DNA of 64,000 bases from an uncultured cyanobacterium. GTDB taxonomy: Bacteria > Cyanobacteriota > Cyanobacteriia > Cyanobacteriales > Geitlerinemataceae. The notes below the pieces were generated by a model that was given only the letters and a program-made list of their open reading frames with translations, was not told where the DNA came from and did not search any database. The stretch covers positions 1-64,000 of the forward strand of contig CALCCD010000103.1 in NCBI GenBank assembly GCA_937899645.1. The letters are read 5' to 3'. The position numbers and the translations under genes were made by a program. Shown here piece by piece: positions 1-64,000 of the stretch; position 1 is the stretch's first letter, and each line of letters starts with the position of its first letter.

Positions 1-1
1 C

Positions 2-283
2 AACACTCTAATACGCGCTACTCTAATACGCGCTTCGCTAAGTCGGATTTGGTATAATAAGCCCGGTCGCGCCGAGCTGCAAACGCTCTACACTTGGGAG
101 CGGGCGATCGAGCTGCTGACGTTGCGATCGCCGACCTTTGCTTCGGCCTGGCAGCTGACGGTGGAAGAAGCCAAAACCGAGATTGCAGAAACCCAAACGG
201 GCGTTAAGGCGCTGATGCGGAAGGTGTTTTTCCTCTCCTCGAAAGAGGAAGAAGCCAGCAAAGACGAGATCGAAGCGGGCTGA
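2..283 (+). CDS. C-terminal part of an unrecognised protein, cut by the window edge
   Basis: An open frame runs from the left edge to TGA at 281-283, 93 residues with no obvious ATG/GTG start inside, so the gene probably begins outside the window. From about position 70 it looks like real coding sequence: amphipathic, rich in Glu, Ala and Lys, with a Trp-Glu-Arg helix and an acidic-basic C-terminus. The first 14 or so codons lie in a tandem repeat (ACT CTA ATA CGC GCT twice) followed by a TATAAT-like hexamer at 53-58. The repeat may therefore be intergenic DNA that merely stays open, or an in-frame insertion. The family was not recognised. Confidence 0.45.
   Translation, partial: NTLIRATLIRASLSRIWYNKPGRAELQTLYTWERAIELLTLRSPTFASAWQLTVEEAKTEIAETQTGVKALMRKVFFLSSKEEEASKDEIEAG
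5..34. repeat. 15-bp perfect tandem repeat, two copies
   Basis: Positions 5-19 and 20-34 are identical (actctaatacgcgct). Being a multiple of three, the repeat keeps the partial frame at 2-283 open. It is followed by cgcttcgcta, resembling fragments of the small dispersed palindromes seen elsewhere in the window. Confidence 0.7.
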
Positions 284-315
284 GAAGCCGATCGCTCGGG
301 CCTGGAGGTTAGAAA

Positions 316-1116
316 TTAGGGCGCGGCTCCTGCGGTCGGGCGAATCTCGAGTTCGATGCGGCGGTTGCGCTGGCGATCGATCTCGCTCGTGCCGTCGGCC
401 AGCGGGCGGGTGCTGCCATAGCCGATCGCGATCCAGCGGTAGTTGCCGCGCTTGCGATCGACGCGCTCTTGAAGGTATCGAGCCACCTGGGCGGCGCGAT
501 CGAAACTAAAGGCCCGCTCGCCTCCGCTGTCACCGGCCGGATCGGTGTGGCTGGCGATGTAAATCTCCGCGCCAGGGAACTGCTCGATTTGGCCGATCGA
601 GGCGTCGAAGAGCGAGCGCTGGGTCGGGTCGAGGACGATATCGCGGGTAAAGAGCAGGTCTGACGGAAGTGCGATCGTCTCGACGCTGGCCGTCCCCAAC
701 TCCTCGAGGCGCGCGGCAATGGCCGCCAGTCGCGTGCGGTTCTCGCTCGACGCAGTGGGCTTTAGGTCTAGGGCGCTTTCCAGGCGCGTCAGGCGCTCGT
801 CCAGGCGCGACAGCTCGCGTTCGAGTTCTGCCAGCTCTCGAACGCGCGGGTCGCGATCGCCAGTCCGTGACGCGAGCGCGCGCTGCAACACAGGTAGCTC
901 CCTGACCTGCTGGTAAATTCGGCTAGCGATCGGCTGGCGCGGGAAACTGGCTTCATCGGGACTGCGGGCGATACCGAAAACAACACCGATCGCAAAACCG
1001 CTCCCGAGGGCGATCGCCATCAGCGGCACCGTCGCCCAGCCCCACACGACCCACCGCCAGGTTGAGGCGGCAGAGGTGCGGCGGCGGCGGCGGCGAGACG
1101 GGCGCTCAGAAGACAT
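316..1116 (-). CDS. OmpA/MotB-family protein with N-terminal membrane anchor
   Basis: 266 residues. An Arg-rich cytoplasmic start (residues 5-13) is followed by one membrane segment at about 21-50, a Glu/Arg/Leu heptad-like coiled coil at about 90-120, and an OmpA-type peptidoglycan-binding domain from about 145 to 258. That domain includes the ASHTDPAGD motif, the second helix with FDRAAQVARYL, and the closing NRRIELEI strand. OmpA_C domains bind the peptide stem of peptidoglycan, so the protein probably tethers the inner membrane to the wall, with the domain in the periplasm. It lies downstream of glcF on the same strand with a 23-bp gap. No partner such as MotA/ExbB is adjacent, so a motor role cannot be claimed. 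Confidence 0.85.
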   Translation of the reverse strand: MSSERPSRRRRRRTSAASTWRWVVWGWATVPLMAIALGSGFAIGVVFGIARSPDEASFPRQPIASRIYQQVRELPVLQRALASRTGDRDPRVRELAELERELSRLDERLTRLESALDLKPTASSENRTRLAAIAARLEELGTASVETIALPSDLLFTRDIVLDPTQRSLFDASIGQIEQFPGAEIYIASHTDPAGDSGGERAFSFDRAAQVARYLQERVDRKRGNYRWIAIGYGSTRPLADGTSEIDRQRNRRIELEIRPTAGAAP

Positions 1117-1139
1117 GCGAAATCGGTGCGGGGCGCTTC

Positions 1140-2681
1140 CTAGGATAGGGCGTCGTCAGCCAGGAGATCGTGTCGTATCGATCGATCGAGCAGCTCGATC
1201 GGGTGCAAAACGGGCGGCGTGCGCTCTAGCACCGGAGACGGCGCAGCGACGTGGCCGATGTGCTTTTTGATTTGCAGCGCACAGCCCGGATTGGGCGAGG
1301 CGATAACCTCCGCGCCGGTGGCCTTGAGATTGGTGACTTTCTGGCGGCCCAGCTCGCGGGAGACCTCGGGCTGGAAGATGCTGTAAACTCCGGCGCTGCC
1401 GCAGCAGAGGGCAGCATCGGCGGGCGCTTTGACCGTGACGCCAGGGATGCTGCCGAGGAGCTGGCGGGGCGGGCTGGAGATTTTTTGGCCGTGGAGCAGG
1501 TGGCAGGCGTCTTGGTACACCACCGAAAAGTCGCGATCGGCGATCGGGTGCAGCTCGGCGGTTAGCCCGATCTCGACCAGCCACTCGTGAACGTCCTTGA
1601 CCTTGGCAGCGAAGGCAGCGGCGCGATCGCGGTAGTCCGGGTCGTCGCGCAGGATATGGCCGTATTCTTTCAGGGTGTGGCCGCATCCGGCAGCGTTGAT
1701 CACGACCGCGTCGAGTTCCTCGAGACCGAACGCCTCGAAGCGATCGATCGTCTGGCGGGCGATGGTTTTCGCCTGCTCTTCCTGGCCCTGGTGCGCCGGG
1801 AGCGCCCCGCAGCAGCCCTGTTCCGGCGGCACGATCGTCTCGCAACCGTTGGCCGTCAGCACTCGCGCCGTGGCCGCATTCACCGAGTAGAAAAAGAGCT
1901 GCTGCACGCAGCCCAGCAGCATGCCCACGCGGTAGCGCGTCTCGCCCAAGGCCGGAATCACCGTCGGGAACTGGGCGTTCGCTTCTTCGAGGTCGATCGC
2001 GGGCAAGCTCGATTCCATCGAGGCGAGCTGCGGCCAGATTTTAGCCAGAATGCCGCTCGATCGCATTGCGCCCTGGAGGCCGGACTTTTGGTAGAGCCAC
2101 AGCGGCGGCAGCAGCTTGCGCAGGCGATCGGGGTAGGGAAAGAGATTAAAAGTCAGCGCGCGAATCAGGCGATCGGGCAGGCTGCGCGGTACGTTGCGCT
2201 CGACCTGGTTGCGGGTCGCGCCGATCAGCTTGTCGTAGGGGACGCCGGACGGGCAGGCGGTGACGCAGGCAAAGCAGCCGAGGCAGCTATCGAAGTGAGC
2301 GCTGGTCTCAGGCTTGAGGTCGCCGCGCTCTTTGGTGATGGCGTCCATCAGATAGATGCGGCCCCGAGGCGAGTCCATCTCAGTACCCAGGACGCGGTAG
2401 CTGGGGCAGGTGCTCAAACAAAAGCCGCAGTGGACGCAGGTGTCGAGTCCGGCGGGGTCGGGGGGATTGATGTCATCAAAGCCGATCGCGGTCGGTGCGG
2501 GCAGCTCGAAGTCCGCTGAGTCCACCGGGCGACCGTCGGGCTGGAGGTGGGGATTTTGCGCCAGGAAGTTGCTGTCGCGGGCGGGGATCGCAGATGGGCG
2601 CTCGGAGGAGGGGGCAGAAGACATACGGCGAGGAGGCGAGATGGCAAGTCGAAAGCCAGGTGCAGCAGTCAATCGCACCAT
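1140..2681 (-). CDS. glcF: Glycolate dehydrogenase iron-sulfur subunit GlcF
   Basis: 513 residues from the first ATG. Two 4Fe-4S ferredoxin motifs are visible: Cys82, 85, 88, 92-Pro and Cys133, 136, 139, 143-Pro. They are followed by two CCG (cysteine-rich) domains with GCCGALPAHQG and CCGSAGVYS. This is the GlcF/LldE/HdrD-like layout, in which the subunit passes electrons from glycolate oxidation (GlcD/GlcE flavoproteins) towards quinone; in cyanobacteria this belongs to photorespiration. An internal ATG at 2624 would give 494 residues and removes a poorly conserved Arg/Pro-rich leader, so it may be the real start. glcE lies 3 kb away on the same strand; no glcD is in the window. Confidence 0.9.
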   Translation of the reverse strand: MVRLTAAPGFRLAISPPRRMSSAPSSERPSAIPARDSNFLAQNPHLQPDGRPVDSADFELPAPTAIGFDDINPPDPAGLDTCVHCGFCLSTCPSYRVLGTEMDSPRGRIYLMDAITKERGDLKPETSAHFDSCLGCFACVTACPSGVPYDKLIGATRNQVERNVPRSLPDRLIRALTFNLFPYPDRLRKLLPPLWLYQKSGLQGAMRSSGILAKIWPQLASMESSLPAIDLEEANAQFPTVIPALGETRYRVGMLLGCVQQLFFYSVNAATARVLTANGCETIVPPEQGCCGALPAHQGQEEQAKTIARQTIDRFEAFGLEELDAVVINAAGCGHTLKEYGHILRDDPDYRDRAAAFAAKVKDVHEWLVEIGLTAELHPIADRDFSVVYQDACHLLHGQKISSPPRQLLGSIPGVTVKAPADAALCCGSAGVYSIFQPEVSRELGRQKVTNLKATGAEVIASPNPGCALQIKKHIGHVAAPSPVLERTPPVLHPIELLDRSIRHDLLADDALS

Positions 2682-2759
2682 CCGTCCATTTTATGGGTCG
2701 CGCGGATGCCCTGCCAGAAGGCCATCTGTCGCTCGGGCTCGGAGTTTGGGAAAAGAAGT

Positions 2760-3170
2760 CTAGGAAAGCTGCCGATCGGGATCGGCGATCGCAGATTTGG
2801 TCTCAATACCGAGCTGGGCTTTCGCCTTGGCGATCGCGAAGGCCGCACCGTTCGTGCCGACCGAAGCGAGCATCTGTTTCGCCGATGCGACCGGGCTGAC
2901 CGGCTCTTGGCGCTGGCGCTCGGCCTGTCGAGCAGCTTTGCGCGCTGCGAATCGTGCGGGCAGCTCGACCAGTGTCGTGAGGGCCTTGCGCGCGCCCGCC
3001 CCGCTCCAAACGGCCATCAGGCACACCAGGCAAAACAGCAGCCACACCAGCCGCAGCGTTTCCACGACCATCTCGGCGATGCGCCCGAAAGCCGTCGCGA
3101 AAATTTGGCGGGTTTCCGGGCTCAGCCAGAGACGACCGACATAGGCGAATTGATCTTTGAGCTTGTTCAT
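2760..3170 (-). CDS. Small single-span membrane protein, unknown
   Basis: 136 residues. One strong hydrophobic segment at about 38-55 (LVWLLFCLVCLMAVWSG) separates an amphipathic N-terminus from a basic Arg/Ala-rich helix (about 70-95) and an Ala/Lys-rich tail. It reads like a conserved hypothetical of the envelope or thylakoid; no domain was recognised. It lies between the haemagglutinin-like gene and glcF on the same strand, 79 bp upstream of the longest glcF frame. GC content and codon use match the neighbours. Confidence 0.6.
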   Translation of the reverse strand: MNKLKDQFAYVGRLWLSPETRQIFATAFGRIAEMVVETLRLVWLLFCLVCLMAVWSGAGARKALTTLVELPARFAARKAARQAERQRQEPVSPVASAKQMLASVGTNGAAFAIAKAKAQLGIETKSAIADPDRQLS

Positions 3171-3269
3171 AGCAAAACCGTTGCACCTCGTGATTCGATC
3201 GCAGCGCTCGGTGCGGGCGAAGCGCGACTACCAACATCCTAGGCGATTCTTTTTCGTATCGGCGCTCGG

Positions 3270-5513
3270 CTAGAGGGACGCAGCAGCACGACAGTCTCGC
3301 TCGGGCAGGGCAGCCAGGCGATCGCCCACCAAAGCGATGCGACCGCGATCGCGCTGCCAAGAGGTGGCTTCTGTGGCAATCGTTGGCGCTTGGTTCGCTG
3401 GGACTAAGTCCACCGACCCTAGGGCGTTGGATGTTGCAGTCTGTGGCGTCCAGGCCGCTGCCCGCAAGGCGCGATCGAGCGGGAAATCGGGCAGGTTTTG
3501 GTTGCCGGTGACGTAGAAGACGTTGCCCTCGAGGTTGCAGGCGTTGGTCGCGACCGCTTCGGCGGGTGGCGCAAAGCTGGCGTTCAGGCGCACAATGCGG
3601 TTCTGGGTGTCGATATTGGGAGTGTTAAGGGTGACAGTGCCGCTGAAACTGGCTCCGAGGGCGGAGTCGGCGGAGATCGTGCTGACCTCGTCGAGAAAGA
3701 TGCCGTCGGCTTCGATCGCGACGCGACCGGCGAAGTTCCGATCGGCGTCGGCGCGGATCGTCGCGAGCCCCAGCAGCGTTAGTGTGTCGGACTCGATGGC
3801 GATGCTGCCACCGCTGGCGATACTGGTGGCGCTGGCTTCGATCGAGCTGCTGCCGAGCACCCGCAGATCTTCGACGTCGAGCAAGACGTTGCCGCGATCG
3901 CCCGATGCCGCTTCGGTGGAAATCGTGCTTCCGTCCTCGATCGTGAGTAGATCCGCCGTGATGCTAATATTGCCCGCCGCGCCGCGGGCCTCGGGGTTGG
4001 CGTCGTTCTCCACCAGGGCCGTGGCCACCAGCTCCGCACCGTCGTCGAGGGCGATGCGATCGGCCACCAGCGTAATACTGCCGCCCAGGCCGTTTTCCTC
4101 CGAGGAGGGCAGGCCGCGCGCGTTGCTCGACACCGAGACGCTGATGCCACTCGTCCATTCGCCAATTGAGGTGACGCCCTCGCCGCGAATCTCGATTTCG
4201 TCGGCGCGGATCGTGACGTTGCCGCCCCGGCTGAGATCGACCCCGCTAGCGGAGATGAGCGCTCCATCGATCAGCCGCACGTGCGCCGCGTCGATCGTCA
4301 CGTCGCCGCCGTCCCCCGTGGCGTTATTGCCCACCACTGCCAGGATCGCCGTGGGCAGCACCCGACCGACGCCGATCGCTTCAACCGACTCGCGCGCCAC
4401 GATCGTCACGTCACCGGCATCGCCCGCGCCGCCGCCCGTGCCCGAGGAGATAATGCCGCCATCGCGCAGCAGCACGCGCCCGGCGGAAATCGAAATATCG
4501 CTTCCGTCCCCGTCGAGCAGGCTTCCGGCAATAATCGCGCTGTTGCCGCCCGCCGCCGACAGGCCGCCAAACTCGACGGTTTCCGTTGCCGAGATCGCAA
4601 TACCCTGGCCGTCGCCGCGATCGATGACGCGGATAAATAGCGTCGAACCATTGAGGAAGGCGACGTCGCGTCCGAACACGTCAATCGCGCCGCTGCCGTC
4701 CGGATCGGCGGTGTCGATGGCGCTGGCATTATCAAAGCGTACGTCGCCTGACGCCGCGACGCCGCTAGTGTCGAAGCGTCCGTCGGCCTGGCGCGTCACC
4801 GTGCCGCGATCGACACCGGCAACAAACACCGAACCGCGCGGCGCGGCGAGCAGGGCTCCATCCAGCACGACCTCCGAAGCAATGAGGGACACCTGCCGAT
4901 CGCGATCGACCTGTAGACCGTCGCCGCTGATGCCGATCGTCGTAAAGGTTTCGTTTTCTTCCGCGACCGTACCGGTTCCCGAGAGGGCGATCGCGCCGTT
5001 GCCGCCGTCGAACTGCACGCCGATCGGCACGCCAATCGTCAAAATCGGCGTCGGGTCGCTGACCTCCAGCGCACTGCCGTCGTCAAACAGTAGGCGATCG
5101 GCGGTTGTCGCCAGAAACGAGCCGCCGATATCGAGGCGCGCCGTACTGCCAAAGAAAATGCCGTTGGGGTTGACCAACACCAGATCGACCGGCGAGCTGG
5201 CCGACAGCATTCCGTCAATCTGCGAGGCGGCGCTGCCGGTGACGCGGCCGATCGCAAAGGCCGCATCTCCGGCGATTTCGCTAGGGATCTCGAAGCGTGC
5301 CGTTACATCCGCCGGTACGGAGAAAGCTTCAAAGCTGTGAAGAAGGTTATTCCCGGCGACCGTACCGCCCGAAATCGAAACGACGTCTCCGGCAGTGGAG
5401 ATCGCCGTCTGGAGCGTGGCGTCCGGGACGATCTGCGCAACGAGGGGCAATGGCAGCAGAAGCGACGCGAGCGCGAGGCTCGGCAAGGGCAACCAGCGAA
5501 GGGAAAATCTCAC
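3270..5513 (-). CDS. Secreted filamentous-haemagglutinin-like (TPS-domain) protein
   Basis: 747 residues. A signal peptide (residues 1-26, MRFSLRW... ending LPLVAQ) precedes a two-partner-secretion domain of about 230 residues with the hallmark NPNGIFFG motif near residue 115. The rest is a long series of short beta-strand repeats rich in Asp, Gly, Ile and Thr, typical of a right-handed beta-helix passenger. The C-terminus carries a conserved-looking Cys pair (ATNACNLEG and ERDCRAA). Such proteins are exported through a TpsB outer-membrane pore and act as adhesins or surface-layer components; no TpsB gene is in the window. A second TPS-domain protein, fused to CHAT, starts at 20641. Confidence 0.85.
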   Translation of the reverse strand: MRFSLRWLPLPSLALASLLLPLPLVAQIVPDATLQTAISTAGDVVSISGGTVAGNNLLHSFEAFSVPADVTARFEIPSEIAGDAAFAIGRVTGSAASQIDGMLSASSPVDLVLVNPNGIFFGSTARLDIGGSFLATTADRLLFDDGSALEVSDPTPILTIGVPIGVQFDGGNGAIALSGTGTVAEENETFTTIGISGDGLQVDRDRQVSLIASEVVLDGALLAAPRGSVFVAGVDRGTVTRQADGRFDTSGVAASGDVRFDNASAIDTADPDGSGAIDVFGRDVAFLNGSTLFIRVIDRGDGQGIAISATETVEFGGLSAAGGNSAIIAGSLLDGDGSDISISAGRVLLRDGGIISSGTGGGAGDAGDVTIVARESVEAIGVGRVLPTAILAVVGNNATGDGGDVTIDAAHVRLIDGALISASGVDLSRGGNVTIRADEIEIRGEGVTSIGEWTSGISVSVSSNARGLPSSEENGLGGSITLVADRIALDDGAELVATALVENDANPEARGAAGNISITADLLTIEDGSTISTEAASGDRGNVLLDVEDLRVLGSSSIEASATSIASGGSIAIESDTLTLLGLATIRADADRNFAGRVAIEADGIFLDEVSTISADSALGASFSGTVTLNTPNIDTQNRIVRLNASFAPPAEAVATNACNLEGNVFYVTGNQNLPDFPLDRALRAAAWTPQTATSNALGSVDLVPANQAPTIATEATSWQRDRGRIALVGDRLAALPERDCRAAASL

Positions 5514-5698
5514 GGAACATGCCGCACGCTCGACGTGCGGTCTGGAAAATTGGAGCGGGCAGCAAACCGTGGCGGAAAGTTGCCTGCTGCATCCAATCCC
5601 GCCTTGTGAATCTGTATTGGTTCAAACCGCCGAGCTTATCTACCGTAGCAGGACGCGCTCACCATTTTGTAGCACGCTCTCTGCCGTTACGTCGTGCC

Positions 5699-7033
5699 TC
5701 AGACCAGAAAGCGCCCCGGACTGTAGCGGCGGTCGGGATCGAAGCGGGCGGCGATCTGGCCCATCACCCGCCGCGCACCGTCGCGCGCGCCCCAGAGATC
5801 GAACTGACCTGCCGCCGCCGCCTGCCGGAGGGCCAGCGGAGCAGAGAGTACGCTTAAGAAACCGCCGTTGTCCTCGCAGACGCGCCGCCAGTTTGCCAGC
5901 CGATTGCCGCCCAGGTCGCGGGCGATCGCCGCCCGTCCAAGGCCGCTGCGGTAGTGGACGATCGCCGCGCTGTTGTCTTTAAACAGGCGATCGCAAGCCA
6001 ACAGCGCTTCGATCGCGGCAGTCGATCGCGTGCCGAATTTGACCGTGCAGCCCTCGTCGGTCGCTCGATCGAGGCGATCGCGGCCCTGCGCCCAGAAGTT
6101 TTCTGCCTCGCGCTCGTCGCAGACCCGAACCCGCAAACCGCAGCGCTCGGCTAACTCCAGGGTGCGCTGGCTCTGATCGGCAAGACTGGCCTCGACGGTC
6201 TCGAACTTCAGCACCGCAGCCAGGCGACCGCCCAGCTCGAGCGACTGCACCAGCGACGGGCCGATCAGGTCGAAGGCGACCGGCGTTAGCGACGAAGACG
6301 CGATCGCGCGGGCAAAGCGGTCGATATCCTCTGGCTCGCCTTGGGCGATCGTCGTCTGCGACGCCTCGGGAACCGGGTAGAGCCGAAACGTTAGCTGGGC
6401 GATCGTGCCGAGCGTACCGTAGGAGCCGGTAAATAGCTTCATCAGGTCGTAACCGGCGACGTTTTTGACCACGCGCCCGCCCGCCTTGGCGATTTCGCCG
6501 TCGTGGCGCACGAACTGGATGCCGATTAGTCGATCGCGCAGGCCGCCGTAGCGTTGGCGCAGGCTACCCGTATCGGCAGTGGCGACAACGCCGCCGATCG
6601 TTGCGGACTCAGGCCGGGTCGGGTCGATCGCCAGCCGCTGGTTCCGGGCGCGCAGCAGCTCGTCGATCGTCGCCATCGCCACGCCCGCTTCTACGGTCAG
6701 CGTAAAGTCGTCGGCGGCGTGCTCCACGACGCGATCGAGCTTCTCGGTCGAGATCGCCAGCGCCGCACCTCGCACCAGCCCGCCCCAGTGCAGCTTGCTG
6801 CCACGACCGCAAGGAATAACGCGCCAGCCGTTCTCGCAGGCGACTCGCGCCGCTGTTGCCAGCTCGGCTTGGGTTCGCGGAAAGGCGATCGCGCCGGGCG
6901 TCTCGTGGGGGTAGCAGCTCGCCGTCAGGCGATCGTGCCAGTTCCGATGCCAGTCGTCTCCCGGCTCGAGGTCGCCCCAGGCAATCGCTTCAAGGCCTGG
7001 GCAAGATGCGACCAAAGTAGAGACGATACCCAT
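5699..7033 (-). CDS. glcE: Glycolate dehydrogenase FAD-binding subunit GlcE
   Basis: 444 residues. The N-terminal half is an FAD-binding PCMH domain with the CGRGSKLHWGG loop, the DFTLTVEAGV strand and a glycine-rich segment (RYGGLRDRLIGIQFV). The VKNVAGYDLMKLFTGSYGTLG block is typical of GlcD/GlcE proteins. The C-terminal half is the FAD-linked oxidase domain ending DPDRRYSPGRFLV. It should work with GlcD and GlcF to oxidise glycolate to glyoxylate. The start codon directly follows the dapB stop codon (TAG then ATG, no gap), so translation is probably coupled to dapB. Confidence 0.9.
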   Translation of the reverse strand: MGIVSTLVASCPGLEAIAWGDLEPGDDWHRNWHDRLTASCYPHETPGAIAFPRTQAELATAARVACENGWRVIPCGRGSKLHWGGLVRGAALAISTEKLDRVVEHAADDFTLTVEAGVAMATIDELLRARNQRLAIDPTRPESATIGGVVATADTGSLRQRYGGLRDRLIGIQFVRHDGEIAKAGGRVVKNVAGYDLMKLFTGSYGTLGTIAQLTFRLYPVPEASQTTIAQGEPEDIDRFARAIASSSLTPVAFDLIGPSLVQSLELGGRLAAVLKFETVEASLADQSQRTLELAERCGLRVRVCDEREAENFWAQGRDRLDRATDEGCTVKFGTRSTAAIEALLACDRLFKDNSAAIVHYRSGLGRAAIARDLGGNRLANWRRVCEDNGGFLSVLSAPLALRQAAAAGQFDLWGARDGARRVMGQIAARFDPDRRYSPGRFLV

Positions 7034-7864
7034 CTAAAGCAGCTTCTCCAGGCCAAAGACGAGCTGCTTGAGGCCGGTAACTTTGCGAATCGCCAGCAGC
7101 ACGCCGGGCATGTAACAGCCGCGATCGCTGGTGTCGTGGCGGATGGTGTAAATCTGGCCGGGCGAGCCGAAGATCACCTCCTGGTGGGCGATCGAACCGG
7201 GAACGCGCAGGCTGTGGATGCGGATATCGCCCTCGGCGATCGCGCCTCGAGCCCGATCGATGACTTCTTTCTCTTGCACCTTCGGTTCGTTGAATTTCTT
7301 ACCGTCTTCGACGATCGCCTGGGCCGTTTGGATCGCCGTACCGCTGGGCGCGTCGGCCTTGCTGTCGTGGTGGCGCTCGATAATTTCCACATTGTCGAAG
7401 TAGCGCGCCGCCTGTACTGCCGCTTGCTGCATCAGCACCACACCGATCGCGAAGTTGGGCACGATCGCACAACCCGTACTGGCTTTCTCCGCGAACTCCG
7501 CCAGATCGGCGATCTGGGCGTCGCTCAGCCCCGTCGTACCAACCACCGGACGCACGCCGTAGGCCAGCGCCGCGCGGACGTTCTCGTAAACGCAACTCGG
7601 GTGGGTAAAGTCCACCATGACGCCCTGCTGCTGCTCTTGGGTGGCGACCACCAGGGTGCTCTGCAAGTCGGCGAGGACGGGCACTTCCAGCGGGCCGCAT
7701 CCAGCGATTTCGCCGATATCCTGGCCGAGCAGCTCGGGGTTGGCGTCGATCGCGCCGACGAGCGTCATGTCTTCAGCAGCGTCGATCGCCTTAATCGTTT
7801 CGCGGCCCATCTTGCCAGCGGCTCCATTAACGACGACGGGAATCGGGGAGTTGGAAGCAGTCAT
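7034..7864 (-). CDS. dapB: 4-hydroxy-tetrahydrodipicolinate reductase
   Basis: 276 residues, normal for the cyanobacterial enzyme. A Rossmann dinucleotide loop (NGAAGKMG, residues 13-20) is followed by the family signature [15 protein letters not shown] at 163-177, with the His165-His166 pair and Lys169 used in catalysis. DapB reduces hydroxy-tetrahydrodipicolinate with NAD(P)H in the lysine and meso-diaminopimelate pathway, in the cytoplasm. It shares an end-to-end junction with glcE and appears to head a dapB-glcE transcript. Confidence 0.95.
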
Positions 7865-7987
7865 GGGTCGGCAGTGGTGGTGGGGTAGGAAACGGCGCGA
7901 TCGCCAGAGAGCGGGAAGGACGGCTGCGGGTGGCGGCTGCGACGGGCAATCGCGGCAGGCCGTCGGAAGCGGGCCGTCAGGAGCGAG

Positions 7988-8578
7988 CTAAATATCGGAA
8001 TCGACGTTGACTTCGTTGAGCGGCTGGCGGCGTAACAGCTCCTCGGACTCCTCGCGCGGCAGCAGGTCAAAAACCTCGCGCAGCTTGTCATCGAGCACCT
8101 CGAAGGGGACGTTGCCCGTCGCTTCGAGCACGACGTTGCCCTCCGCATCGAAGATCACCGACTTCGGCAGCATATTGTCGTTGTAGGTCGCTGGATCGGT
8201 GGGAGAACCCGAGCTTTCCAGCGGCAGGCTGTCGGCAATCACGGGAATGATGCTCAAATATTTGCCGTAGAACGCTTGAACGCGCGAAACCTTAATGGCG
8301 AAGCGCTTGCAGTCGGAGCTGTCTTCGAGGTAGAGCACCAGCAGCGACGGGCGGCCCTTGGCGATCGACGAGGCGATCGACTGCTTGGGCGGCACGATCG
8401 AACCGTTCCCGGCATAGAGCGCGAAGATATTGCCATCGAAGCTGTCGTTATCGACCGCCGCGATCGCGGGCGACACTGCCGTCAGCCAGAGCAACCCGAC
8501 CGACAGCGACAGGATGAGAGTCGTCTGCAGGCGGGACGCAAAAACGGAGAAAAAATCGAGAAACTGCTTGAGCATCAT
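7988..8578 (-). CDS. Thylakoid membrane photosystem I accumulation factor
   Basis: 196 residues from the first of two adjacent ATGs (8578 and 8575); the open frame extends to 8860, but that extension is Cys/Pro-rich and unlike the family. A signal or anchor segment occupies residues about 14-40 (LILSLSVGLLWLTAV, then AIAAVD). It is followed by a thioredoxin-like fold with LVLYLEDSSDCKRFAIKVSRVQ and a strand pair ending VIFDAEGNVVLEATG. It resembles the cyanobacterial/plastid thioredoxin-like luminal factor needed for photosystem I accumulation. A single Cys (DSSDCKRF) replaces a CxxC pair, so disulfide exchange is unlikely. It lies upstream of dapB on the same strand, 123 bp away. Confidence 0.85.
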   Translation of the reverse strand: MMLKQFLDFFSVFASRLQTTLILSLSVGLLWLTAVSPAIAAVDNDSFDGNIFALYAGNGSIVPPKQSIASSIAKGRPSLLVLYLEDSSDCKRFAIKVSRVQAFYGKYLSIIPVIADSLPLESSGSPTDPATYNDNMLPKSVIFDAEGNVVLEATGNVPFEVLDDKLREVFDLLPREESEELLRRQPLNEVNVDSDI

Positions 8579-8877
8579 GCCGGGAGCTAGAGAACCGCAC
8601 GCGGGCGGACAAAGGAACGAGGAACAAAGGGCGATCGCAACGTAGCGCTCGGACTGAACGAACAGTGCAAAGAGCTCGAATGCAGGCAGCACCCACGAAG
8701 GGGCTTGATTCAACCGTATCGGCTGGTGCGATGGGCGCTTTAGCGCAAAGTTTGGCGCAGGGGCCATCTGCATGCAGAGGCCGTCTACATAGGGTAGCGC
8801 CGAATTCGCCCGCTTCGAGACCAGCGGCGCGAACGCGACGGGGCGAACGCAAGGTTTCACGCACGAAGTTCCGAGGC
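8579..8877. other. Gap between the photosystem I factor and the next small gene
   Basis: 299 bp. A minus-strand frame stays open over most of it as an upstream extension of the photosystem I factor, but its composition is not protein-like. No hairpin-plus-T-run was noticed. It presumably holds the promoter of the photosystem I factor gene. Confidence 0.4.
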
Positions 8878-9135
8878 TTAGAACGTGTCACCCGACGATC
8901 GCGCCGCGAGCCGCTTGCGTACCCAGTCGATCGCGCCGCTAACCAGCGCCCCCGCCATCAGCAGCCCGATCGCGGGCGTAAACAGCGGCTCCCAGAGCAC
9001 GTACCAAAGATCGAGGCCGAGCGGGACTTTCGCTTCGTGGCCGACAACGGCGATCGCCAGCCACAAAAAGCTACCGATTACGAGAAACACATCGGCGACG
9101 AGCAAAATATTCAGCCATCTGACCAACCGATCCAT
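8878..9135 (-). CDS. Small membrane protein, two spans
   Basis: 85 residues: an amphipathic start (MDRLVRWLN), a first membrane segment at about 9-31, a polar loop with Pro-Leu-Gly-Leu-Asp-Leu-Trp, a second segment at about 47-67, and a basic C-terminal tail (WVRKRLAARSSGDTF). Upstream on the minus strand AGGAGAT lies 7-13 bases before the ATG, a good ribosome-binding site. The pattern looks conserved rather than random, but the family was not recognised. Confidence 0.65.
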   Translation of the reverse strand: MDRLVRWLNILLVADVFLVIGSFLWLAIAVVGHEAKVPLGLDLWYVLWEPLFTPAIGLLMAGALVSGAIDWVRKRLAARSSGDTF

Positions 9136-9394
9136 TGCGAGCGATCTCCTTGTATCCGTGCAGTTTTTTCTAGTCTAGTTTTTCCAATCTAGAGAGCCCG
9201 CGCGAGCCGCGCCGGTCGGTATATTATCGGCTTATCGGCGATCGCCATTGGAGAATCGAGACCTCGCTATACTCGGTGGCATCGACACGGCATTAATACG
9301 GTATCGATTCAGCACCGACACAAACGCCCGCATCCCCGGCGAGCAGACCCATCAGAGACAAGAATTTAGAGACGAGCACTCGGAGACGAAAACA

Positions 9395-9640
9395 ATGGAC
9401 GATCGCGAACTCGCCAGCGAAAAACAGCAGTGGTTGCTCAAAGGCGTCGGCGGCCTGCTCTTCGTCGGGGCGGGGCTCTGCGTCTTCGGCGAAGCGCTCC
9501 TCAACAAACTCCAAGAGGAGCCCTGGTTCTTCCTCGGAACGCTCAGCCTCGTTCTGGTTAACTTCGGGCTGTGCATGATGTTCGACAGCCACAACCACCA
9601 AATTCGCTATCAAAGCCAGCAGAGCATCGACCGCGAGTAG
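9395..9640 (+). CDS. Small membrane protein, two spans, hypothetical
   Basis: 81 residues from ATG 9395. A GGAGA ribosome-binding site at 9382-9386 supports this start rather than the longer open frame from 9248. Two hydrophobic segments (about 13-34 and 43-63) are joined by a short acidic loop (NKLQEEP). The ends are polar, the C-terminus reading DSHNHQIRYQSQQSIDRE. It is divergent from the 85-residue membrane protein at 8878-9135, with 259 bp of shared upstream DNA. Function unknown. Confidence 0.65.
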   Translation: MDDRELASEKQQWLLKGVGGLLFVGAGLCVFGEALLNKLQEEPWFFLGTLSLVLVNFGLCMMFDSHNHQIRYQSQQSIDRE

Positions 9641-9699
9641 ATACAGTCAGCTCGAGAGTGATGAGAGTTAACGGAACATCCGGCGCTCGCGGAGCCTGC

Positions 9700-9733
9700 C
9701 GTTGGCGGAGCCTTCTTTCTGCGAATAGTGCGG
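9700..9733. repeat. Fragment of a dispersed small repeat
   Basis: CGTTGGCGGAGCCTTC, a few bases, then GCGAATAGTGCGG. Nearly the same two blocks in the same order occur at 55195-55228 inside a palindromic repeat, so this is probably a degenerate copy of the same small mobile repeat. Confidence 0.5.
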
Positions 9734-9814
9734 TCTTGGCTCAAAAGCGACAGAGCCAGAGCGCTTAGTTTTTTACTGAACCGATCGTATTGAACCGGCT
9801 ATGCCGATCGCGCT

Positions 9815-10402
9815 TTAGGAAGCATCGTGCGCGAAAGCAAAAGCCAGATCGCGAACTGCAATCTGACCGTCAAAGGCAGAAAACGTGACGCTGTGGATTT
9901 CCGGGGCCATCACGGTCGTCGGATGATTCGCCGGGAGGGGCGAGTCGCTGCCGTGGAGGTTGCCGCAGGCGAGGCCAGCACGGGCCACGATCTCACCGTC
10001 GGCGTTTTTCGCGGAGACCGTCATCGCTCGCGAGCTCGTAATCCAGGCCGTTAGATAGGCGGCAGGTCGATCGAAGCGCAGCTCCAGCGCACCATTCTGC
10101 GGAGCGCTGACGATGACTCGCGCGCTCGATCCGGCGGGATAGGCCGGGTTAGAAGGAACCAGCGCGATCGCATTGCTAAAACGTACGCCCAGGTCTGCAA
10201 AGCAGTCGGCGACATCCACAAAGCAGGCCAGCCGCTCGAAGGGCAGCGAAATCGTCGCGCCGCGATCGGCCTCGAACTCTTCGTGAGAAGGAGCTTCCGG
10301 ATTGGCGGGCATCCCCCAAACAGTCTGGGAGCGTGCGGTTCTGGCATGGGGCGCAGCGGCAGATGCGAGCGCGTCAGTGGCTTGGAGCGAAGTACTTTGC
10401 AT
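9815..10402 (-). CDS. Hypothetical beta-rich protein, lectin-like
   Basis: 195 residues (ATG 10402; an internal ATG at 10312 is possible). From about residue 45 it alternates short beta strands: an acidic start, F..LGVRFSNAIAL, NPAYPAGSS, ALELRFDRPAAYLTAWI, SVTFSAFDGQIAVRDLAFAF. This order (a 'F-SNA' strand, then 'LRF--PV', ending 'V-DLAF') resembles the beta-sandwich domain of exosortase/PEP-CTERM surface proteins, but there is no clear signal peptide and no PEP-CTERM tail. It may bind carbohydrate; that is inference from fold resemblance only. Confidence 0.55.
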   Translation of the reverse strand: MQSTSLQATDALASAAAPHARTARSQTVWGMPANPEAPSHEEFEADRGATISLPFERLACFVDVADCFADLGVRFSNAIALVPSNPAYPAGSSARVIVSAPQNGALELRFDRPAAYLTAWITSSRAMTVSAKNADGEIVARAGLACGNLHGSDSPLPANHPTTVMAPEIHSVTFSAFDGQIAVRDLAFAFAHDAS

Positions 10403-10895
10403 GTCTCGGTAAGGCGCGATGGGCTTGCCTGGACTCGAATATCGACAGTTAAAACTCCGGTCGTTTCTGGGACTGAAATGCCGAAATCGAACTCTAAAGA
10501 TGGGTTTGACCCCTCACCCTCGATGACATGCTACCAGACGCGTTTAACATCCGCCCTCCGTGTCACTTCGGAGACCGCCATGCGTGTATCTACGGTGTTG
10601 CGGGCGACATGCGTACGGAGAAAAGCTGCCGATCGCGGCGCTTGGCGTGCGGGGTCGGCGCGATCGAGACGACGTAATTCCCGTAGTATGTTCGTGAGAA
10701 TATTGGCGCGATCCGGTTGGCGGTCAGCCGCCCGCAATCGGGCGCGATCGCGACTTTAGTTATTGATGTAGCTATTGGTGTATTCGTCGCTGCGTCCGGC
10801 TTTCCAGAAAATGCGGCGCTCGCGACGCGCTCGCTTCTTTGACGCGCCCCGCCGCCCGCTCGTCTTCTCCATTCGCTTCCTCAGCTCGAAATACC
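10403..10895. other. 493-bp gap without a supported gene
   Basis: Short open frames on both strands here are Arg/Ser-rich, lack ribosome-binding sites and look like by-products of GC-rich DNA. No RNA gene, terminator or long palindrome was recognised. Confidence 0.5.
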
Positions 10896-11213
10896 ATGCC
10901 TCCCCTTTGGCCCCGCAAACCCGACCGCAGCGACCCCGACTTCCGACGCTTTGGCGATCGGGTCAACTTCGCCGTCCATGTGGCACTTTTCTGTTCGACC
11001 AATAGCTTCCTGTGGTTTCTCTCGACGCTGAAGGGCTGGGATAACGGTTTGCGGCTAACGCAGTTTGGTGCGGTCTGGCTGCTGGCAGTTGTCACGCACG
11101 GCGTTTATGTCCTTAAGGTCGCCACGTACCCCGGCGCGGTTGGCACGAAGGCGCTGAAGAAAAAAGACCTAAAAAACATGGAGGCGCTCCAGGACACCGG
11201 CAGCGACCCTTAG
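10896..11213 (+). CDS. 2TM-domain membrane protein
   Basis: 105 residues from ATG 10896 (the open frame begins earlier, at 10839, with an Arg/Ser-rich leader). It begins PPLWPRKPDRSDPDFRRF, then shows two membrane segments (about 23-40 and 53-73) separated by TLKGWDNGLRLTQ, and ends in a Lys-rich cytoplasmic tail (KALKKKDLKNM). This matches small 2TM-domain proteins, which in other bacteria also occur attached to histidine kinases. No partner lies beside it, and its role is unknown. Confidence 0.65.
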   Translation: MPPLWPRKPDRSDPDFRRFGDRVNFAVHVALFCSTNSFLWFLSTLKGWDNGLRLTQFGAVWLLAVVTHGVYVLKVATYPGAVGTKALKKKDLKNMEALQDTGSDP

Positions 11214-11352
11214 GGTTGGTGTCGATGCGCGCCGATCGCCTGCTCCTGACTCGCGATCGCGCCAAACCCGGCGAAAGTCCCGACCGCGCTGCCGTGGAGA
11301 AACCCGTCCTGATAGACTGTTCGGAGGTTTACTAAGGATTTTTTAAGCAGCT

Positions 11353-11550
11353 ATGGAAGTCGGTCAAAAAGTAAAAGTCGTCAGAGTTCGCGACCGTATC
11401 GCTGACGATATGGTTGCCAAGCTCAAGCAGAACCCGGTCGGCACGATCGAGGCTTACAAGATGGTGGACGGCAGCGGCGTCGGTGTCGTCGTCAAATTCG
11501 ACGGCGGATTCTCGACGTGGTTCTTTGAAGACGAATTAAAGCCTGCATAA
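11353..11550 (+). CDS. ftrV: Ferredoxin-thioredoxin reductase, variable chain
   Basis: 65 residues. The whole protein is the FTR variable-subunit SH3-like barrel: MEVGQKVKVVRVRDRI, a middle PVGTIEAYKMVDGSGVG and the end FSTWFFEDELKPA. FtrV pairs with the catalytic Fe-S subunit FtrC (not in the window) to pass electrons from photosystem I-reduced ferredoxin to thioredoxins, which activate Calvin-cycle enzymes in the light. It appears to be monocistronic. One likely target of this pathway, phosphoribulokinase with both regulatory cysteines, lies at 28885. Confidence 0.95.
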   Translation: MEVGQKVKVVRVRDRIADDMVAKLKQNPVGTIEAYKMVDGSGVGVVVKFDGGFSTWFFEDELKPA

Positions 11551-11867
11551 CCTGCATAAGAGTTGAGGCGATCGCGCCACGCTCGACCGTTTGAGATTAT
11601 TTGAGGCGAGGAGGAAGGCTACTCAGGGGCCGATTCTTCTCGCCTCTGTCGTGGCTGGTCGCGATCGGCCGCGATTGGCTGTCGGGCGCGATCGGCTGCG
11701 GGTTGCCAGTGGGGAACGACCGCGATCGGGCGTTGGACGTCAGACATGGGCGCGCCCTCGCGGATACGCTACCTTGAAAAGCATTCGGCGGCTCGATCGC
11801 GCGTCGGGTCGGAGCTGCCACCCACCGTCGCCCCAACCTCGCCCCAATCCACCCAGCATCGAGACTC
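11551..11867. other. 317-bp gap between ftrV and the ArsA-like gene
   Basis: GC-rich with several CGATCG cores. A minus-strand open frame crossing it also runs through the start of the ArsA-like gene and is taken as a shadow. No terminator with a T-run was found after ftrV. The promoter of the downstream ATPase gene is presumably here. Confidence 0.4.
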
Positions 11868-12959
11868 ATGTCATTTATCTTCACGTTCCTCGGGAAAGGC
11901 GGTAGTGGCCGCACGACGCTGGCGATCGCCGCCGCCAAGCAGCAGGCCGTTGCCGGTCGTCGCACGCTGTTGGTGGCCTCGAACCCCGCTCCGGACTTCG
12001 AGGTTCTGCTCGGTTCGCCCGTCACCAACGCACCGACGGAAATCGACTCGAAGCTCGACGCCGTCCGCCTCGATACGACGCAGCTCCTGGAAGAAAGCTG
12101 GGACGAAATCAAGAAGCTCGAAGCCGAGTACGTCCGCACGCCGTTTTTCAAGGAAATTTACGGTCAGGAGCTGGCGGTGCTGCCTGCGATGGATAGCGCT
12201 TTTTCGCTTAATGCCCTGCGCGACTTCGATCGCGGTGGCAGCTACGACACGATCGTCTACGACGGTACGGGCGACCTGGAGACGCTGCGAATCTTTGGTA
12301 TCGCGGAAATCGGCGGCTGGTATCTGCGCCGCTTCCGTAGCGTCTGGGAAAACTCCGATATCGCCCGCACCTTGTCGCCTTTCTTTCAGCCGATTAGCAG
12401 CGCCGTGCTGAACGTGGATTTCTCGAAGACCTCAATGTCCAGCAACAAACTTGACGAGCTGCTCGATGAAGGCCAGTCGATGCTGGGCGACCCGTCGCGC
12501 GTGGCGGCGTACCTGGTGACGACGCCGTCGGCAGCCTCGCAGGCGCTGGCCACCTACCGCTGGGGACAGGCGCAGATTATCGGCCTGACGGTGGGCGGCG
12601 TGCTGGTGAACCAGTGTGACGATGCGAACGCAGTGGGTGAAGCGTTTTCGGGCCTCGAAGCAACGGCGGTTCCCACTTTCGATGAAGGCAACTGGCAGGC
12701 CGCGATCGACGCGCTGCCCGATTTCGCCAGCCTTGCGAAAAGTGCGCCGCGCCCGATCGCGATCGACGCCGACGCCAAGACCGTGACGCTCTTCCTTCCC
12801 GGCTTTACGAAGAAGCAGGTCAAGCTGATCCAGTCGGGGCCGGAGGTGACGATCGAGGCAGGCGGTCAGCGCCGCAATATCCTGCTGCCCAAGCCGCTCC
12901 AAGGGCGATCGGTTACGGGCGCGAAGTTCAATGAAGCGTACCTAACCGTTTCGTTCTAG
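11868..12959 (+). CDS. ArsA/Get3-type ATPase with C-terminal HSP20-like domain
   Basis: 363 residues. It has the deviant Walker A loop GKGGSGRTT (residues 9-17) of the ArsA/Get3/MinD class, switch I near DTTQ, and a YDTIVYDGTGDLETLR segment corresponding to switch II. The last 70 residues (RPIAIDADAKTVTLFLPG to the end) form the ArsA_HSP20-like beta-sandwich seen in cyanobacterial and actinobacterial homologues. No Cys-pair arsenite site is evident, so arsenite pumping is unlikely. A Get3-like handling of hydrophobic proteins or membrane insertion is a possibility. It is followed 42 bp later by an SDR gene on the same strand. Confidence 0.85.
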   Translation: MSFIFTFLGKGGSGRTTLAIAAAKQQAVAGRRTLLVASNPAPDFEVLLGSPVTNAPTEIDSKLDAVRLDTTQLLEESWDEIKKLEAEYVRTPFFKEIYGQELAVLPAMDSAFSLNALRDFDRGGSYDTIVYDGTGDLETLRIFGIAEIGGWYLRRFRSVWENSDIARTLSPFFQPISSAVLNVDFSKTSMSSNKLDELLDEGQSMLGDPSRVAAYLVTTPSAASQALATYRWGQAQIIGLTVGGVLVNQCDDANAVGEAFSGLEATAVPTFDEGNWQAAIDALPDFASLAKSAPRPIAIDADAKTVTLFLPGFTKKQVKLIQSGPEVTIEAGGQRRNILLPKPLQGRSVTGAKFNEAYLTVSF

Positions 12960-13001
12960 CGTCACGCTGCCTTTTCGCTCGCATTCTTACGATTTCCCAC
13001 C

Positions 13002-13805
13002 ATGCCTACTGCTTTAGTTACGGGTGCTTCTTACGGCATCGGTCGTGCCTATGCCCTCGAACTGGCGAAGCGAGGCTACGACATCGTCCTCGTGGCGCGA
13101 TCGGCGGACAAGCTCGAGGCCGTTGCCGAAGAAATCCGCGCGACCCACGGCAAAACCGCCACGCCGATCGCCCTCGACCTCACCGAACCAGACGCACCGA
13201 CGCAGCTGTTCTCACGTTTGCAAGCCGACGGCATCGCGATCGACTTTTTGATGAACAACGCTGGATTTGGTGACTACGGCGCGTTTGCCACCAGCGATCG
13301 CGGCAAGATCGTGGCGATGGTGCAGCTCAACGTGCTGGCGCTCACCGATCTGACCTATCAGTTCTTGCAGCCGATGATCGAACGAAAATCCGGCACGATC
13401 GTCAATATCGGCTCGATCGCCAGCTTCCAGCCGCTGCCCTATATGGCCGTCTACGCCGCGACGAAAGCCTTCGTACTGAACTTTACCGAGGCGCTGTGGG
13501 CAGAGAACGCCGACACGGGCGTACGCTTTTTGGCCTGCTGTCCCGGCGCGACGGAGACGGAGTTTTTCAAGACGGCGGGCTTTCTGGAGAACGGCTTTTC
13601 GTCGGCGCAGCCGCCCCTGAGTTCGCCGGAGTCGGTGGTGCAGGCGACGTTTGAGGCACTCGATCGATCCAACGATGCGACGGTGGTGGCGGGGACGGCG
13701 ATCGATAAGGCGATGAGCTTCCTGCCGCGCTTTCTGCCGCGCGAACTGCTGGCGAAGGGCGCGGCGAGTCAGTTTCGTCCGAAGTCCAACGACAACAAGT
13801 CGTGA
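13002..13805 (+). CDS. Short-chain dehydrogenase/reductase
   Basis: 267 residues, classical SDR length. The nucleotide loop is TGASYGIG (7-14); the structural NNAG sits at 85-88; Ser138 (GSIAS), Tyr151 and Lys155 (YAATK) form the catalytic set. An Arg at position 33 (VARS) suggests NADP preference. The PGATETEFFK loop after strand six is intact. The substrate cannot be told from sequence. Its 3' end faces a convergent HAD gene across a palindromic repeat. Confidence 0.9.
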   Translation: MPTALVTGASYGIGRAYALELAKRGYDIVLVARSADKLEAVAEEIRATHGKTATPIALDLTEPDAPTQLFSRLQADGIAIDFLMNNAGFGDYGAFATSDRGKIVAMVQLNVLALTDLTYQFLQPMIERKSGTIVNIGSIASFQPLPYMAVYAATKAFVLNFTEALWAENADTGVRFLACCPGATETEFFKTAGFLENGFSSAQPPLSSPESVVQATFEALDRSNDATVVAGTAIDKAMSFLPRFLPRELLAKGAASQFRPKSNDNKS

Positions 13806-13822
13806 CTTGCTGCAAAAAGCCA

Positions 13823-13940
13823 ATGAGCACTGAGCTTGTCGAAGTGCGGGTCAAGGTCGAAGGCGATCTCGCCAAGCACTGTACATCTTGCAGTTGATGG
13901 CCTTTAGCAAAGACCGCACTTCGACAGGCTCAGTGCTCAT
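13823..13940. repeat. Palindromic repeat with 27-bp arms
   Basis: Arms at 13823-13849 and 13914-13940 are inverted copies differing at one position. The core is GAGCACTGAGCTTGTCGAAG and its complement; the spacer is 64 bp. It lies between convergent genes, where such REP-like elements often settle and may act as bidirectional terminators. The same arm sequence recurs at 27107 and, altered, at 55177. Confidence 0.85.
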
Positions 13941-13946
13941 CGACTT

Positions 13947-14771
13947 TTAATCGAGCAGCCAGTTGACTAATTCACTAAAGCCTTCACCTTCAGGTGCGGC
14001 GGTCAGGGCGATCGGCAGATGGTCGAGCCGATCGCGATAGTGCGCCAGGTTGGCAACACCGACCGATCGCGGAAACCGCGTTACGTCGAACAGGCTCTCG
14101 TCGTTGGGGCTGTCGCCGACGGTGATGAGCCGATCGCGATCGAAGTCCGGCGCGAGTTCTTCGAGCAGGCGATCGAGGCCGCTAGCTTTGTTCTGATGTG
14201 GCGGCTGGATATGACACTGAACGTTGCTGTACGTAAAACCGCAGCGCGCGCCCAGACAGAGCGACTTGATGATATCGATCTGACGATCGTCGAGTCCGCG
14301 CACGTCAAATGTCCAGTCGGTCTGGCGGAACGGATTGTCACTCGACTCTTGCAAGTGGGGGAAATCCTGGCAGAGACGGTAGAACACCTGCGAGAGAGTG
14401 GTGCGGTGGCGCGACAGCGTGCCCAAATCTTTAAGCATCCAGCCATTGGGATCTCGAGCGCGATCGGAGATCTGCTCCACGCTCAGCGCACTTTTCAGCG
14501 TCTTCAACCGCGAGCCTGGGTAAAAGATACCGCCGTTCTCGGCCATTAAGCCCGCGACCGGCAGATAGCAGGCCAGTCCGCTGACCCAGCCCGCCGATCG
14601 CCCGGTGGTCACCACGACAGCAATTCCCGCCGCATCGAGCCGCTCGAAGTCCGCGAGCAACGCCGAGGAAAATTCACCCCGGCGGGTGAGCGTGCCGTCC
14701 ATATCGGTGGCGATCGCGCGGATGTTGCCGTGCCAGTGGGTCAGGCGATCGAGGGGTTGGAGTCGTTCCAT
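13947..14771 (-). CDS. HAD-superfamily phosphatase (Cof/MPGP-like, type IIB)
   Basis: 274 residues from ATG 14771; a longer frame to 14930 translates through hairpins and is unlikely. HAD motif I is DMDGTLT with nucleophile Asp23 and Asp25, motif II is VVTTGRSAGW, and motif IV near the C-terminus is GDSPNDESLFD. A C2-type cap lies between. MAENGGIFYPG after motif II resembles mannosyl-3-phosphoglycerate and sucrose-phosphate-like phosphatases, so a sugar phosphate is a plausible substrate. It follows rpiA on the same strand, separated by a cluster of hairpins. Confidence 0.85.
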   Translation of the reverse strand: MERLQPLDRLTHWHGNIRAIATDMDGTLTRRGEFSSALLADFERLDAAGIAVVVTTGRSAGWVSGLACYLPVAGLMAENGGIFYPGSRLKTLKSALSVEQISDRARDPNGWMLKDLGTLSRHRTTLSQVFYRLCQDFPHLQESSDNPFRQTDWTFDVRGLDDRQIDIIKSLCLGARCGFTYSNVQCHIQPPHQNKASGLDRLLEELAPDFDRDRLITVGDSPNDESLFDVTRFPRSVGVANLAHYRDRLDHLPIALTAAPEGEGFSELVNWLLD

Positions 14772-14822
14772 AACCGAGACCGAGAAATTACGATTCCCGC
14801 ACTCTGCGCCCCGGACTGTGGC

Positions 14823-14895
14823 GACGCGGAGCGTCTGCGGAGGCATTCCGACGCAGAGCGTCGGAACGATGTCGAGCATTGTTTGGCAATGCTCG
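14823..14895. repeat. Three consecutive perfect hairpins
   Basis: Stem-loops at 14823-14835 (5-bp stem, loop GGA), 14846-14866 (9-bp stem TTCCGACGC, loop AGA) and 14873-14895 (9-bp stem CGAGCATTG, loop TTTGG). All are perfect and fill most of the gap between the rpiA stop and the downstream HAD start. They may protect the rpiA 3' end or reduce expression of the HAD gene. Confidence 0.85.
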
Positions 14896-14901
14896 AAACC
14901 G

Positions 14902-15612
14902 CTACATTTCGCGCACGGAAGGCTCGCCATCGACGATTTCGCCGATCAGCACGGTGTCGGCGACGTTGACGAACAGGCCGTTTTCCAACACGCCGGGGAT
15001 GTTGTTGAGCTTCGGCTCGAGGCTCGCTGGGTCGTCGATGCCCGCGTCGAACTTCACGTCGATCACCAGGTTGCCTTCGTCGGTGACCACCGGGCCTGCT
15101 TTCTTGACGCCCATCCGCAGGGTCGGCTGGCCGCCCAGCGCCTCGATCGCGCGCATCACCGGCGTCATTGCCATCGGGATAACCTCGACGGGCAGCAGGA
15201 AGGTCGTACCCAGCTTCTTAACGAGCTTGGAGCCATCGACCACGACGATAAATTCTTCAGCAAGCGAGTCAACGATTTTCTCGCGGGTGTGGGCCGCGCC
15301 GCCTCCCTTGATCATTTGCTTGTTGGGATCGACTTCGTCCGCGCCGTCGATCGCCACGTCCATGCGATCGATTTCGTCCAGGGTCGTCAGCGGAATGCCG
15401 TACTGTTTGGCCAGTACCGTGGCCTGGAACGAAGTGGGGATGCCCTTAATATCTTCCAAGTCACCCGAGGCAAGGCGCTCGCCGATGTATTGAATCGCGT
15501 AGGCGGTGGTCGAGCCGGTTCCGAGGCCGACGATCGCGCCGGATTTGACGCGATCGGCAGCGGCTTTACCGACCTGCTGCTTCATAACGGTGACGGGATC
15601 GGGGGCGCTCAT
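14902..15612 (-). CDS. rpiA: Ribose-5-phosphate isomerase A
   Basis: 236 residues from ATG 15612, chosen because AGGAG lies about 8 bases upstream. [12 protein letters not shown] (phosphate loop), DGADEVDPN and [13 protein letters not shown] are the RpiA signatures, with the catalytic Asp in DGADE and Lys in the KGGG segment. The enzyme interconverts ribose 5-phosphate and ribulose 5-phosphate, feeding the Calvin cycle, in which Prk (28885) uses ribulose 5-phosphate. Cytoplasmic. Confidence 0.95.
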
Positions 15613-15915
15613 GGCAAAACTCCTGAGTGTTATCGTGCGATTTGATTTAAATTTGGCGAGACCGAGTGCGCACTGCCGTGACGCCCCGACTGAGGACGAC
15701 GAACGTGCATCATGTTGTGTGCGTCGGCCTTGCAACACCGTCGATTACTGTAGCGTGCGATGGGGCGGCGTTCGGCGATCGCGATGCCGACCGAGCTGGG
15801 ACGCAAAAAAGAAGGCGGTAAAATTAGGGCGCACTGGCTGTAAAGCTGGCCGCGAGGCTAGTTGCGCGGCCGATGCATATGCCGATGTGAGAGATGATGT
15901 GTGAAAGAGTTCAGA
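15613..15915. other. Divergent intergenic region, rpiA / YaaW
   Basis: 303 bp serving as upstream DNA for both genes. It contains the AGGAG ribosome-binding site of rpiA at its left edge. No convincing operator or known RNA motif was seen. Confidence 0.4.
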
Positions 15916-16740
15916 ATGGCGCTCGACCTCGCCACCGAGGAGGAGCTGCAAGCGCTGACGCAGCTACTGTTTCAGCCGCGTTTTAACCCCCTCGATTATT
16001 TCCAGACGCCGCACCCGATCGACGTGCAGAGCCGCAGTCGGCGGGACTGGAGCCATGCCCTCGAGGAGCGATTTTTCTACTTAGCGGCGGACGGCGTTAC
16101 GGTGCTGCGCGGCCAGAGCCACACGCTCTCCTATCGCGACGTGCTGCTCCAGATTTGCCAGTATCTCCACGTCAGCTACAGCGAAACGGCAGAGACCACC
16201 GAAATCGAAACCGACATTTTCCTACACCTGTTCGGCCAAGCCTGGAAGCGCCTACCGAGTCGCGATCGCGTCACGCTCAACCGCCGCATCCAGAACGCTT
16301 TGACGAAGACCGACTTCCCCAAGCCCCTGCCCCTGACGGTGCAGCGCGACCCGATGCGCTGGCTGCTAGGCAGCGGCGCGATCGCCGTTAGCTCCGCGAT
16401 TCAGCCCGTGGTGCTCAACCAAATCGCCCGCCAGTTTGCGATCCACTTCGCCAAGCAGCAACTTGCAAAGGAAGCGATGAAAGGCAGCGCCGCCGCCGCG
16501 ACCAAATTCCAAGGCTTTATCGCCATGCAGATGGCGCGGCGCGGGATGGCCGTCAATACGGCGCGCTACGCCACGACCCGCAGCGTTTTCGCGGCGCTCG
16601 GGCCGATCCTCTGGACGTGGCTGCTCGCGGATATCGGCTGGCGGGCGATCTCCACAAACTACGGACGCATCATCCCAGCAGTGTTCGCAGTGGCGCAGAT
16701 TCGCCTGACCCGCGAGGAAGCGTGGCAGTACGCCTCGTAG
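15916..16740 (+). CDS. YaaW-family protein
   Basis: 274 residues from ATG 15916 (AAAGAG lies about 7-12 bases upstream); a GTG at 15901 is an alternative start. The acidic N-terminus LATEEELQALTQLLF and the DxFQTPHP segment are followed by a basic middle and a hydrophobic C-terminal half. That half includes LLGSGAIAVSSAIQPVV and FAALGPILWTWLLADIGWRAI, then the end AVAQIRLT. This resembles the YaaW/DUF3944 group, which often has a helical C-terminal domain like that of UbiB-associated or stress proteins. Function is not established. Confidence 0.7.
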   Translation: MALDLATEEELQALTQLLFQPRFNPLDYFQTPHPIDVQSRSRRDWSHALEERFFYLAADGVTVLRGQSHTLSYRDVLLQICQYLHVSYSETAETTEIETDIFLHLFGQAWKRLPSRDRVTLNRRIQNALTKTDFPKPLPLTVQRDPMRWLLGSGAIAVSSAIQPVVLNQIARQFAIHFAKQQLAKEAMKGSAAAATKFQGFIAMQMARRGMAVNTARYATTRSVFAALGPILWTWLLADIGWRAISTNYGRIIPAVFAVAQIRLTREEAWQYAS

Positions 16741-16818
16741 GCGATCCGTCTTGTGGCTTTGGCGTCTTGGAAAGCTCGAAGCGAGCGACAGGTTAGCGCT
16801 GCCTGAAGAAACAGCCAG

Positions 16819-17598
16819 CTACATCAGCGGGCCATCGTCTTCGATTTCGACCGAAACCGTTTCGCGACTGCGACGACCGCGCGGGCGATCGAAATCGCCG
16901 CGACCGCTCATCAGCCCTTCTAGGGTGGGGCGTCGTTGCTGCCCGTCTTTGCTACCGATTTCCGTTGGCGAGACAATTCCGCCGGAAATCAAGATCTTAA
17001 AGGCGTCTTCGACTGAAATGTCTAACGGGATGGCCTCGCTCTCCGGCACGATCGCATACCAGCCACTCGTCGGGTTCGGCGTTGTCGGCACGAAGACACT
17101 CAGCATCGGCTCGTCGATTTTGACCTGGAGCTGCGTTGCGAGCGCGCCCGTCACAAATCCCAGCGACCAGATACCTCTACGCGGGTACTCCACCAAAATT
17201 ACGCGGCGAAAACGATTGCCGCTGTCTTCGAGGACAGTCGAGAGGAGCTGCTTGAGGGTCTTATAAATCGAGCCCGCCAGCGGAATCGCCTGGACGGTGT
17301 TCTCGCCTAGATCCAGCAGCCAACGACCGGCGATATTGCGCGCCATCAAGCCGATGAGCAGAATGCTGAGCAGCGGCACGGCAAGCCCGACCGCTAGGTT
17401 CAGAAAGACCACCAGCACTGGGTCGAAGCCATCAAATGGGTTGAGCTGCTTCGGAACGCGCGTCAAGAATTCGATAACCCAGCGCGCGATCGTCACGGTC
17501 AGCCAGATCGTCGTCGCCAGGGGAACGATCAACAGCAAGCCCGCGATCAAGTCGTTCTTGAGGTCTTGCTTAATTCGTTCGAGGAAGGGTTGGGTCAT
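16819..17598 (-). CDS. DUF502 family membrane protein
   Basis: 259 residues. Two membrane helices at about 15-38 and 60-85 flank a short periplasmic loop. They are followed by the conserved DUF502 body: IPLAGSIYKTLKQLLSTV, VILVEYPRRGIWSLGFVTG, VFVPTTPNPTSGW and the C-terminal SGGIVSP. DUF502 proteins occur in cyanobacteria and plants, and the plant LCV/COV proteins affect vascular patterning; the bacterial role is unknown. The tail after residue 215 is Arg/Asp-rich and disordered. Confidence 0.85.
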   Translation of the reverse strand: MTQPFLERIKQDLKNDLIAGLLLIVPLATTIWLTVTIARWVIEFLTRVPKQLNPFDGFDPVLVVFLNLAVGLAVPLLSILLIGLMARNIAGRWLLDLGENTVQAIPLAGSIYKTLKQLLSTVLEDSGNRFRRVILVEYPRRGIWSLGFVTGALATQLQVKIDEPMLSVFVPTTPNPTSGWYAIVPESEAIPLDISVEDAFKILISGGIVSPTEIGSKDGQQRRPTLEGLMSGRGDFDRPRGRRSRETVSVEIEDDGPLM

Positions 17599-17900
17599 CG
17601 GGTCGGGGTCGGCGCGGTTAAATCGGGCGTTGCGTGGATGGGTTCGCGCGATGCTAAAAAGACAAACGTTACATTCTGTTACGTCTCTCTAGTTTTAACG
17701 GCTGTTAAGGCTGGCTGCAAGGTTTTTCTGGTCGGCTGCGATCGCAAGTCGTGTCCTCGAACGCGATACAGCGCTGAAATGAGGTTCGATCGCAGCCTCT
17801 GTCGAGATGTGGGGATGCGATCGGCGGAATTGACGCGATCTCCGGGCAAAATCGGCATCCCAGGGCGAATGGTTCGGAAAATGTGTATCAAATCTAACAC
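17599..17900. other. 302-bp gap, promoter region of the DUF502 gene
   Basis: AT content is somewhat higher than in the flanking genes around 17650-17720. Short open frames on both strands look random. No terminator was found after the upstream glycosyltransferase gene. Confidence 0.4.
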
Positions 17901-19778
17901 CTAAGTCCCGCTATTCAATGGGCAAGTTTGGGGGTCGGCTGTTTGGGTCGCGGGCGGGCGCACGCGGGCGAGGCGGTAGCGCTGGCGCTCTTCGATCGGC
18001 TCGAGGCGATCGGGGCCGAGTTCGAGGTTTTCCTGGCGCTCTTCGTCGGTCATTAGCAGGGCGCTGGCTCCGGGTGGCAAGCAGTCAGCGTACTCGCGCC
18101 CTTCGGAAACGCGATCGAAGAAGGCCACGGTGTCGCGTAGGTAAAACACCAGCGACGGTTTTTCAAACCCGAGCATGACAACGGGTTCGTCCGACTGGCG
18201 GATTTCGGCGATCGTCTCGGCCAGCTCGCGCAGGGGCTGCTGGCGCAGTCGATCGATTTCGTTCGCGAACGGATGAAAGCTAACGATTGTCACCAGGCCG
18301 AAACCAAACACCTGGGCGAGGCCGATCCAGCGCCGTCTGACGAGAAGAATCAGCCCGATCGCGATCGCGACGAGCGCCAGGCCGATGCCTGCGGTTTGAC
18401 AGATGCCTGAGGCCATTAGCTGGCGATCGACCTTTGGTACGGCGGGGTCGTACGTGTACCAGAGCGGAATCGTCCAGATTGCGATCGCCCAGCCCAGCCA
18501 GAGCAACAGACTGAGGATATGGCCGAAAGCAACCCAGTGCGAGACAGCACGCGTGCGTCCCGGTCGCAGCGGCAGATCTTCCGCTTCGCCGTAGGCCGCT
18601 TCGGCCAGCACGATCGCCACCAAAATCGCCCCGGCGGGCAGCAGCGGCAGCACGTAGCTGGGCAGCTTCGTCCCGGCCAGCGAGAAGAATGCGAAAATCC
18701 CGAGGAACCAGCAGAGCGCGAACAGCCCGAGCTGCCCCGATCGCGGGACGCGCCGCCAGCCGTCGAATCGCCAGGGGCGCAACTGGGCGATTGCGGCGGG
18801 TAGGTACGCCGCCCAGGGAAAGAACCCGCAGCCGACCACCAGGAAGTAGAAGTACCAGGGGGCGCTGTGGCGGTTGACGACGCCGGTGAAGCGCGCGACG
18901 TTGTGATATCCGAAGAAGACGGCCACGTATTCCGTGCCGTGCTCGGCGATAACCAGCACGAACCAGGGCAGCGCGATCGCGGCGAACAGCGGCAGCCCCC
19001 ACCACAGACCCATCGATCGCACCGTCGGCCAGAACTGCCCCGTCAGCAACAGAAAGATCGCAATCGCGAAGCCCGGCAACACGATGCCCACGGGGCCTTT
19101 GGTCAAGACGGCCAGCGCCAGCAACACGTAGAACAGCGCGAACCAAGCGCGCGCGGCGGTGGGATTGCCTGCGCCTCCGCCCGATCGCCAGCCGCGTGCC
19201 GTCGCGGACGTGCTAAATCCGCCAAAGCCGCCAGCATCTAGGGCGCAGTAGCCCATAAAGAAGGCCAGCATCGCGCCGCCCATACAGCCGGACAGCAGCA
19301 TATCCGAGACCCCCGTACGTCCCCACACCAGCGTGTGCAGATTCAGTACGGCGATCGCCCCGGCGAGACCACCTGCAAGCCAGGGTTTGAGGTGGCCGAG
19401 AGGCAGGCGCGACGGCATCACGCAGCGCACCGTCACAAAGCAGACCAGCGTCATCAGAGCGATCGCCGCGATCGACGATGGCAGGCGAACCGTCCATTCA
19501 TTAACGCCAAAAGCTCGATAGCCGATCGCCATCATCCAGTACACCAGCGGCGGCTTATCGAAGCGCGTCACGTCGTTGTAGTAGGGCGTCAGCCAGTCGC
19601 CGGTCTCGACCATCTGCCGCGCCGCTTCGGCGAACAGCGGTTCGGTTTCGTCGATCAAGCCGATGCTGCCGAGGCGGTAGAGCAGGGTGACGATCGCGAC
19701 GATCGCGAGGCCGAGGCTGACGAGGAGGGCGGGTGCAACCGTAGCGGCGGACGGGCGGGTAAATGGCGAGCGAGTCAC
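17901..19778 (-). CDS. Membrane glycosyltransferase, GT39/ArnT type
   Basis: 625 residues with about 12 predicted membrane helices. The first periplasmic loop has the acidic motif of GT-C enzymes (LIDETEPLFAEAARQM), followed by DWLTPYYNDVTRFDKPPLVYW, shared with ArnT and PMT-family dolichyl/undecaprenyl-phosphate sugar transferases. The second loop has FVVA-type helices and a KGPVGIVLPG block. A soluble C-terminal domain runs from about 520. Such enzymes move a sugar from a lipid carrier to lipid A, protein or polysaccharide on the outer face of the inner membrane. The acceptor is unknown. Confidence 0.85.
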   Translation of the reverse strand: MTRSPFTRPSAATVAPALLVSLGLAIVAIVTLLYRLGSIGLIDETEPLFAEAARQMVETGDWLTPYYNDVTRFDKPPLVYWMMAIGYRAFGVNEWTVRLPSSIAAIALMTLVCFVTVRCVMPSRLPLGHLKPWLAGGLAGAIAVLNLHTLVWGRTGVSDMLLSGCMGGAMLAFFMGYCALDAGGFGGFSTSATARGWRSGGGAGNPTAARAWFALFYVLLALAVLTKGPVGIVLPGFAIAIFLLLTGQFWPTVRSMGLWWGLPLFAAIALPWFVLVIAEHGTEYVAVFFGYHNVARFTGVVNRHSAPWYFYFLVVGCGFFPWAAYLPAAIAQLRPWRFDGWRRVPRSGQLGLFALCWFLGIFAFFSLAGTKLPSYVLPLLPAGAILVAIVLAEAAYGEAEDLPLRPGRTRAVSHWVAFGHILSLLLWLGWAIAIWTIPLWYTYDPAVPKVDRQLMASGICQTAGIGLALVAIAIGLILLVRRRWIGLAQVFGFGLVTIVSFHPFANEIDRLRQQPLRELAETIAEIRQSDEPVVMLGFEKPSLVFYLRDTVAFFDRVSEGREYADCLPPGASALLMTDEERQENLELGPDRLEPIEERQRYRLARVRPPATQTADPQTCPLNSGT

Positions 19779-19867
19779 GGCGTCCGGGGAATTTCCTGGC
19801 GGGTGAGGACATGTCGATTATCGATCGCCAGCGGCACCGCACAGCGCCCACAGAACATAATTACCCT

Positions 19868-20617
19868 ATGAGCTGGCCCGCGAACTCCCGAACTCCCGAT
19901 GCGATCGACGGTTGGCGTTGTCCGCACTTTTGCCAAAGCCGGTGGATGGAGAACCTGGCGGCGTTGGGCGCGATCGACGCTGCTGGTGAGGCTGACGCGA
20001 TCGCGACCTTCCAGATGCTCGATCGCGCCTATCGCCAACCCTGGCGGCACTATCACGATCGCGGCCACGTCACCGCCTGCCTGACCTTGTTCGACGACCT
20101 GCGATCGCACGCCAGTGACCCCGCCGCGATCGAGTTCGCGCTCTGGCTCCACGACGCAGTTTACGTTCCGCGCCGATCGGACAACGAGGCGCGATCGGCG
20201 ATCTGGGCGCGATCGCTGCTGGCGCGCTGGCAGGCCGACGAGGCGCGGCGGAACTGGATCGCAGCGGCAATCCTGGCGACGCGGCACGGCCTCGCCGATC
20301 GCGAGTCGAGTCAAAACAACCCGCCCGATCGCGACACGGCGCTGCTGCTGGACATCGATCTGGCGATCCTCGCCGCGCCGGAGCCGGTCTACGATCGCTA
20401 CCTGGCCGCAATCCGGCGCGAGTACAGCTTCGTAAACGATGCAGCGTTTCGGGAGGGTCGGCGGACGCTGCTGGAGTCTTGGTTGGGGCGCGATCGAATC
20501 TTTCACAGCGCGATCGGCATCGAACTGTTTGAAGCGCGGACGCGTCACAATCTGCAACGAGAACTCGATCGCGGCAATCGCAGCGATAAGCTGAATTCTT
20601 CCCGCTCCCGTCGTTAG
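19868..20617 (+). CDS. HD-domain metal-dependent phosphohydrolase-like protein
   Basis: 249 residues from ATG 19868; an earlier in-frame ATG at 19763 overlaps the divergent glycosyltransferase start. A HYHDRGHV motif (61-68) and ALWLHDAVYVP with His95-Asp96 are the HD metal ligands. A later ATRHG and LLDIDLAILAAP supply further ligand positions. This is the COG4339-type soluble HD protein found widely in bacteria and of unknown substrate. It ends 23 bp before the CHAT fusion gene on the same strand and may be cotranscribed with it. Confidence 0.8.
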   Translation: MSWPANSRTPDAIDGWRCPHFCQSRWMENLAALGAIDAAGEADAIATFQMLDRAYRQPWRHYHDRGHVTACLTLFDDLRSHASDPAAIEFALWLHDAVYVPRRSDNEARSAIWARSLLARWQADEARRNWIAAAILATRHGLADRESSQNNPPDRDTALLLDIDLAILAAPEPVYDRYLAAIRREYSFVNDAAFREGRRTLLESWLGRDRIFHSAIGIELFEARTRHNLQRELDRGNRSDKLNSSRSRR

Positions 20618-20640
20618 TCCGTTTACTCTACCGCCCCGCC

Positions 20641-23600
20641 ATGCTTCGCCACTCCCCGATCGTCACAATCCTCGGACTCTCGATCGCGCTCCCGGCGGTA
20701 GCACAGATCGTCCCGACCCCAGGCTCGACCGATACGCAAATCGACATCACGGGCGATCGCCTCGACATCAGCGGCGGCCAGACCTCCAGCGATGGCGCGA
20801 ACCTCTTTCACGACTTCGCCCAGTTCGACCTCAGCGCCGAACAGCTCGCAACCTTCCTCGTCACCGGCGACGTGCAGAACGTACTCGGGCGCATCGGTGG
20901 CAGCGTCTCAACGATCGACGGCGCGATCGCCATAACCGGCAGCGACGCAAACCTGTTTCTGATGAACCCGGCGGGCATCGTCTTCGGGGAAAACGCGCGC
21001 CTGAACGTGGCGGGCGACTTTACGGCAACGACGGCAGCGGGCATCGGCTTCGGATCGGGCTGGCTAGAGGCGGCAGGCGCGGCGGACTGGGCGGAACTAA
21101 CCGGCGATCCGGTGGCGTTCGACTTTGCCGGGGCGGCGGGCGCGATCGTCAATCGCGGCGAACTGCGCGTCGGCGACGATGCCAACCTAAATCTATTCGG
21201 CGGCGCGACGGTTAACGACGGGGCGCTAGCGGGCGGCAACGTCAGTCTGACGGCGGTATCGGGCGGGGCACTGCGGCTGAGTTCGGCGGGCAACGTCTTG
21301 AGTCTGGAAATCGATCGCGAGCGGGCGATCGATGCTGGCAGCGCGACCCTACCGGAACTGCTCGCCGGTGGCGAAGCCGAATCCGCTAACACCCTGCAAT
21401 TTATCGACGGCGTCGCCCAGCTCGGTTTAGACGATGTCAGCGAACTAGCGGCGGGCGACAGCATCGTCACCGGTACGATCGACGTCTCGGGCGAGACGGG
21501 CGGCATCGCGCAGGTGCTGGGCGATCGCGTCGGGCTGGTGGGTGGCGCGATCGACGCATCGGGACAGCAGGGTGGCGGCGAGATTTACGTCGGCGGCGAG
21601 TATCTCGGCGGCGGGACGCTCCCGACGGCGACTTTCGCGACGATCGACGCGAACTCGAGCCTCGACGTTAGCGCGATCGTCTCCGGCGACGGCGGCACAG
21701 CGATCGTCTGGTCGGACGACACCACGCGCTTTTTCGGCAATATTTCCGCCACCGGTGGTACGACGGGCGGCGACGGCGGCTTTGTGGAGACTTCGGGTGC
21801 GGCGCAGCTATTTGCCACGGGCTTTGTCGATACCGGCGCAGCCTTCGGCCTGGGCGGAACCTGGCTGCTCGACCCGAACGACATCACGATCGTTAGCGGC
21901 AGCTCGGACGTCAATATCAACCAGAGCGGAACGCAGTTCGACACCACCGACGATGGCGCGATCGTCACCACCGAGTCGATCGAGATGGCGCTGTCCGCCG
22001 GGGATGTTGTCATCATGACCCAGAGTGCCGGTGCCAACACTCAAAACGGCGATATTTTCGTTAACGGTACGATCTCCCCGCCATCATCATCGGGCGGCTC
22101 GTTAACGCTTAGCGCCGATCGCAATATCACCGTCTCCGCGCCAATTTCTCTCGGCGCGGGAGGGAGCCTCTTCCTCTTCGCCGATGCCGGTGGTGTTGAT
22201 ATTGCCGCCAATCTCCTCACGCAAGATGGCGACATCGAGCTGGCAACAGGCTCGGCCTCGCCAGGATTTTCTGGCGTTGGCGAGGGCATTCGCATCGGCG
22301 CACAGATCGAGACCGGTGGCGGCAATATCAGCCTCAACGGCAGTGCGGGCTCGACGGCGGGCGGCGTCGGCATCGAACTCGAGTCGGGGGCATTGCTGCG
22401 GACGATCGACGGTGGCTCGATTACGCTAACGGGCAGCGCCAACAACGATCGCAACGCGATTTCAATTAACTCCGGCGCGCAGCTCCTCACGGCCAGCGGC
22501 AATATCACCCTGCAAAGTACGACTGACCAACCCATTGTTAGCGATGGGACGCTTCAGGCCAGCGGTGGCAACATCACCTTCAGCACTAACAACAACATCA
22601 CCTTCGGCACGCTGATATCCGGTGGCGGCAATATCACCCTCATCTCCAGCAGCGGCGTCAATAATGGCAGCCTCGACTCCGACGGCGGCAATATCGTCGT
22701 CACGGCTAACGGGGGCTTTTCGTCGGACGAAATTGACAGCAGCAATAGCTCCGGAGACGGTGGCGAAGTTAAGATTACGACGACGAATTCCGACATTTCC
22801 CTGAGCGGTGGCATCGACGCGCGCGGCTCCACCGGTGGCGGCCCAATTACGCTCACGGCTGGCTCCGGCCAGCGCGTTTTCGTCCTCGGAACAGTGTCTG
22901 GCACACCCGACAGCATCGTCACCAGCGACGGCGCGAATATCACCATTAGCCAGAACGGTGATACGGCCACTGCGAACACCAGCTTTAATTTCGAGATCGG
23001 CGCGAACACCGACGATCTGAGCGCGAATAACGTCGGCGGTACAGAAGGCAGCATCAGCAATGGCACGACAACGATCGAGACGGGCACGATCGTCGGCGGC
23101 GCAGTTTCCGGCGTCTACACCGAAGGCGGCATCACGATCGGTCCGGGCGAGCTGCTAGCAGGCGGCAGCCCCCCCGCATCGATGCCCGATCCTGCTCCCG
23201 CACCTGCTCCCAGTCCATCTCCAAGCCCGTCACCGAGTCCCGACTCCAGTGACGACAACCAGAGTGACGGCCAGGGCGACTTCCATTACTACTGCCAGTG
23301 CCACTTCCTAGTCTATTATTATTTCGACTCCCTTTTCGACTTCCAGTTCGACGGCCTTGGCGACAATCATATCGACGGCCAGGGCGACGACGATCGGGGC
23401 GACGATAACCAGAACGACGGTCAAAACAACGCCAACCAGAACAACACCCCAAGCCCCTCACCGAGTCCCGAGCCAAGCCCATCCCCAAGCCCGTCACCCA
23501 GTCCTGCGCCGAGCCCCGAACCAAGCCCTTCGCCGAGTCCCACACCTTCACCGAGTCCCGCGCCGAGCGCTGAGCCCGCTCCAACCCCGGCAGAAGATCC

Positions 23601-25047
23601 ACCATCCGAGGTCGCCAACGATTCGAGCCGCAGCCCGGAAACCACCGGCACGAACCAAGCGGAAGCTGGTGGCGATCGCACGGACGTCAACCAAAACGGG
23701 CAAAACGACGAGCACCACGACCATCACGACGACGATCGCAACGATGGCGGCGGCGACGGTGATAACGACGATCGCAACAACAACGGAATCGGGCGCGCAG
23801 CCAACCTAGCCGTGCTTTCCGTCTCCCAGAGCCCGACCGAAGTCGCGCGGCTCGACAACGACTTCAGCGCCGAGTACTCCGAGTATTTCGCGGGTGGCGT
23901 AACGCCGCTGGACGCGCCGAAGACGCAGATTTCCGATATGCGCGAGGCGATGGGGCGAGTCTCGCGCGAGTTCAATTTACAAACGGGACTGGCCTACGTC
24001 CACCTGCAGCCCGAAGCGATCGAGATTTCCATCCTGACGGCGGACGGCGTGCCGATTCGGCATATCCAGCCCATCGATCGCGATGAATTTCTCAAGACCC
24101 TGGCCGACTTTCGCAACCACCTAGTCAATCTGCGTCTGCGCCGCCTGGAACGCCACCAGGAATACGGCGCGCAACTCTACGACTGGATTATGCGCCCGAT
24201 CGAGGCCGAACTAGAAGCACGCGGCATCGACACGCTGATGTTTGCGATGGATGCCGGTTTGCGTAGCCTACCGCTGGCGGCGCTCTACAACGGTGAGGAA
24301 TATCTCGTGGAGAAATACAGCCTCAGCCTGATTCCCAGCCTCGGGCTCGTCGATACCAATTATCGATCGGTGGTCGGTCAGCCCGTCCAGGCGATGGGAG
24401 CCAGCGAGTTTCAGACCCTGCCTGCCTTGCCCGCCGTCCCCGCCGAACTCGCAACTCTCGATCGCATCTGGGGCGGCGACGTGTTCCTTAACGAAGACTT
24501 TACCCGCACGAAGATCGTCCGCAGCCGCGATCGCAACGCCTACCCGATCGTCCACCTCGCCACCCACGGCGAGTTTACTTCCGGCTCGGTGTCTAGCTCC
24601 TACCTCCAGCTTTGGGACGAGCGCATCAGCCTCGATCGCATCCGCAATCTCGGCTGGAACAGTCCACCGGTGGATCTGCTGGTGTTGAGTGCCTGTCGGA
24701 CGGCGTTGGGCGACGAACAGGCCGAGCTCGGCTTTGCGGGTCTGGCGGTGGCGGCGGGCGTGAAAACGGCGATCGCCAGTCTCTGGTACGTGGACGACAC
24801 CGCCACCTTTATGCTGATGACGGCGCTTTACGACTATCTTGCGACTGCGCCGATCAAGGCCGAAGCATTGCGATCGGCTCAGCGAGCCATGATCGACGGA
24901 ACCGTACGCGTCGAGGACGGCATGCTAATCGTCGAGGGCATCGACGAGCCGATCCCGCTACCGGAGTCGCTGCATCGCCTGTCAGGAAGAGATTTCAGCC
25001 ATCCGTACTACTGGTCGGCCTTTACCGCGATCGGCTCGCCTTGGTAA
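20641..25047 (+). CDS. Secreted TPS haemagglutinin-CHAT protease fusion
   Basis: 1468 residues. A signal peptide (1-22, ending PAVAQ) leads into a two-partner-secretion domain with LFLMNPAGIVFGENARL near residue 108. Asp/Gly/Ser-rich beta-helix repeats run to about 840. A low-complexity linker of about 840-1060 has (Pro-Ser)n blocks, Asp/Asn/Gln/Gly-rich stretches and an odd aromatic patch (FHYYCQCHFLVYYYFDSLF). The C-terminal 400 residues are a CHAT (caspase HetF-associated) domain with the His1309 (HLATHGEF) and Cys1352 (LSACRTALG) dyad intact, 43 residues apart. This predicts a cell-surface or released cysteine protease. The domain pair is found in other cyanobacteria; the substrate is unknown and no TpsB gene is nearby. 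Confidence 0.9.
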   Translation: MLRHSPIVTILGLSIALPAVAQIVPTPGSTDTQIDITGDRLDISGGQTSSDGANLFHDFAQFDLSAEQLATFLVTGDVQNVLGRIGGSVSTIDGAIAITGSDANLFLMNPAGIVFGENARLNVAGDFTATTAAGIGFGSGWLEAAGAADWAELTGDPVAFDFAGAAGAIVNRGELRVGDDANLNLFGGATVNDGALAGGNVSLTAVSGGALRLSSAGNVLSLEIDRERAIDAGSATLPELLAGGEAESANTLQFIDGVAQLGLDDVSELAAGDSIVTGTIDVSGETGGIAQVLGDRVGLVGGAIDASGQQGGGEIYVGGEYLGGGTLPTATFATIDANSSLDVSAIVSGDGGTAIVWSDDTTRFFGNISATGGTTGGDGGFVETSGAAQLFATGFVDTGAAFGLGGTWLLDPNDITIVSGSSDVNINQSGTQFDTTDDGAIVTTESIEMALSAGDVVIMTQSAGANTQNGDIFVNGTISPPSSSGGSLTLSADRNITVSAPISLGAGGSLFLFADAGGVDIAANLLTQDGDIELATGSASPGFSGVGEGIRIGAQIETGGGNISLNGSAGSTAGGVGIELESGALLRTIDGGSITLTGSANNDRNAISINSGAQLLTASGNITLQSTTDQPIVSDGTLQASGGNITFSTNNNITFGTLISGGGNITLISSSGVNNGSLDSDGGNIVVTANGGFSSDEIDSSNSSGDGGEVKITTTNSDISLSGGIDARGSTGGGPITLTAGSGQRVFVLGTVSGTPDSIVTSDGANITISQNGDTATANTSFNFEIGANTDDLSANNVGGTEGSISNGTTTIETGTIVGGAVSGVYTEGGITIGPGELLAGGSPPASMPDPAPAPAPSPSPSPSPSPDSSDDNQSDGQGDFHYYCQCHFLVYYYFDSLFDFQFDGLGDNHIDGQGDDDRGDDNQNDGQNNANQNNTPSPSPSPEPSPSPSPSPSPAPSPEPSPSPSPTPSPSPAPSAEPAPTPAEDPPSEVANDSSRSPETTGTNQAEAGGDRTDVNQNGQNDEHHDHHDDDRNDGGGDGDNDDRNNNGIGRAANLAVLSVSQSPTEVARLDNDFSAEYSEYFAGGVTPLDAPKTQISDMREAMGRVSREFNLQTGLAYVHLQPEAIEISILTADGVPIRHIQPIDRDEFLKTLADFRNHLVNLRLRRLERHQEYGAQLYDWIMRPIEAELEARGIDTLMFAMDAGLRSLPLAALYNGEEYLVEKYSLSLIPSLGLVDTNYRSVVGQPVQAMGASEFQTLPALPAVPAELATLDRIWGGDVFLNEDFTRTKIVRSRDRNAYPIVHLATHGEFTSGSVSSSYLQLWDERISLDRIRNLGWNSPPVDLLVLSACRTALGDEQAELGFAGLAVAAGVKTAIASLWYVDDTATFMLMTALYDYLATAPIKAEALRSAQRAMIDGTVRVEDGMLIVEGIDEPIPLPESLHRLSGRDFSHPYYWSAFTAIGSPW

Positions 25048-25299
25048 GCGATCGCCCCGAGACCTGGTAACTTCGGGAACCGACGACGGCGCGCGCCGCG
25101 ACTGAAATCCGGGCGCACCAGCGACGCGCATTTACGACATGTCAGTTCGTGCCACCAAAGTTGCGGTCAAAGTGGCCCAGCGTCCGGCCTCCAGGATGCA
25201 GTAGACGATCGCGACATCGACGATCGCCTTCTTTCTGGCACCGCACGAGAAGACGCGCCGCCGAATCAGTCGGCATCAATCGGCTCAGAACGCACGACT

Positions 25300-26778
25300 T
25301 CAAACGCCAGCGAGAAAAAGTTCCGACGTAAAGCTGCCGTGCAGGCCGTAGGGAATATGGCCGCGTAGATTGAGCTTGGCGATCGCGCCCGCCTCAATGT
25401 TCTTTGCGTCGAGGATATGCAGCGACGAGCGGTGGAAATCGGCCTCGTACACCAGAATCAAGATCCAGCCGTCGTCCTCAGCCTCGCCGCCCGGACGCGG
25501 CACGAACAGTGGCTCGCCGCCAAACCCACGGGGCGCAACGCTGTAGAGCTGACGATCGCCCGTTTCGAGATCCATCTTAATCACGGCCTGCAGCGGCGCA
25601 TTTCCCGCCGCCTGCTCCGTCGCGCCGCTGTAAACGTAGCGATACGGGCGACCGACGCGATCGGGGTGCAGCACCGGAAACTCGCAGCAGCGCGACTCGA
25701 GCACTTCTCGCGTGACCGTGCCGGTGGCGCGATCGATGCGGAACCGCCAGAGTTCGCCCGCCGGAATTTTGTCGAAATCGACACTGAGGAAGTCCGTACC
25801 CTCTTCTACTTCCGGGAATGAGGCGTAGCAAATCGAGTCGAGCACCACCGTCTCGCCCTCCTCCCAGGCGTTGGAGTGATGGAAGATAAAGCAGGGGTCG
25901 GTTTCGTAAACCTCCGGCTCGCCCCCGTCGCGCGGCAGCAGGTAGATTTTGGTCGAAGCGCTCGGGTCGAATTTGATGCACTGCCCCGCCCCGCAGAAGC
26001 CCAGCAGAAACGGAATCGGGTTGAAGTTAACCGGGTTTTGAGCGAAGATTTCGTGCTTCGTCGTAATCGCCATATCGTGCATGAACGCGAAGCCGGGAAT
26101 CGATCGCGCGTGGCGGCACGCCAGCGAGCCATCGGGCGCGAACTCGTAGGTTTCGATCGTGCTCGACAGGCCGGTCTTGACGCTGAAATTCACCAGGCGC
26201 TTCTCGCCATCAACATCGGGGTCGATGCGCGGGTGCGCTGCAAACGAGCCACCCTTCGGCAGCAGACCGCCCAGATTTTCCAGGCCGATCGTCTCCAAAG
26301 TCTCGGGCTGCAAGCGGTGCGGTAGCGACCCTTCCCACAGCGCCAGCAGCTTCTCGCCCCAGTACAAAATATTTGTGTTGGCGATATTTTTCAGGTTGAC
26401 ATCGAAGATATTCGCCAGCCAACCGCCCGGTTTTTGCGTGCCGAAAACGCCGCGATACAGCGGCTTGTCCGCCTTCTGTTCGGCGACATAACCTTCGGTG
26501 CGGACATAACGATTCTGGAAGTGGGCACGACCGTCGCCGGGAAAGGCGATCGCCGCAATCATGCCGTCGCCATCGAACGGGTGCGCCACCGGCGTATCGC
26601 CAATCTCAAGCAGACCGGGGCCGTTGCGGAACACCGTGCCGGTTAGCTCGGTGGGAATTTCGCCCTCGATATCGTCGATCCAATAGGCAGCTTCTTCGGT
26701 TTGGGACTGGTAGCCGCGCTGCCAATCTTCGCGAGTGTAACGGGACTTATTTTCGGTAGCCGGGGGAGAAATCGTCAC
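25300..26778 (-). CDS. Carotenoid oxygenase (ACO/Diox1-like)
   Basis: 492 residues, a seven-bladed propeller family member. Iron-ligand histidines are visible in order: His182 (AAHPRID), His234 (FMHDMA), His300/301 (FHHSNAWEE) and His480 (GLHGSF). Their spacing matches the Synechocystis apocarotenoid oxygenase ACO (183, 238, 304, 484). FRNGPGLLE and PFDGDGMI near the N-terminus are family hallmarks. ACO-type enzymes cleave apocarotenals to retinal. A CYP120-like P450, whose Synechocystis relative hydroxylates retinoic acid, is encoded at 52073, so a retinoid path is possible but the genes are 25 kb apart. Confidence 0.92.
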   Translation of the reverse strand: MTISPPATENKSRYTREDWQRGYQSQTEEAAYWIDDIEGEIPTELTGTVFRNGPGLLEIGDTPVAHPFDGDGMIAAIAFPGDGRAHFQNRYVRTEGYVAEQKADKPLYRGVFGTQKPGGWLANIFDVNLKNIANTNILYWGEKLLALWEGSLPHRLQPETLETIGLENLGGLLPKGGSFAAHPRIDPDVDGEKRLVNFSVKTGLSSTIETYEFAPDGSLACRHARSIPGFAFMHDMAITTKHEIFAQNPVNFNPIPFLLGFCGAGQCIKFDPSASTKIYLLPRDGGEPEVYETDPCFIFHHSNAWEEGETVVLDSICYASFPEVEEGTDFLSVDFDKIPAGELWRFRIDRATGTVTREVLESRCCEFPVLHPDRVGRPYRYVYSGATEQAAGNAPLQAVIKMDLETGDRQLYSVAPRGFGGEPLFVPRPGGEAEDDGWILILVYEADFHRSSLHILDAKNIEAGAIAKLNLRGHIPYGLHGSFTSELFLAGV

Positions 26779-27022
26779 GGTGGGCGGCGGTTGGGGCGCG
26801 AGTCGAGAACTAATTGTTTCGCATTGTAACGTCTCGTCCCGTAATGTCCCGATTGACAGGGTGCGTCGCGATCGCGATCAAGGGGAAAACCTGCGACAAA
26901 TCACCGCAGTCACAAATCGCCGCAGTCACAACGCACCACGCTCGGTTTGCGCGACGGCGGTGTGTTGCACCCGAAGTCCACACGATCGCGCAATTGCGGC
27001 ACGAAATCGCGACGCACTCTCT

Positions 27023-27067
27023 AAGCCATATTCAAGCAAGCCATATTCGAGCAAGTCATCCTCGACT
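27023..27067. repeat. 15-bp tandem repeat, three degenerating copies
   Basis: Units at 27023-27037, 27038-27052 and 27053-27067 share AAG(C/T)CAT--TC-AG-. The first two differ at one base; the third is diverged and runs into the left arm of the palindromic element at 27064. Non-coding. Confidence 0.75.
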
Positions 27068-27207
27068 AAGAGTACTCCACGGAAATAAATGTCCAGTATT
27101 CAGGATTCGAGCACTGAGCTTGTCGAAGTGCGTCACACCCAGGCTTCGACAAGCTCAGCCTTCATTGGCGGCTTCTGGACAAATATATTTGTGGAGTGCC
27201 CTAAGTC
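27064..27207. mobile_element. 144-bp MITE-like element with nested inverted repeats
   Basis: Outer arms 27064-27096 and 27175-27207 are inverted copies matching at 25 of 33 positions (conserved blocks ACTCCAC and TGTCCAG). Inside, a second palindrome has arms near 27107-27132 and 27142-27162 with the CACTGAGCTTGTCGAAG core also found at 13823. There is no coding capacity. The right arm extends 7 bp into rbcR and supplies its stop codon. The size, terminal inverted repeats and lack of genes fit a miniature non-autonomous element or a palindromic repeat inserted in another. Confidence 0.65.
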
Positions 27208-28199
27208 ATCTTTGACTTACGCGGCGATCGCTTGCCGCTCGTCGTATGGCGAAACAGGCTCGACTCCGGATCGATTTCTTCTGTGGCAAACTTCGGCAGC
27301 ACCTCATTAATAAAGGCATCCGCCGCCTTCGAGCGGTAGCGGTTGGGGTTGTAAATCGCGTTGAGCGTGCGCATCACCACGATGCCGTCCACTTTCGCGT
27401 GGTGAAGCACGCCCATCTCCAACTCTTTCTCGATCGCCGAGACCGAAACGAACGCCGCACCGAGGCCCGATTGGACGGCGTTTTTAATTGCCTCGATCGA
27501 GTTCAGTTCCATCTCCAGCCGCAAGCGCGCCGTATCGATGCCCGATCGCGTCAACACCTGGTCGATTACCTTACGGATCGTCGATTGCGAGTCGAGGGTG
27601 ATGAATTGCAGGTTGTAGAGATCTTCTTTGTCGATTGCTTCTGCCTTGACCAGCGGATGCGACACCGGCAAAATTAGCGCCAGTTCGTCTTTGGCATAAG
27701 GGATGATCGCCAGCGCGTCCTGTAAATCCGACGGCACTTCCCCGCCGACGATCGCCAGATCTACCTGGCCGTTGGCCACGCTCCAGGAGGTGCGCCGAGT
27801 CGAGTGGACGTGGAGCTGTACGGCGACGTCCGGATAGCGCGAGCGAAACTCGCCAATCATGCGCGGCAGCAGGTACGTCCCGGTGGTCTGCGACGCGCCG
27901 ACGATCAGCGTGCCACCCTGGAGGTTTTGCAAGTCTTCGAGGGCGCGGCAGGTCTCCTGGCACAGCGTCAGAACCTTCTCGCCGTAGCTGAGCAGCAGGT
28001 GTCCGGCCTCGGTGAGTTGGGCGCGTCTGCCGCCACGATCGAAGAGCGGCACGTCGAGCTGGCGCTCGAGGTTTTGTACCTGCAAGCTAACGGCAGGTTG
28101 GGACACGTAGAGGCTATCGGCAGCGCGCTTGAAACTCCCTTCCGATGCGATCGCCTTAAGGATTCGGAGCTGATCTAACGTAAAAGGAAGGTCGGACAT
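27201..28199 (-). CDS. rbcR: LysR-type regulator RbcR (Calvin-cycle/CO2 regulator)
   Basis: 332 residues. The N-terminal winged helix-turn-helix is [36 protein letters not shown]-like (about 7-42), followed by the linker helix and a two-lobe effector domain with [19 protein letters not shown] and [24 protein letters not shown]. The sequence is very close to the RbcR/Ycf30 type of cyanobacteria and red plastids, which controls rbcLS and carbon-concentrating genes in response to NADPH or RuBP-related signals. It is divergent from prk, a frequent target or neighbour of such regulators. The last residues (KSKMT) and the stop lie next to or within the element at 27064-27207, so the tail may be altered. 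Confidence 0.92.
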
Positions 28200-28884
28200 G
28201 GTGCGTCTTTAACTAATGCGTGATTGGCGTTTGAAGATTGGAGATTCGCACGCAGAGTGAGGGAAATGGTGCTGTGAAAAGTAAGAGGCTGCTAAATGCG
28301 GCAATTCGCGCGATCGACGCCATTTCTACCCCAGCAGCAGCGTCGCCGGACTCCATCTCTTGCAGTATCGCCGTACGCAATGCCTTCGTTCGGACTTTTA
28401 CCCGACACCACCATAGGCGAGAAGGGACATCTGTCAATACTTTACTATCGCTTCGAGCGCACCGGGATCGTCCAGTTTGCCAGTTTTTCGATGCGATCGA
28501 ACCCCGCGATCGACTCCCCTCAAAAATCTCCCCAAAAAGCATTTATTCAAACGGCGATCGCCCCGCGACTTCCTTCCCCACTACAGGCGCTTGTAGCGTC
28601 GATCCCCTTTTGGTAGAATCTATCGCACACTTGAGACAAAATGCTTAACGGACAGGCCAACGTGTAGTAGGGTCTTTCTGAAAGCGCGGCTGCGAGCGAT
28701 ATCGGCTGAGTCATATTATTTCGGCTCCCACACGGTCTCCACGCAGACGATCGCGACAAAAGCTTTTGAGTGACGAACGTAGTCCCCGCTCGGGAAATGC
28801 GCTCCGGGAATCTTCCCGCGCAGTTCGGTTCGCCCCGCTCGAATCGAGTTGGTTGTAGACAAATAATCGTTTTAGAGGAAAAAC
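28200..28884. other. 685-bp divergent control region, rbcR / prk
   Basis: No supported gene. Short frames on both strands lack ribosome-binding sites. The prk ribosome-binding site AGAGGAAAAAC ends at the ATG. A TAGAAT hexamer near 28613 could be a -10 box. A LysR-type operator would be expected but was not singled out by eye. The length is unusual compared with the other gaps in the window. Confidence 0.5.
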
Positions 28885-29889
28885 ATGAGCACGAAGCCAG
28901 ATCGCGTAGTTCTTATTGGCGTTGCCGGAGACTCCGGGTGCGGTAAATCGACCTTCCTGCGCCGACTGTACGATCTGTTCGGGCAGGAAATGGTGACCGT
29001 TATTTGTCTCGATGACTACCACAGTCTCGATCGCAAAGGCCGCAAAGCCGCAGGCGTAACCGCCCTCGATCCGAAAGCCAACAACTTCGATCTGATGTTC
29101 GAGCAGATCGCATCGCTGAAAGACGGCAACCCGATCATGAAGCCGATCTACAACCACGAGACAGGCGAACTCGACCCGCCCGAGCGCATCGATCCCAACC
29201 ACATCGTGGTTATCGAAGGGCTGCACCCGATCTACGACGAGCGCGTGCGCGGCCTGCTCGACTTCAGCGTCTACCTCGACATCAGCGACGAAGTCAAAAT
29301 TGCCTGGAAGATTCAGCGCGACATGGCCGAGCGGGGTCACACCTACGAAGACGTGCTCGCCTCGATCGAAGCGCGCCGTCCCGACTTTGAAGCCTATATC
29401 GACCCGCAGAAGCAGCACGCTGACGTGGTGATTCAAATCCTGCCCACCAAGCTGCTCGAAGACGACAAGGAACACAAGACCCTGCGCGTCCGCATCATTC
29501 AGCGCAACGACGTAGACGGCCTCAATCCGGTTTACCTGTTCGACGAAGGCTCGACGATCCACTGGACGCCCTGCGGTCGCAAGCTGACCTGTTCGTACCC
29601 CGGAATCCGTCTGTTCTCCGGCCCCGACAGCTACTACGGCAATGACGTTTCGGTCGTGGAAGTCGACGGTAAGTTCGACAATCTCGAAGAGATGATTTAC
29701 GTCGAGAGCCACCTGAGCAACACCTCAGCCAAGTACCACGGCGAGCTGGCGCACCTGCTGCTCAAGCACAAAGATTACCCCGGCGCGAACGACGGCACGG
29801 GTCTGTTCCAAATGATCGTCGGCCTAAAAATGCGCACGGCCTACAACCGCCTGACGGCGAAAAGTGGCAAAGTCGCCGTTGGCGTGTAG
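28885..29889 (+). CDS. prk: Phosphoribulokinase
   Basis: 334 residues, the length of the cyanobacterial/plant class II enzyme. The P-loop is GDSGCGKST with Cys19 inside it; Cys41 (VICLDDYHS) is the partner in the light-dark disulfide. A second C-terminal pair is seen in TPCGRKLTCSYPG. Both are targets of thioredoxin, linking the enzyme to ftrV, and the C-terminal pair also serves in the GAPDH-CP12 complex. It phosphorylates ribulose 5-phosphate to ribulose 1,5-bisphosphate in the Calvin cycle. A strong ribosome-binding site and an intrinsic terminator at 29936 suggest a highly expressed single-gene transcript. Confidence 0.97.
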   Translation: MSTKPDRVVLIGVAGDSGCGKSTFLRRLYDLFGQEMVTVICLDDYHSLDRKGRKAAGVTALDPKANNFDLMFEQIASLKDGNPIMKPIYNHETGELDPPERIDPNHIVVIEGLHPIYDERVRGLLDFSVYLDISDEVKIAWKIQRDMAERGHTYEDVLASIEARRPDFEAYIDPQKQHADVVIQILPTKLLEDDKEHKTLRVRIIQRNDVDGLNPVYLFDEGSTIHWTPCGRKLTCSYPGIRLFSGPDSYYGNDVSVVEVDGKFDNLEEMIYVESHLSNTSAKYHGELAHLLLKHKDYPGANDGTGLFQMIVGLKMRTAYNRLTAKSGKVAVGV

Positions 29890-29935
29890 CTTCTGTCGCT
29901 TTACTAGCGGCTCCTGAGCGCGAGCCGCGATCGTC

Positions 29936-29982
29936 ATCCCCCGATTTGGCCCAAATTAAGGCCGAGCCGGGGGATATTTTTT
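29936..29982 (+). terminator. Intrinsic terminator of prk
   Basis: Perfect outer stem ATCCCCCG (29936-29943) / CGGGGGAT (29968-29975), extended inward by a TTGGCC/GGCCGA helix with one wobble, followed after one A by six T (29977-29982). It lies 46 bp after the prk stop. Confidence 0.9.
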
Positions 29983-30177
29983 GTGGGTATTGCCAAGTTC
30001 GGGGGCGATCGCCAGGCGATGCGAACGTCGAGGCGCGGGGAAAGATCGCGCCAGCAGTTTCTGTAGTTTTGTATACTTTGAGTGAAGATCTGTCACGAAC
30101 TCAATAACTCGTGTCACGATCGTGAGGGCGCAGCCCGCCTCCCCTTTCTACGTATCGCAAGAGAGACGTAAACTCGC

Positions 30178-31902
30178 GTGAATTCTCACCCGCTGTCCGA
30201 ACTCGCTCGCTACGACCGCGAGGCGATCGCCCGCTACTACTGGCGTCGTCCGTGGCAGATTCTCGGGCGCAGCCTCGAAGTCAGTTTCATGCTCTTGCGC
30301 CTCGTGCTCGGAGTGGTGTTCGACGGCTGGTTCGATCGCACGGAGAAAAACATCAAAAAGCGCGCGGTGCAGGCCCGCGAAGCCCTCACCAACCTCGGCC
30401 CGACGTTTATCAAGGTCGGTCAAGCCCTTTCGACCCGTCCCGACCTAATCCGCCAGGACTACCTCGACGAGCTGATCGCGCTACAAGATCGGCTCCCAGC
30501 CTTCCCCAACAAGATAGCCTTTCAAATTCTCGAAGAAGATCTCGACCTGACCCCCGGCGATATGTTTGCGGAGATTTCCCCCGAGCCCATCGCGGCGGCC
30601 AGTCTCGCACAGGTCTACCGCGCTCGTCTCTACAGCGGTGAGGAAGTCGCCCTCAAGGTTCAGCGCCCGAACCTGATTCCAACCCTGACGCTCGATCTGT
30701 TCTTGATTCGTCTCGGTGCGGGGTTGCTCTCGCCCTATTTACCGCTCAATCTCGGCCACGATCTACAGCTCGTTGTCGATGAATTCGGCGCGAAGCTCTT
30801 TGAAGAAATCGACTACGAAAACGAAGGTCGTAACGCCGAGCAGTTCGCCGAAAACTTTCGCGACACGCCCCGCGTCAAAGTCCCGAGCATTTACTGGCGC
30901 TACACCAGTCGCCGCATCCTGACGCTGGAGTGGATCCAGGGCTATAAGCTTACGGAGATCGAGCGCCTGCAGAGCGTCGGCATCGATCCGAACGAGATCG
31001 TCGAAATCGGCGTGACGAGCGGCCTTCAGCAGCTCTTCGAGTTCGGCTTTTTTCATGCCGATCCCCACCCTGGCAACCTGTTCGCCACCGCCGAAGGTCG
31101 TATGGCCTATATCGACTTCGGCATGATGGACCAGCTCGACGAGAAGACGAAGGAAACCCTCGTGGACGCGCTGGTTCACCTCGTCAACAAGGACTACTCT
31201 CGGCTGGCCGAAGAGTTCGTGCGGCTGGGCTTCCTAGCCGAAGGCACAGACATACAACCGATCGTCCCCGCTCTGGAGGACGTGCTGGGCGATATGCTCG
31301 GCAAAAAGGTCGGCGACTTCAACATAAAGACAGTGACCGATCGCTTCTCGGAGCTGATGTTCGACTATCCGTTCCGCGTCCCAGCCAAGTTCGCGCTGAT
31401 TATCCGCTCGGTCGTCACCCAGGAAGGTTTAGCTCTCAGCATCGACCCCAACTTTAAGATCGTCGATATCGGTTACCCCTATATCGCCCAGCGCTTGCTG
31501 ACCGGCGAGTCGCCGCAGTTGCGTCGCCGCCTGCTCGACGTGCTGTTTAAAGACGGTAAATTCCAGTGGGATCGCCTCGAAAACCTGCTGCAAATCGCCC
31601 AGATCGACGACAGCTTCGACTTGCTGCCGACGGCACGCCTGGGGCTGCAGTATCTCCTGTCGGAGGAAGGGACGTTCCTGCGCGAGCAGCTCCTGTTAGC
31701 CCTGACGGAAGACGATCGCCTTCAAACTGAGCCGGTGCAGCGCCTCTGGGATTTGGTTAAGTCGGACATTACCACCGACCGCATCTGGGACGAAGCTGTC
31801 AGCACGATCGTCGATTTTTCCGCTAAGCGCGCCACCTCGCTGGCGGCGAGCTGGCTACCCGACGCGGCGATTAGCGCCTTTAGCGGCAACGGCATTCGCT
31901 AG
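30178..31902 (+). CDS. AarF/ABC1/UbiB-family atypical kinase
   Basis: 574 residues from GTG 30178; the sequence RYDREAIARYYWRRPWQIL just after it is typical of cyanobacterial homologues and supports this start. The signature KxGQ motif is FIKVGQALSTRPDLI; the Ala-rich loop is AAASLAQVYRA. The kinase-like core shows VALKVQRPN, FGFFHADPHPGNLF and YIDFGMMDQ. A C-terminal extension of about 150 residues includes a VRVPAKFALIIRS-like stretch. UbiB-type proteins are ATPases that aid quinone biosynthesis; plastid ABC1K relatives act in plastoquinone and tocopherol metabolism at the thylakoid. A TATACT hexamer at 30072-30077 may be its -10 box. Confidence 0.9.
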   Translation: MNSHPLSELARYDREAIARYYWRRPWQILGRSLEVSFMLLRLVLGVVFDGWFDRTEKNIKKRAVQAREALTNLGPTFIKVGQALSTRPDLIRQDYLDELIALQDRLPAFPNKIAFQILEEDLDLTPGDMFAEISPEPIAAASLAQVYRARLYSGEEVALKVQRPNLIPTLTLDLFLIRLGAGLLSPYLPLNLGHDLQLVVDEFGAKLFEEIDYENEGRNAEQFAENFRDTPRVKVPSIYWRYTSRRILTLEWIQGYKLTEIERLQSVGIDPNEIVEIGVTSGLQQLFEFGFFHADPHPGNLFATAEGRMAYIDFGMMDQLDEKTKETLVDALVHLVNKDYSRLAEEFVRLGFLAEGTDIQPIVPALEDVLGDMLGKKVGDFNIKTVTDRFSELMFDYPFRVPAKFALIIRSVVTQEGLALSIDPNFKIVDIGYPYIAQRLLTGESPQLRRRLLDVLFKDGKFQWDRLENLLQIAQIDDSFDLLPTARLGLQYLLSEEGTFLREQLLLALTEDDRLQTEPVQRLWDLVKSDITTDRIWDEAVSTIVDFSAKRATSLAASWLPDAAISAFSGNGIR

Positions 31903-32029
31903 CCCGGTTTTACTGCGCTTGCCTCTGGGCTGCGCCCCTGTCGACGCATCGATATTCCGACAGTTGCGCCCGTTCCGTGGCAAAATTTCAGCGTTGTTTT
32001 TTGCGGCGTCGGGCTCGGCGTCAGACTCG

Positions 32030-32521
32030 ATGTCAGACTCGCTATCCGGTTCGTTATATTTCGGCCCTCCCGTCCTCGCGATCGCCGCTTACCTGCTGGT
32101 CGCCGCAGCGTCCGGCTTGGCGTTCTACACGACTCTAACGGGCGAGCTAAAGGCGTGGTCGAAGGATCGATCGAGCCGTCGCTTGAAGCAGCTCCAGGGT
32201 TACCAGTTGCGCTTCCCAATTGCGGGAATCGCGATCGGCGGCTGCGGTTTTTTGGCCGCTTCGCTGCAAATTTTCGGCATCTCAACGAAATTCTCGCTGG
32301 GCATTGCGATTCCGCTGACGATCGGCATCGGCGTGGCCGTCTGGCTCCAGCTCGTCAAGCTGCTCGAACAGCTCGCGAGCGGCGGCGTCAAAGCGCTCGA
32401 TCTCGAAGAAGTCAGCCTCGGCGAAGTAAAGATTCCGGACTCTGCCTTCGCCTCGGAGCGACCGGCCCGCGATCCAAAGAACGACGATCCGCAAACCGGC
32501 GGTGACGAGAACGATACGTAG
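32030..32521 (+). CDS. Membrane protein, hypothetical
   Basis: 163 residues from ATG 32030; the open frame extends upstream to 31919 but the first 37 codons are not membrane-protein-like. About three hydrophobic segments occur: FGPPVLAIAAYLLVAAASGLAF (about 10-31), FPIAGIAIGGCGFLAASLQIFG (about 60-82) and GIAIPLTIGIGVAVWLQLV (about 90-108). An amphipathic region and an Asp-rich tail (KNDDPQTGGDENDT) follow. It resembles conserved cyanobacterial hypotheticals in layout, but no named family was recognised. Confidence 0.6.
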   Translation: MSDSLSGSLYFGPPVLAIAAYLLVAAASGLAFYTTLTGELKAWSKDRSSRRLKQLQGYQLRFPIAGIAIGGCGFLAASLQIFGISTKFSLGIAIPLTIGIGVAVWLQLVKLLEQLASGGVKALDLEEVSLGEVKIPDSAFASERPARDPKNDDPQTGGDENDT

Positions 32522-32582
32522 ACGCCCTGCCGGGAATCGATTTCGCTTCAATTGGGCTTCGCGTTAATCAACAGCGGAGCGA

Positions 32583-32598
32583 TGTGAGCGGCGTCACG
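32583..32598. promoter_or_regulatory. CRP/SyCRP1-like palindrome, unit 1
   Basis: TGTGA-GCGGCG-TCACG: fits the CRP-family consensus TGTGA-N6-TCACA at all but the last base. It lies 125 bp before the GTG of the first 56-residue gene, and an equivalent site stands before the second copy. Confidence 0.6.
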
Positions 32599-32663
32599 AC
32601 TGCACTGGGTGTCAGGTCACGAGTAGTACGGCCAGATGTCACGTAGATTTGCGGAGACGATCG

Positions 32664-32692
32664 CTGAAGGAACCAGGCTAGAACGCGATACT
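32664..32692 (+). promoter_or_regulatory. Putative promoter of unit 1
   Basis: A GATACT -10 hexamer at 32687-32692 sits 30 bp before the start codon, with a weak CTGAAG at the -35 position (17-bp spacer). Both hexamers recur at equivalent positions in unit 2 (33120-33148), which is the main support. Confidence 0.45.
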
Positions 32693-32722
32693 GAACATAT
32701 CGAGAAACGAGGTCGCAAGATC

Positions 32723-32893
32723 GTGTTCAGCAGCTACTCTTCCGAATACATTTTTTCGCGTGCATGGGAAACGGGCTACATCCGCCGAACAGATTGGGAG
32801 TGCCTGTGTATTGGGTTGGACGAGCCGACCCACGACATTGCGGCGCGTCTGCTGTACGCGATTCGTCGCGGCCGCTTGGCGATTGTTGATTGA
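32723..32893 (+). CDS. 56-residue protein, first tandem copy
   Basis: Start taken as GTG 32723 because it aligns exactly with the ATG of the second copy (33180), and both are preceded by GAGGT at the same distance. A longer open frame reaches back to 32636 but that part has no protein-level match in copy 2. The two proteins align without gaps and are identical at 40 of 56 positions. Conserved core: FxRAxExGYIRRxDWE, PTHDI, YAIRRGRLxIVD. It is basic, predicted helical, with one invariant Cys (LC). The YIRR-DWE-L-C start followed by a helix and a short strand (RLxIVD) could be a small DNA- or protein-binding fold. No family was recognised. Confidence 0.7.
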   Translation: MFSSYSSEYIFSRAWETGYIRRTDWECLCIGLDEPTHDIAARLLYAIRRGRLAIVD

Positions 32894-32960
32894 GCACCAA
32901 CATATCGTCGATCGCTTCGACCTCTCGGTATTTAAGTCTGTCCGAAAGTGAGTGGACATG

Positions 32961-32991
32961 TGGGCGCTGGGTTTCCAGCGTCCATTTTTTT
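32961..32991 (+). terminator. Intrinsic terminator of unit 1
   Basis: 10-bp stem TGGGCGCTGG / CCAGCGTCCA (one G-U pair), loop GTTT, then seven T at 32985-32991. It ends the first duplicated unit 67 bp after its stop codon. Confidence 0.85.
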
Positions 32992-33038
32992 CGAGTACCG
33001 TGCCTGGAGCTTTTACTGCAGACTACGCCGAAAATCGA

Positions 33039-33054
33039 TGTGACTGGTGTCACA
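33039..33054. promoter_or_regulatory. CRP/SyCRP1-like palindrome, unit 2
   Basis: TGTGA-CTGGTG-TCACA is an exact match to the CRP-family consensus TGTGA-N6-TCACA used by cyanobacterial SyCRP1. It lies 125 bp before the ATG of the second copy, the same distance as in unit 1. Confidence 0.65.
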
Positions 33055-33119
33055 GCCAGACCGAGATCGAGATCGCAAAAAACGTCGCGAGGCATCACAT
33101 AGATTTACGGAGGCGATCG

Positions 33120-33148
33120 CTGAATCGAGCTTTGTAGTCCGCGATACT
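33120..33148 (+). promoter_or_regulatory. Putative promoter of unit 2
   Basis: A GATACT -10 hexamer at 33143-33148 and CTGAAT at the -35 position, 17 bp apart, match unit 1 in sequence and distance to the start codon. The weak -35 would suit an activated promoter. Confidence 0.45.
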
Positions 33149-33179
33149 AAATGAAGTTAAGAGATGAGGTTCGAGACAG

Positions 33180-33350
33180 ATGTTTGGCAGTTATTCTTGC
33201 AACTATATATTCACGCGGGCCGTGGAACGAGGCTACATCCGCCGCGTAGATTGGGAGCGTCTTTGTTTGGCATCGGACGCACCGACTCACGATATTACTG
33301 TCCGCTTGATGTACGCTATCCGTCGCGGTCGCTTGACGATTGTCGACTGA
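33180..33350 (+). CDS. 56-residue protein, second tandem copy
   Basis: ATG 33180, TGA 33348-33350, with GAGGT about 11 bases upstream. The sequence begins MFGSYSCNYIFTRAVERGYI and ends YAIRRGRLTIVD, a gap-free paralogue of the gene at 32723 (40 of 56 identical). Conservation is strongest at GYIRRxDWE, PTHDI and the C-terminal YAIRRGRL. Third-position changes dominate the nucleotide differences (for example ggctacatccgccg is kept while ctgtac becomes ttgatgtac), suggesting selection on protein. It has its own upstream CRP-like site and terminator. Function unknown; possibly a small regulator. Confidence 0.75.
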   Translation: MFGSYSCNYIFTRAVERGYIRRVDWERLCLASDAPTHDITVRLMYAIRRGRLTIVD

Positions 33351-33394
33351 GCGTCGCAACCAAATTTCGAGCTTGTCTGAATGTGAGTCAGATT

Positions 33395-33426
33395 GCGGGT
33401 GCTGGGGTTTCAGCGCCCGCTTTTTT
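33395..33426 (+). terminator. Intrinsic terminator of unit 2
   Basis: 10-bp stem GCGGGTGCTG / CAGCGCCCGC (one wobble pair), loop GGGTTT, then six T at 33421-33426. It is closely related to the unit 1 terminator, showing that the 3' region was duplicated with the gene. Confidence 0.88.
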
Positions 33427-33535
33427 GCATCCGTGGGGGATCCGTCGCGCTTTTCCCGCTGCCGCTCCACGTGAGACCGTGACGTGAGACAGTAAGGCGC
33501 GGCAATTCCGAACCTCCTCCGACTCCTTATCAATC

Positions 33536-34456
33536 ATGTCTGACTCTGCCGATCGCGGCCATCTGCTGACCGAGCAGGCCAACGCCGCTTCCCGCGACCT
33601 CGATCGCCTCAGTTCCCTGGAGCTGGTCGATCTGTTCAACCGCGAAGACGAAAAAGTGCTGGCGGCGATCGGGGCCTGCCGCAGCGAGCTGGCCCGCGCG
33701 ATCGATCTGACGGCGGCGTCCTTAGGCGGCGATCGCAGCGGACGGCTGTTCTACATCGGCGCAGGCACGAGCGGGCGACTGGGCGTCCTCGACGCGGCGG
33801 AGTGCCCCCCGACATTTTGCAGCGACCCGGAGATGGTGCAGGGAATCTTAGCGGGCGGTCGCGATGCACTGGTGCGTAGCTCCGAGGCCCTCGAAGATCG
33901 CGCGGAAGACGGCGCGGCGGCGATCGCGGAAAAAGCCGTCGGCAAGAACGATGTGGTCGTCGGCATTACTGCTGGCGGCACAACGCCCTACGTACGCGGC
34001 GCGATCGCCGAGGCCAAAACGCGCGGCGCGGCGACGGTTTTTATCGCCTGCGTCCCCACCGAGCAGGCCCCCATCGACGTAGATGTAGATATCAGGCTGC
34101 TGGTGGGCGCAGAAATTCTGACGGGCTCGACGCGCCTCAAGGCAGGCACGGTCACCAAGCTGGCGCTGAATATTCTCTCGACTAGCGCCATGGTCAAGCT
34201 GGGCAAAGTCTACGGCAATCGCATGGTGGATGTAGCGGTAACGAACTCGAAGCTGCGCGATCGCGCCGTGCGGACGATTTGCGACTTGGCCGACCTCGAT
34301 CGCGAGTCGGCGTCGGCTTTGCTCGATCGCAGCGGCGAGCGGGTGAAGCTGGCGCTGCTGATGCACTGGACGGGACTCGAGGCCGACGCCGGTCAGGAAT
34401 TGCTCGATCGCCACGGCGGACGCTTGCGCGAGGCGGTGGCGGCGGCTTCAGCATGA
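33536..34456 (+). CDS. murQ: N-acetylmuramic acid 6-phosphate etherase
   Basis: 306 residues, normal length. A SIS domain carries GAGTSGRLGVLDAAECPPTF, the MurQ signature, followed by GITAGGTTPYV and a CVPTEQAPIDVDV segment, and a C-terminal helical domain with VKLALLMHWTGL. MurQ cleaves the lactyl ether of MurNAc 6-phosphate to give GlcNAc 6-phosphate in peptidoglycan recycling. No amgK/anmK or nagA is adjacent. It shows sequence similarity to glucokinase-regulatory-type SIS proteins, but the active-site segment favours MurQ. Confidence 0.93.
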   Translation: MSDSADRGHLLTEQANAASRDLDRLSSLELVDLFNREDEKVLAAIGACRSELARAIDLTAASLGGDRSGRLFYIGAGTSGRLGVLDAAECPPTFCSDPEMVQGILAGGRDALVRSSEALEDRAEDGAAAIAEKAVGKNDVVVGITAGGTTPYVRGAIAEAKTRGAATVFIACVPTEQAPIDVDVDIRLLVGAEILTGSTRLKAGTVTKLALNILSTSAMVKLGKVYGNRMVDVAVTNSKLRDRAVRTICDLADLDRESASALLDRSGERVKLALLMHWTGLEADAGQELLDRHGGRLREAVAAASA

Positions 34457-34473
34457 GGAGCACAGACGAATGC

Positions 34474-34535
34474 GAGAAGCCCGGTTCTTCCGAGCCAGTC
34501 GAAAAAACAGAATTGAGCCGAGGGAACCCGGCTTC
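34474..34535. repeat. Inverted repeat between convergent murQ and ispH
   Basis: Arms AGAAGCCCGGTTC (34474-34486) and GGAACCCGGCTTCT (34522-34535) pair with one mismatch, around a 35-bp spacer. GAAGCCGGGTTCC-type palindromes are common in cyanobacterial intergenic DNA. It may work as a bidirectional terminator although no T-run follows. Confidence 0.7.
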
Positions 34536-34574
34536 TGAGTTCGGTCTCTGAATGACGGCTCGGGCAGCAAAGCC

Positions 34575-35786
34575 CTAGACTGGCACAGCAGCAGCGGCCT
34601 TGATCTCCAGGACTTTTTCGAGCGAGGCTCCGACAGACTTGTCGGGCGTCGAAGCGCCGGACGTCACGCCGATCGTCAGCGGGCCTGCCGGGAGCCAGTC
34701 GGTCGTCGTCGTGATATCGCTGTCGAGGGGCTTGTGCTCGATCGAGTTGTCGAGGCCGATGCGATCGGCGCTGTCGATATGGAACGAGGGAATGCCGCGC
34801 TCGATCGCAATTTCCTGAAGGTGGGTGGTGTTCGAGGAATTAAAGCCGCCGATCACCAAAATCAGATCGACATCTTGTTCGACGAGCTCGAACATCGCGT
34901 CTTGCCGCTCTTGGGTGGCGTCGCAGATAGTGCTGAAGGCGCGGAAGTGGTTGTTGAGCTCGATCGGGCCGTACTTTTCTAGCATCGTGCGCTCGAACAG
35001 CTTGCCGATCGCCTCGGTTTCGGTCTTGAGCATCGTCGTTTGGTTGGCAATGCCCAAGCGCTCGAGATCGACATCGGGGTCGAAGCCCTCCGAGTGAGCG
35101 TTGACGAATTTGGCGAGGAACTCCTCGCGATCGCCACCGTGTAGCACGTAGTTGGCGACGTAACGGGCTTCATCGAGGTTGAGCACCACCAAGTATTTTC
35201 CGGCGAACGAGGTCGTCGCCAGGGTTTCCTCGTGCTTGTACTTGCCGTGGACGATCGAGGTGTAATCGCGCTTTTTGTGGTGTTCGACGCTATTCCACAC
35301 CTTCGAGACCCAGGGGCAGGTCGTATCGACGATCGTGCAGCCGCGATCGTCGAGCAGCTTCATTTCCTGCACCGTTGCACCGAACGCGGGCAGGATCACC
35401 ACCTCGCCCGAGCCGACCTCCGAAAAGTCTTTTTCGCCGTTCTTAACTTCGATAAAGCCGACGTTCATCTCCCGCAAGCGGTCGTTGACACCGGGGTTGT
35501 GAATGATCTCGTTCGTGATCCAGATACGCTCGCTGGGGAAGTGGGTACGCGTTTCGTAGGCGATCGCCACCGCCCGCTCGACGCCCCAGCAGAACCCGAA
35601 CGCCTCGGCAAGGCGAATCGTCACGTCTCCGCGCGTCAGAACGTTATTCGCCGCTCGCAGCTCGTCTACCAGCGAGCTTTGATACTCGGTCTTCAGCGTA
35701 TCTTCGACTTCGGCATCATGCCCGAAACCCCGACGGTGGTAGCGATCGGACTTTTGCAGCGTGCGTTTGAAAGTCTTAGTGTCCAT
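34575..35786 (-). CDS. ispH: 4-hydroxy-3-methylbut-2-enyl diphosphate reductase
   Basis: 403 residues, the long cyanobacterial/plastid form. The three 4Fe-4S cysteines are Cys66 ([10 protein letters not shown]), Cys157 (DTTCPWV) and Cys288 ([11 protein letters not shown]). HNPGV and [10 protein letters not shown]-like blocks and [21 protein letters not shown] near the end are family signatures. The extra N-terminal 50 residues ([19 protein letters not shown]) are typical of cyanobacteria. It performs the last step of the MEP pathway, giving IPP and DMAPP for carotenoids, phytol and quinone tails. Confidence 0.95.
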
Positions 35787-36162
35787 AGAAGAAAACGATA
35801 GGGAAACGTCAAGCCGTCGCGCCGAAAAACGCGCCTTCGCGAAGCCGTTTACAAGAGCCGCGTGTGGATCCGTTTGTAGAGCGAATTTACAAAATGAGTC
35901 TCAATCGTCGCACAAACCTTTACGTCCGCGCACGTTCTGCCCTTAGCTGCGCCCCGTTCGCCGCCCCGTCCCCATCCGCAGCGTCTGCCAGCCCCCGCCG
36001 CCGCGATCGAGCCCGCTCGCTCCCGCAGAGCTTTTCCACAAGGAGCGATCGCGTGAAGTAAGATGTAATAGCTTCGTGACGCGTGGGTGTCTTCGCCACA
36101 GGTGGGCCGAACATTTTTCGGTCTCTGCCACTCGAACTCCTCGCATTGCCTGTTCTGCGTGA
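35787..36162. other. Divergent region ispH / rimP
   Basis: Upstream DNA of ispH on the left and the long rimP leader on the right. No gene is supported. The leader part ends in the terminator-like hairpin at 36163. Confidence 0.4.
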
Positions 36163-36187
36163 AGTGGGTGCTCTACCCGCTTTTTTT
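36163..36187 (+). terminator. Terminator-like hairpin in the rimP-nusA leader (attenuator)
   Basis: Stem AGTGGGT / ACCCGCT (7 bp with one wobble, the final T being the first of the T-run), loop GCTCT, then seven T at 36181-36187. It stands 35 bp before the rimP ATG, inside the 5' leader and not after any gene. A complete intrinsic terminator at this place suggests transcription attenuation of the operon that encodes NusA. Confidence 0.7.
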
Positions 36188-36221
36188 ATTGGCCACTTCT
36201 GTGATGCCTGGCCGCTCGTCT

Positions 36222-36680
36222 ATGACTCATCCACTGATCCCGCAAATCCTCGAGGTCGCTCGACCGATCGCGCGAGACCTCAACCTAGACGTGGTCGATG
36301 CGGTCTTCCAAACCAACCAAAACCCGCCCGTCCTGCGCGTTGATATCTCCAGCCCCAACGGCGAAACGAATCTCGACCACTGCGAACAGGTGAGCCGTGC
36401 CCTCGACGCTGCCCTCGAGGAGCGCGAGACGATCCCCGGCGCTTACGTACTGGAAGTGTCGAGCCCCGGCGTCTCTGACGTGCTGACCAGCGATCGCGAC
36501 TTTGCCGCTTTCAAGGGCTTTAGCGTCACCGTAACGACGACCGAAGCCTACAAAGGCCAGTCGAGCTGGAGCGGTCGCCTCGCGCTGCGCGACGACAACA
36601 CCGTCAATATCAACGTCCGAGGCCGCACGGTCAAAATACCCCGCGATATCGTCACGGCGGTGGTGCTCAGCGAAGAGTGA
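36222..36680 (+). CDS. rimP: Ribosome maturation factor RimP
   Basis: 152 residues from ATG 36222; the frame is open to 36087 but that would translate the hairpin and T-run of the leader. The N-terminal alpha-beta domain includes LRVDISSPNGETNLDHCEQVSRALD and YVLEVSSPGVSDVLTSDRDFAAFKGF, the RimP signature. The C-terminal Sm-like domain has TVNINVRGRTVKIPRDIV. RimP helps mature the 30S subunit. First gene of the rimP-nusA-ylxR-infB operon. Confidence 0.93.
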   Translation: MTHPLIPQILEVARPIARDLNLDVVDAVFQTNQNPPVLRVDISSPNGETNLDHCEQVSRALDAALEERETIPGAYVLEVSSPGVSDVLTSDRDFAAFKGFSVTVTTTEAYKGQSSWSGRLALRDDNTVNINVRGRTVKIPRDIVTAVVLSEE

Positions 36681-36759
36681 TCCACCGGCCCGATCGCGCG
36701 GGCCGCTCGCCCGAACCCAGATTTTTTATCAGACGCAATTTGAGAGGAACGAAACTTCA

Positions 36760-38289
36760 ATGTCAATGGTGACCTTGCCCGGTCTCGCCGAAATGATCGA
36801 CAGCATTTCCCGCGAGCGCAACCTGCCCAAACACTCCGTTCAAGAGGCACTGAGCGAAGCGCTGCTCAAAGGCTACGAGCGCTACCGCCGCACCCAGCGC
36901 ATGGATATCCAGTTCGAGGAAACCTACTTCGAGAACTTTGAAGTCGAGCTCGACCCGGAAGAGGGCGGTTTCCGCGTGCTCGCGACCAAAAGCATCGTCG
37001 ATGACGTAATCGTTCCCGACCACGAAATCGCCCTGCAAGAGGTGCAGGAAGTCGCAGAAGAAGCCCAACTCGGTGATACGGTCGTCCTCGACGTGACGCC
37101 AGAAAAAGACGACTTCGGCCGTATGGCAGCGATCCAGACCAAGCAGGTGCTGGCGCAAAAGCTGCGCGACCTCCAGCGCAAGCTAATCCAGGAAGAGTTC
37201 CAAGACCTCGAAGGCGAAGTGCTCCAGGCGCGGGTGCTGCGCTTCGAGAACCAGTCGGTGGTCATGGCCGTCAGCAGCGGCTTCGGACACCCGGAAGTCG
37301 AGGCCGAGCTGCCGAAGCGCGAGCAGCTCCCGAACGACAACTACCGCGCCAACGCCACTTTTAAGGTTTTCCTGAAAAAAGTCTGCGACGGCCCCCATCG
37401 CGGCCCGCAGCTCCTGGTGTCGCGCGCGGATGCTGGACTGGTGGTGTATCTCTTTGAAAACGAGGTGCCAGAGATCGAGGACGAAGTCGTGCGCGTGGTG
37501 GCCGTGGCGCGCGAAGCCAACCCGCCTTCGCGCTACGTGGGGCCGCGCACCAAGATTGCGGTGGACACGATCGAAAGCGATGTCGATCCCGTCGGGGCCT
37601 GCATCGGTGCGCGGGGATCGCGCATCCAGGTGGTGGTCAACGAGCTACGTGGCGAGAAAATCGACGTGATCCGCTGGTCGCCCGATCCGGGGATGTATAT
37701 CTCTAACGCCCTTTCGCCCGCCCGCGTTGATGAGGTGCGCCTGATCGATCCCGATCTGCGTCAAGCCCACGTCCTGGTTCCGGAGAATCAGCTCAGTCTG
37801 GCGATCGGCAAAGAAGGCCAAAACGTTCGCCTGGCCGCACGTCTGACGGGCTGGAAAATCGATATTAAAGACAGCGGCAAGTACGACGAAGCCGAGTACG
37901 AAGCGCTGATCGCCGAGCGCGAAGAGCGCGCTCGCTTGCGGGCTGAAGCCGAGGCCGAGGCCGAGCGTCTGGCAGAGGAAGAAGCCGCACGCGAAGAAGC
38001 CGAAGCCGCTGAAGCCGAGGAGGCCGAAGCCGCTGAATCCGAAGCCGCTGAATCCGAAGCCGCTGAATCCGAAGCAGCTGAGGACGTTGACGAAGGCGTT
38101 GACGAGGACGTCGCGGAAGACGCCGAGGAATCAGACGAGGAAACGGAAGCGATAGCCGAAGTTGCCGAAGCGGCAGACGCAACTGAAGCAGAAGCGGAAA
38201 GTGCGGAAGAAGTCGAGGCGACAGGCGAAGATGCAGACGCAGCTGACGACGCGATCGCCCCGGAAGCCGAAGAAGACGAGGAAGCGTAG
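36760..38289 (+). CDS. nusA: Transcription termination/antitermination factor NusA
   Basis: 509 residues. N-terminal domain (1-130), S1 domain (about 145-215), and KH1/KH2 domains with DPVGACIGARGSRIQVVVNELRGEKIDV and LAIGKEGQNVRLAARLTGW. There are no C-terminal acidic repeats of the E. coli type; instead a low-complexity tail of about 120 residues from about 385 is almost entirely Glu, Ala and Asp. Part of the tail is encoded by three exact 15-bp repeats (38026-38070). NusA binds RNA polymerase and RNA to govern pausing and termination. The leader hairpin at 36163 would be a natural point for self-control. Confidence 0.95.
   Translation: MSMVTLPGLAEMIDSISRERNLPKHSVQEALSEALLKGYERYRRTQRMDIQFEETYFENFEVELDPEEGGFRVLATKSIVDDVIVPDHEIALQEVQEVAEEAQLGDTVVLDVTPEKDDFGRMAAIQTKQVLAQKLRDLQRKLIQEEFQDLEGEVLQARVLRFENQSVVMAVSSGFGHPEVEAELPKREQLPNDNYRANATFKVFLKKVCDGPHRGPQLLVSRADAGLVVYLFENEVPEIEDEVVRVVAVAREANPPSRYVGPRTKIAVDTIESDVDPVGACIGARGSRIQVVVNELRGEKIDVIRWSPDPGMYISNALSPARVDEVRLIDPDLRQAHVLVPENQLSLAIGKEGQNVRLAARLTGWKIDIKDSGKYDEAEYEALIAEREERARLRAEAEAEAERLAEEEAAREEAEAAEAEEAEAAESEAAESEAAESEAAEDVDEGVDEDVAEDAEESDEETEAIAEVAEAADATEAEAESAEEVEATGEDADAADDAIAPEAEEDEEA
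38026..38070. repeat. 15-bp tandem repeat within nusA, three exact copies
   Basis: gaagccgctgaatcc at 38026-38040, 38041-38055 and 38056-38070, encoding Glu-Ala-Ala-Glu-Ser each time. A slip would change the tail by five residues without breaking the frame. Confidence 0.9.
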
Positions 38290-38378
38290 CTTTCGCCTCA
38301 TACGATTGGCGTTTGCTTATCGATCGTCCTACCGATGCAAGCGCCATCCCAAGCACCAAATGTTTTCTCTAAACACGC

Positions 38379-38705
38379 ATGGGTTGCAAAAACGAACGAC
38401 GCTGCGCGAGCTGTGGTCGACTCGGGCCGAAGTCCTCTTTCTGGCGGATCGTCCGAGTTCACCCGTCGCATCAGCTACAATTAGAAACTGGAATGGGTCG
38501 CTCGGCATACTTGTGCCCTGCGGCGGCTTGTCTGAAAGTCGCCCAGAAGAAAAATCGCCTCGGCCGCGCCCTGCGCGCACCTGTTGGCGACGACCTGTAC
38601 CAATCTCTATGGCGTCGTTTGTCGCTCGAGACACCTTCGGAAGCGACCGTAAATTACTTACAAGGGACGACCGAACATGATGTAAACGAGGATCGGATTG
38701 GATGA
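38379..38705 (+). CDS. ylxR: YlxR-family (DUF448) RNA-binding protein
   Basis: 108 residues. [39 protein letters not shown] and LGRALRAPV are the YlxR signatures; the two Cys pairs of the family's first motif and PAAAC are present. Its TGA (38703-38705) overlaps the infB ATG as ATGA, indicating coupled translation. YlxR proteins sit between nusA and infB in many bacteria and bind RNA or RNase P/nucleoid components; the role in cyanobacteria is not settled. The last 20 residues are acidic and variable. Confidence 0.85.
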
Positions 38706-41698
38706 ACAACGGGAAAGTCAGACTCTACGAGTTATCAAAGGAGCTCAACGTCGATAACAAGCAAATCCTGGCCTGCTGCGATCGCCTCGAGATCGCCTAC
38801 AAGAGCCACAGTAGTACCATCTCGGAACAAGACGCCGAGCGGATTCGCAAGACAGCGACGACAGCAGCGATCGCGACTCCTCCTACTCGGCCAACCCCCC
38901 CGAAACCATCTGCCCCTCCTCAGAAGAAGTCGAATATGGCTCCGGAGCGCCCCAAAGTTCGCAAGAAACAGCCGCAAATATTGAAAGTTAAACGATCGGG
39001 CGATGAAGACGCGAAAGCGCCCGAGTTGGCCAAACCAGACCAGCCGCAAAAAGCTGGCAGTGCGCCGTCCGCGCCCGTTTCCCGTCCCAGTGCGAAAAGC
39101 CCGGGCTCGCCGGTGAAGCCGAAAAAGGCTAAGCCACCGGTCATCCGTTCGATTTCAAAATCCCCCGCCCAGTCGAAGACAGCTGACAGCGCGCCCGAAG
39201 CGCCCGCTACGGACGCTCCAGCGGCCCCCGAGAAAACTTCACCTGCGCCCGAGACCGCGTCCCCGGAAGCCGTCAAGCCCCAACTGGTCGGCCCGCCGCG
39301 ACGCGCTTCTAAAGGCGAACCGAAGAAAGCCCAGCTCTCCTCGGGCGTCGCGCCGCCGAAACTCAAGAAAAAAGGCGAGCCGAAGAGCGCGAGTAGCGAG
39401 AGTTCCGCCGCACCGAAAGCTCCGGCTGCGCCGCGCCGCGAGCCCGTTCCCGACCTCAAGCGCCCGCAGCTCGTGCGCCTGAACTCAGCTAGCGCCAAGG
39501 CGAAGACGAAGAGCGGGGATGAAGATCTCGAAACGTCGGGAACCGAATCAAAAGATACCGACGACGACACGACGGATCTGACGCTCAACCGTCCCAAGCC
39601 GCCGCGCAAGCCCAAAGCAAAAAAACGCAAGGGTGAAACGGAAGAGAGCGACGACAAAACAGCTAAGGTCAACAAGCCCAAGCGACGCATCCGCCCGATC
39701 GCTGAGGACGATGACTTCGACGACGACGATGTGAACGCCGGTGGCAGCACCACGGTCGAAGTCAGCAAGTCGATCGCCCGCCCGCCCAAAGCCGCCAAGC
39801 CGAAGTCTGAAGTGTCGCGCACCCCGGCCTCGCCGAAGCGCAAAAGCTCCTCGCGATCGAACTCGCGCAACAGCCGCCGCGATCGTCGCGATCGCGTGGC
39901 TAAAGTCGAGCGTCCGGAGGCGATCGAGCTGATCCACGACCTGACCGTTCGCGAGCTGGCGGGCGAGCTGTGCGTCAGCGAAACCGAAATCGTCAAGAGC
40001 CTGTTTATGCAGGGGATTGCGGTCAACGTCACCCAAACGCTCGATATCCCGACGGCGACCCAGGTGGCCGAAGAGCTGGGCGTGGTCGTTCTGGTGACCG
40101 AAGCCGAGTCCGAGGCCACCAAGTCCACCGAGATGATCGAAGCCGACGACCTCGAAAATCTTCAGCGTCGTCCGCCCGTCGTGACGATTATGGGCCACGT
40201 CGATCACGGGAAAACCAGCCTGCTCGACGCCATCCGCGAAACTAAGGTCGCCCTGGGCGAAGCGGGCGGCATCACCCAGCACACCGGTGCGTACCACGTG
40301 GACGTGGAGCACAATGGCGAATCGCAGAAAGTCGTATTCCTGGATACGCCGGGTCACGAAGCCTTCACGGCCATGCGGGCGCGGGGTGCGCGCGTCACCG
40401 ACATCGCGATCCTGGTGGTCGCTGCCGATGATGGCGTCCAACCGCAAACGATTGAGGCGATCGGCCACGCGAAAGCGGCGGGCGTCCCACTCGTCGTCGC
40501 CATCAACAAGGTCGATAAAGAGGAAGCCCAGCCCGATCGCATCAAACAGGAGCTGATGGAACACCAGCTCGTGGCGGAAGAATGGGGCGGCGACACGATC
40601 ATGGTTCCGGTGAGCGCCAAAACCGGCCAGAACCTCAACACGCTCTTAGAGATGCTTGTCCTCGTCTCCGACGTGGAAGAGCTATCCGCCAACCCCGATC
40701 GTCCGGCAAAAGGTACGGTGATCGAGGCGCACTTGGACAAAGCGCGCGGCCCTGTGGCAACGCTGCTGATCCAAAACGGCACACTGCACGTCGGCGACAC
40801 CCTGGTGGCCGGTTCGGTCTTCGGGAAGGTGCGCGCGATGGTCGACGATCGCGGCGAGCGCGTTGCCGACGCCTTCCCCTCCTTTGCCGTGGAGGTGCTC
40901 GGCATGAGCGATGTCCCGGCGGCAGGCGATGAGTTCGACGTCTACGTCAGCGAAAAAGAGGCGCGTTCGACCGCCGACGAGCGATCGAGCGACCAGCGCC
41001 AGTCACGCCTCCAACAGGCGATGGCCTCTCGCCGCGTCAGCCTCAACAGCCTGTCCGCCCAAGCCAGCGAAGGCGAACTCAAAGAGCTCAACTTGATTCT
41101 CAAGGCCGACGTTCAAGGCTCGCTCGAAGCCATCCTCAGCTCCCTAGAGCAGCTGCCGAAAGACGAAGTTCAGGTGCGCGTACTGCTGTCGGCTCCCGGT
41201 GAGGTCACCGAGACGGACATCTACCTCGCGGCCGCCTCGAACGCCGTTATCGTCGGCTTCAACACCACGCTGGCGTCCGGCGCGCGCCAAGCCGCAGACA
41301 ACGAGGGCGTAGACGTGCGCGAATACAACGTCATCTACAAACTCCTCGATGATATCCAAGGCGCGATGGAGGGACTGCTGGAGCCAGAACTGGTGGAAGA
41401 AGACCTCGGCCAAGCCGAAGTACGCGCGGTCTTCCCCTCCGGTCGCGGCGCGGTAGCGGGCTGCTACGTCCAGAACGGGCAGCTTATTCGCAACTGCAAC
41501 ATCCGCGTCCTTCGCAAAGACAAAGTGGTGTTCCAGGGCGTGCTCGATTCGCTGCGCCGAATCCGCGAGGACGTGAAGGAAGTCAACACCGGATTCGAGT
41601 GTGGTGTCGGCCTGCCGAACTTCAACTCCTGGGAAGAAGGCGACGTCATCTCGGCCTACCGAATGGTAACGAAGCGTCGCACCCTAGCAACGCGCTAG
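38702..41698 (+). CDS. infB: Translation initiation factor IF-2
   Basis: 998 residues. The N-terminus ([19 protein letters not shown]) is the short IF2-N domain. A long Pro/Lys/Ala/Ser-rich linker of about 350 residues follows, with a second IF2-N-like region near 400. The GTPase domain starts around residue 495 with [15 protein letters not shown], then [12 protein letters not shown] and NKVDKEEA, and is followed by domains II, III and IV ending [11 protein letters not shown]. It positions initiator tRNA on the 30S subunit and promotes subunit joining. The start overlaps the ylxR stop. Confidence 0.96.
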
Positions 41699-41723
41699 GC
41701 TCTGTCACGCTTCGCAAACGTAC

Positions 41724-41754
41724 GAACGGGCGGCTCGTTTCGGGTCGCCCGTTC
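41724..41754. other. Hairpin between infB and era
   Basis: Perfect 9-bp stem GAACGGGCG / CGCCCGTTC around a 13-base loop, 26 bp after the infB stop. No T-run follows, so termination is doubtful; it may be a processing or decay barrier at the operon end. Confidence 0.6.
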
Positions 41755-41856
41755 TGCTAGCGGAAGGTCGGGCGTTAGGTCGGGCGTTTCCCCAGCGCAC
41801 GTCAGTGCGCCTCCACCCGTTCGAGCGTTTTGGTCTGTTAAATCTCCGGCTCGACT

Positions 41857-42807
41857 ATGAACGACTTTGCTGGCTTTTCTACCATTCCCGAAGCGCCGCC
41901 GGGATTTAAATCGGGCTTTGTGGGCATCATCGGTCGCCCGAACGTCGGCAAGTCGACGCTGATGAACGACCTGATCGGCCAAAAAATTGCCATCACCTCG
42001 CCGGTTGCGCAAACGACGCGCAACCGGCTGCGGGGCATCCTGACGACCGATGCGGCACAAATTATTTTTGTCGATACGCCGGGGATCCATAAACCGCACC
42101 ACCAGCTTGGCAAGGTGCTGGTGCAAAACGCGCGCACGGCGATCGACTCGGTAGACGTCATCCTGTTCGTGCTCGACGGCAAAACCGAGGCGGGCGGCGG
42201 CGATCGTTTTATCGCCAACCTGCTGACGCGTGCGAAAGTGCCGGTGCTGCTGGGCATTAACAAAACCGATCTGCAGCCAGCCGATCGCGTCGATGAAATC
42301 GACGACAGCTATCGCGACCTGGCGCTGGCTGCAACCGACGGCAAAGGCTGGCCGCTGCTAAAGTTCTCGGCACTGACCGGTGACGGACTCGGCGAGTTGC
42401 AGGCGGCCCTAGTCGATCGCCTCGAAGTCGGCCCCTACTACTATCCGCCCGATCTGGCGACCGACCAGCCGGAACGATTTATTATGGGCGAGCTGATCCG
42501 CGAGCAAATCTTGCGGCTGACTCGCGAAGAGGTTCCCCACTCGGTGGCCGTCGCGATCGAACGGGTGCAGGAAACGCCGAAACTAACCCGCGTTCACGCC
42601 TCGATCAACGTCGAGCGATCGTCGCAAAAAGGCATCTTGATTGGCAGAAGCGGTGCAATGCTCAAAGAAATCGGCTCGGCGGCGCGGGCGCAAATTCAAA
42701 AGCTGATCGACGGCAAAATTTACCTAGAGCTGTTCGTGCGCGTGCAGCCCCGTTGGCGACAATCGCGGACGCGGCTCGCCGAGTTCGGCTACCGGCCGGA
42801 TGAATAA
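41857..42807 (+). CDS. era: GTPase Era
   Basis: 316 residues. G1 is GRPNVGKST (27-35), the switch region contains TTRNRLRGIL, G3 is DTPGIHKP and G4 is NKTD. A C-terminal KH domain follows, with EVPHSVAVAIERVQE and KGILIGRSGAMLKEIGSAAR. Era binds the 3' end of 16S rRNA and acts in 30S assembly. It follows infB by 158 bp on the same strand, after the hairpin at 41724, so it may belong to the same transcription region. Confidence 0.95.
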   Translation: MNDFAGFSTIPEAPPGFKSGFVGIIGRPNVGKSTLMNDLIGQKIAITSPVAQTTRNRLRGILTTDAAQIIFVDTPGIHKPHHQLGKVLVQNARTAIDSVDVILFVLDGKTEAGGGDRFIANLLTRAKVPVLLGINKTDLQPADRVDEIDDSYRDLALAATDGKGWPLLKFSALTGDGLGELQAALVDRLEVGPYYYPPDLATDQPERFIMGELIREQILRLTREEVPHSVAVAIERVQETPKLTRVHASINVERSSQKGILIGRSGAMLKEIGSAARAQIQKLIDGKIYLELFVRVQPRWRQSRTRLAEFGYRPDE

Positions 42808-42898
42808 TAGATGCGCTAGGATCTGAGCCGAGATAGGACTTTGAGAAGAACGAGAACAGTAGCTCCGCTTTGCCGATGGAGCGGGAATTTCTGGAAAT

Positions 42899-43477
42899 AT
42901 GTCTTCAAATTTCCAAAGTTGCAAAAGTAAGGCGCACGCTCTTGGAATCGATAGCTTGCAACTTCTCGTTGATGAATACCTGCACCACTGGGGAAGCTCG
43001 TACCAACAGGAAGATGCCTGGTGGGGCGATCGAACACTTAACTGGGAAGCCGCGCTAGCAAGAGCCTGGAACTCTCGGTTTTCGGATGGAAAAATGCACG
43101 CTCATCAGTATCGAGTTGGCTCGAAAAAGCTTTCAGAGGGTCTCGGAATTGCGCTCGATCGACAGAAGCTGCCGGATAGCTTTGAGAGCTTTCGGGATGT
43201 GTATGATTGGATCGAGCACATCACACGGGACGTATACAGAATTGGGGACGTGACGGCTTATGATGTCGCACGGCGCTTGGGGGCTTGGTTGGGATTGGCA
43301 CCTTCGCGAGTCTACCTCCACGGTGGAACGAGAATCGGAGCGAAGATACTCGGCGTGTATGACAATCCGGCTCCGCTTTCTGTCTTTCCGCATCCACTTC
43401 GGGCATTGAGTGCAACTCATATTGAGAACTTTTTATGCATATACAAAGCTCGATTAACGAATGAGATGACCGTCTGA
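42899..43477 (+). CDS. Unknown protein with HhH-like segment
   Basis: 192 residues, not recognised. The sequence opens SSNFQSCKSKAHALGIDS, has a Trp-rich stretch (LHHWGSSYQQEDAWWGDR), and later DVTAYDVARRLGAWLGLAPSRVYLHGGTRIGAK. That last segment resembles a helix-hairpin-helix arrangement of DNA-glycosylase-like proteins, and its 'VYLH-GT--GA' loop is conserved-looking. Base composition is lower in GC than the neighbours for its first 200 bp, hinting at recent arrival. The gene lies between era and the EVE gene on the same strand, in an accessory stretch that also holds a recombinase fragment and a nuclease. Confidence 0.6.
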   Translation: MSSNFQSCKSKAHALGIDSLQLLVDEYLHHWGSSYQQEDAWWGDRTLNWEAALARAWNSRFSDGKMHAHQYRVGSKKLSEGLGIALDRQKLPDSFESFRDVYDWIEHITRDVYRIGDVTAYDVARRLGAWLGLAPSRVYLHGGTRIGAKILGVYDNPAPLSVFPHPLRALSATHIENFLCIYKARLTNEMTV

Positions 43478-43556
43478 AATATTTCTCCGTACCGAATTAC
43501 GGGCTGAAGCCGTACTATTTTCGGACAGCTTATCTGCAACTGCCAGGAGACGCGCC

Positions 43557-44033
43557 ATGACTACCGAGCCTCGCTACTGGCTGACCAAATCCGAGCCCAG
43601 CGACTACAGTATTGACGAGATGCAGCGCGATCGCGTCGAGATTTGGGACGGCGTGCGCAACTACCAGGCGCGCAATTTCCTGCGGGAAATGCGGTGTGGC
43701 GATCTAGCGTTTTTCTACCACTCCAACGTCAAACCACCCGCGATCGTCGGGCTGATGCGCGTCGCCGAGGAAAATATCGTCGATCCGACCCAGTTCGATA
43801 AGGCCGACAAGCACTACGATCCCAAGGCAACACCAGAAAAGCCGCGCTGGCAAACGGTGCGCTTCGAGTTCGCTGAGAAGTTCGCGCAGCCGCTGACCCT
43901 CGATCGCCTTAAGGAGATGTTCGCGCCGGAGGAGCTGCTGGTGGTCAAGCGGGGCAACCGGCTGTCGGTGATGCCCGTGAGCGCAGAAGCGGCGGCGAAA
44001 ATTTTGCAGGAAGTGCGGGGCGAGGCGGGTTAG
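43557..44033 (+). CDS. EVE-domain protein
   Basis: 158 residues, the whole length being one EVE (PUA-like) domain. It begins YWLTKSEPSDYSIDEM, continues WDGVRNYQARNFLREM and GDLAFFYHSN, and later has LVVKRGNRLSVMPVS. These match the thymocyte-nuclear-protein-1/YtpR-like group, which binds modified bases in DNA or RNA. It ends 3 bp before a GTG that starts a recombinase-like gene, so the two may be translated together. EVE domains are often found with restriction and defence genes, which is suggestive here. Confidence 0.9.
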   Translation: MTTEPRYWLTKSEPSDYSIDEMQRDRVEIWDGVRNYQARNFLREMRCGDLAFFYHSNVKPPAIVGLMRVAEENIVDPTQFDKADKHYDPKATPEKPRWQTVRFEFAEKFAQPLTLDRLKEMFAPEELLVVKRGNRLSVMPVSAEAAAKILQEVRGEAG

Positions 44034-44036
44034 ATC

Positions 44037-45089
44037 GTGGACGAGCGACAGACTGGCGGCGAACTCACCGAAACCCACGGCGATCGCGTGCGGCGCGGTC
44101 ACGCTCGCCAGCGCCACCTCGCCCACCCGCCGCCGGGACGCGCGCCTTACGGCTACCGACGCGGGCGAGATCGCTACACGATCGACCGGCAGGCCGCCCC
44201 GGTAATGCGGGCTTTTTTCGAGCGCTTCGGGCTCTACGGCTCGCTGAGCGACGCGGCGCGCTTCCTGGAAAAACAGTACGGCAAGCGCATCACCACCACC
44301 ACGGCGCGGCGCTGGCTGCAAAATCCGGTATATCGCGGCGATTTGCGCTATAAATGCGACGGACGCGAAGAAATTGTCCGAGATACACACGCGCCGCTCA
44401 TTTCTCGCGACGAAGCGGCGCAGATCGATCGTCGTCTCAGCCGCAATAAAACCCTCGCGCCCCGGACGGCTAGCGCGCCGCGATCGCTTTCCGGCCTCTT
44501 GAGTTGTGGGGAGTGTGGGGCAAAATTTCGGGTGACGAGCGCGCGGCCCTATGGCGGCAAGCGCCGGGGCTCCAAGGGCGGCGACTATCTGTATCTATAC
44601 CCGTCGGGCTGCACGCGGTCGTCTAAATGCGGCTCACTGCGCTACGACGAGGCGCTCCAGGCGACGATCGCCAAAATCTGCGAGGCACTGCCGCAGGCGT
44701 TGGCGCGGATGGGATCGGCGAACAGCGGCACGCCGCCGATGGGAGCGGGTTTGTCTGGGAAACAGGAAGAAATCGATCGGCGCAAAGCGATTTTGGCTCG
44801 GTTGCCACAGCTCGAGGCGGACGGGACGCTGGATGCGGAGAGTGCCGCGCTGCGGGCGTACAACCTGCGCGTGGAGATCGCGGAGCTGGAGCAGCAGCGC
44901 CAGTCGCTGCCACCGGTGAATCTGCGCGAGACGCTGGCGACGCTGTCGCTACCGCAGTTTTGGTACGACTCGAGCGAGGTGGAGCGGCGGTTTTACTTGC
45001 GCGAGTTCGTCCGGGCGATCGTGGTGGAGCGAGAGGGCGATCGGTGGTGGCTGGAGTTGGAGTTTGCGTTTGCGCCGCCCGATCGGTAA
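44037..45089 (+). CDS. Recombinase-domain protein lacking the resolvase catalytic domain
   Basis: 350 residues from GTG 44037. It has the Recombinase domain (PF07508-like: GRAPYGYRRGRDRYTID, ARFLEKQYGKRIT, ARRWLQNPVYRGD) and a zinc ribbon (LLSCGECGAKFRV, then GCTRSSKCGS), followed by a coiled-coil helix and the C-terminal RRFYLREFVRAIVV. This is the C-terminal two thirds of a large serine recombinase. The N-terminal resolvase domain with its Ser nucleophile is absent, and no upstream frame encodes it. It is thus a DNA-binding remnant or a domesticated regulator. It sits directly after the EVE gene, probably coupled. Confidence 0.85.
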   Translation: MDERQTGGELTETHGDRVRRGHARQRHLAHPPPGRAPYGYRRGRDRYTIDRQAAPVMRAFFERFGLYGSLSDAARFLEKQYGKRITTTTARRWLQNPVYRGDLRYKCDGREEIVRDTHAPLISRDEAAQIDRRLSRNKTLAPRTASAPRSLSGLLSCGECGAKFRVTSARPYGGKRRGSKGGDYLYLYPSGCTRSSKCGSLRYDEALQATIAKICEALPQALARMGSANSGTPPMGAGLSGKQEEIDRRKAILARLPQLEADGTLDAESAALRAYNLRVEIAELEQQRQSLPPVNLRETLATLSLPQFWYDSSEVERRFYLREFVRAIVVEREGDRWWLELEFAFAPPDR

Positions 45090-45158
45090 GCGCCGTGGTG
45101 GTGCTTCTATCTCTGCGGAGCCGCTCTCAGCTTCGCTACAGGGTGCTCCACACAAAAA

Positions 45159-46133
45159 TCACGGGCGGCTTTGGGCGCGATCGCCCGATGAAAATTGCGC
45201 GATCTCCCGCGCCGCGTCCGGCAGCTTCGCCTCCGCCTGCCCGCGCGATCGCCAGTAGCCGCAGTATTTCGAGATTGGCGACGACCAAAACGAGACCCAG
45301 CTTCCCTTGCCGCGCAGCGCTCGCAGCGCCTCGCGCGGCACATCCTTCAAGAGCCAGCGCACCGCCTGCTCTATATAAAACCCCGTCCCGCGCGATCGCG
45401 CCAGCTCGACGCCGTGGAGCTGGTGAAGGTAGCGGTTCGAGACGCCGTAGCGATACCACTGCTTGCGGAGTTCTCCCAGGGATTCGCGGTGGCGGTGGCG
45501 GACGATCGCCCGTTCCGCCAGCACGATTTTGCCGCCCCCATCGCGGATCGCCCGCCAGCAAAAGTCAGCATCGCCACCGGTGGTCAGGTACGGACGAAAC
45601 AGCCCGACTTTCTCGAAGATTTCGCGCCGCACCGCCAGGTTCGCCGTCTGGCCGTAGGGACAGAACGGGTGCGCGAGGGTGTGGTTTTGCGAGAGGGTTT
45701 CGGCGCGCTCGGCGTAGCGCTCCAGCAGACTCTGAGGCGCGAGCGCTTCGATCTGACCGGCGACGAGACTGACGCTGGGGTCGGCAGTGAAAGATTTGGC
45801 GATTTCGCGCAGCCACTGAGGTTCGGGGCGGCAGTCGGCGTCGGCGAACACCAGGATGTCGTATTTCGCGCTGCGGATGCCGGTGTTGCGGGCGGCGTAG
45901 GAGCTTTGGATTTCGTCTTCGCGCAGCAGAATGAGGTTGTCGCGATCGCGGGCGGTGCGGGCGATGACCTCGGCGGTGCGATCGCGGCTGTTGTTATCGA
46001 CGATCGCGAACTCGACGCGATCGCTGGGGTAGTCCTGGGCGAGCAGGCATTCGATGGTTTCGTGGATTTCGTCTTCGCCGTTGTAGGCCGGGACGATGAC
46101 CGACAGGCAGGGCAGTTCGGGTGTGGGTTGCAT
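45159..46133 (-). CDS. Family 2 glycosyltransferase
   Basis: 324 residues. GT-A fold starting LSVIVPAYNGEDEI, AIVDNNSRDRT, and the metal site FADADCRPEPQWL, followed by a GDADFCWRAI acceptor-side motif. It resembles bactoprenol/polysaccharide glycosyltransferases (mycofactocin-like and exopolysaccharide families). No membrane helices; a basic C-terminus may attach it to membranes. The acceptor and sugar are not determinable. Start ATG 46133 lacks a clear ribosome-binding site. Confidence 0.88.
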   Translation of the reverse strand: MQPTPELPCLSVIVPAYNGEDEIHETIECLLAQDYPSDRVEFAIVDNNSRDRTAEVIARTARDRDNLILLREDEIQSSYAARNTGIRSAKYDILVFADADCRPEPQWLREIAKSFTADPSVSLVAGQIEALAPQSLLERYAERAETLSQNHTLAHPFCPYGQTANLAVRREIFEKVGLFRPYLTTGGDADFCWRAIRDGGGKIVLAERAIVRHRHRESLGELRKQWYRYGVSNRYLHQLHGVELARSRGTGFYIEQAVRWLLKDVPREALRALRGKGSWVSFWSSPISKYCGYWRSRGQAEAKLPDAAREIAQFSSGDRAQSRP

Positions 46134-46283
46134 CGGGGCGCAGGCGAAAGGTCTTTAGTTCAGATTACGGGAGCGATCGGGCGATCGCGGATGGAATTGC
46201 GAAAACCCGCAGCACGATCGAGGTGCGATCGTGCTGCCTTTCCCATGCAAGAATCGAAGTGAAGATCTATACGCACCGAAATC

Positions 46284-47246
46284 ATGGGCTTCGTCGATCC
46301 GCGCACCGACTTCGGCTTCAAACGCATCTTTGGCTCCGATCGCAGTAAGCCCGTGCTGCGAAACTTCCTCAACGCGATCGTCTACGACGGCGAAGAGCGC
46401 ATTGCCGACCTCGAGATTGTCGATCCCTACCAAAACCCCAACATTCAAGACCTCAAACAAAGCATCCTCGACGTGAAGGTCAGACTTGACGACGAAACGA
46501 TCGTCCTCATCGAAATGCAGATCCTTCCCGTCGAAGCCTTCACCGAGCGCATCCTCTACAACACCGCCAAAGCCTACGGCAACCAGCTCGAGCGCGGCCA
46601 GCTCTATATGGAGCTCAAACCCGTCATCTCCGTGACGATCGCCGACTTTATTCTTTTTCCCGGCGAAGACGACATCCCAGTCAGCCGCTTCAAACTACTC
46701 GACGCCAAAGGCCGCTGCTGCACAGACCACCTCGAGCTGATCTTCGCGGAGCTGCCCAAGCTGCCCCAAAGTCCAGAAGCACTCGGTACGCGCAGCGAGC
46801 TGTGGCTGTATTTCGTGCAGCAGGTCGGCAAGCTGGACGATATTCCGGACGTATTGACCGATCGCGACTTCGACGCCGCCTTCGAGATCGCCAGCGAAAG
46901 CCAACTGTCGCGCGAAGAGTACGAACTCGCCGAAAAGCAACGCATGAAGCTACTCGACGATCTCGGTAGACTCAGCTACGCCGAAAAGAAAAGCCGTGAG
47001 GAAGGGCTGGCCAGAGGGCGCGCCGAAGGGCTGGCGAGAGGACTCGCTGAGGGACGTGCCGAAGGCCGTGAGGAAGGCCGCGAGGAAGGCCGCGAGGAAG
47101 GCCGCGAGGAAGGCCGTGAAGAAGGCCGCGAGGAAGGAAAAATCGAGATTGCGCGGATGATGCTGGCCAACTTTGACGTAGAGACGATTTGTCGGGCGAC
47201 AGGACTCTCGCGGGAAATCGTAGAAGATCTGACAAACGACGATTGA
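46284..47246 (+). CDS. Rpn-family PD-(D/E)XK nuclease/putative transposase
   Basis: 320 residues. The N-terminus GFVDPRTDFGFKRIFGSD is the family hallmark. The nuclease core has DVKVRLDDETIVLIEMQI (acidic residue plus Glu-x-x/Gln), followed by an LYNTAKAYGNQLERGQ-type helix. The C-terminus carries a Glu-Gly-Arg-Glu repeat and ends ICRATGLSREIVEDL, a small helix-turn-helix-like tail. Family members promote RecA-independent recombination or act in defence-like roles. It is not obviously part of an insertion sequence: no terminal inverted repeats were seen. Confidence 0.88.
   Translation: MGFVDPRTDFGFKRIFGSDRSKPVLRNFLNAIVYDGEERIADLEIVDPYQNPNIQDLKQSILDVKVRLDDETIVLIEMQILPVEAFTERILYNTAKAYGNQLERGQLYMELKPVISVTIADFILFPGEDDIPVSRFKLLDAKGRCCTDHLELIFAELPKLPQSPEALGTRSELWLYFVQQVGKLDDIPDVLTDRDFDAAFEIASESQLSREEYELAEKQRMKLLDDLGRLSYAEKKSREEGLARGRAEGLARGLAEGRAEGREEGREEGREEGREEGREEGREEGKIEIARMMLANFDVETICRATGLSREIVEDLTNDD
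47061..47138. repeat. 12-bp tandem repeat within the Rpn gene
   Basis: Six and a half copies of gaaggccgcgag (with a few G/T or G/A changes) encode the Glu-Gly-Arg-Glu series. Copy-number change keeps the frame and alters the length of a charged linker. Confidence 0.92.
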
Positions 47247-47275
47247 AAGCACAGTCGGCCAGCACAATTCGGACG

Positions 47276-47303
47276 AAAAAAGGGACGCGAGTTGCGTCCC
47301 TTT
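47276..47303 (-). terminator. Intrinsic terminator of metK
   Basis: Perfect 10-bp stem AAAGGGACGC / GCGTCCCTTT with a GAGTT loop; on the minus strand it is followed by six T (47281-47276). It lies 25 bp after the metK stop and could also act weakly for the convergent Rpn gene. Confidence 0.88.
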
Positions 47304-47328
47304 CTCCAGTCAAGCGGTACTTGTCGGT

Positions 47329-48591
47329 TTAACCAGCCGACATCGCCGGAGCGAATGCCGCCTCGAGCGCATCCACCTTATCGGTCTGCTCCCAGGGCAG
47401 CTCGATATCCGTGCGGCCGAAGTGGCCGTATGCCGCCGTGTCCTGGAAGAAGCGACCCTCACGCTGGCCGGGAAGCTTCGTCAAGCCGAGCGTCTGGATG
47501 ATGCCCGCCGGGCGCAGCTCGAAGTTTTCGCGGACGACTTCGAGTAGCTTCTCTTCGTCTACTTTGCCCGTGCCGAAGGTCTCGATCGTAATGCTGGTCG
47601 GACGCGCCACGCCGATCGCGTAACTGACCTGAACTTCGCATTTGTCCGCGAGGCCAGCGGCGACGATATTTTTCGCTACGTAGCGGCAAGCGTAAGCCGC
47701 GCTGCGATCGACCTTTGTGGGGTCCTTGCCCGAGAAGGCACCACCGCCGTGGCGGGAGTAGCCGCCGTAGGTATCGACGATAATTTTGCGTCCCGTCAGA
47801 CCGGCATCACCTTGGGGGCCGCCGATCACGAACTTACCGGTCGGGTTAACCAGGAAGCGGGTATTTTCGTCGGGCTTGATGTCCAGATTGGCAAACACCG
47901 GCTCGATCGCCGATTTCCAGAGATCCTCGCGGATCTTGTCGCGGACGGCGTTGTCGTCGGTGATGTCGCCGATCGCAGCGTCGTGCTGCGTCGAAACCAG
48001 GATCGTATCGATGCCGACGGGCTTGTCGTCCTCGTACTGCACCGTCACCTGAGTTTTACCGTCGGGGCGCAGGTAAGGTAGCTCGCCGGTTTTGCGGACG
48101 GCAGCGAGGCGGCGGGCAACGCGGTGTGCCAGCGCGATCGGCAGCGGCATCAGTTCTGGCGTTTCGTTGCAGGCAAAGCCGAACATCAGACCCTGATCGC
48201 CTGCGCCGATTTTGTCCAGCTCGGCGTCGCTAGCTTCGTCGCGCTCTTCCTGAGCCGAATCGACGCCCTGGGCGATATCGACAGACTGCTCGTCGAGGGC
48301 GACCAGCACCGAGCAACTATCGGCTGCGAAGCCGTTGTCGGCTTGGGTGTAGCCGATTTCGGCGATTTTCTGGCGAGCGAGCTTGATGTAATCGACCTTT
48401 GCGCTGGTGCTAACTTCCCCGGTGATTAGCACCAGGCCGGTGTTCACGACGACCTCAGCGGCGACGCGGCTTTTGGGATCTTGGCTGAGCAGCGCGTCGA
48501 GAATCGTATCGGAAATTTGGTCGCAAATTTTGTCGGGGTGTCCTTCAGTGACGGACTCCGACGTAAATAAATAACGTCGAGACAATGACAT
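47329..48591 (-). CDS. metK: S-adenosylmethionine synthase
   Basis: 420 residues. [20 protein letters not shown] at the start, then [12 protein letters not shown], the glycine-rich [20 protein letters not shown], and a C-terminal [15 protein letters not shown]. All ATP and methionine site motifs are intact. A ribosome-binding site GGGAGG lies just upstream of ATG 48591. The enzyme makes S-adenosylmethionine from methionine and ATP. No SAM riboswitch was recognised in the 241-bp leader region. Confidence 0.96.
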
Positions 48592-48789
48592 GTCCTCCCA
48601 ATATCTGGGCTAACAAGTGAACGTTTGGGGTAGTAGGGGAAAGCGCAAAGCCAGCTCGGTGCTTACCATAGTCTCGCTATTCTAGCCTCGTACGTTGCCT
48701 TTGCAGACGGTGAGTTCGCGACCGACGCATGAATTTGCTGACCGTAGGCTTTGCGATAACGTTGCAGCACGGCGAAACAGTCCGTAACA

Positions 48790-48816
48790 TTACCGGTAAG
48801 TCTACGTAAGCTTACG
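48790..48816. promoter_or_regulatory. Two adjacent palindromes before the NADH dehydrogenase gene
   Basis: TTACCGGTAA (48790-48799) and CGTAAGCTTACG (48805-48816) are perfect palindromes sharing the TTAC-(N)-GTAA theme, placed 17-43 bp before the ATG. They may form an operator for the NDH-2/DoxX pair, but they are short and no cognate factor is known. Confidence 0.45.
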
Positions 48817-48832
48817 AAGCGTCTGCAATGTC

Positions 48833-50113
48833 ATGCCGAAGACTTCCCACCGTCCTCACGTCGCGATTGTCGGTGCTGGGTTTTCAGGTTTTCAGGCGGC
48901 GCAGTCTCTAGCGGCATCGGGTGAATTCGAGATTACATTGCTCGATCGCGACGGACGTCACGTATTTACGCCGCTGATCTACCAGGTGGCGACGGGAATT
49001 TTACGGCCTGACGACATCACGGTGTCACCGCGATCGCACCTGCCCCGCGGCGCGCGCGTGTTGGCCGAGACCGTGCGACGAGTGAACTTCGATCGCCACT
49101 GCCTCGAGACCGACAGCGAGGCAATTCCCTACGACTATTTAGTCCTGGCAACGGGCTCGAAGTCGCGCATTATCGATATCCCCGGCGCGCGCGACCATGC
49201 CTTGCCGTTTATGACGTTAGAAGATGCGATCGTGGTGCGGCAACGGTTTGCGGAGCTGCTGACCGACGAAACCTTGGGCCGCGTGCCGTCTGTGGCAATC
49301 GTGGGCGGCGGTACGACAGGTTGCGAGCTGGCCGGATCGCTGGCGGAGTGGGCGAAATTACTCGATCGCGAGCTGAGAATCCATCTGCTTCAAAGCGGCG
49401 ATCGCCTGTTGTCGGAGTTTGACGCTAAACCGGCGCGGGCGGCGCAGCGGCGGCTTCAGCGTCTCGGTGTCGAGGTGCTGTTGGAGACGCGGGTACAGCG
49501 CGTGATGCAACATGCGGTACTCGTCGATCGCGGTCGTCCGATCGCGGCGGATATCGTCGTCTGGACGGCGGGCGTGGCGGCAGCAGTGCCGCAGGTCTCG
49601 GCTAAATCGGTTATCGGCGAAACGGGCAAGCTGCGCGTGCGCCCGACGCTGCAACTGAACAGCAACTGGAGCAATTCGACGGAGAGCGCGCGAAACGGCA
49701 GGCCGAGCGATTCGCGCTTCGAGAATGTTTTTGCGATCGGCGACGTGGCGATCGATGGCGCACGCCCACGACCCGCCGTAGCGCCCGTCGCGCTCCAGCA
49801 AGGCGTCGCCGTTGCCCGCAATATTTACCGCCACGCACGCGGACAGCCTCTCAAGCCATTTCGCTACCTCGATAAAGGTCGGCTGGCGATCGTCGGAGGC
49901 TACCTCGGCGTTGGTCGGATCGCGGGCGTGCCGTTCTCCGGGCCGCTTGCCTGGTTCCTCTGGCTAGCCGTCCACTGGGTGTACCTTCCCGGCTGGGGCA
50001 ACCGCCGCGCGGCGCTGTTGGCCTGGTGGCGTACCTATGGACTCGGCGCGCGATCGCGCAGGCCGCTGCCGCGTTCCCAATCGATTTCGTCGTCTATCAC
50101 TCCCCAACCATGA
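48833..50113 (+). CDS. Type II NADH dehydrogenase (NAD(P)/FAD oxidoreductase)
   Basis: 426 residues. The first dinucleotide fold is AIVGAGFSGFQAAQSL, the second is AIVGGGTTGCELAGSL, and the FAD C-terminal signature is ENVFAIGDVA. The segment HVFTPLIYQVATGIL is characteristic of NDH-2/Ndb proteins, and the hydrophobic PLAWFLWLAVHWVYLPGW near the C-terminus is a membrane anchor. It would oxidise NAD(P)H and reduce plastoquinone without proton pumping. The stop codon overlaps the DoxX start (ATGA at 50110-50113). No Cys pair of a sulfide:quinone reductase was seen. Confidence 0.9.
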   Translation: MPKTSHRPHVAIVGAGFSGFQAAQSLAASGEFEITLLDRDGRHVFTPLIYQVATGILRPDDITVSPRSHLPRGARVLAETVRRVNFDRHCLETDSEAIPYDYLVLATGSKSRIIDIPGARDHALPFMTLEDAIVVRQRFAELLTDETLGRVPSVAIVGGGTTGCELAGSLAEWAKLLDRELRIHLLQSGDRLLSEFDAKPARAAQRRLQRLGVEVLLETRVQRVMQHAVLVDRGRPIAADIVVWTAGVAAAVPQVSAKSVIGETGKLRVRPTLQLNSNWSNSTESARNGRPSDSRFENVFAIGDVAIDGARPRPAVAPVALQQGVAVARNIYRHARGQPLKPFRYLDKGRLAIVGGYLGVGRIAGVPFSGPLAWFLWLAVHWVYLPGWGNRRAALLAWWRTYGLGARSRRPLPRSQSISSSITPQP

Positions 50114-50553
50114 ATGTCTTCCCCCTAACCCAACTGCGCCGCCGCGACCTGGTGACCGGCTACACAATGCTCCGCATTCTTTTTGGCGTGAATTTCTTCA
50201 ACCACGGTTTCGTTCGCCTGAACGCGATTCCCGAGTTCGCCCAGGGCATGGTCGATCTGTTCGCCGACACGTTCGTGCCCGAACCGCTGGTGCGCGCGCC
50301 CGCAATGCTCGTCCCAATCGTGGAATTTCTCGTCGGTATCGGCATCACCCTCGGCCTCGGCACGGAGATTTCCCTGCTGACGGGCATGGGACTAATGGTG
50401 ATGCTGACCTATGGCGTGACGCTAATTCAGAACTGGGACGCGGCGTCGAGCCAGTTGATCTACGCGCTGGTGTTTACGCTGCTGATCGTCGGGCGCTGCT
50501 TTAACGATTTTTCCCTCGATCGCGTCATCGAGCGCCGCAAAAACGCGAAGTAG
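50110..50553 (+). CDS. DoxX-family membrane protein
   Basis: 147 residues from the ATG overlapping the preceding stop. Four membrane helices with the DoxX-type start GYTMLRILFGVNFFNHGFVRL and IVEFLVGIGITLGLGT. DoxX proteins are quinol-oxidase or redox-associated membrane subunits, and some detoxify thiosulfate or peroxide with partner oxidoreductases. The overlap with the NADH dehydrogenase gene predicts a two-component membrane redox unit. Confidence 0.85.
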   Translation: MNVFPLTQLRRRDLVTGYTMLRILFGVNFFNHGFVRLNAIPEFAQGMVDLFADTFVPEPLVRAPAMLVPIVEFLVGIGITLGLGTEISLLTGMGLMVMLTYGVTLIQNWDAASSQLIYALVFTLLIVGRCFNDFSLDRVIERRKNAK

Positions 50554-50587
50554 CCGTGCCGCTCGGGGAATGGATAGAAGCAAGCGG

Positions 50588-52063
50588 TTATGCAAACGGC
50601 GTCGAGAACAGCTCCTTCAAACGCTGGCGAATCCAGGTGGCGGGGCTGCTCCCGATTTGGTTATTGGCGTGCATCTCGCGCCAGACTTCCGGATAGGCTT
50701 GCAGGGCTTCCTTGCGGCGAACGAGTTCTTCGGCGATGTGTGCCGCTAGGAACGGGCAAGAGTTTAGCAGCTTCTCGAAATTCGCTCGATCGATGGTGAA
50801 TAGCGTCGTCTCGGCGATCGCGCGCAGCGTCCCCGGCGAGGGCACGCCCAGCATCAGCGGCAGCTCGCCAAAATACTCGCCTGCCGCAAATGTCCGCAGG
50901 GCTTGTTCTCGATCGATCTGCCGGTGGCACACCTCAATTTCGCCTGCCAGCACGATGCAAAACGCCTCAAAGCTTTGACCCTGCTCGACAACGACATCAC
51001 CCGGTGCGAGCTGCTGGCGAAACCCCAGTTCGATCAGGCTGCGAAGCTGGAGTTCGTTGAGTTCCGTGAAGAACGAGATCTGCAAGAGCTTGGTTCTCAA
51101 GGACTCAAAAGCGGACGGCTTGGCGGCGGGTGCAATTTCCCGATCGCCCTGCGGTTCGCTCGCCTGAGTACCCGACCAGTTTGCTCCAAGCTCGGACGAA
51201 CCCTCCACTGGCCGCATCGCCACATCGAGCTGCGGAAATGGAATCGAGATTCTCCGCTGTCGCAAGTAATATTCCACCGCAAACGTCACTTCGCTTTTGA
51301 TGCTGGCGCGTAAATCGACGCGATCGACCCAAAACACCAGCTTGAAGTTGAGGGCGCTGTCGCCAAAGCTGTCGAAAATCACCTTCGGGGGAGGATTTTG
51401 CCGCACGCTCCCCAGCGAGTAGGCCGCTTCGAGCAGCGTTTCCGTTACCAAAACCGGGTCGCTAGCGTAGGCCACACCCACCGCGATCGACAGCCGCCCG
51501 CAGGTATCGCGGTAGTTCCAGTTGGTGATGCGCTCTTCGGCCAGCTGGGAGTTGGGGATAATCACCTCGCCGCCATCGAGGGTGCGAATCACCGTCGATC
51601 GGATGGCGATTTCTTCGATATAGCCCGCCACATCGTCAAACTCGATAAAGTCGCCGACGCGCAGCTTGCGCTCGAACAACACCGTCAGGCCGCTCAGCAG
51701 ATTTTTCGTGATGTCCTGAAGTCCGAAGCCAATCCCGACGCCGAGACCGCCGACGATTACAGCGATCGAAGACAAGTCGAGACCGCTAACTTGCAGCACG
51801 ACTAGATAGCCAAACGTGCCGATACCGAGGCTGACCAGGGTCGCGATCGCCTCGCGGTTGCCGCTGTCGATCTTGAGCTGTGCCAGCAAGCGATTGCGCA
51901 GAAAGTTCTTAAGCGCGCGGGTGACGATGCCGACCGCGAGCAAAGCCGCGACCATCTGAACCGCCCAAAGCAAGGTAATGGGTTTACCGCCCAGCTCGAA
52001 CAGTGTTTTTTGGAAGATCGGATGGAGAAGGTCGGGCACGATCGCGACGGGGATGGTTCTCAA
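50588..52063 (-). CDS. MscS-type channel with C-terminal cyclic-nucleotide-binding-type domain
   Basis: 491 residues. N-terminal membrane helices, then the MscS pore helix region GGLGVGIGFGLQDITKNLLSG, the beta domain with GDFIEFDDVAGYIEEIAIRSTVIRT and PNSQLAEERITNW, and a linker of 30-40 residues. A cyclic-nucleotide-type domain follows at about 345-460 with GEYFGELPLMLGVPSPGT. This is the bCNG class, known in Synechocystis. In the phosphate-binding cassette the conserved Arg is replaced by Ser409. It may be a gated channel responding to another ligand or to none. It lies 9 bp downstream of the CYP120-like gene on the same strand. Confidence 0.88.
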   Translation of the reverse strand: MRTIPVAIVPDLLHPIFQKTLFELGGKPITLLWAVQMVAALLAVGIVTRALKNFLRNRLLAQLKIDSGNREAIATLVSLGIGTFGYLVVLQVSGLDLSSIAVIVGGLGVGIGFGLQDITKNLLSGLTVLFERKLRVGDFIEFDDVAGYIEEIAIRSTVIRTLDGGEVIIPNSQLAEERITNWNYRDTCGRLSIAVGVAYASDPVLVTETLLEAAYSLGSVRQNPPPKVIFDSFGDSALNFKLVFWVDRVDLRASIKSEVTFAVEYYLRQRRISIPFPQLDVAMRPVEGSSELGANWSGTQASEPQGDREIAPAAKPSAFESLRTKLLQISFFTELNELQLRSLIELGFRQQLAPGDVVVEQGQSFEAFCIVLAGEIEVCHRQIDREQALRTFAAGEYFGELPLMLGVPSPGTLRAIAETTLFTIDRANFEKLLNSCPFLAAHIAEELVRRKEALQAYPEVWREMHANNQIGSSPATWIRQRLKELFSTPFA

Positions 52064-52072
52064 TGGCGGGCC

Positions 52073-53392
52073 CTAGGATACCGATCGAAAGTGGACTCGC
52101 AGGCCATCGCGCGGCGCGGGCGTCGGCACGATCTTGAGGCCCAGATCCTGGTCGGGCAACAGCTCCCACTCGTAGTTTTGCAGCAGTAGCGCGCCGAATA
52201 GCCGCATCTCCAGCCGGGCAAACTCCTTGCCGAGGCACTCGCGCAGACCGCCACCGAACGGCACGTGGCTAAACGGTTTGGCTTTGTCTTCGGCGCGATC
52301 GGGCGCGAAGCGATCGGGATCGAAGCGATCGGGATCGGCAAACGCCGCTGGGTCGCTGTGGGTGGTGTTGATGCCGTACAGAACGCTCCAACCTTCGGGG
52401 ATTTGATAGTCGCCGTATTCGCAGGTTCGCACGACATCGCGGAAGCCGCCGCCAACCGGCGGTACGAAGCGCAGCACCTCGCGCATGATGCAGTCGAGGT
52501 AGGCCATTTGTTTGAGCGATCCGAGCGTGAACGGTCGCTCTTGGAACGCTTGCTGTTCGGCGCGGGCTTTAGCCCGAACTTCCGGATGCTGCGCCATCTT
52601 CAGGCAAAACGACGCCACCGCCGAAGTCAGCGTCTCGTGTCCGGCAAACAGCAGCAACAAGATCTGATCCTTGAGTTCTTCGATGCTCAGGCTCTCGCCA
52701 TTTTCGTCTTTCGCCTGAATCAAGATGCCCAGGGCGTCGTCGCCCGCCGCGCCGGACTCCTTGCGCTCGCGAATCAGCCGCTCCAGTTCCGCCAGCATCA
52801 GCGCGCGGCTTTTCCAGGCTTTGCCAAAGCGCGTCCAGGGCAAATTAATCGGCAGGCTAAAGAGACCGCCGCACCAGGTCTCGAACCAGTGGCCGAGGTC
52901 TGTCTCCGAGCCGCGATCGAGCCCCACAAATAGCTTGCAGGCGATATCGAAGGTGTAGTCGCGCAGCTCGGGATACCAGGTGATTTCGCCCTGCTTCGTC
53001 CAGCGCTGGAAGTAGCGATCGCTAATCGCCTCGATCGTTGGGATATAGCTCTCCAGGGCGCGAGGCAAAAACGCCTGCACCATCAGCTTGCGGCGCTGGG
53101 CGTGAACGCCGCCGTGTTGCAGCGCCAGCGACAGCGGCCCGAGCAGCTTCTTCACGCTGGGCGGCCAGCCGACGATAAAGTACTTGTTCTCGTGGGTCAG
53201 CACGAAGCGGGTCGCGTCCGCACCTTTAACGAAGACGGTCTCTTTGCCGAGCAGGCGCGTTTTGAAGAGAGGGCCGTATTCGGCGTGGCGCTTGCTGGCG
53301 AATTTCGGGTCGCGGAAGAAGTCGAGGGTTTCGCCAATTACGGGCAAACCGAGGTTTCCGGGCGGGAGCTGCGGGCGATTGGTGGCGGTCAT
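52073..53392 (-). CDS. Cytochrome P450, CYP120-like
   Basis: 439 residues, single soluble P450. The I-helix shows LLLLFAGHETLTSA (Ala-Gly-x-Glu-Thr), the K-helix carries Glu-x-x-Arg in MREVLRFVPP, and the heme loop is FGGGLRECLG with the axial Cys. The start GNLGLPVIGETLDFF resembles CYP120A1 of Synechocystis, a retinoic-acid hydroxylase and relative of animal CYP26. A matching redox partner is not in the window. The MscS-CNB gene follows after 9 bp on the same strand, probably in one transcript. Confidence 0.9.
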   Translation of the reverse strand: MTATNRPQLPPGNLGLPVIGETLDFFRDPKFASKRHAEYGPLFKTRLLGKETVFVKGADATRFVLTHENKYFIVGWPPSVKKLLGPLSLALQHGGVHAQRRKLMVQAFLPRALESYIPTIEAISDRYFQRWTKQGEITWYPELRDYTFDIACKLFVGLDRGSETDLGHWFETWCGGLFSLPINLPWTRFGKAWKSRALMLAELERLIRERKESGAAGDDALGILIQAKDENGESLSIEELKDQILLLLFAGHETLTSAVASFCLKMAQHPEVRAKARAEQQAFQERPFTLGSLKQMAYLDCIMREVLRFVPPVGGGFRDVVRTCEYGDYQIPEGWSVLYGINTTHSDPAAFADPDRFDPDRFAPDRAEDKAKPFSHVPFGGGLRECLGKEFARLEMRLFGALLLQNYEWELLPDQDLGLKIVPTPAPRDGLRVHFRSVS

Positions 53393-53657
53393 CGTGGGCG
53401 CGTCGCGGGATGATTTCGGGAAGGTTGGGGGTACTGTAGCGCGATCGCCTGTGAGCGGCGGTTTCTGGTTAACCGTGCGGTGACAGCTTTGCCGATACTG
53501 GCAACATTGTCAGGAACGGGGATCGCCGATTTAATGCGATCGCGTATCCGGCTATTCCCTCCTCGCTTGTGTAATCTGGACAACATAACGACAGCGTGTC
53601 GGTTTTAGACTGAGCCTGCCGACTGCAAACCGACCGACACTTTCCGGGCCCTTAACG

Positions 53658-55091
53658 ATGAGCGATACTCCAGCACCTTCCCATAAAGATGTCGAGCAGC
53701 TAGAACGCGAGCTCGAGAACGCTCGCGCGGAGCTAGCAGAGCTCAAGCGAGCGCAGGCTGAGGAGCGGGACAAACGCCAGCAGATCGAAGTCGACTTGCA
53801 AACGTCTCGTCAGATGCTTCAGCTCGTGATGGATACGCTGCCGGAAGCGATCTTTTGGAAAGATCGCCAGTCGGCTTATCTCGGTTGCAATCGCGCGTTT
53901 GCAGACGATGCAGGCCTGGAGTCGCCCAAGGACATCATCGGCAAAAACGATCTGGACGATATGCCCTGGACACGTGAGGAATCGGAATTCTACCGTCAGT
54001 GCGATCGCCGCGTGATGCTGTCGCGTCAGCCCGAGTTCGGCATTATCGAACCGCAGCTCAACAGCGACGGCGAGCAAACTTGGGTGGAAACGAATAAAGC
54101 GCCGCTATACGATGTCGATGGTCAAGTTATCGGCATGCTCGGAACCTACCAAGACATCACCAAGCGCAAGCAGTCTGAAGTCGCACTCCAGGAACTCAAC
54201 CAAAAGCTAGAGCAGCGAACCCACGAGCTGATGAAGGCTCTCGAGGAGTTGAAATATTCCCAGCTACAGCTCGTCCAGCGCGAGAAGATGTCCGCACTGG
54301 GAAATCTGATCGCGGGCGTGGCGCACGAAATCAATAATCCTGTCGGTTTTCTGCTCGGTAACCTCGTACCGCTCGAAGAGCATGTCCTCGTACTGTCAGA
54401 GCTCATCGAGAGCTACGAGCGGGAAGTGCCGGAGCCGAGCTCGGAGCTGGCCGAGCAGATCGAGGAAGCCGAGCTGGACTACCTGCGCGAGGATTTGTCG
54501 CAGATTCTACGCTCGATGCGCGAAGGCATCCGGCGCATCACGGACATAACCCAGAGCCTGCGGACGTTCTCGCGCTCCGATACGAAACAGCGCGTACCGT
54601 TCCAGCTCCACGACGGGCTAAACAGTACGCTGCTGATTCTGAAGCACCGCCTGAAGGGCGGGCCGCAGCGACCGGCGATCGAGGTCGCCTGCGACTATGG
54701 CGAGCTATCGGAGATAACCTGTTTCCCCGGTCAGCTCAATCAGGTGTTTATGAATCTGCTGGCGAATTCGATCGACGCGCTGGACGAGGCGAGTCAGGGC
54801 AAGAGCTACGACGAGCTGCAAGAGTCTCCCAACCAAATTACGATCGCGACGGAGGCCAGCGAGGACGGGAAGTGGGCGATCGTCAAGATTCGCGATAACG
54901 GGCCGGGGATTGATAGTGAGGTCTGCGCCAAGGTGTTTCAGGATCGCTTTACGACGAAGCCGGTCGGGAAGGGTACGGGCCTGGGGCTGGCGATCTCGCA
55001 GCAGATCGTGGAGGAGAAGCACGGTGGGTCGATCGAGGTGGCGTCGGAGCCAGGGAAAGGTGCGGAGTTTATCGTGAAGATTCCGGTTTAG
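53658..55091 (+). CDS. PAS-domain sensor histidine kinase
   Basis: 477 residues. A coiled coil (residues 9-55), a PAS domain (about 55-170; MLQLVMDTLPEAIFWKDRQ...PLYDVDGQVIGMLGTYQDIT), a second coiled coil, then a dimerisation domain with phospho-acceptor His223 (IAGVAHEINNP). The catalytic domain has N (NQVFMNLLANSIDAL), G1 (IRDNGPGI), F (VFQDRFTTKPVGKGTG) and G2 (GLGLAI) boxes intact. There are no membrane segments, so it is probably cytoplasmic. The 'HEINNP' type is common for cyanobacterial kinases. No adjacent response regulator. Confidence 0.9.
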   Translation: MSDTPAPSHKDVEQLERELENARAELAELKRAQAEERDKRQQIEVDLQTSRQMLQLVMDTLPEAIFWKDRQSAYLGCNRAFADDAGLESPKDIIGKNDLDDMPWTREESEFYRQCDRRVMLSRQPEFGIIEPQLNSDGEQTWVETNKAPLYDVDGQVIGMLGTYQDITKRKQSEVALQELNQKLEQRTHELMKALEELKYSQLQLVQREKMSALGNLIAGVAHEINNPVGFLLGNLVPLEEHVLVLSELIESYEREVPEPSSELAEQIEEAELDYLREDLSQILRSMREGIRRITDITQSLRTFSRSDTKQRVPFQLHDGLNSTLLILKHRLKGGPQRPAIEVACDYGELSEITCFPGQLNQVFMNLLANSIDALDEASQGKSYDELQESPNQITIATEASEDGKWAIVKIRDNGPGIDSEVCAKVFQDRFTTKPVGKGTGLGLAISQQIVEEKHGGSIEVASEPGKGAEFIVKIPV

Positions 55092-55176
55092 CGTGTTCGA
55101 TAAAAACGATCGGCGTCGAACACACTCGACAGAATCCAATCGATAGATCTCTTGCATGAATCGGCAAGGTCGGGAT

Positions 55177-55275
55177 TCGAGCACTGAGCGGAGTCGTTGG
55201 CGCAGCCTTCGCGAAGCGAATAGTGCGGCCGCTTTTCGCTATTTCACCCAGGCTTCGACTCCGCTCAGCCTTCGA
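55177..55275. repeat. Palindromic repeat with 20-bp arms
   Basis: Arms at 55177-55196 and 55256-55275 (17 of 20 bases complementary), core CACTGAGCGGAGTCG, spacer 59 bp. The spacer contains the CGTTGGCG-AGCCTTC and GCGAATAGTGCGG blocks found at 9700. It lies between convergent genes and is related to the repeats at 13823 and 27107 through the TTCGA-C--GCTCAG core. Confidence 0.8.
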
Positions 55276-55317
55276 GATATCCCCTTTTGCTTACCCAGAA
55301 ATCTTCGTGCAAGAGTT

Positions 55318-56238
55318 CTAATCTTCGATGAAGTAGTCCGAGTCGAGACGCTTGATAACGTAGGACGAATACGTCGAAACGCCGAGATTATATTCGATCG
55401 CCAGCTTTGCCAGCTTCTCGCCGTCGATAAGGACGATTTTCTTATCGATAAACGAACTGTACTCTTCCGCCTCGGATGTAAATCGCGAGGTGGTGATGAA
55501 GACGCCTTTCCTAGCCTTGACGCCGTCGAGCGCACCGGCAAATTTTTGAATTTCGGGGCGACCGACTGAACCCTCCCAACGTTTTGCCTGGACGTAAATC
55601 GTATCGAGCCCAAGGCGATCTTCTTTGATTGCACCGTCGATTCCACCGTCGCCGCTGCGCCCGAGGACTTGGCCGACATCTCTGAGCGAGCCACCGTAGC
55701 CCATTGCGACGAGCAGATCTACGACAAGTTTTTCAAAAAAGCTGGGCGAACACGATCGAACTTTCTCTAGTAATTCTTCAGCGAGAGTTTGTTCGATCTC
55801 ACTAAATGCGGCTTCGAGTTCTTCAAGCGGTGTTCCCTGTCCTTCTCGAACAACGGCTCTGGGTGTGTTCTCGTCGGTCTTTTGCCAGCGCTCGGATTTC
55901 GTATCGAAGTCGCGAAACTCCTCAAATTGCGAGAGCAATTCCCGATCGACCCGCTCCGGCTTTTCGCGAAGCACTTCAAGGCCACGCTCTGTAATGTGAA
56001 AGATGCCCCGCTGAATATTGGCCAGCAGCCCAGCTTTGCGGAGATAGGTACACGCCCAACCGACGCGACCGTAAAATTTTGTACTCTTGCCGCTGGGAAT
56101 CAGCTCCTCGAGGTCTGCTTGTGGCAGGTGCATATGCTCTGCTATTGCGTTTGCAGCCTCGCGAAGCGTGTGAGGCTGCCGATCTGCGGCTAACTCCAGC
56201 AGAGGCAGCATGAACGCTTGAAATTCTGGGACTGCCAT
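55318..56238 (-). CDS. Mrr-type restriction endonuclease
   Basis: 306 residues. An N-terminal winged-helix domain (Mrr_N; residues 1-95, LRKAGLLANIQRGIFHITERG) is followed by the Mrr catalytic domain. That domain has FEKLVVDLLVAMGYGGS, the acidic GDGGIDGAIKEDRLGLD and the QAKRW catalytic segment (VQAKRWEGSVGRPEIQKFAG), plus GVFITTSRFTSEAEEYS. Mrr proteins are type IV restriction enzymes that cut DNA carrying methylated bases; no methyltransferase is adjacent. Isolated from other defence genes here. Confidence 0.92.
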   Translation of the reverse strand: MAVPEFQAFMLPLLELAADRQPHTLREAANAIAEHMHLPQADLEELIPSGKSTKFYGRVGWACTYLRKAGLLANIQRGIFHITERGLEVLREKPERVDRELLSQFEEFRDFDTKSERWQKTDENTPRAVVREGQGTPLEELEAAFSEIEQTLAEELLEKVRSCSPSFFEKLVVDLLVAMGYGGSLRDVGQVLGRSGDGGIDGAIKEDRLGLDTIYVQAKRWEGSVGRPEIQKFAGALDGVKARKGVFITTSRFTSEAEEYSSFIDKKIVLIDGEKLAKLAIEYNLGVSTYSSYVIKRLDSDYFIED

Positions 56239-56301
56239 CTCACAAGCTCCGACTAACAGTCGTTTTCGCCATCGAACGAGTGACGACTCGACTCCTTGAG
56301 A

Positions 56302-57228
56302 TTAAACCCAATAATTCGCGATCGCACCAACCAAAATCGCGAACCCCAACCAAACATTATTCGCAAACAGCTTGCCGTAGCCCGCCCGCTCCAGCTCCCG
56401 CTGCGACAACACCCAACACTGCCAGCCCCAGCCGATCGCCGCGATCGCCACACCAACCCAATACAACACCCCCAGCCCCAAACTCAGCCCCAACCCGACA
56501 AAACACAACACCGTCCCCGCAAAAAACACTGCGATCGCCTGCGTTACGTACTGCCCGAAAAACAGCGCGCTCGAATTCACCCCGATCTTGCGATCGTCCT
56601 CGCGATCGGCGATCGCGTAAATCGTATCGAACCCCAGCGTCCACAACACCGTCGCGCCCCACAGCCAGGCCGTCTCGGTGACCAGCGCGCCGCCCGCATC
56701 CGCTGCGCTCCAGCTAATCAGTACCGCAAACCCCCAGGCGATCGACAGCACCAGCTGCGGCACGGGGAAAAACCGCTTCGCCAGCGGATAGCAAACGATC
56801 ACCGGCACGGCGGCACAGCACAGCCAAAAGCTCAGCGGCGACAGCCGATACATATAGGTTGCCAGCACCGCCGACAGCGTCAGCGTCCCCAGGAACACCG
56901 CGATCCCCATCGACACCGACAGCCGCCGTGAGGCCAGCGGGCGCTGCTTCGTGCGCTCCACATGGGGGTCGATATCGCGATCCCACAGGTCGTTAATCAC
57001 GCAGCCCGCCGCGCTGGTCGCGAACGCGCCAAAGATAATCGTAAAAACGAGCCCTGCTGGCGGCGAACCCTCCGCAGCTAGAAACGCTGCCCAGAGCGCC
57101 GGGACGATCAAAATCAAGCGACCGGCGGGCTTATCCCAGCGGAGCAGCCGGGCGATCGCTTTCCAAGTCGGTTCGGGTTCTTGAAATTCGGGCGAGGGGA
57201 ACTGAGACGGGTCGGGCTGGGGCTTCAT
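56302..57228 (-). CDS. plqA: 4-hydroxybenzoate solanesyltransferase (UbiA family)
   Basis: 308 residues with about eight membrane helices. Prenyl-diphosphate Mg sites are NDLWDRDID (first Asp-rich motif) and DREDD (second). RWDKPAGRLILIVPALWAA and GVNSSALFFGQ match the cyanobacterial slr0926-type enzyme of plastoquinone synthesis, which attaches a solanesyl chain to 4-hydroxybenzoate. The N-terminal 25 residues are Pro/Glu/Gln-rich and probably disordered. Confidence 0.9.
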   Translation of the reverse strand: MKPQPDPSQFPSPEFQEPEPTWKAIARLLRWDKPAGRLILIVPALWAAFLAAEGSPPAGLVFTIIFGAFATSAAGCVINDLWDRDIDPHVERTKQRPLASRRLSVSMGIAVFLGTLTLSAVLATYMYRLSPLSFWLCCAAVPVIVCYPLAKRFFPVPQLVLSIAWGFAVLISWSAADAGGALVTETAWLWGATVLWTLGFDTIYAIADREDDRKIGVNSSALFFGQYVTQAIAVFFAGTVLCFVGLGLSLGLGVLYWVGVAIAAIGWGWQCWVLSQRELERAGYGKLFANNVWLGFAILVGAIANYWV

Positions 57229-57356
57229 GGCAGGGGCAGCAAACGGAACGGGTTGAAATACAGAGCGAACGCCGTCAAGCGCTCGGTCTTTTATTGTTAC
57301 CGAATTGTTCGCGCCGGGTCTGCCGCTGGCCTGGATTTACTCGACCGCGCTCGATC

Positions 57357-58283
57357 TTAGAAATCCTCCGGCAGCGTCGCACCCTCGAGGATGGCGTCAT
57401 CAAACGTCGCAAAGCTGATATCTGCATCAAACAGATTGGCGTCCGTCAGGTCGGTACCGTCGAGATTGGCGCGCACCAGATTGGCCTCCAGTAGGTTCGA
57501 GTCGCGCAGGCTCGCTCCCGTCAGGTCGGCGCGATCGAGCTGGGTGCGCGCCAGATTGGTCATATCCAGCTTTGCGCCCCGCAGCGTCGCTTCCATCAGC
57601 TGGGCACTGGCGACGATCGCGCTTTTTAGGTTTGCCCCATCCAGATTCGCGCCGCGCAAATCCACCGAGGTCATCATGCAGCCGCTCAGATTTGCGCCTT
57701 CGAGCTGCGCGCCTTTGAGCTTCGCTTCGCGCAGGTTCGCCTGCTTGAGATTCGCGCCACGCAGGTCGGCGTTGGTCAGGTCGGCATTGCAAATGTTCAC
57801 GTCGCGCAGATCCGCACCGCGCAAGTCCGAACCGCGCAGGACGATCGGCTCGTAAACCCGCCGCTCGAAGCGCATATTCGCGCCCCTTAGGTGCGCCCCA
57901 CGCAGGTCGGCTCCGCTGAGGTTAGCGTTGCGCAGATCTGCCCCGCTGAGGTTGGCGTCGAGCAGGGTCGCGAGGCTGAGGTCGGTGTAGCGCAGGTCGG
58001 CTTTCTGCAAGAGCGCGCCGTGGAGGTCGGCATCCTTGAGGTTAGCTTGGCGTAGGTCGGCTTTTTTGAGTGTCGCGCCGCAGAGGCGGGTCTTCGAGAG
58101 GTTGGTGTTGTCGAGCTTGCTGCGCCCGAGGTGGGCGAACACCAGAGTCGAGCCGCGCAGGTTCGCACCGCTCAGTTCGATGCCGAGCAGTTCGGCGCGA
58201 TCGAGCTTGGCATTGGCCAGAGAGAGCTTGGGAAACTTGGTTTTTCCGGCCTCGTAACTCTCGATTAGTTTGGCAGCGTCCAT
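57357..58283 (-). CDS. Pentapeptide-repeat protein
   Basis: 308 residues, almost entirely A(D/N)LxX-type pentapeptide repeats (ADLRGANLKQANLREAKLKG and similar), predicted to fold as a right-handed square beta-helix. A short N-terminal helical segment is at residues 2-22. No signal peptide. Cyanobacteria have many such proteins; roles range from DNA gyrase mimicry to thylakoid or CO2-concentrating functions, and none is indicated here. Confidence 0.92.
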   Translation of the reverse strand: MDAAKLIESYEAGKTKFPKLSLANAKLDRAELLGIELSGANLRGSTLVFAHLGRSKLDNTNLSKTRLCGATLKKADLRQANLKDADLHGALLQKADLRYTDLSLATLLDANLSGADLRNANLSGADLRGAHLRGANMRFERRVYEPIVLRGSDLRGADLRDVNICNADLTNADLRGANLKQANLREAKLKGAQLEGANLSGCMMTSVDLRGANLDGANLKSAIVASAQLMEATLRGAKLDMTNLARTQLDRADLTGASLRDSNLLEANLVRANLDGTDLTDANLFDADISFATFDDAILEGATLPEDF

Positions 58284-58423
58284 AGATTAAAGTTGGGAAA
58301 AAGTGCGGGGGCGAGCTCGGGGGCTGTCATCAATCAAATTTTCAGCCCTTTCCCAGTTTTACCTTGGGTCGGGCGCGTAACGGCCTATCCCGTGGGGAGG
58401 CCGAAGCTAACTGAGGACACGCC

Positions 58424-59569
58424 CTATGCCTTTACCGCGTCGATCGCCTTGACGAACTCCTCAAACAGATAGTCCGCATCGTGGGGGCCGGGGCTGGCTT
58501 CCGGGTGGTACTGCACCGAGAATACCGGCAGTGACGTATGGCGCAGACCGGCCACCGTACGATCGTTCAGATTTAGGTGCGTCACCTCGATTTTCGGATC
58601 GAGCGAGTCGGCGTCGATCGCGAAGCCGTGGTTTTGGCTCGTGATCTCCACCTGCTTCTGCTCCAGGCCGCAAGGCTGGTTCAGACCCCGGTGGCCGAAC
58701 TTGAGCTTAAAGGTCTCTGCCCCGATCGCCTGACCGAGAATCTGGTGACCCATGCAGATGCCGAACATCGGCTTACCCGAGTCGAGCAGCGCCCGCACCG
58801 TATCGACGCCCTCGGTCACCGCCGCCGGGTCGCCAGGGCCGTTGGAGAGAAAGATGCCATCCGGCTCGTGCTTGAGGATTTCTTCGGCGGGCGTCCCCAG
58901 CGGCACGACAATGACGCGACAGCCGTAGCTGGCCAGACGGCGCAGGATGTTGCGCTTGACGCCAAAATCAAGCGCAACGATCGTGTACTTCACCGCCGTC
59001 GCCGACTTCGCGCCATCGCTAAATTCCCAGGCTTCCGGCGTCGCTTCCGTCCACTCGTAGGTCTCCGGTGTCGAGACCGCCGCCGCCAGGTTTTGCCCCG
59101 CCATGCTCGGTGCATTTTGCACCTGGTTGAGCAGCTCTTCGGGATTGAGGATTTCCGTCGAGATCGCGCCGTTCATCGCACCGAGCGATCGCAGCTTGCG
59201 CGTTAGAGCGCGGGTGTCGATGCCGTAGATACCAGGAATACCGTGCTCGACCAGATAGTCCGGCAGGCTTTTCGTCGATCGCCAGTTGCTCGGGCGGCGG
59301 CTGATATTGCGGGCGATCGCGCCGATCGCAAACGGGCGCGCGGCCTCTTCGTCTTCTTCGTTGACGCCCACATTCCCCAACTCGGGATAAGTGAAAGTCA
59401 CGAGCTGACCGCAATAACTCGGGTCGGTCATCACTTCTTGATAACCGGTCATGCCGGTATTGAACACCACTTCACCGATCTTGGTTCCCGACGCACCGAA
59501 CGACCATCCTTCGTAGGTAGTTCCGTCGGCCAGAACGAGGATGGCGCGGCGATCTCCGGAAATGGGCAT
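58424..59569 (-). CDS. carA: Carbamoyl-phosphate synthase small subunit
   Basis: 381 residues. The N-terminal domain shows [16 protein letters not shown] and [20 protein letters not shown]; the class I glutamine amidotransferase domain has [12 protein letters not shown] with the nucleophilic Cys and [10 protein letters not shown] with its His-x-Glu. It hydrolyses glutamine and channels ammonia to CarB (not in the window) for arginine and pyrimidine synthesis. Confidence 0.96.
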
Positions 59570-60120
59570 AGCGATCTCTCATGGGGCTTAAATCGACGGC
59601 ATTATCCCACGATCGCAGCGGAAAATCGTGGCCATAGCGACAGGACGAGCCCAGGTCATGCTTTATAGATACTGGCATCGATCCTGGCGTCGCTAGTTGG
59701 CGTCGCTCTCGACCGCCCGTCCGCCTGCCGGAATGTGACGGCCACCTTTCAGAGCGGGCATTTCCGACACGAGCGGCCCGACCCATCGCCTCTGCCGACA
59801 AACCAACAACACGAGAAATACGGCAATGCCGCAAATATAGAGAGACCTCAAAAGTACGTAAAGCCTCACAAAATGCAGTCATCCAATAAAACTTAAGATA
59901 GGCTTAGTAAGCACTTTAAATAGAGAAGAGAGCCAAGGTCTTCGACCTTGTCTTGAAGTATCAATAAATTTACTGACTTAAGTTAGTGAGTGAATTTGTT
60001 GGCGGTCTAAAAAAGCCGTGTTTACACGCAATCGCCGACGCCCGTCGGTCATCGTGCAGATGAGGAAAGCGTTCGTCGAAAACGGGTAAGCCTTCAAAAG
60101 TCAAGACGCATTTTATCGAT
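59570..60120. other. 551-bp AT-richer gap, carA / ethylene-receptor-like kinase
   Basis: No supported gene. From about 59810 to 60000 the DNA is clearly AT-richer than the rest. A perfect 7-bp hairpin CAAGGTC / GACCTTG with loop TTC lies at 59934-59950 without a T-run. This shared upstream region must hold both promoters. No RNA family was recognised. Confidence 0.45.
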
Positions 60121-61558
60121 ATGCTGCTAGAAAAAATTCGCGACGTTTGGGACACGATCGTACTCGCAAACAATTCCTACGTTCCCCACGGCCACTGTTA
60201 CTTGTGGCAAACATCGCTCGTTCAGCTCCACGTCGTTAGCGATGCGTCGATCGCGCTGGCTTACTTTTCAATCCCGATCGCGCTGGTCTATTTTGCCTAT
60301 CGCGGACGCAAGTTCGTGCCGACAGAAATTTTATTAATGTTCGGCTCGTTTATCATCCTCTGCGGCATCGGGCATATGCTCGATATCTGGACGCTCTGGC
60401 ATCCGGCTTACTGGCTCTCGGGTGTTGAAAAAGCCGCGACGGCCCTGGTGTCTTGCTACACCGCCGGTTCAATGCTGACGCTATTGCCACAGTTTTTGGC
60501 GCTGAAAAGCCCCGAAGAATTGGAGAAACTCAACCGTCTGCTCGAAGCCGAGGTCGCTCAGCGTCGCGCCGCCGAGGCGGAGCTACAGTCGCTCAACGCC
60601 AATCTGGAAGAGCTAGTGCGCGATCGCACCCAGGAACTCGAGCGTCAAAACCTCGTGCTGCAAAAAGCCCAGGCGCAGCTCGTCCAGTCGGAGAAGCTGG
60701 CTTCGCTGGGCAAGATGGTCGGCGGCGTCGCCCACGAAATCAACAATCCCCTCAGCTTTATCTACGGTAACCTCGAGCACGTTAAGGAGTACAAACGATC
60801 GCTCTGGGAGGCGATTCGAGACCTACCGGTCCGCTCATCCGGACGCGGGGCCGGAAGCGCGCGCTCGGCTCGACGATCTCGATTTGGAGTTTATCAATGC
60901 GGACTTCCCGAAGCTTCTCGACTCGATGCGAAACGGAGCCGATCGCATCCGCCAAATCGTCCTCTCGCTGCGGAACTTCGCCCGACTCGACGAGGCCGAA
61001 CTCAAGCCCGTGAAGCTTCGCGAAGGGCTAGACAGCTCGCTGGAGCTTCTGTCGCAGCGGCTGTATCAGCCCGCGAGCACGCCTTCAATCGCCGTACACA
61101 AGCTGTACGCGTCCGATCTGCCGGAGGTCGAGTGCTATCCGGGCTTGCTCAACCAGGCCATCTTTAACCTGCTGACCAACGCGATCGACGCGATCGAGGC
61201 GCGCCTTGAAGCTGATGCGAACTTCTCGCCCGTTCTAGAGCTTCGTACTGCCCTCGTTCCCGCCGCTAACGGCGTCCCCCAGGCCGAGATCCGCATCACC
61301 GACAACGGCGTCCCGTTCCCGGAAGAAGTCGAGCGCCGTATCTTCGAGCCGTTCGTAACCACCAAGCCGATCGGCCAGGGCGTCGGCCTCGGTCTCGCAG
61401 AGTCTTACAGCATCGCCACCGACCGCCACGGCGGCATCTTACAGCTCGAACGCCACGACGCCAGCAAGTCTTTCGTGCTGCGGATTCCGACGGTGCAGCC
61501 GCGCCGCCAGCAGCCGCAAGATGAGTCGCCCGATCGCGCGGTGCTGATGCCGACGTAG
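60121..61558 (+). pseudogene. Ethylene-receptor-like histidine kinase, frameshifted
   Basis: The first frame (from ATG 60121, open to 61167) encodes an ethylene-binding-type membrane domain: three helices with Asp41, then LCGIGHML containing Cys81 and His85. In plant ETR1 the equivalent residues are Asp25, Cys65 and His69, the last two binding copper; the Asp-to-Cys spacing of 40 is the same here. A coiled coil and the H-box (GGVAHEINNP, His205) follow. After residue about 235 this frame becomes nonsense (Arg/Ala/Ser-rich), while the next frame (to TGA... at 61558) continues with DSMRNGADRIRQIVLSLRNF, NLLTNAIDAIE, TDNGVPFPEE and GVGLGLAES. The switch is at about 60818-60826, consistent with loss of two bases. 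Confidence 0.85.
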
Positions 61559-61577
61559 CTTTGCTCGAAATCGAGTT

Positions 61578-63899
61578 TCACTTGCGCCGATCGCCCGATC
61601 GCCGCGCCGCTTTCTTCACCCGCTCGAACTCCGCTGCGACTCCCGCCACCGACACCACTTCGCCGCCATAGCGCCAGCGTACGTACAGCTCGATCGCCCG
61701 GCCGATCGCGTCGGCCACCGGTTGCGGGTAGCGATCGCGCGCCGACTGAGCGTACTCCAGCGGCGTTTGCGCCGGACGTTTCGGCAACCCCTGCCGCGCC
61801 GACCAGTCGAGGATTTCGCGATAGAGCCGTTCGACCTCGCTCAAGTTCGAGAGATAGCGCCACTTGCGCCACCAGCCGAAGCCGCGCCAGCCCAGCCAGC
61901 CCAGGAAGCCGCCGCCGGTAAATGCCGCCAGGCCGATGAGCAGGCCGCCCCAGCCCTGGCCGAATTTACCCAGGAGCCAGCCCAGCACTGCGCCGATCGC
62001 GTTAAAAATGCCCTGCATAATGCCCGTCAGCGGCGACGGTAGCCAGCCTGCCACCCACGACCAGATTTGCTTGAGAACGCCAAACGGCTCGTAGTCCACG
62101 GGCGACGGCGGAATCACTTCGTGGCCGGGAATCGGGTCGAAGGCAAACCAGCCGTGCTTGGGAAAAAACACCTCGGTCATGGCGTAGGCGTCGGTGTTTT
62201 TGACTTCATAGAGGCCGGTAAAGGCGTTGAATTCGCCGACCCCGAAACCGACGACGAGTCGCGCGGGCACGCCGATCGAGCGCAGCATTACGGTCAGCAC
62301 CGTCGAGAAGTGGTCGGCGTAACCGCCCGCTTGGCACGTTGGATTGGTGGTGTTTTCGCAGAGGAAGAGGAACTGCTCGACGAGGTCGTCGCCGTCGGCC
62401 AGGAACGGCAAATCGAGCGGATTGTCGGGGATCGCGTAAGTTTGCTTGAGGTATTGCGCCAGGTAGAGCGCCTGCTCGTAGGGGCTTTCGATCGGCTTTT
62501 CGGATTTGGCCAAGGCCGATTCGGTGTAGGCGCGAACCCGTTCGCGGATGTCTTCGGGCACGTCCAGGTAGCGATCGCGGATCCGGTCGCGGTACTCCGT
62601 CCCGGCGCTGCCCAGCAGGGTGCGATCGCGGTAGCGCGCGAAGGAGATAACGCTGTAGGTCAGGCCCTCGGCCAAAATCACCGGCGAGCGGATGGCGTCT
62701 TCTTTGTCGAGCGCCACCTGCTGGGTCGGGAAGTACAGATAGGCGGCGCGATCGAGGGCGGGGATAATTCCCGGCAAATCCTCGACGACCGTGTAAGTCT
62801 GCACGACTTCCTTGCGACGGCTTTCGGTATAGATCGGCGGCAGCGAAAAGCGATAGCTCCAGTTGGAGCGCTCGTACTCTTGGGTCGCGTCGCGATCGGA
62901 CACTTCCCAGCCTTGACCGGTGTAGCGATCGAAGGCCATCACGCGCCAAAAGCCCGGAGCCTGGGAGCGCACGCGCATCACCACCTTCGGCTCCATCGAC
63001 CCGCGCAGGTTTTGGTTGATGCGATCGCTAAAGCCGTAGTAGTTCTCCTCATCGACCTCGCCGGGACCTTCCGGCGGCATCGTCCCGGAGCCCGCGCCAT
63101 CTTCGCTCGGCGCGTCGCTGGGGGGGCTGACGATATTGCGCGAGTCGAACTCGCCCTGGAACGGAACGTCGGCACTGACGGGAAAGGAGCGAATCTGGTA
63201 GCCCGGAAGGCGCGGCATAAACGCGAAAATCAGCAGCCCGATCGCCAGCACCGCCGCCAACATCCCGCCCAGCGTTTTCCAGGGCAGCGCCGCCCGTCTC
63301 GACTTGCGTTTATCGGCGGTCGGGCGATCCGCCGTCGGCGCGAGCCCGAGGCGCGATCGATACTCGAACAGCAGCGACGGCAGCGTAAAAATCAAAAACA
63401 GCACCAGCAGCGGCGCGAATGTCATCGTCTGGCTCAGCGTCCCGGCCACGCCCATCAGAATCAGGCCGATCGTCATCGAATAGCCCAGATCCTTGCGCCG
63501 GGGCAGATCGAAGCTGTGCAGCACTTGCACCTGAATCAGCAGCTCCGCCAGCACCAGCCGCGTATCGTTGAGCGAGGTCAGCAGGTTGCTAAAAAAAGTC
63601 GCCAGCGCGCCGATCATGCCCAGCGCCAGCAGGAACTTCACCGGCATATTGCGCCGCGATCGCTGCTGCCAACTCCACCAGGCCCCGACAACGCTCAGCG
63701 GCACGGCCCAAAAGCTCATCGTCGTCTCTGCCGCCAGATCGGTGGCCACGATGCCGACGATCACCATCAGCTGAACCGTGACCCGCAGCGCGATCGACTC
63801 TTCGGGAACGATCGGCGGCAGGGCCGCAACTCGGGCGCGCACCCGCTCGATCGGGCTGGCGATCGCCTCGATTGAAGTTCGCCCGTTTTCTGACTGCAT
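61578..63899 (-). CDS. TgpA-like membrane transglutaminase-fold protein (DUF3488), active site altered
   Basis: 773 residues. Six to seven N-terminal membrane helices (about 40-195), a periplasmic region (about 210-620), and one or two C-terminal membrane segments at about 635-680 before a cytoplasmic DUF4129-like tail. The transglutaminase-like core reads NPTCQAGGYADHFSTVLTVMLRSIG, then NTDAYAMTEVF and FAFDPIPG. Aligned to TgpA or typical transglutaminases, the catalytic Cys position is Ala528 and the His position is Tyr572, while Asp588 is kept. A Cys six residues earlier (Cys522) might substitute. Probably a non-catalytic or divergent member. Confidence 0.85.
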   Translation of the reverse strand: MQSENGRTSIEAIASPIERVRARVAALPPIVPEESIALRVTVQLMVIVGIVATDLAAETTMSFWAVPLSVVGAWWSWQQRSRRNMPVKFLLALGMIGALATFFSNLLTSLNDTRLVLAELLIQVQVLHSFDLPRRKDLGYSMTIGLILMGVAGTLSQTMTFAPLLVLFLIFTLPSLLFEYRSRLGLAPTADRPTADKRKSRRAALPWKTLGGMLAAVLAIGLLIFAFMPRLPGYQIRSFPVSADVPFQGEFDSRNIVSPPSDAPSEDGAGSGTMPPEGPGEVDEENYYGFSDRINQNLRGSMEPKVVMRVRSQAPGFWRVMAFDRYTGQGWEVSDRDATQEYERSNWSYRFSLPPIYTESRRKEVVQTYTVVEDLPGIIPALDRAAYLYFPTQQVALDKEDAIRSPVILAEGLTYSVISFARYRDRTLLGSAGTEYRDRIRDRYLDVPEDIRERVRAYTESALAKSEKPIESPYEQALYLAQYLKQTYAIPDNPLDLPFLADGDDLVEQFLFLCENTTNPTCQAGGYADHFSTVLTVMLRSIGVPARLVVGFGVGEFNAFTGLYEVKNTDAYAMTEVFFPKHGWFAFDPIPGHEVIPPSPVDYEPFGVLKQIWSWVAGWLPSPLTGIMQGIFNAIGAVLGWLLGKFGQGWGGLLIGLAAFTGGGFLGWLGWRGFGWWRKWRYLSNLSEVERLYREILDWSARQGLPKRPAQTPLEYAQSARDRYPQPVADAIGRAIELYVRWRYGGEVVSVAGVAAEFERVKKAARRSGDRRK

Positions 63900-64000
63900 G
63901 TCGTCCCCGACCTGTCGCTGAGTGACGTTTCTGGCGAATTTATCCTAACGAATCCTTCGGGCCCGGAAAGCAGGACTCAAAACAACCCAGAAAGCGATCG

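Follow-up and report, generated by a model that had tools for sequence, protein, structure and literature searches.

Tandem units for 56-residue proteins in an uncultured cyanobacterium, with a phased array of CRP-type half-sites as their probable promoter

Two tandem units were found in a 64,000-nucleotide stretch of DNA (hereafter the window) from an uncultured cyanobacterium of the family Geitlerinemataceae. Each is read as a transcription unit with a single gene, under a promoter built from CRP-type sites in a phased array. The explanation that best fits the evidence, and which we consider reasonably probable as a whole, is that cooperative loading of cAMP-CRP drives stand-alone proteins of the type of the CdgR N-terminal domain (CdgR-N), which may act on CdgR or its partners. 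What appears to be new is how otherwise known CRP-type sites are arranged in the promoter, together with the family that it drives, whose domain is a known one. The open-access literature searched, which is a part of the whole literature, contained no description of either the arrays or the 56-residue family.

The units extend from 32583 to 32992 and from 33039 to 33426, and both contain a palindrome, a -10 box, a ribosome-binding site, a 56-codon gene and a terminator in the same order. The repeat distance is 456/457 bp and the DNA identity between the units is 73-75%. The original prediction, made from this sequence, of a duplicated unit with shared elements was confirmed, both palindromes lying at the coordinates it gave; the GATACT boxes, GAGGT motifs and start codons (GTG in copy 1, ATG in copy 2) are present in the units as it described. 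The features are as follows.

32583..32598, + strand: copy 1 CRP-type palindrome TGTGAGCGGCGTCACG, distal head of the array, one mismatch to TGTGAN6TCACA, position common to same-genus relatives
32594..32664, + strand: copy 1 array of four TC(A/G)C half-sites at 32594, 32617, 32639 and 32661 (spacing 23, 22, 22), from the sequence and the periodicity in 130 family promoters
32687..32692, + strand: copy 1 -10 box GATACT, 26 bp past the start of the last half-site, predicted transcript start about 32699, from the consensus of 74 promoters
32709..32713, + strand: copy 1 ribosome-binding site GAGGT, 9 nt 5' of the start codon, from the sequence
32723..32893, + strand: copy 1 56-residue protein, GTG start, from protein alignment and dN/dS
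32960..32992, + strand: copy 1 intrinsic terminator, 11-bp stem and U-tract, folding z -3.8
33039..33054, + strand: copy 2 CRP-type palindrome TGTGACTGGTGTCACA, perfect (0 mismatches to TGTGAN6TCACA), distal head of the array
33050..33120, + strand: copy 2 array of four TC(A/G)C half-sites at 33050, 33073 (TCGC), 33095 and 33117 (TCGC), spacing 23, 22, 22 as in copy 1, from the sequence
33143..33148, + strand: copy 2 -10 box GATACT, 26 bp past the start of the last half-site, predicted transcript start about 33155, from the consensus of 74 promoters
33166..33170, + strand: copy 2 ribosome-binding site GAGGT, 9 nt 5' of the start codon, from the sequence
33180..33350, + strand: copy 2 56-residue protein, ATG start, from the sequence and an AlphaFold model (m2a13eef6e4cb, pLDDT 84.8)
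33395..33426, + strand: copy 2 intrinsic terminator, 11-bp stem and U-tract, folding z -3.4

The GTG at 32723 is the likely start of copy 1, since an in-frame ATG at 32636, which would give 85 residues, lies upstream of the -10 box. The terminator stems, predicted as 10 bp, are 11 bp long in both copies. The two proteins align without gaps at 71% identity, and the differences between the genes, described before as lying mainly at third positions, are distributed 13/8/26 over the three codon positions. Selection on the protein had been proposed and agrees with dN/dS values of 0.13-0.18 (NG86, LWL85, ML) and 0.42 (YN00), a ratio near 1 not being seen. Rfam gave no match on the window at gathering thresholds. 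An RNA-leader element was dropped as a reading because the array is located upstream of the -10 box and the predicted leaders fold no better than shuffles. Elsewhere in the window (50759-51016, - strand) a cyclic-nucleotide-binding domain was noticed at the end of an apparent mechanosensitive-channel protein.

The proteins belong to an unnamed family of cyanobacterial proteins of 56-80 residues. Two profiles were used, a genus profile (A1), which brought out the wide distribution of the family in cyanobacteria, and a broad profile of 42 sequences (A2), and 386 genomes of the phylum were sampled with the latter. Many homologues were recovered by the search that the original prediction had proposed, with members in 67 of the 386 genomes and up to 15 copies in each. 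The source genome contains four clear paralogues on other contigs, and two same-genus genomes contain two members each. The tree joins the two window copies with moderate support (84/89), which is what a tandem duplication would produce. Pfam, NCBIfam and PHROGs contained no match to the 56-residue proteins above the curated cut-offs; scattered matches with E > 0.005 were at chance level and were rejected. One paralogue (L003, G000:C93:17279-17449), which apparently has the same upstream neighbour as its relatives L008 and L009, lacks the palindrome and a clear array, and its regulation may have changed. The source genome has another two paralogues side by side, with degenerate arrays (L005 and L006, G000:C92:5332-6043). 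A sister family, A5, consists of proteins of 65-76 residues with the signature IREVVQQALxTGYLTxEAEN... (L231 in G045, L251 and L254 in G168); its genes, some of which are tandem copies, have the same arrays.

On the evidence of profiles and a structural model, the nearest relative of the family is the N-terminal domain of CdgR/ComFB (Slr1970, PDB 8hja, residues 1-58), at the level of remote homology. The A2 profile matched residues 2-52 of 8hja among the PDB sequences over the full domain length, with an E-value (0.015) that is marginal, as the PDB E-values for CdgR are. Profile-profile comparison of A2 with CdgR N-termini from relatives gave a score of 30.7 (E 6e-6); 200 column shuffles scored at most 19.7. 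The genus profile A1 gave no significant match to CdgR-N, significance being reached with the broad A2 only, so the link draws on the broad family and the model. Family A5 is closer to CdgR-N than is the window family (hhalign probability 95%, E 2e-8, shuffles below 17), and it matches A2 with a score of 26.7 (shuffles below 16). For the model of copy 2, the best structural match was 8hja residues 1-58 (Foldseek probability 0.93, TM 0.71), with a Z of 6.5 against 3.9 for the next best; since the Foldseek E-value is 0.46, the structural match alone is not decisive. A match to PDB 7on8 was rejected, as it covers only ten residues, repeated six times.

Length and order of secondary structure elements are the same in the 56-residue proteins and in CdgR-N. 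CdgR/ComFB also has a ligand-binding ComFB domain (PF10719), for which the 56-residue proteins are too short and which had no Pfam match in either of them; they are therefore not members of the CdgR/ComFB family. They end, unlike CdgR, in a basic RRG motif. This motif, conserved as RRG[RWH] near the C-terminus, together with the small size and a helix-turn-helix-like element order in the AlphaFold model, would also suit a DNA- or RNA-binding regulator whose function is unrelated to CdgR and which perhaps feeds back on its own array. However, no DNA-binding family was matched significantly and CdgR-N, as the best match of both structure and profile, stands clearly ahead, which makes a nucleic-acid-binding regulator rather unlikely.

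The head palindrome is rare in the source genome, TGTGAN6TCACR occurring at only six places in 4.5 Mb, two of them in these units. Its retention in relatives, another expectation of the original prediction, was observed both within the genus, where 7 of 10 genes have it 140-142 nt upstream of their start codon, and across the family. A best TGTGA-N6-TCACA with at most one mismatch was present within 300 nt of 73 of 130 family members, and of 22 of 477 controls (Fisher p 2e-38). The controls were starts of further open frames from these loci; as the frames are mechanical open reading frames, some of them are not genes.

Alignment of the palindromes revealed further TCAC motifs downstream in register. 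Family promoters carry arrays of 3-6 TC(A/G)C half-sites, one every 22-23 bp, with the palindrome as distal head. In the 130 family upstream regions, same-strand TCAC-TCAC distances of 22 bp were counted 100 times (expected 0.8) and of 23 bp 78 times (expected 0.5), with further peaks at the multiples of 44-46, 66-69 and 88-91 bp. GTGA has no such periodicity in these regions, so the array is oriented. Chains of at least three elements were present in 77 of the 130 regions. At the symmetric half-site position of the inner elements (-8/-7), GA was found in 43 of 150 cases where 7.5 were expected (p 3e-21), for 22-bp and 23-bp spacings alike, and each inner element therefore looks like a degenerate dimer site.

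The -10 box follows the last half-site at a fixed offset of 26-31 in 74 family promoters. Its consensus is GATA(C/T)T, with A at position 2 and T at position 6 in 98% each, and the first position is G, A or C but never T (32687 and 33143 in the window). A TATCGAGTTCA-like stretch is conserved 3' of the box, at the predicted transcript start; taken with the missing T at position 1, it may point to an unusual sigma factor. When the box is set at -12 to -7, the last half-site falls at -38 to -35, where class II CRP sites have their proximal half. Class II CRP and NtcA promoters have a site centred near -41.5 and a -10 box about 22 bp downstream. The units share with them the TGTGA/TCACA motif and, by their predicted transcript starts, would also resemble them in the proximal half-site and the distance to the -10 box; they differ in that a tandem row of 3-6 elements at intervals of 22-23 bp, the strong palindrome being the most distal, takes the place of one site at -41.5, and in the atypical GATA(C/T)T box. 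To our knowledge, contiguous CRP dimers at 22-23 bp are unusual. Array, spacing and -10 position are established as a promoter architecture by the statistics of the sequences.

Both window copies have an element near -41.5 in the fixed register, counted from predicted transcript starts, but it is degenerate, with TCGC in place of the stronger TCAC, and coincides in part with a GCGATCGC-like repeat of a kind common in cyanobacteria. The CTGAA that had been taken for a -35 box is in fact the flank of the last half-site in the array (GATCGCTGAA). The palindrome was also correctly said to be further from the transcript start than usual for CRP activation; the distance stands, while the puzzle does not, since the palindrome is the head of a phased array that ends at the predicted class II position.

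Three CRP/FNR-type factors are encoded in the source genome (L049, L050 and L052), together with 16 nucleotide-cyclase domains. L049, on contig C64, is SyCRP1-like and matches CRP relatives in PDB; by inspection it has the cAMP-pocket residues E, R and S and a recognition helix RETVTR, which is expected to read TGTGA. SyCRP1 binds TGTGAN6TCACA with cAMP, and the SyCRP1/AnCrpA regulons predicted by Xu and Su (2009, PMC2633013) involve the same palindrome and the same kind of CRP as here. Single sites were scored in that work, whose main text neither mentions tandem or half-site arrays nor names the 56-residue family. Among order-mates, family genes were present in 51 of the 86 genomes that have an L049 orthologue and in none of the 19 that lack one (p 6e-7), a weak family match (E 4e-4) in one of the 19 not being counted; within family f33 the numbers are 25 of 37 and 0 of 5 (p 0.007). 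These co-occurrence counts are confounded by descent. Genomes without an L049 orthologue contained no arrays besides one low-complexity repeat, and some genomes with an orthologue also have none.

CRP as the binder, its cooperativity and the dependence on cAMP are likely, judged from these sequence features. The array might instead be bound by DevH, SyCRP2, another CRP-family factor or some other protein that forms polymers along the DNA, with the palindrome as nucleation site. Textbook CRP sites are not arranged as direct half-site repeats at 22-23 bp, two more CRP-family proteins are available in L050 and L052, and the lack of T at the first -10 position hints at an unusual sigma factor or activator. 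Yet the head fits the CRP consensus and the inner elements retain CRP half-site symmetry; by inspection the recognition helix of L050 lacks the R-E-R pattern and L052 is NtcA-like, NtcA sites being GTAN8TAC; and family genes were found only where an L049 orthologue exists, arrays being absent elsewhere apart from the repeat mentioned. A binder other than the CRP orthologue is accordingly held to be unlikely.

A search for three consecutive RTCAC at array spacing gave 98 matches in ten genomes, compared with 2 for the reversed-pattern control. In a hand tally they form about 66 clusters; A2-family genes follow about 31 of these, and genes of sister family A5 follow 4. Matches in genome G147 were rejected as promoters, since they are a low-complexity GTCACCGAGTCAGGA repeat. 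The array combined with GATAYT was matched 24 times in 12 genomes (control 1), with 14 of the 24, and three of the four in the source genome, preceding family or sister-family genes. A reading of the array as incidental, with ordinary CRP regulation from one distal site, would fit the palindrome being the only full site per unit, but is very improbable with a 22/23-bp periodicity more than 100-fold above shuffled sequence across the family and a reversed pattern nearly absent from whole genomes.

The remaining array and GATAYT matches precede other small or signalling proteins, including DUF2949 and, by inspection, a PAS-type sensor and peptidoglycan-binding-like and TPR-like proteins. Array promoters were seen before L265, L299, L301, L294, L309, L253, L261 and L300, which encode DUF2949, DUF4278-like, peptidoglycan-binding-like and TPR-like proteins and a PAS sensor. 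Such variety suggests a wider regulon. No arrays were present upstream of the cdgR and crp genes in the loci tested, which gives no sign of autoregulation. In genome G045, L257 and L260 have the same array and downstream frame although they are far apart; a mobile element is possible.

Under the preferred explanation, a cAMP-bound dimer of the CRP orthologue L049 would bind the full palindrome at the distal end, and more dimers would load side by side on the degenerate sites every 22-23 bp, each offering one TCAC or TCGC half and, as a rule, a weak GA opposite it. The dimer closest to the -10 box, with its centre near -41.5, would touch RNA polymerase and activate transcription from the GATACT box. 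The response of such an array to cAMP would be steep and thresholded. The protein made would be a stand-alone CdgR/ComFB N-terminal domain, CdgR/ComFB being a protein that binds c-di-GMP and c-di-AMP (PMC12313861) and that in Anabaena acts partly via the CRP-family factor DevH (PMC13075795). As the 56-residue protein lacks a ligand-binding domain, it would most likely compete or pair with CdgR or bind its partners (DevH in Anabaena), so that the cAMP output would tune the c-di-GMP/c-di-AMP output. Action of the 56-residue proteins on the CdgR pathway is put forward tentatively. The fuller proposal, in which a new type of promoter, the phased CRP array as cooperative cAMP switch, drives the CdgR-N family and cAMP thereby rewires the output of the c-di-GMP/c-di-AMP receptor, is possible but somewhat doubtful. 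The first interpretation of the units, as a cAMP-responsive pair of small regulators, was upheld in part, namely in protein selection, homologues, palindrome and the presence of an encoded CRP; that the proteins are regulators is a conjecture, and the array and the likeness to CdgR-N were not foreseen.

Targets of cyanobacterial cAMP signalling have looked poorly conserved between species (PMC2633013). The arrays offer a sequence-defined regulon for part of this signalling, and an unusual promoter design that is directly testable for cooperativity. The proposed mimicry of CdgR-N provides a lead to the function of a widespread, unannotated family of small proteins. If these proteins act on CdgR or DevH, c-di-GMP control of cell size and motility would be tied to cAMP. 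The array design stands before many related cyanobacterial genes, a hint that two signalling systems may be linked in a hidden way; if this is true, domain mimics would directly cross-wire two second-messenger systems.
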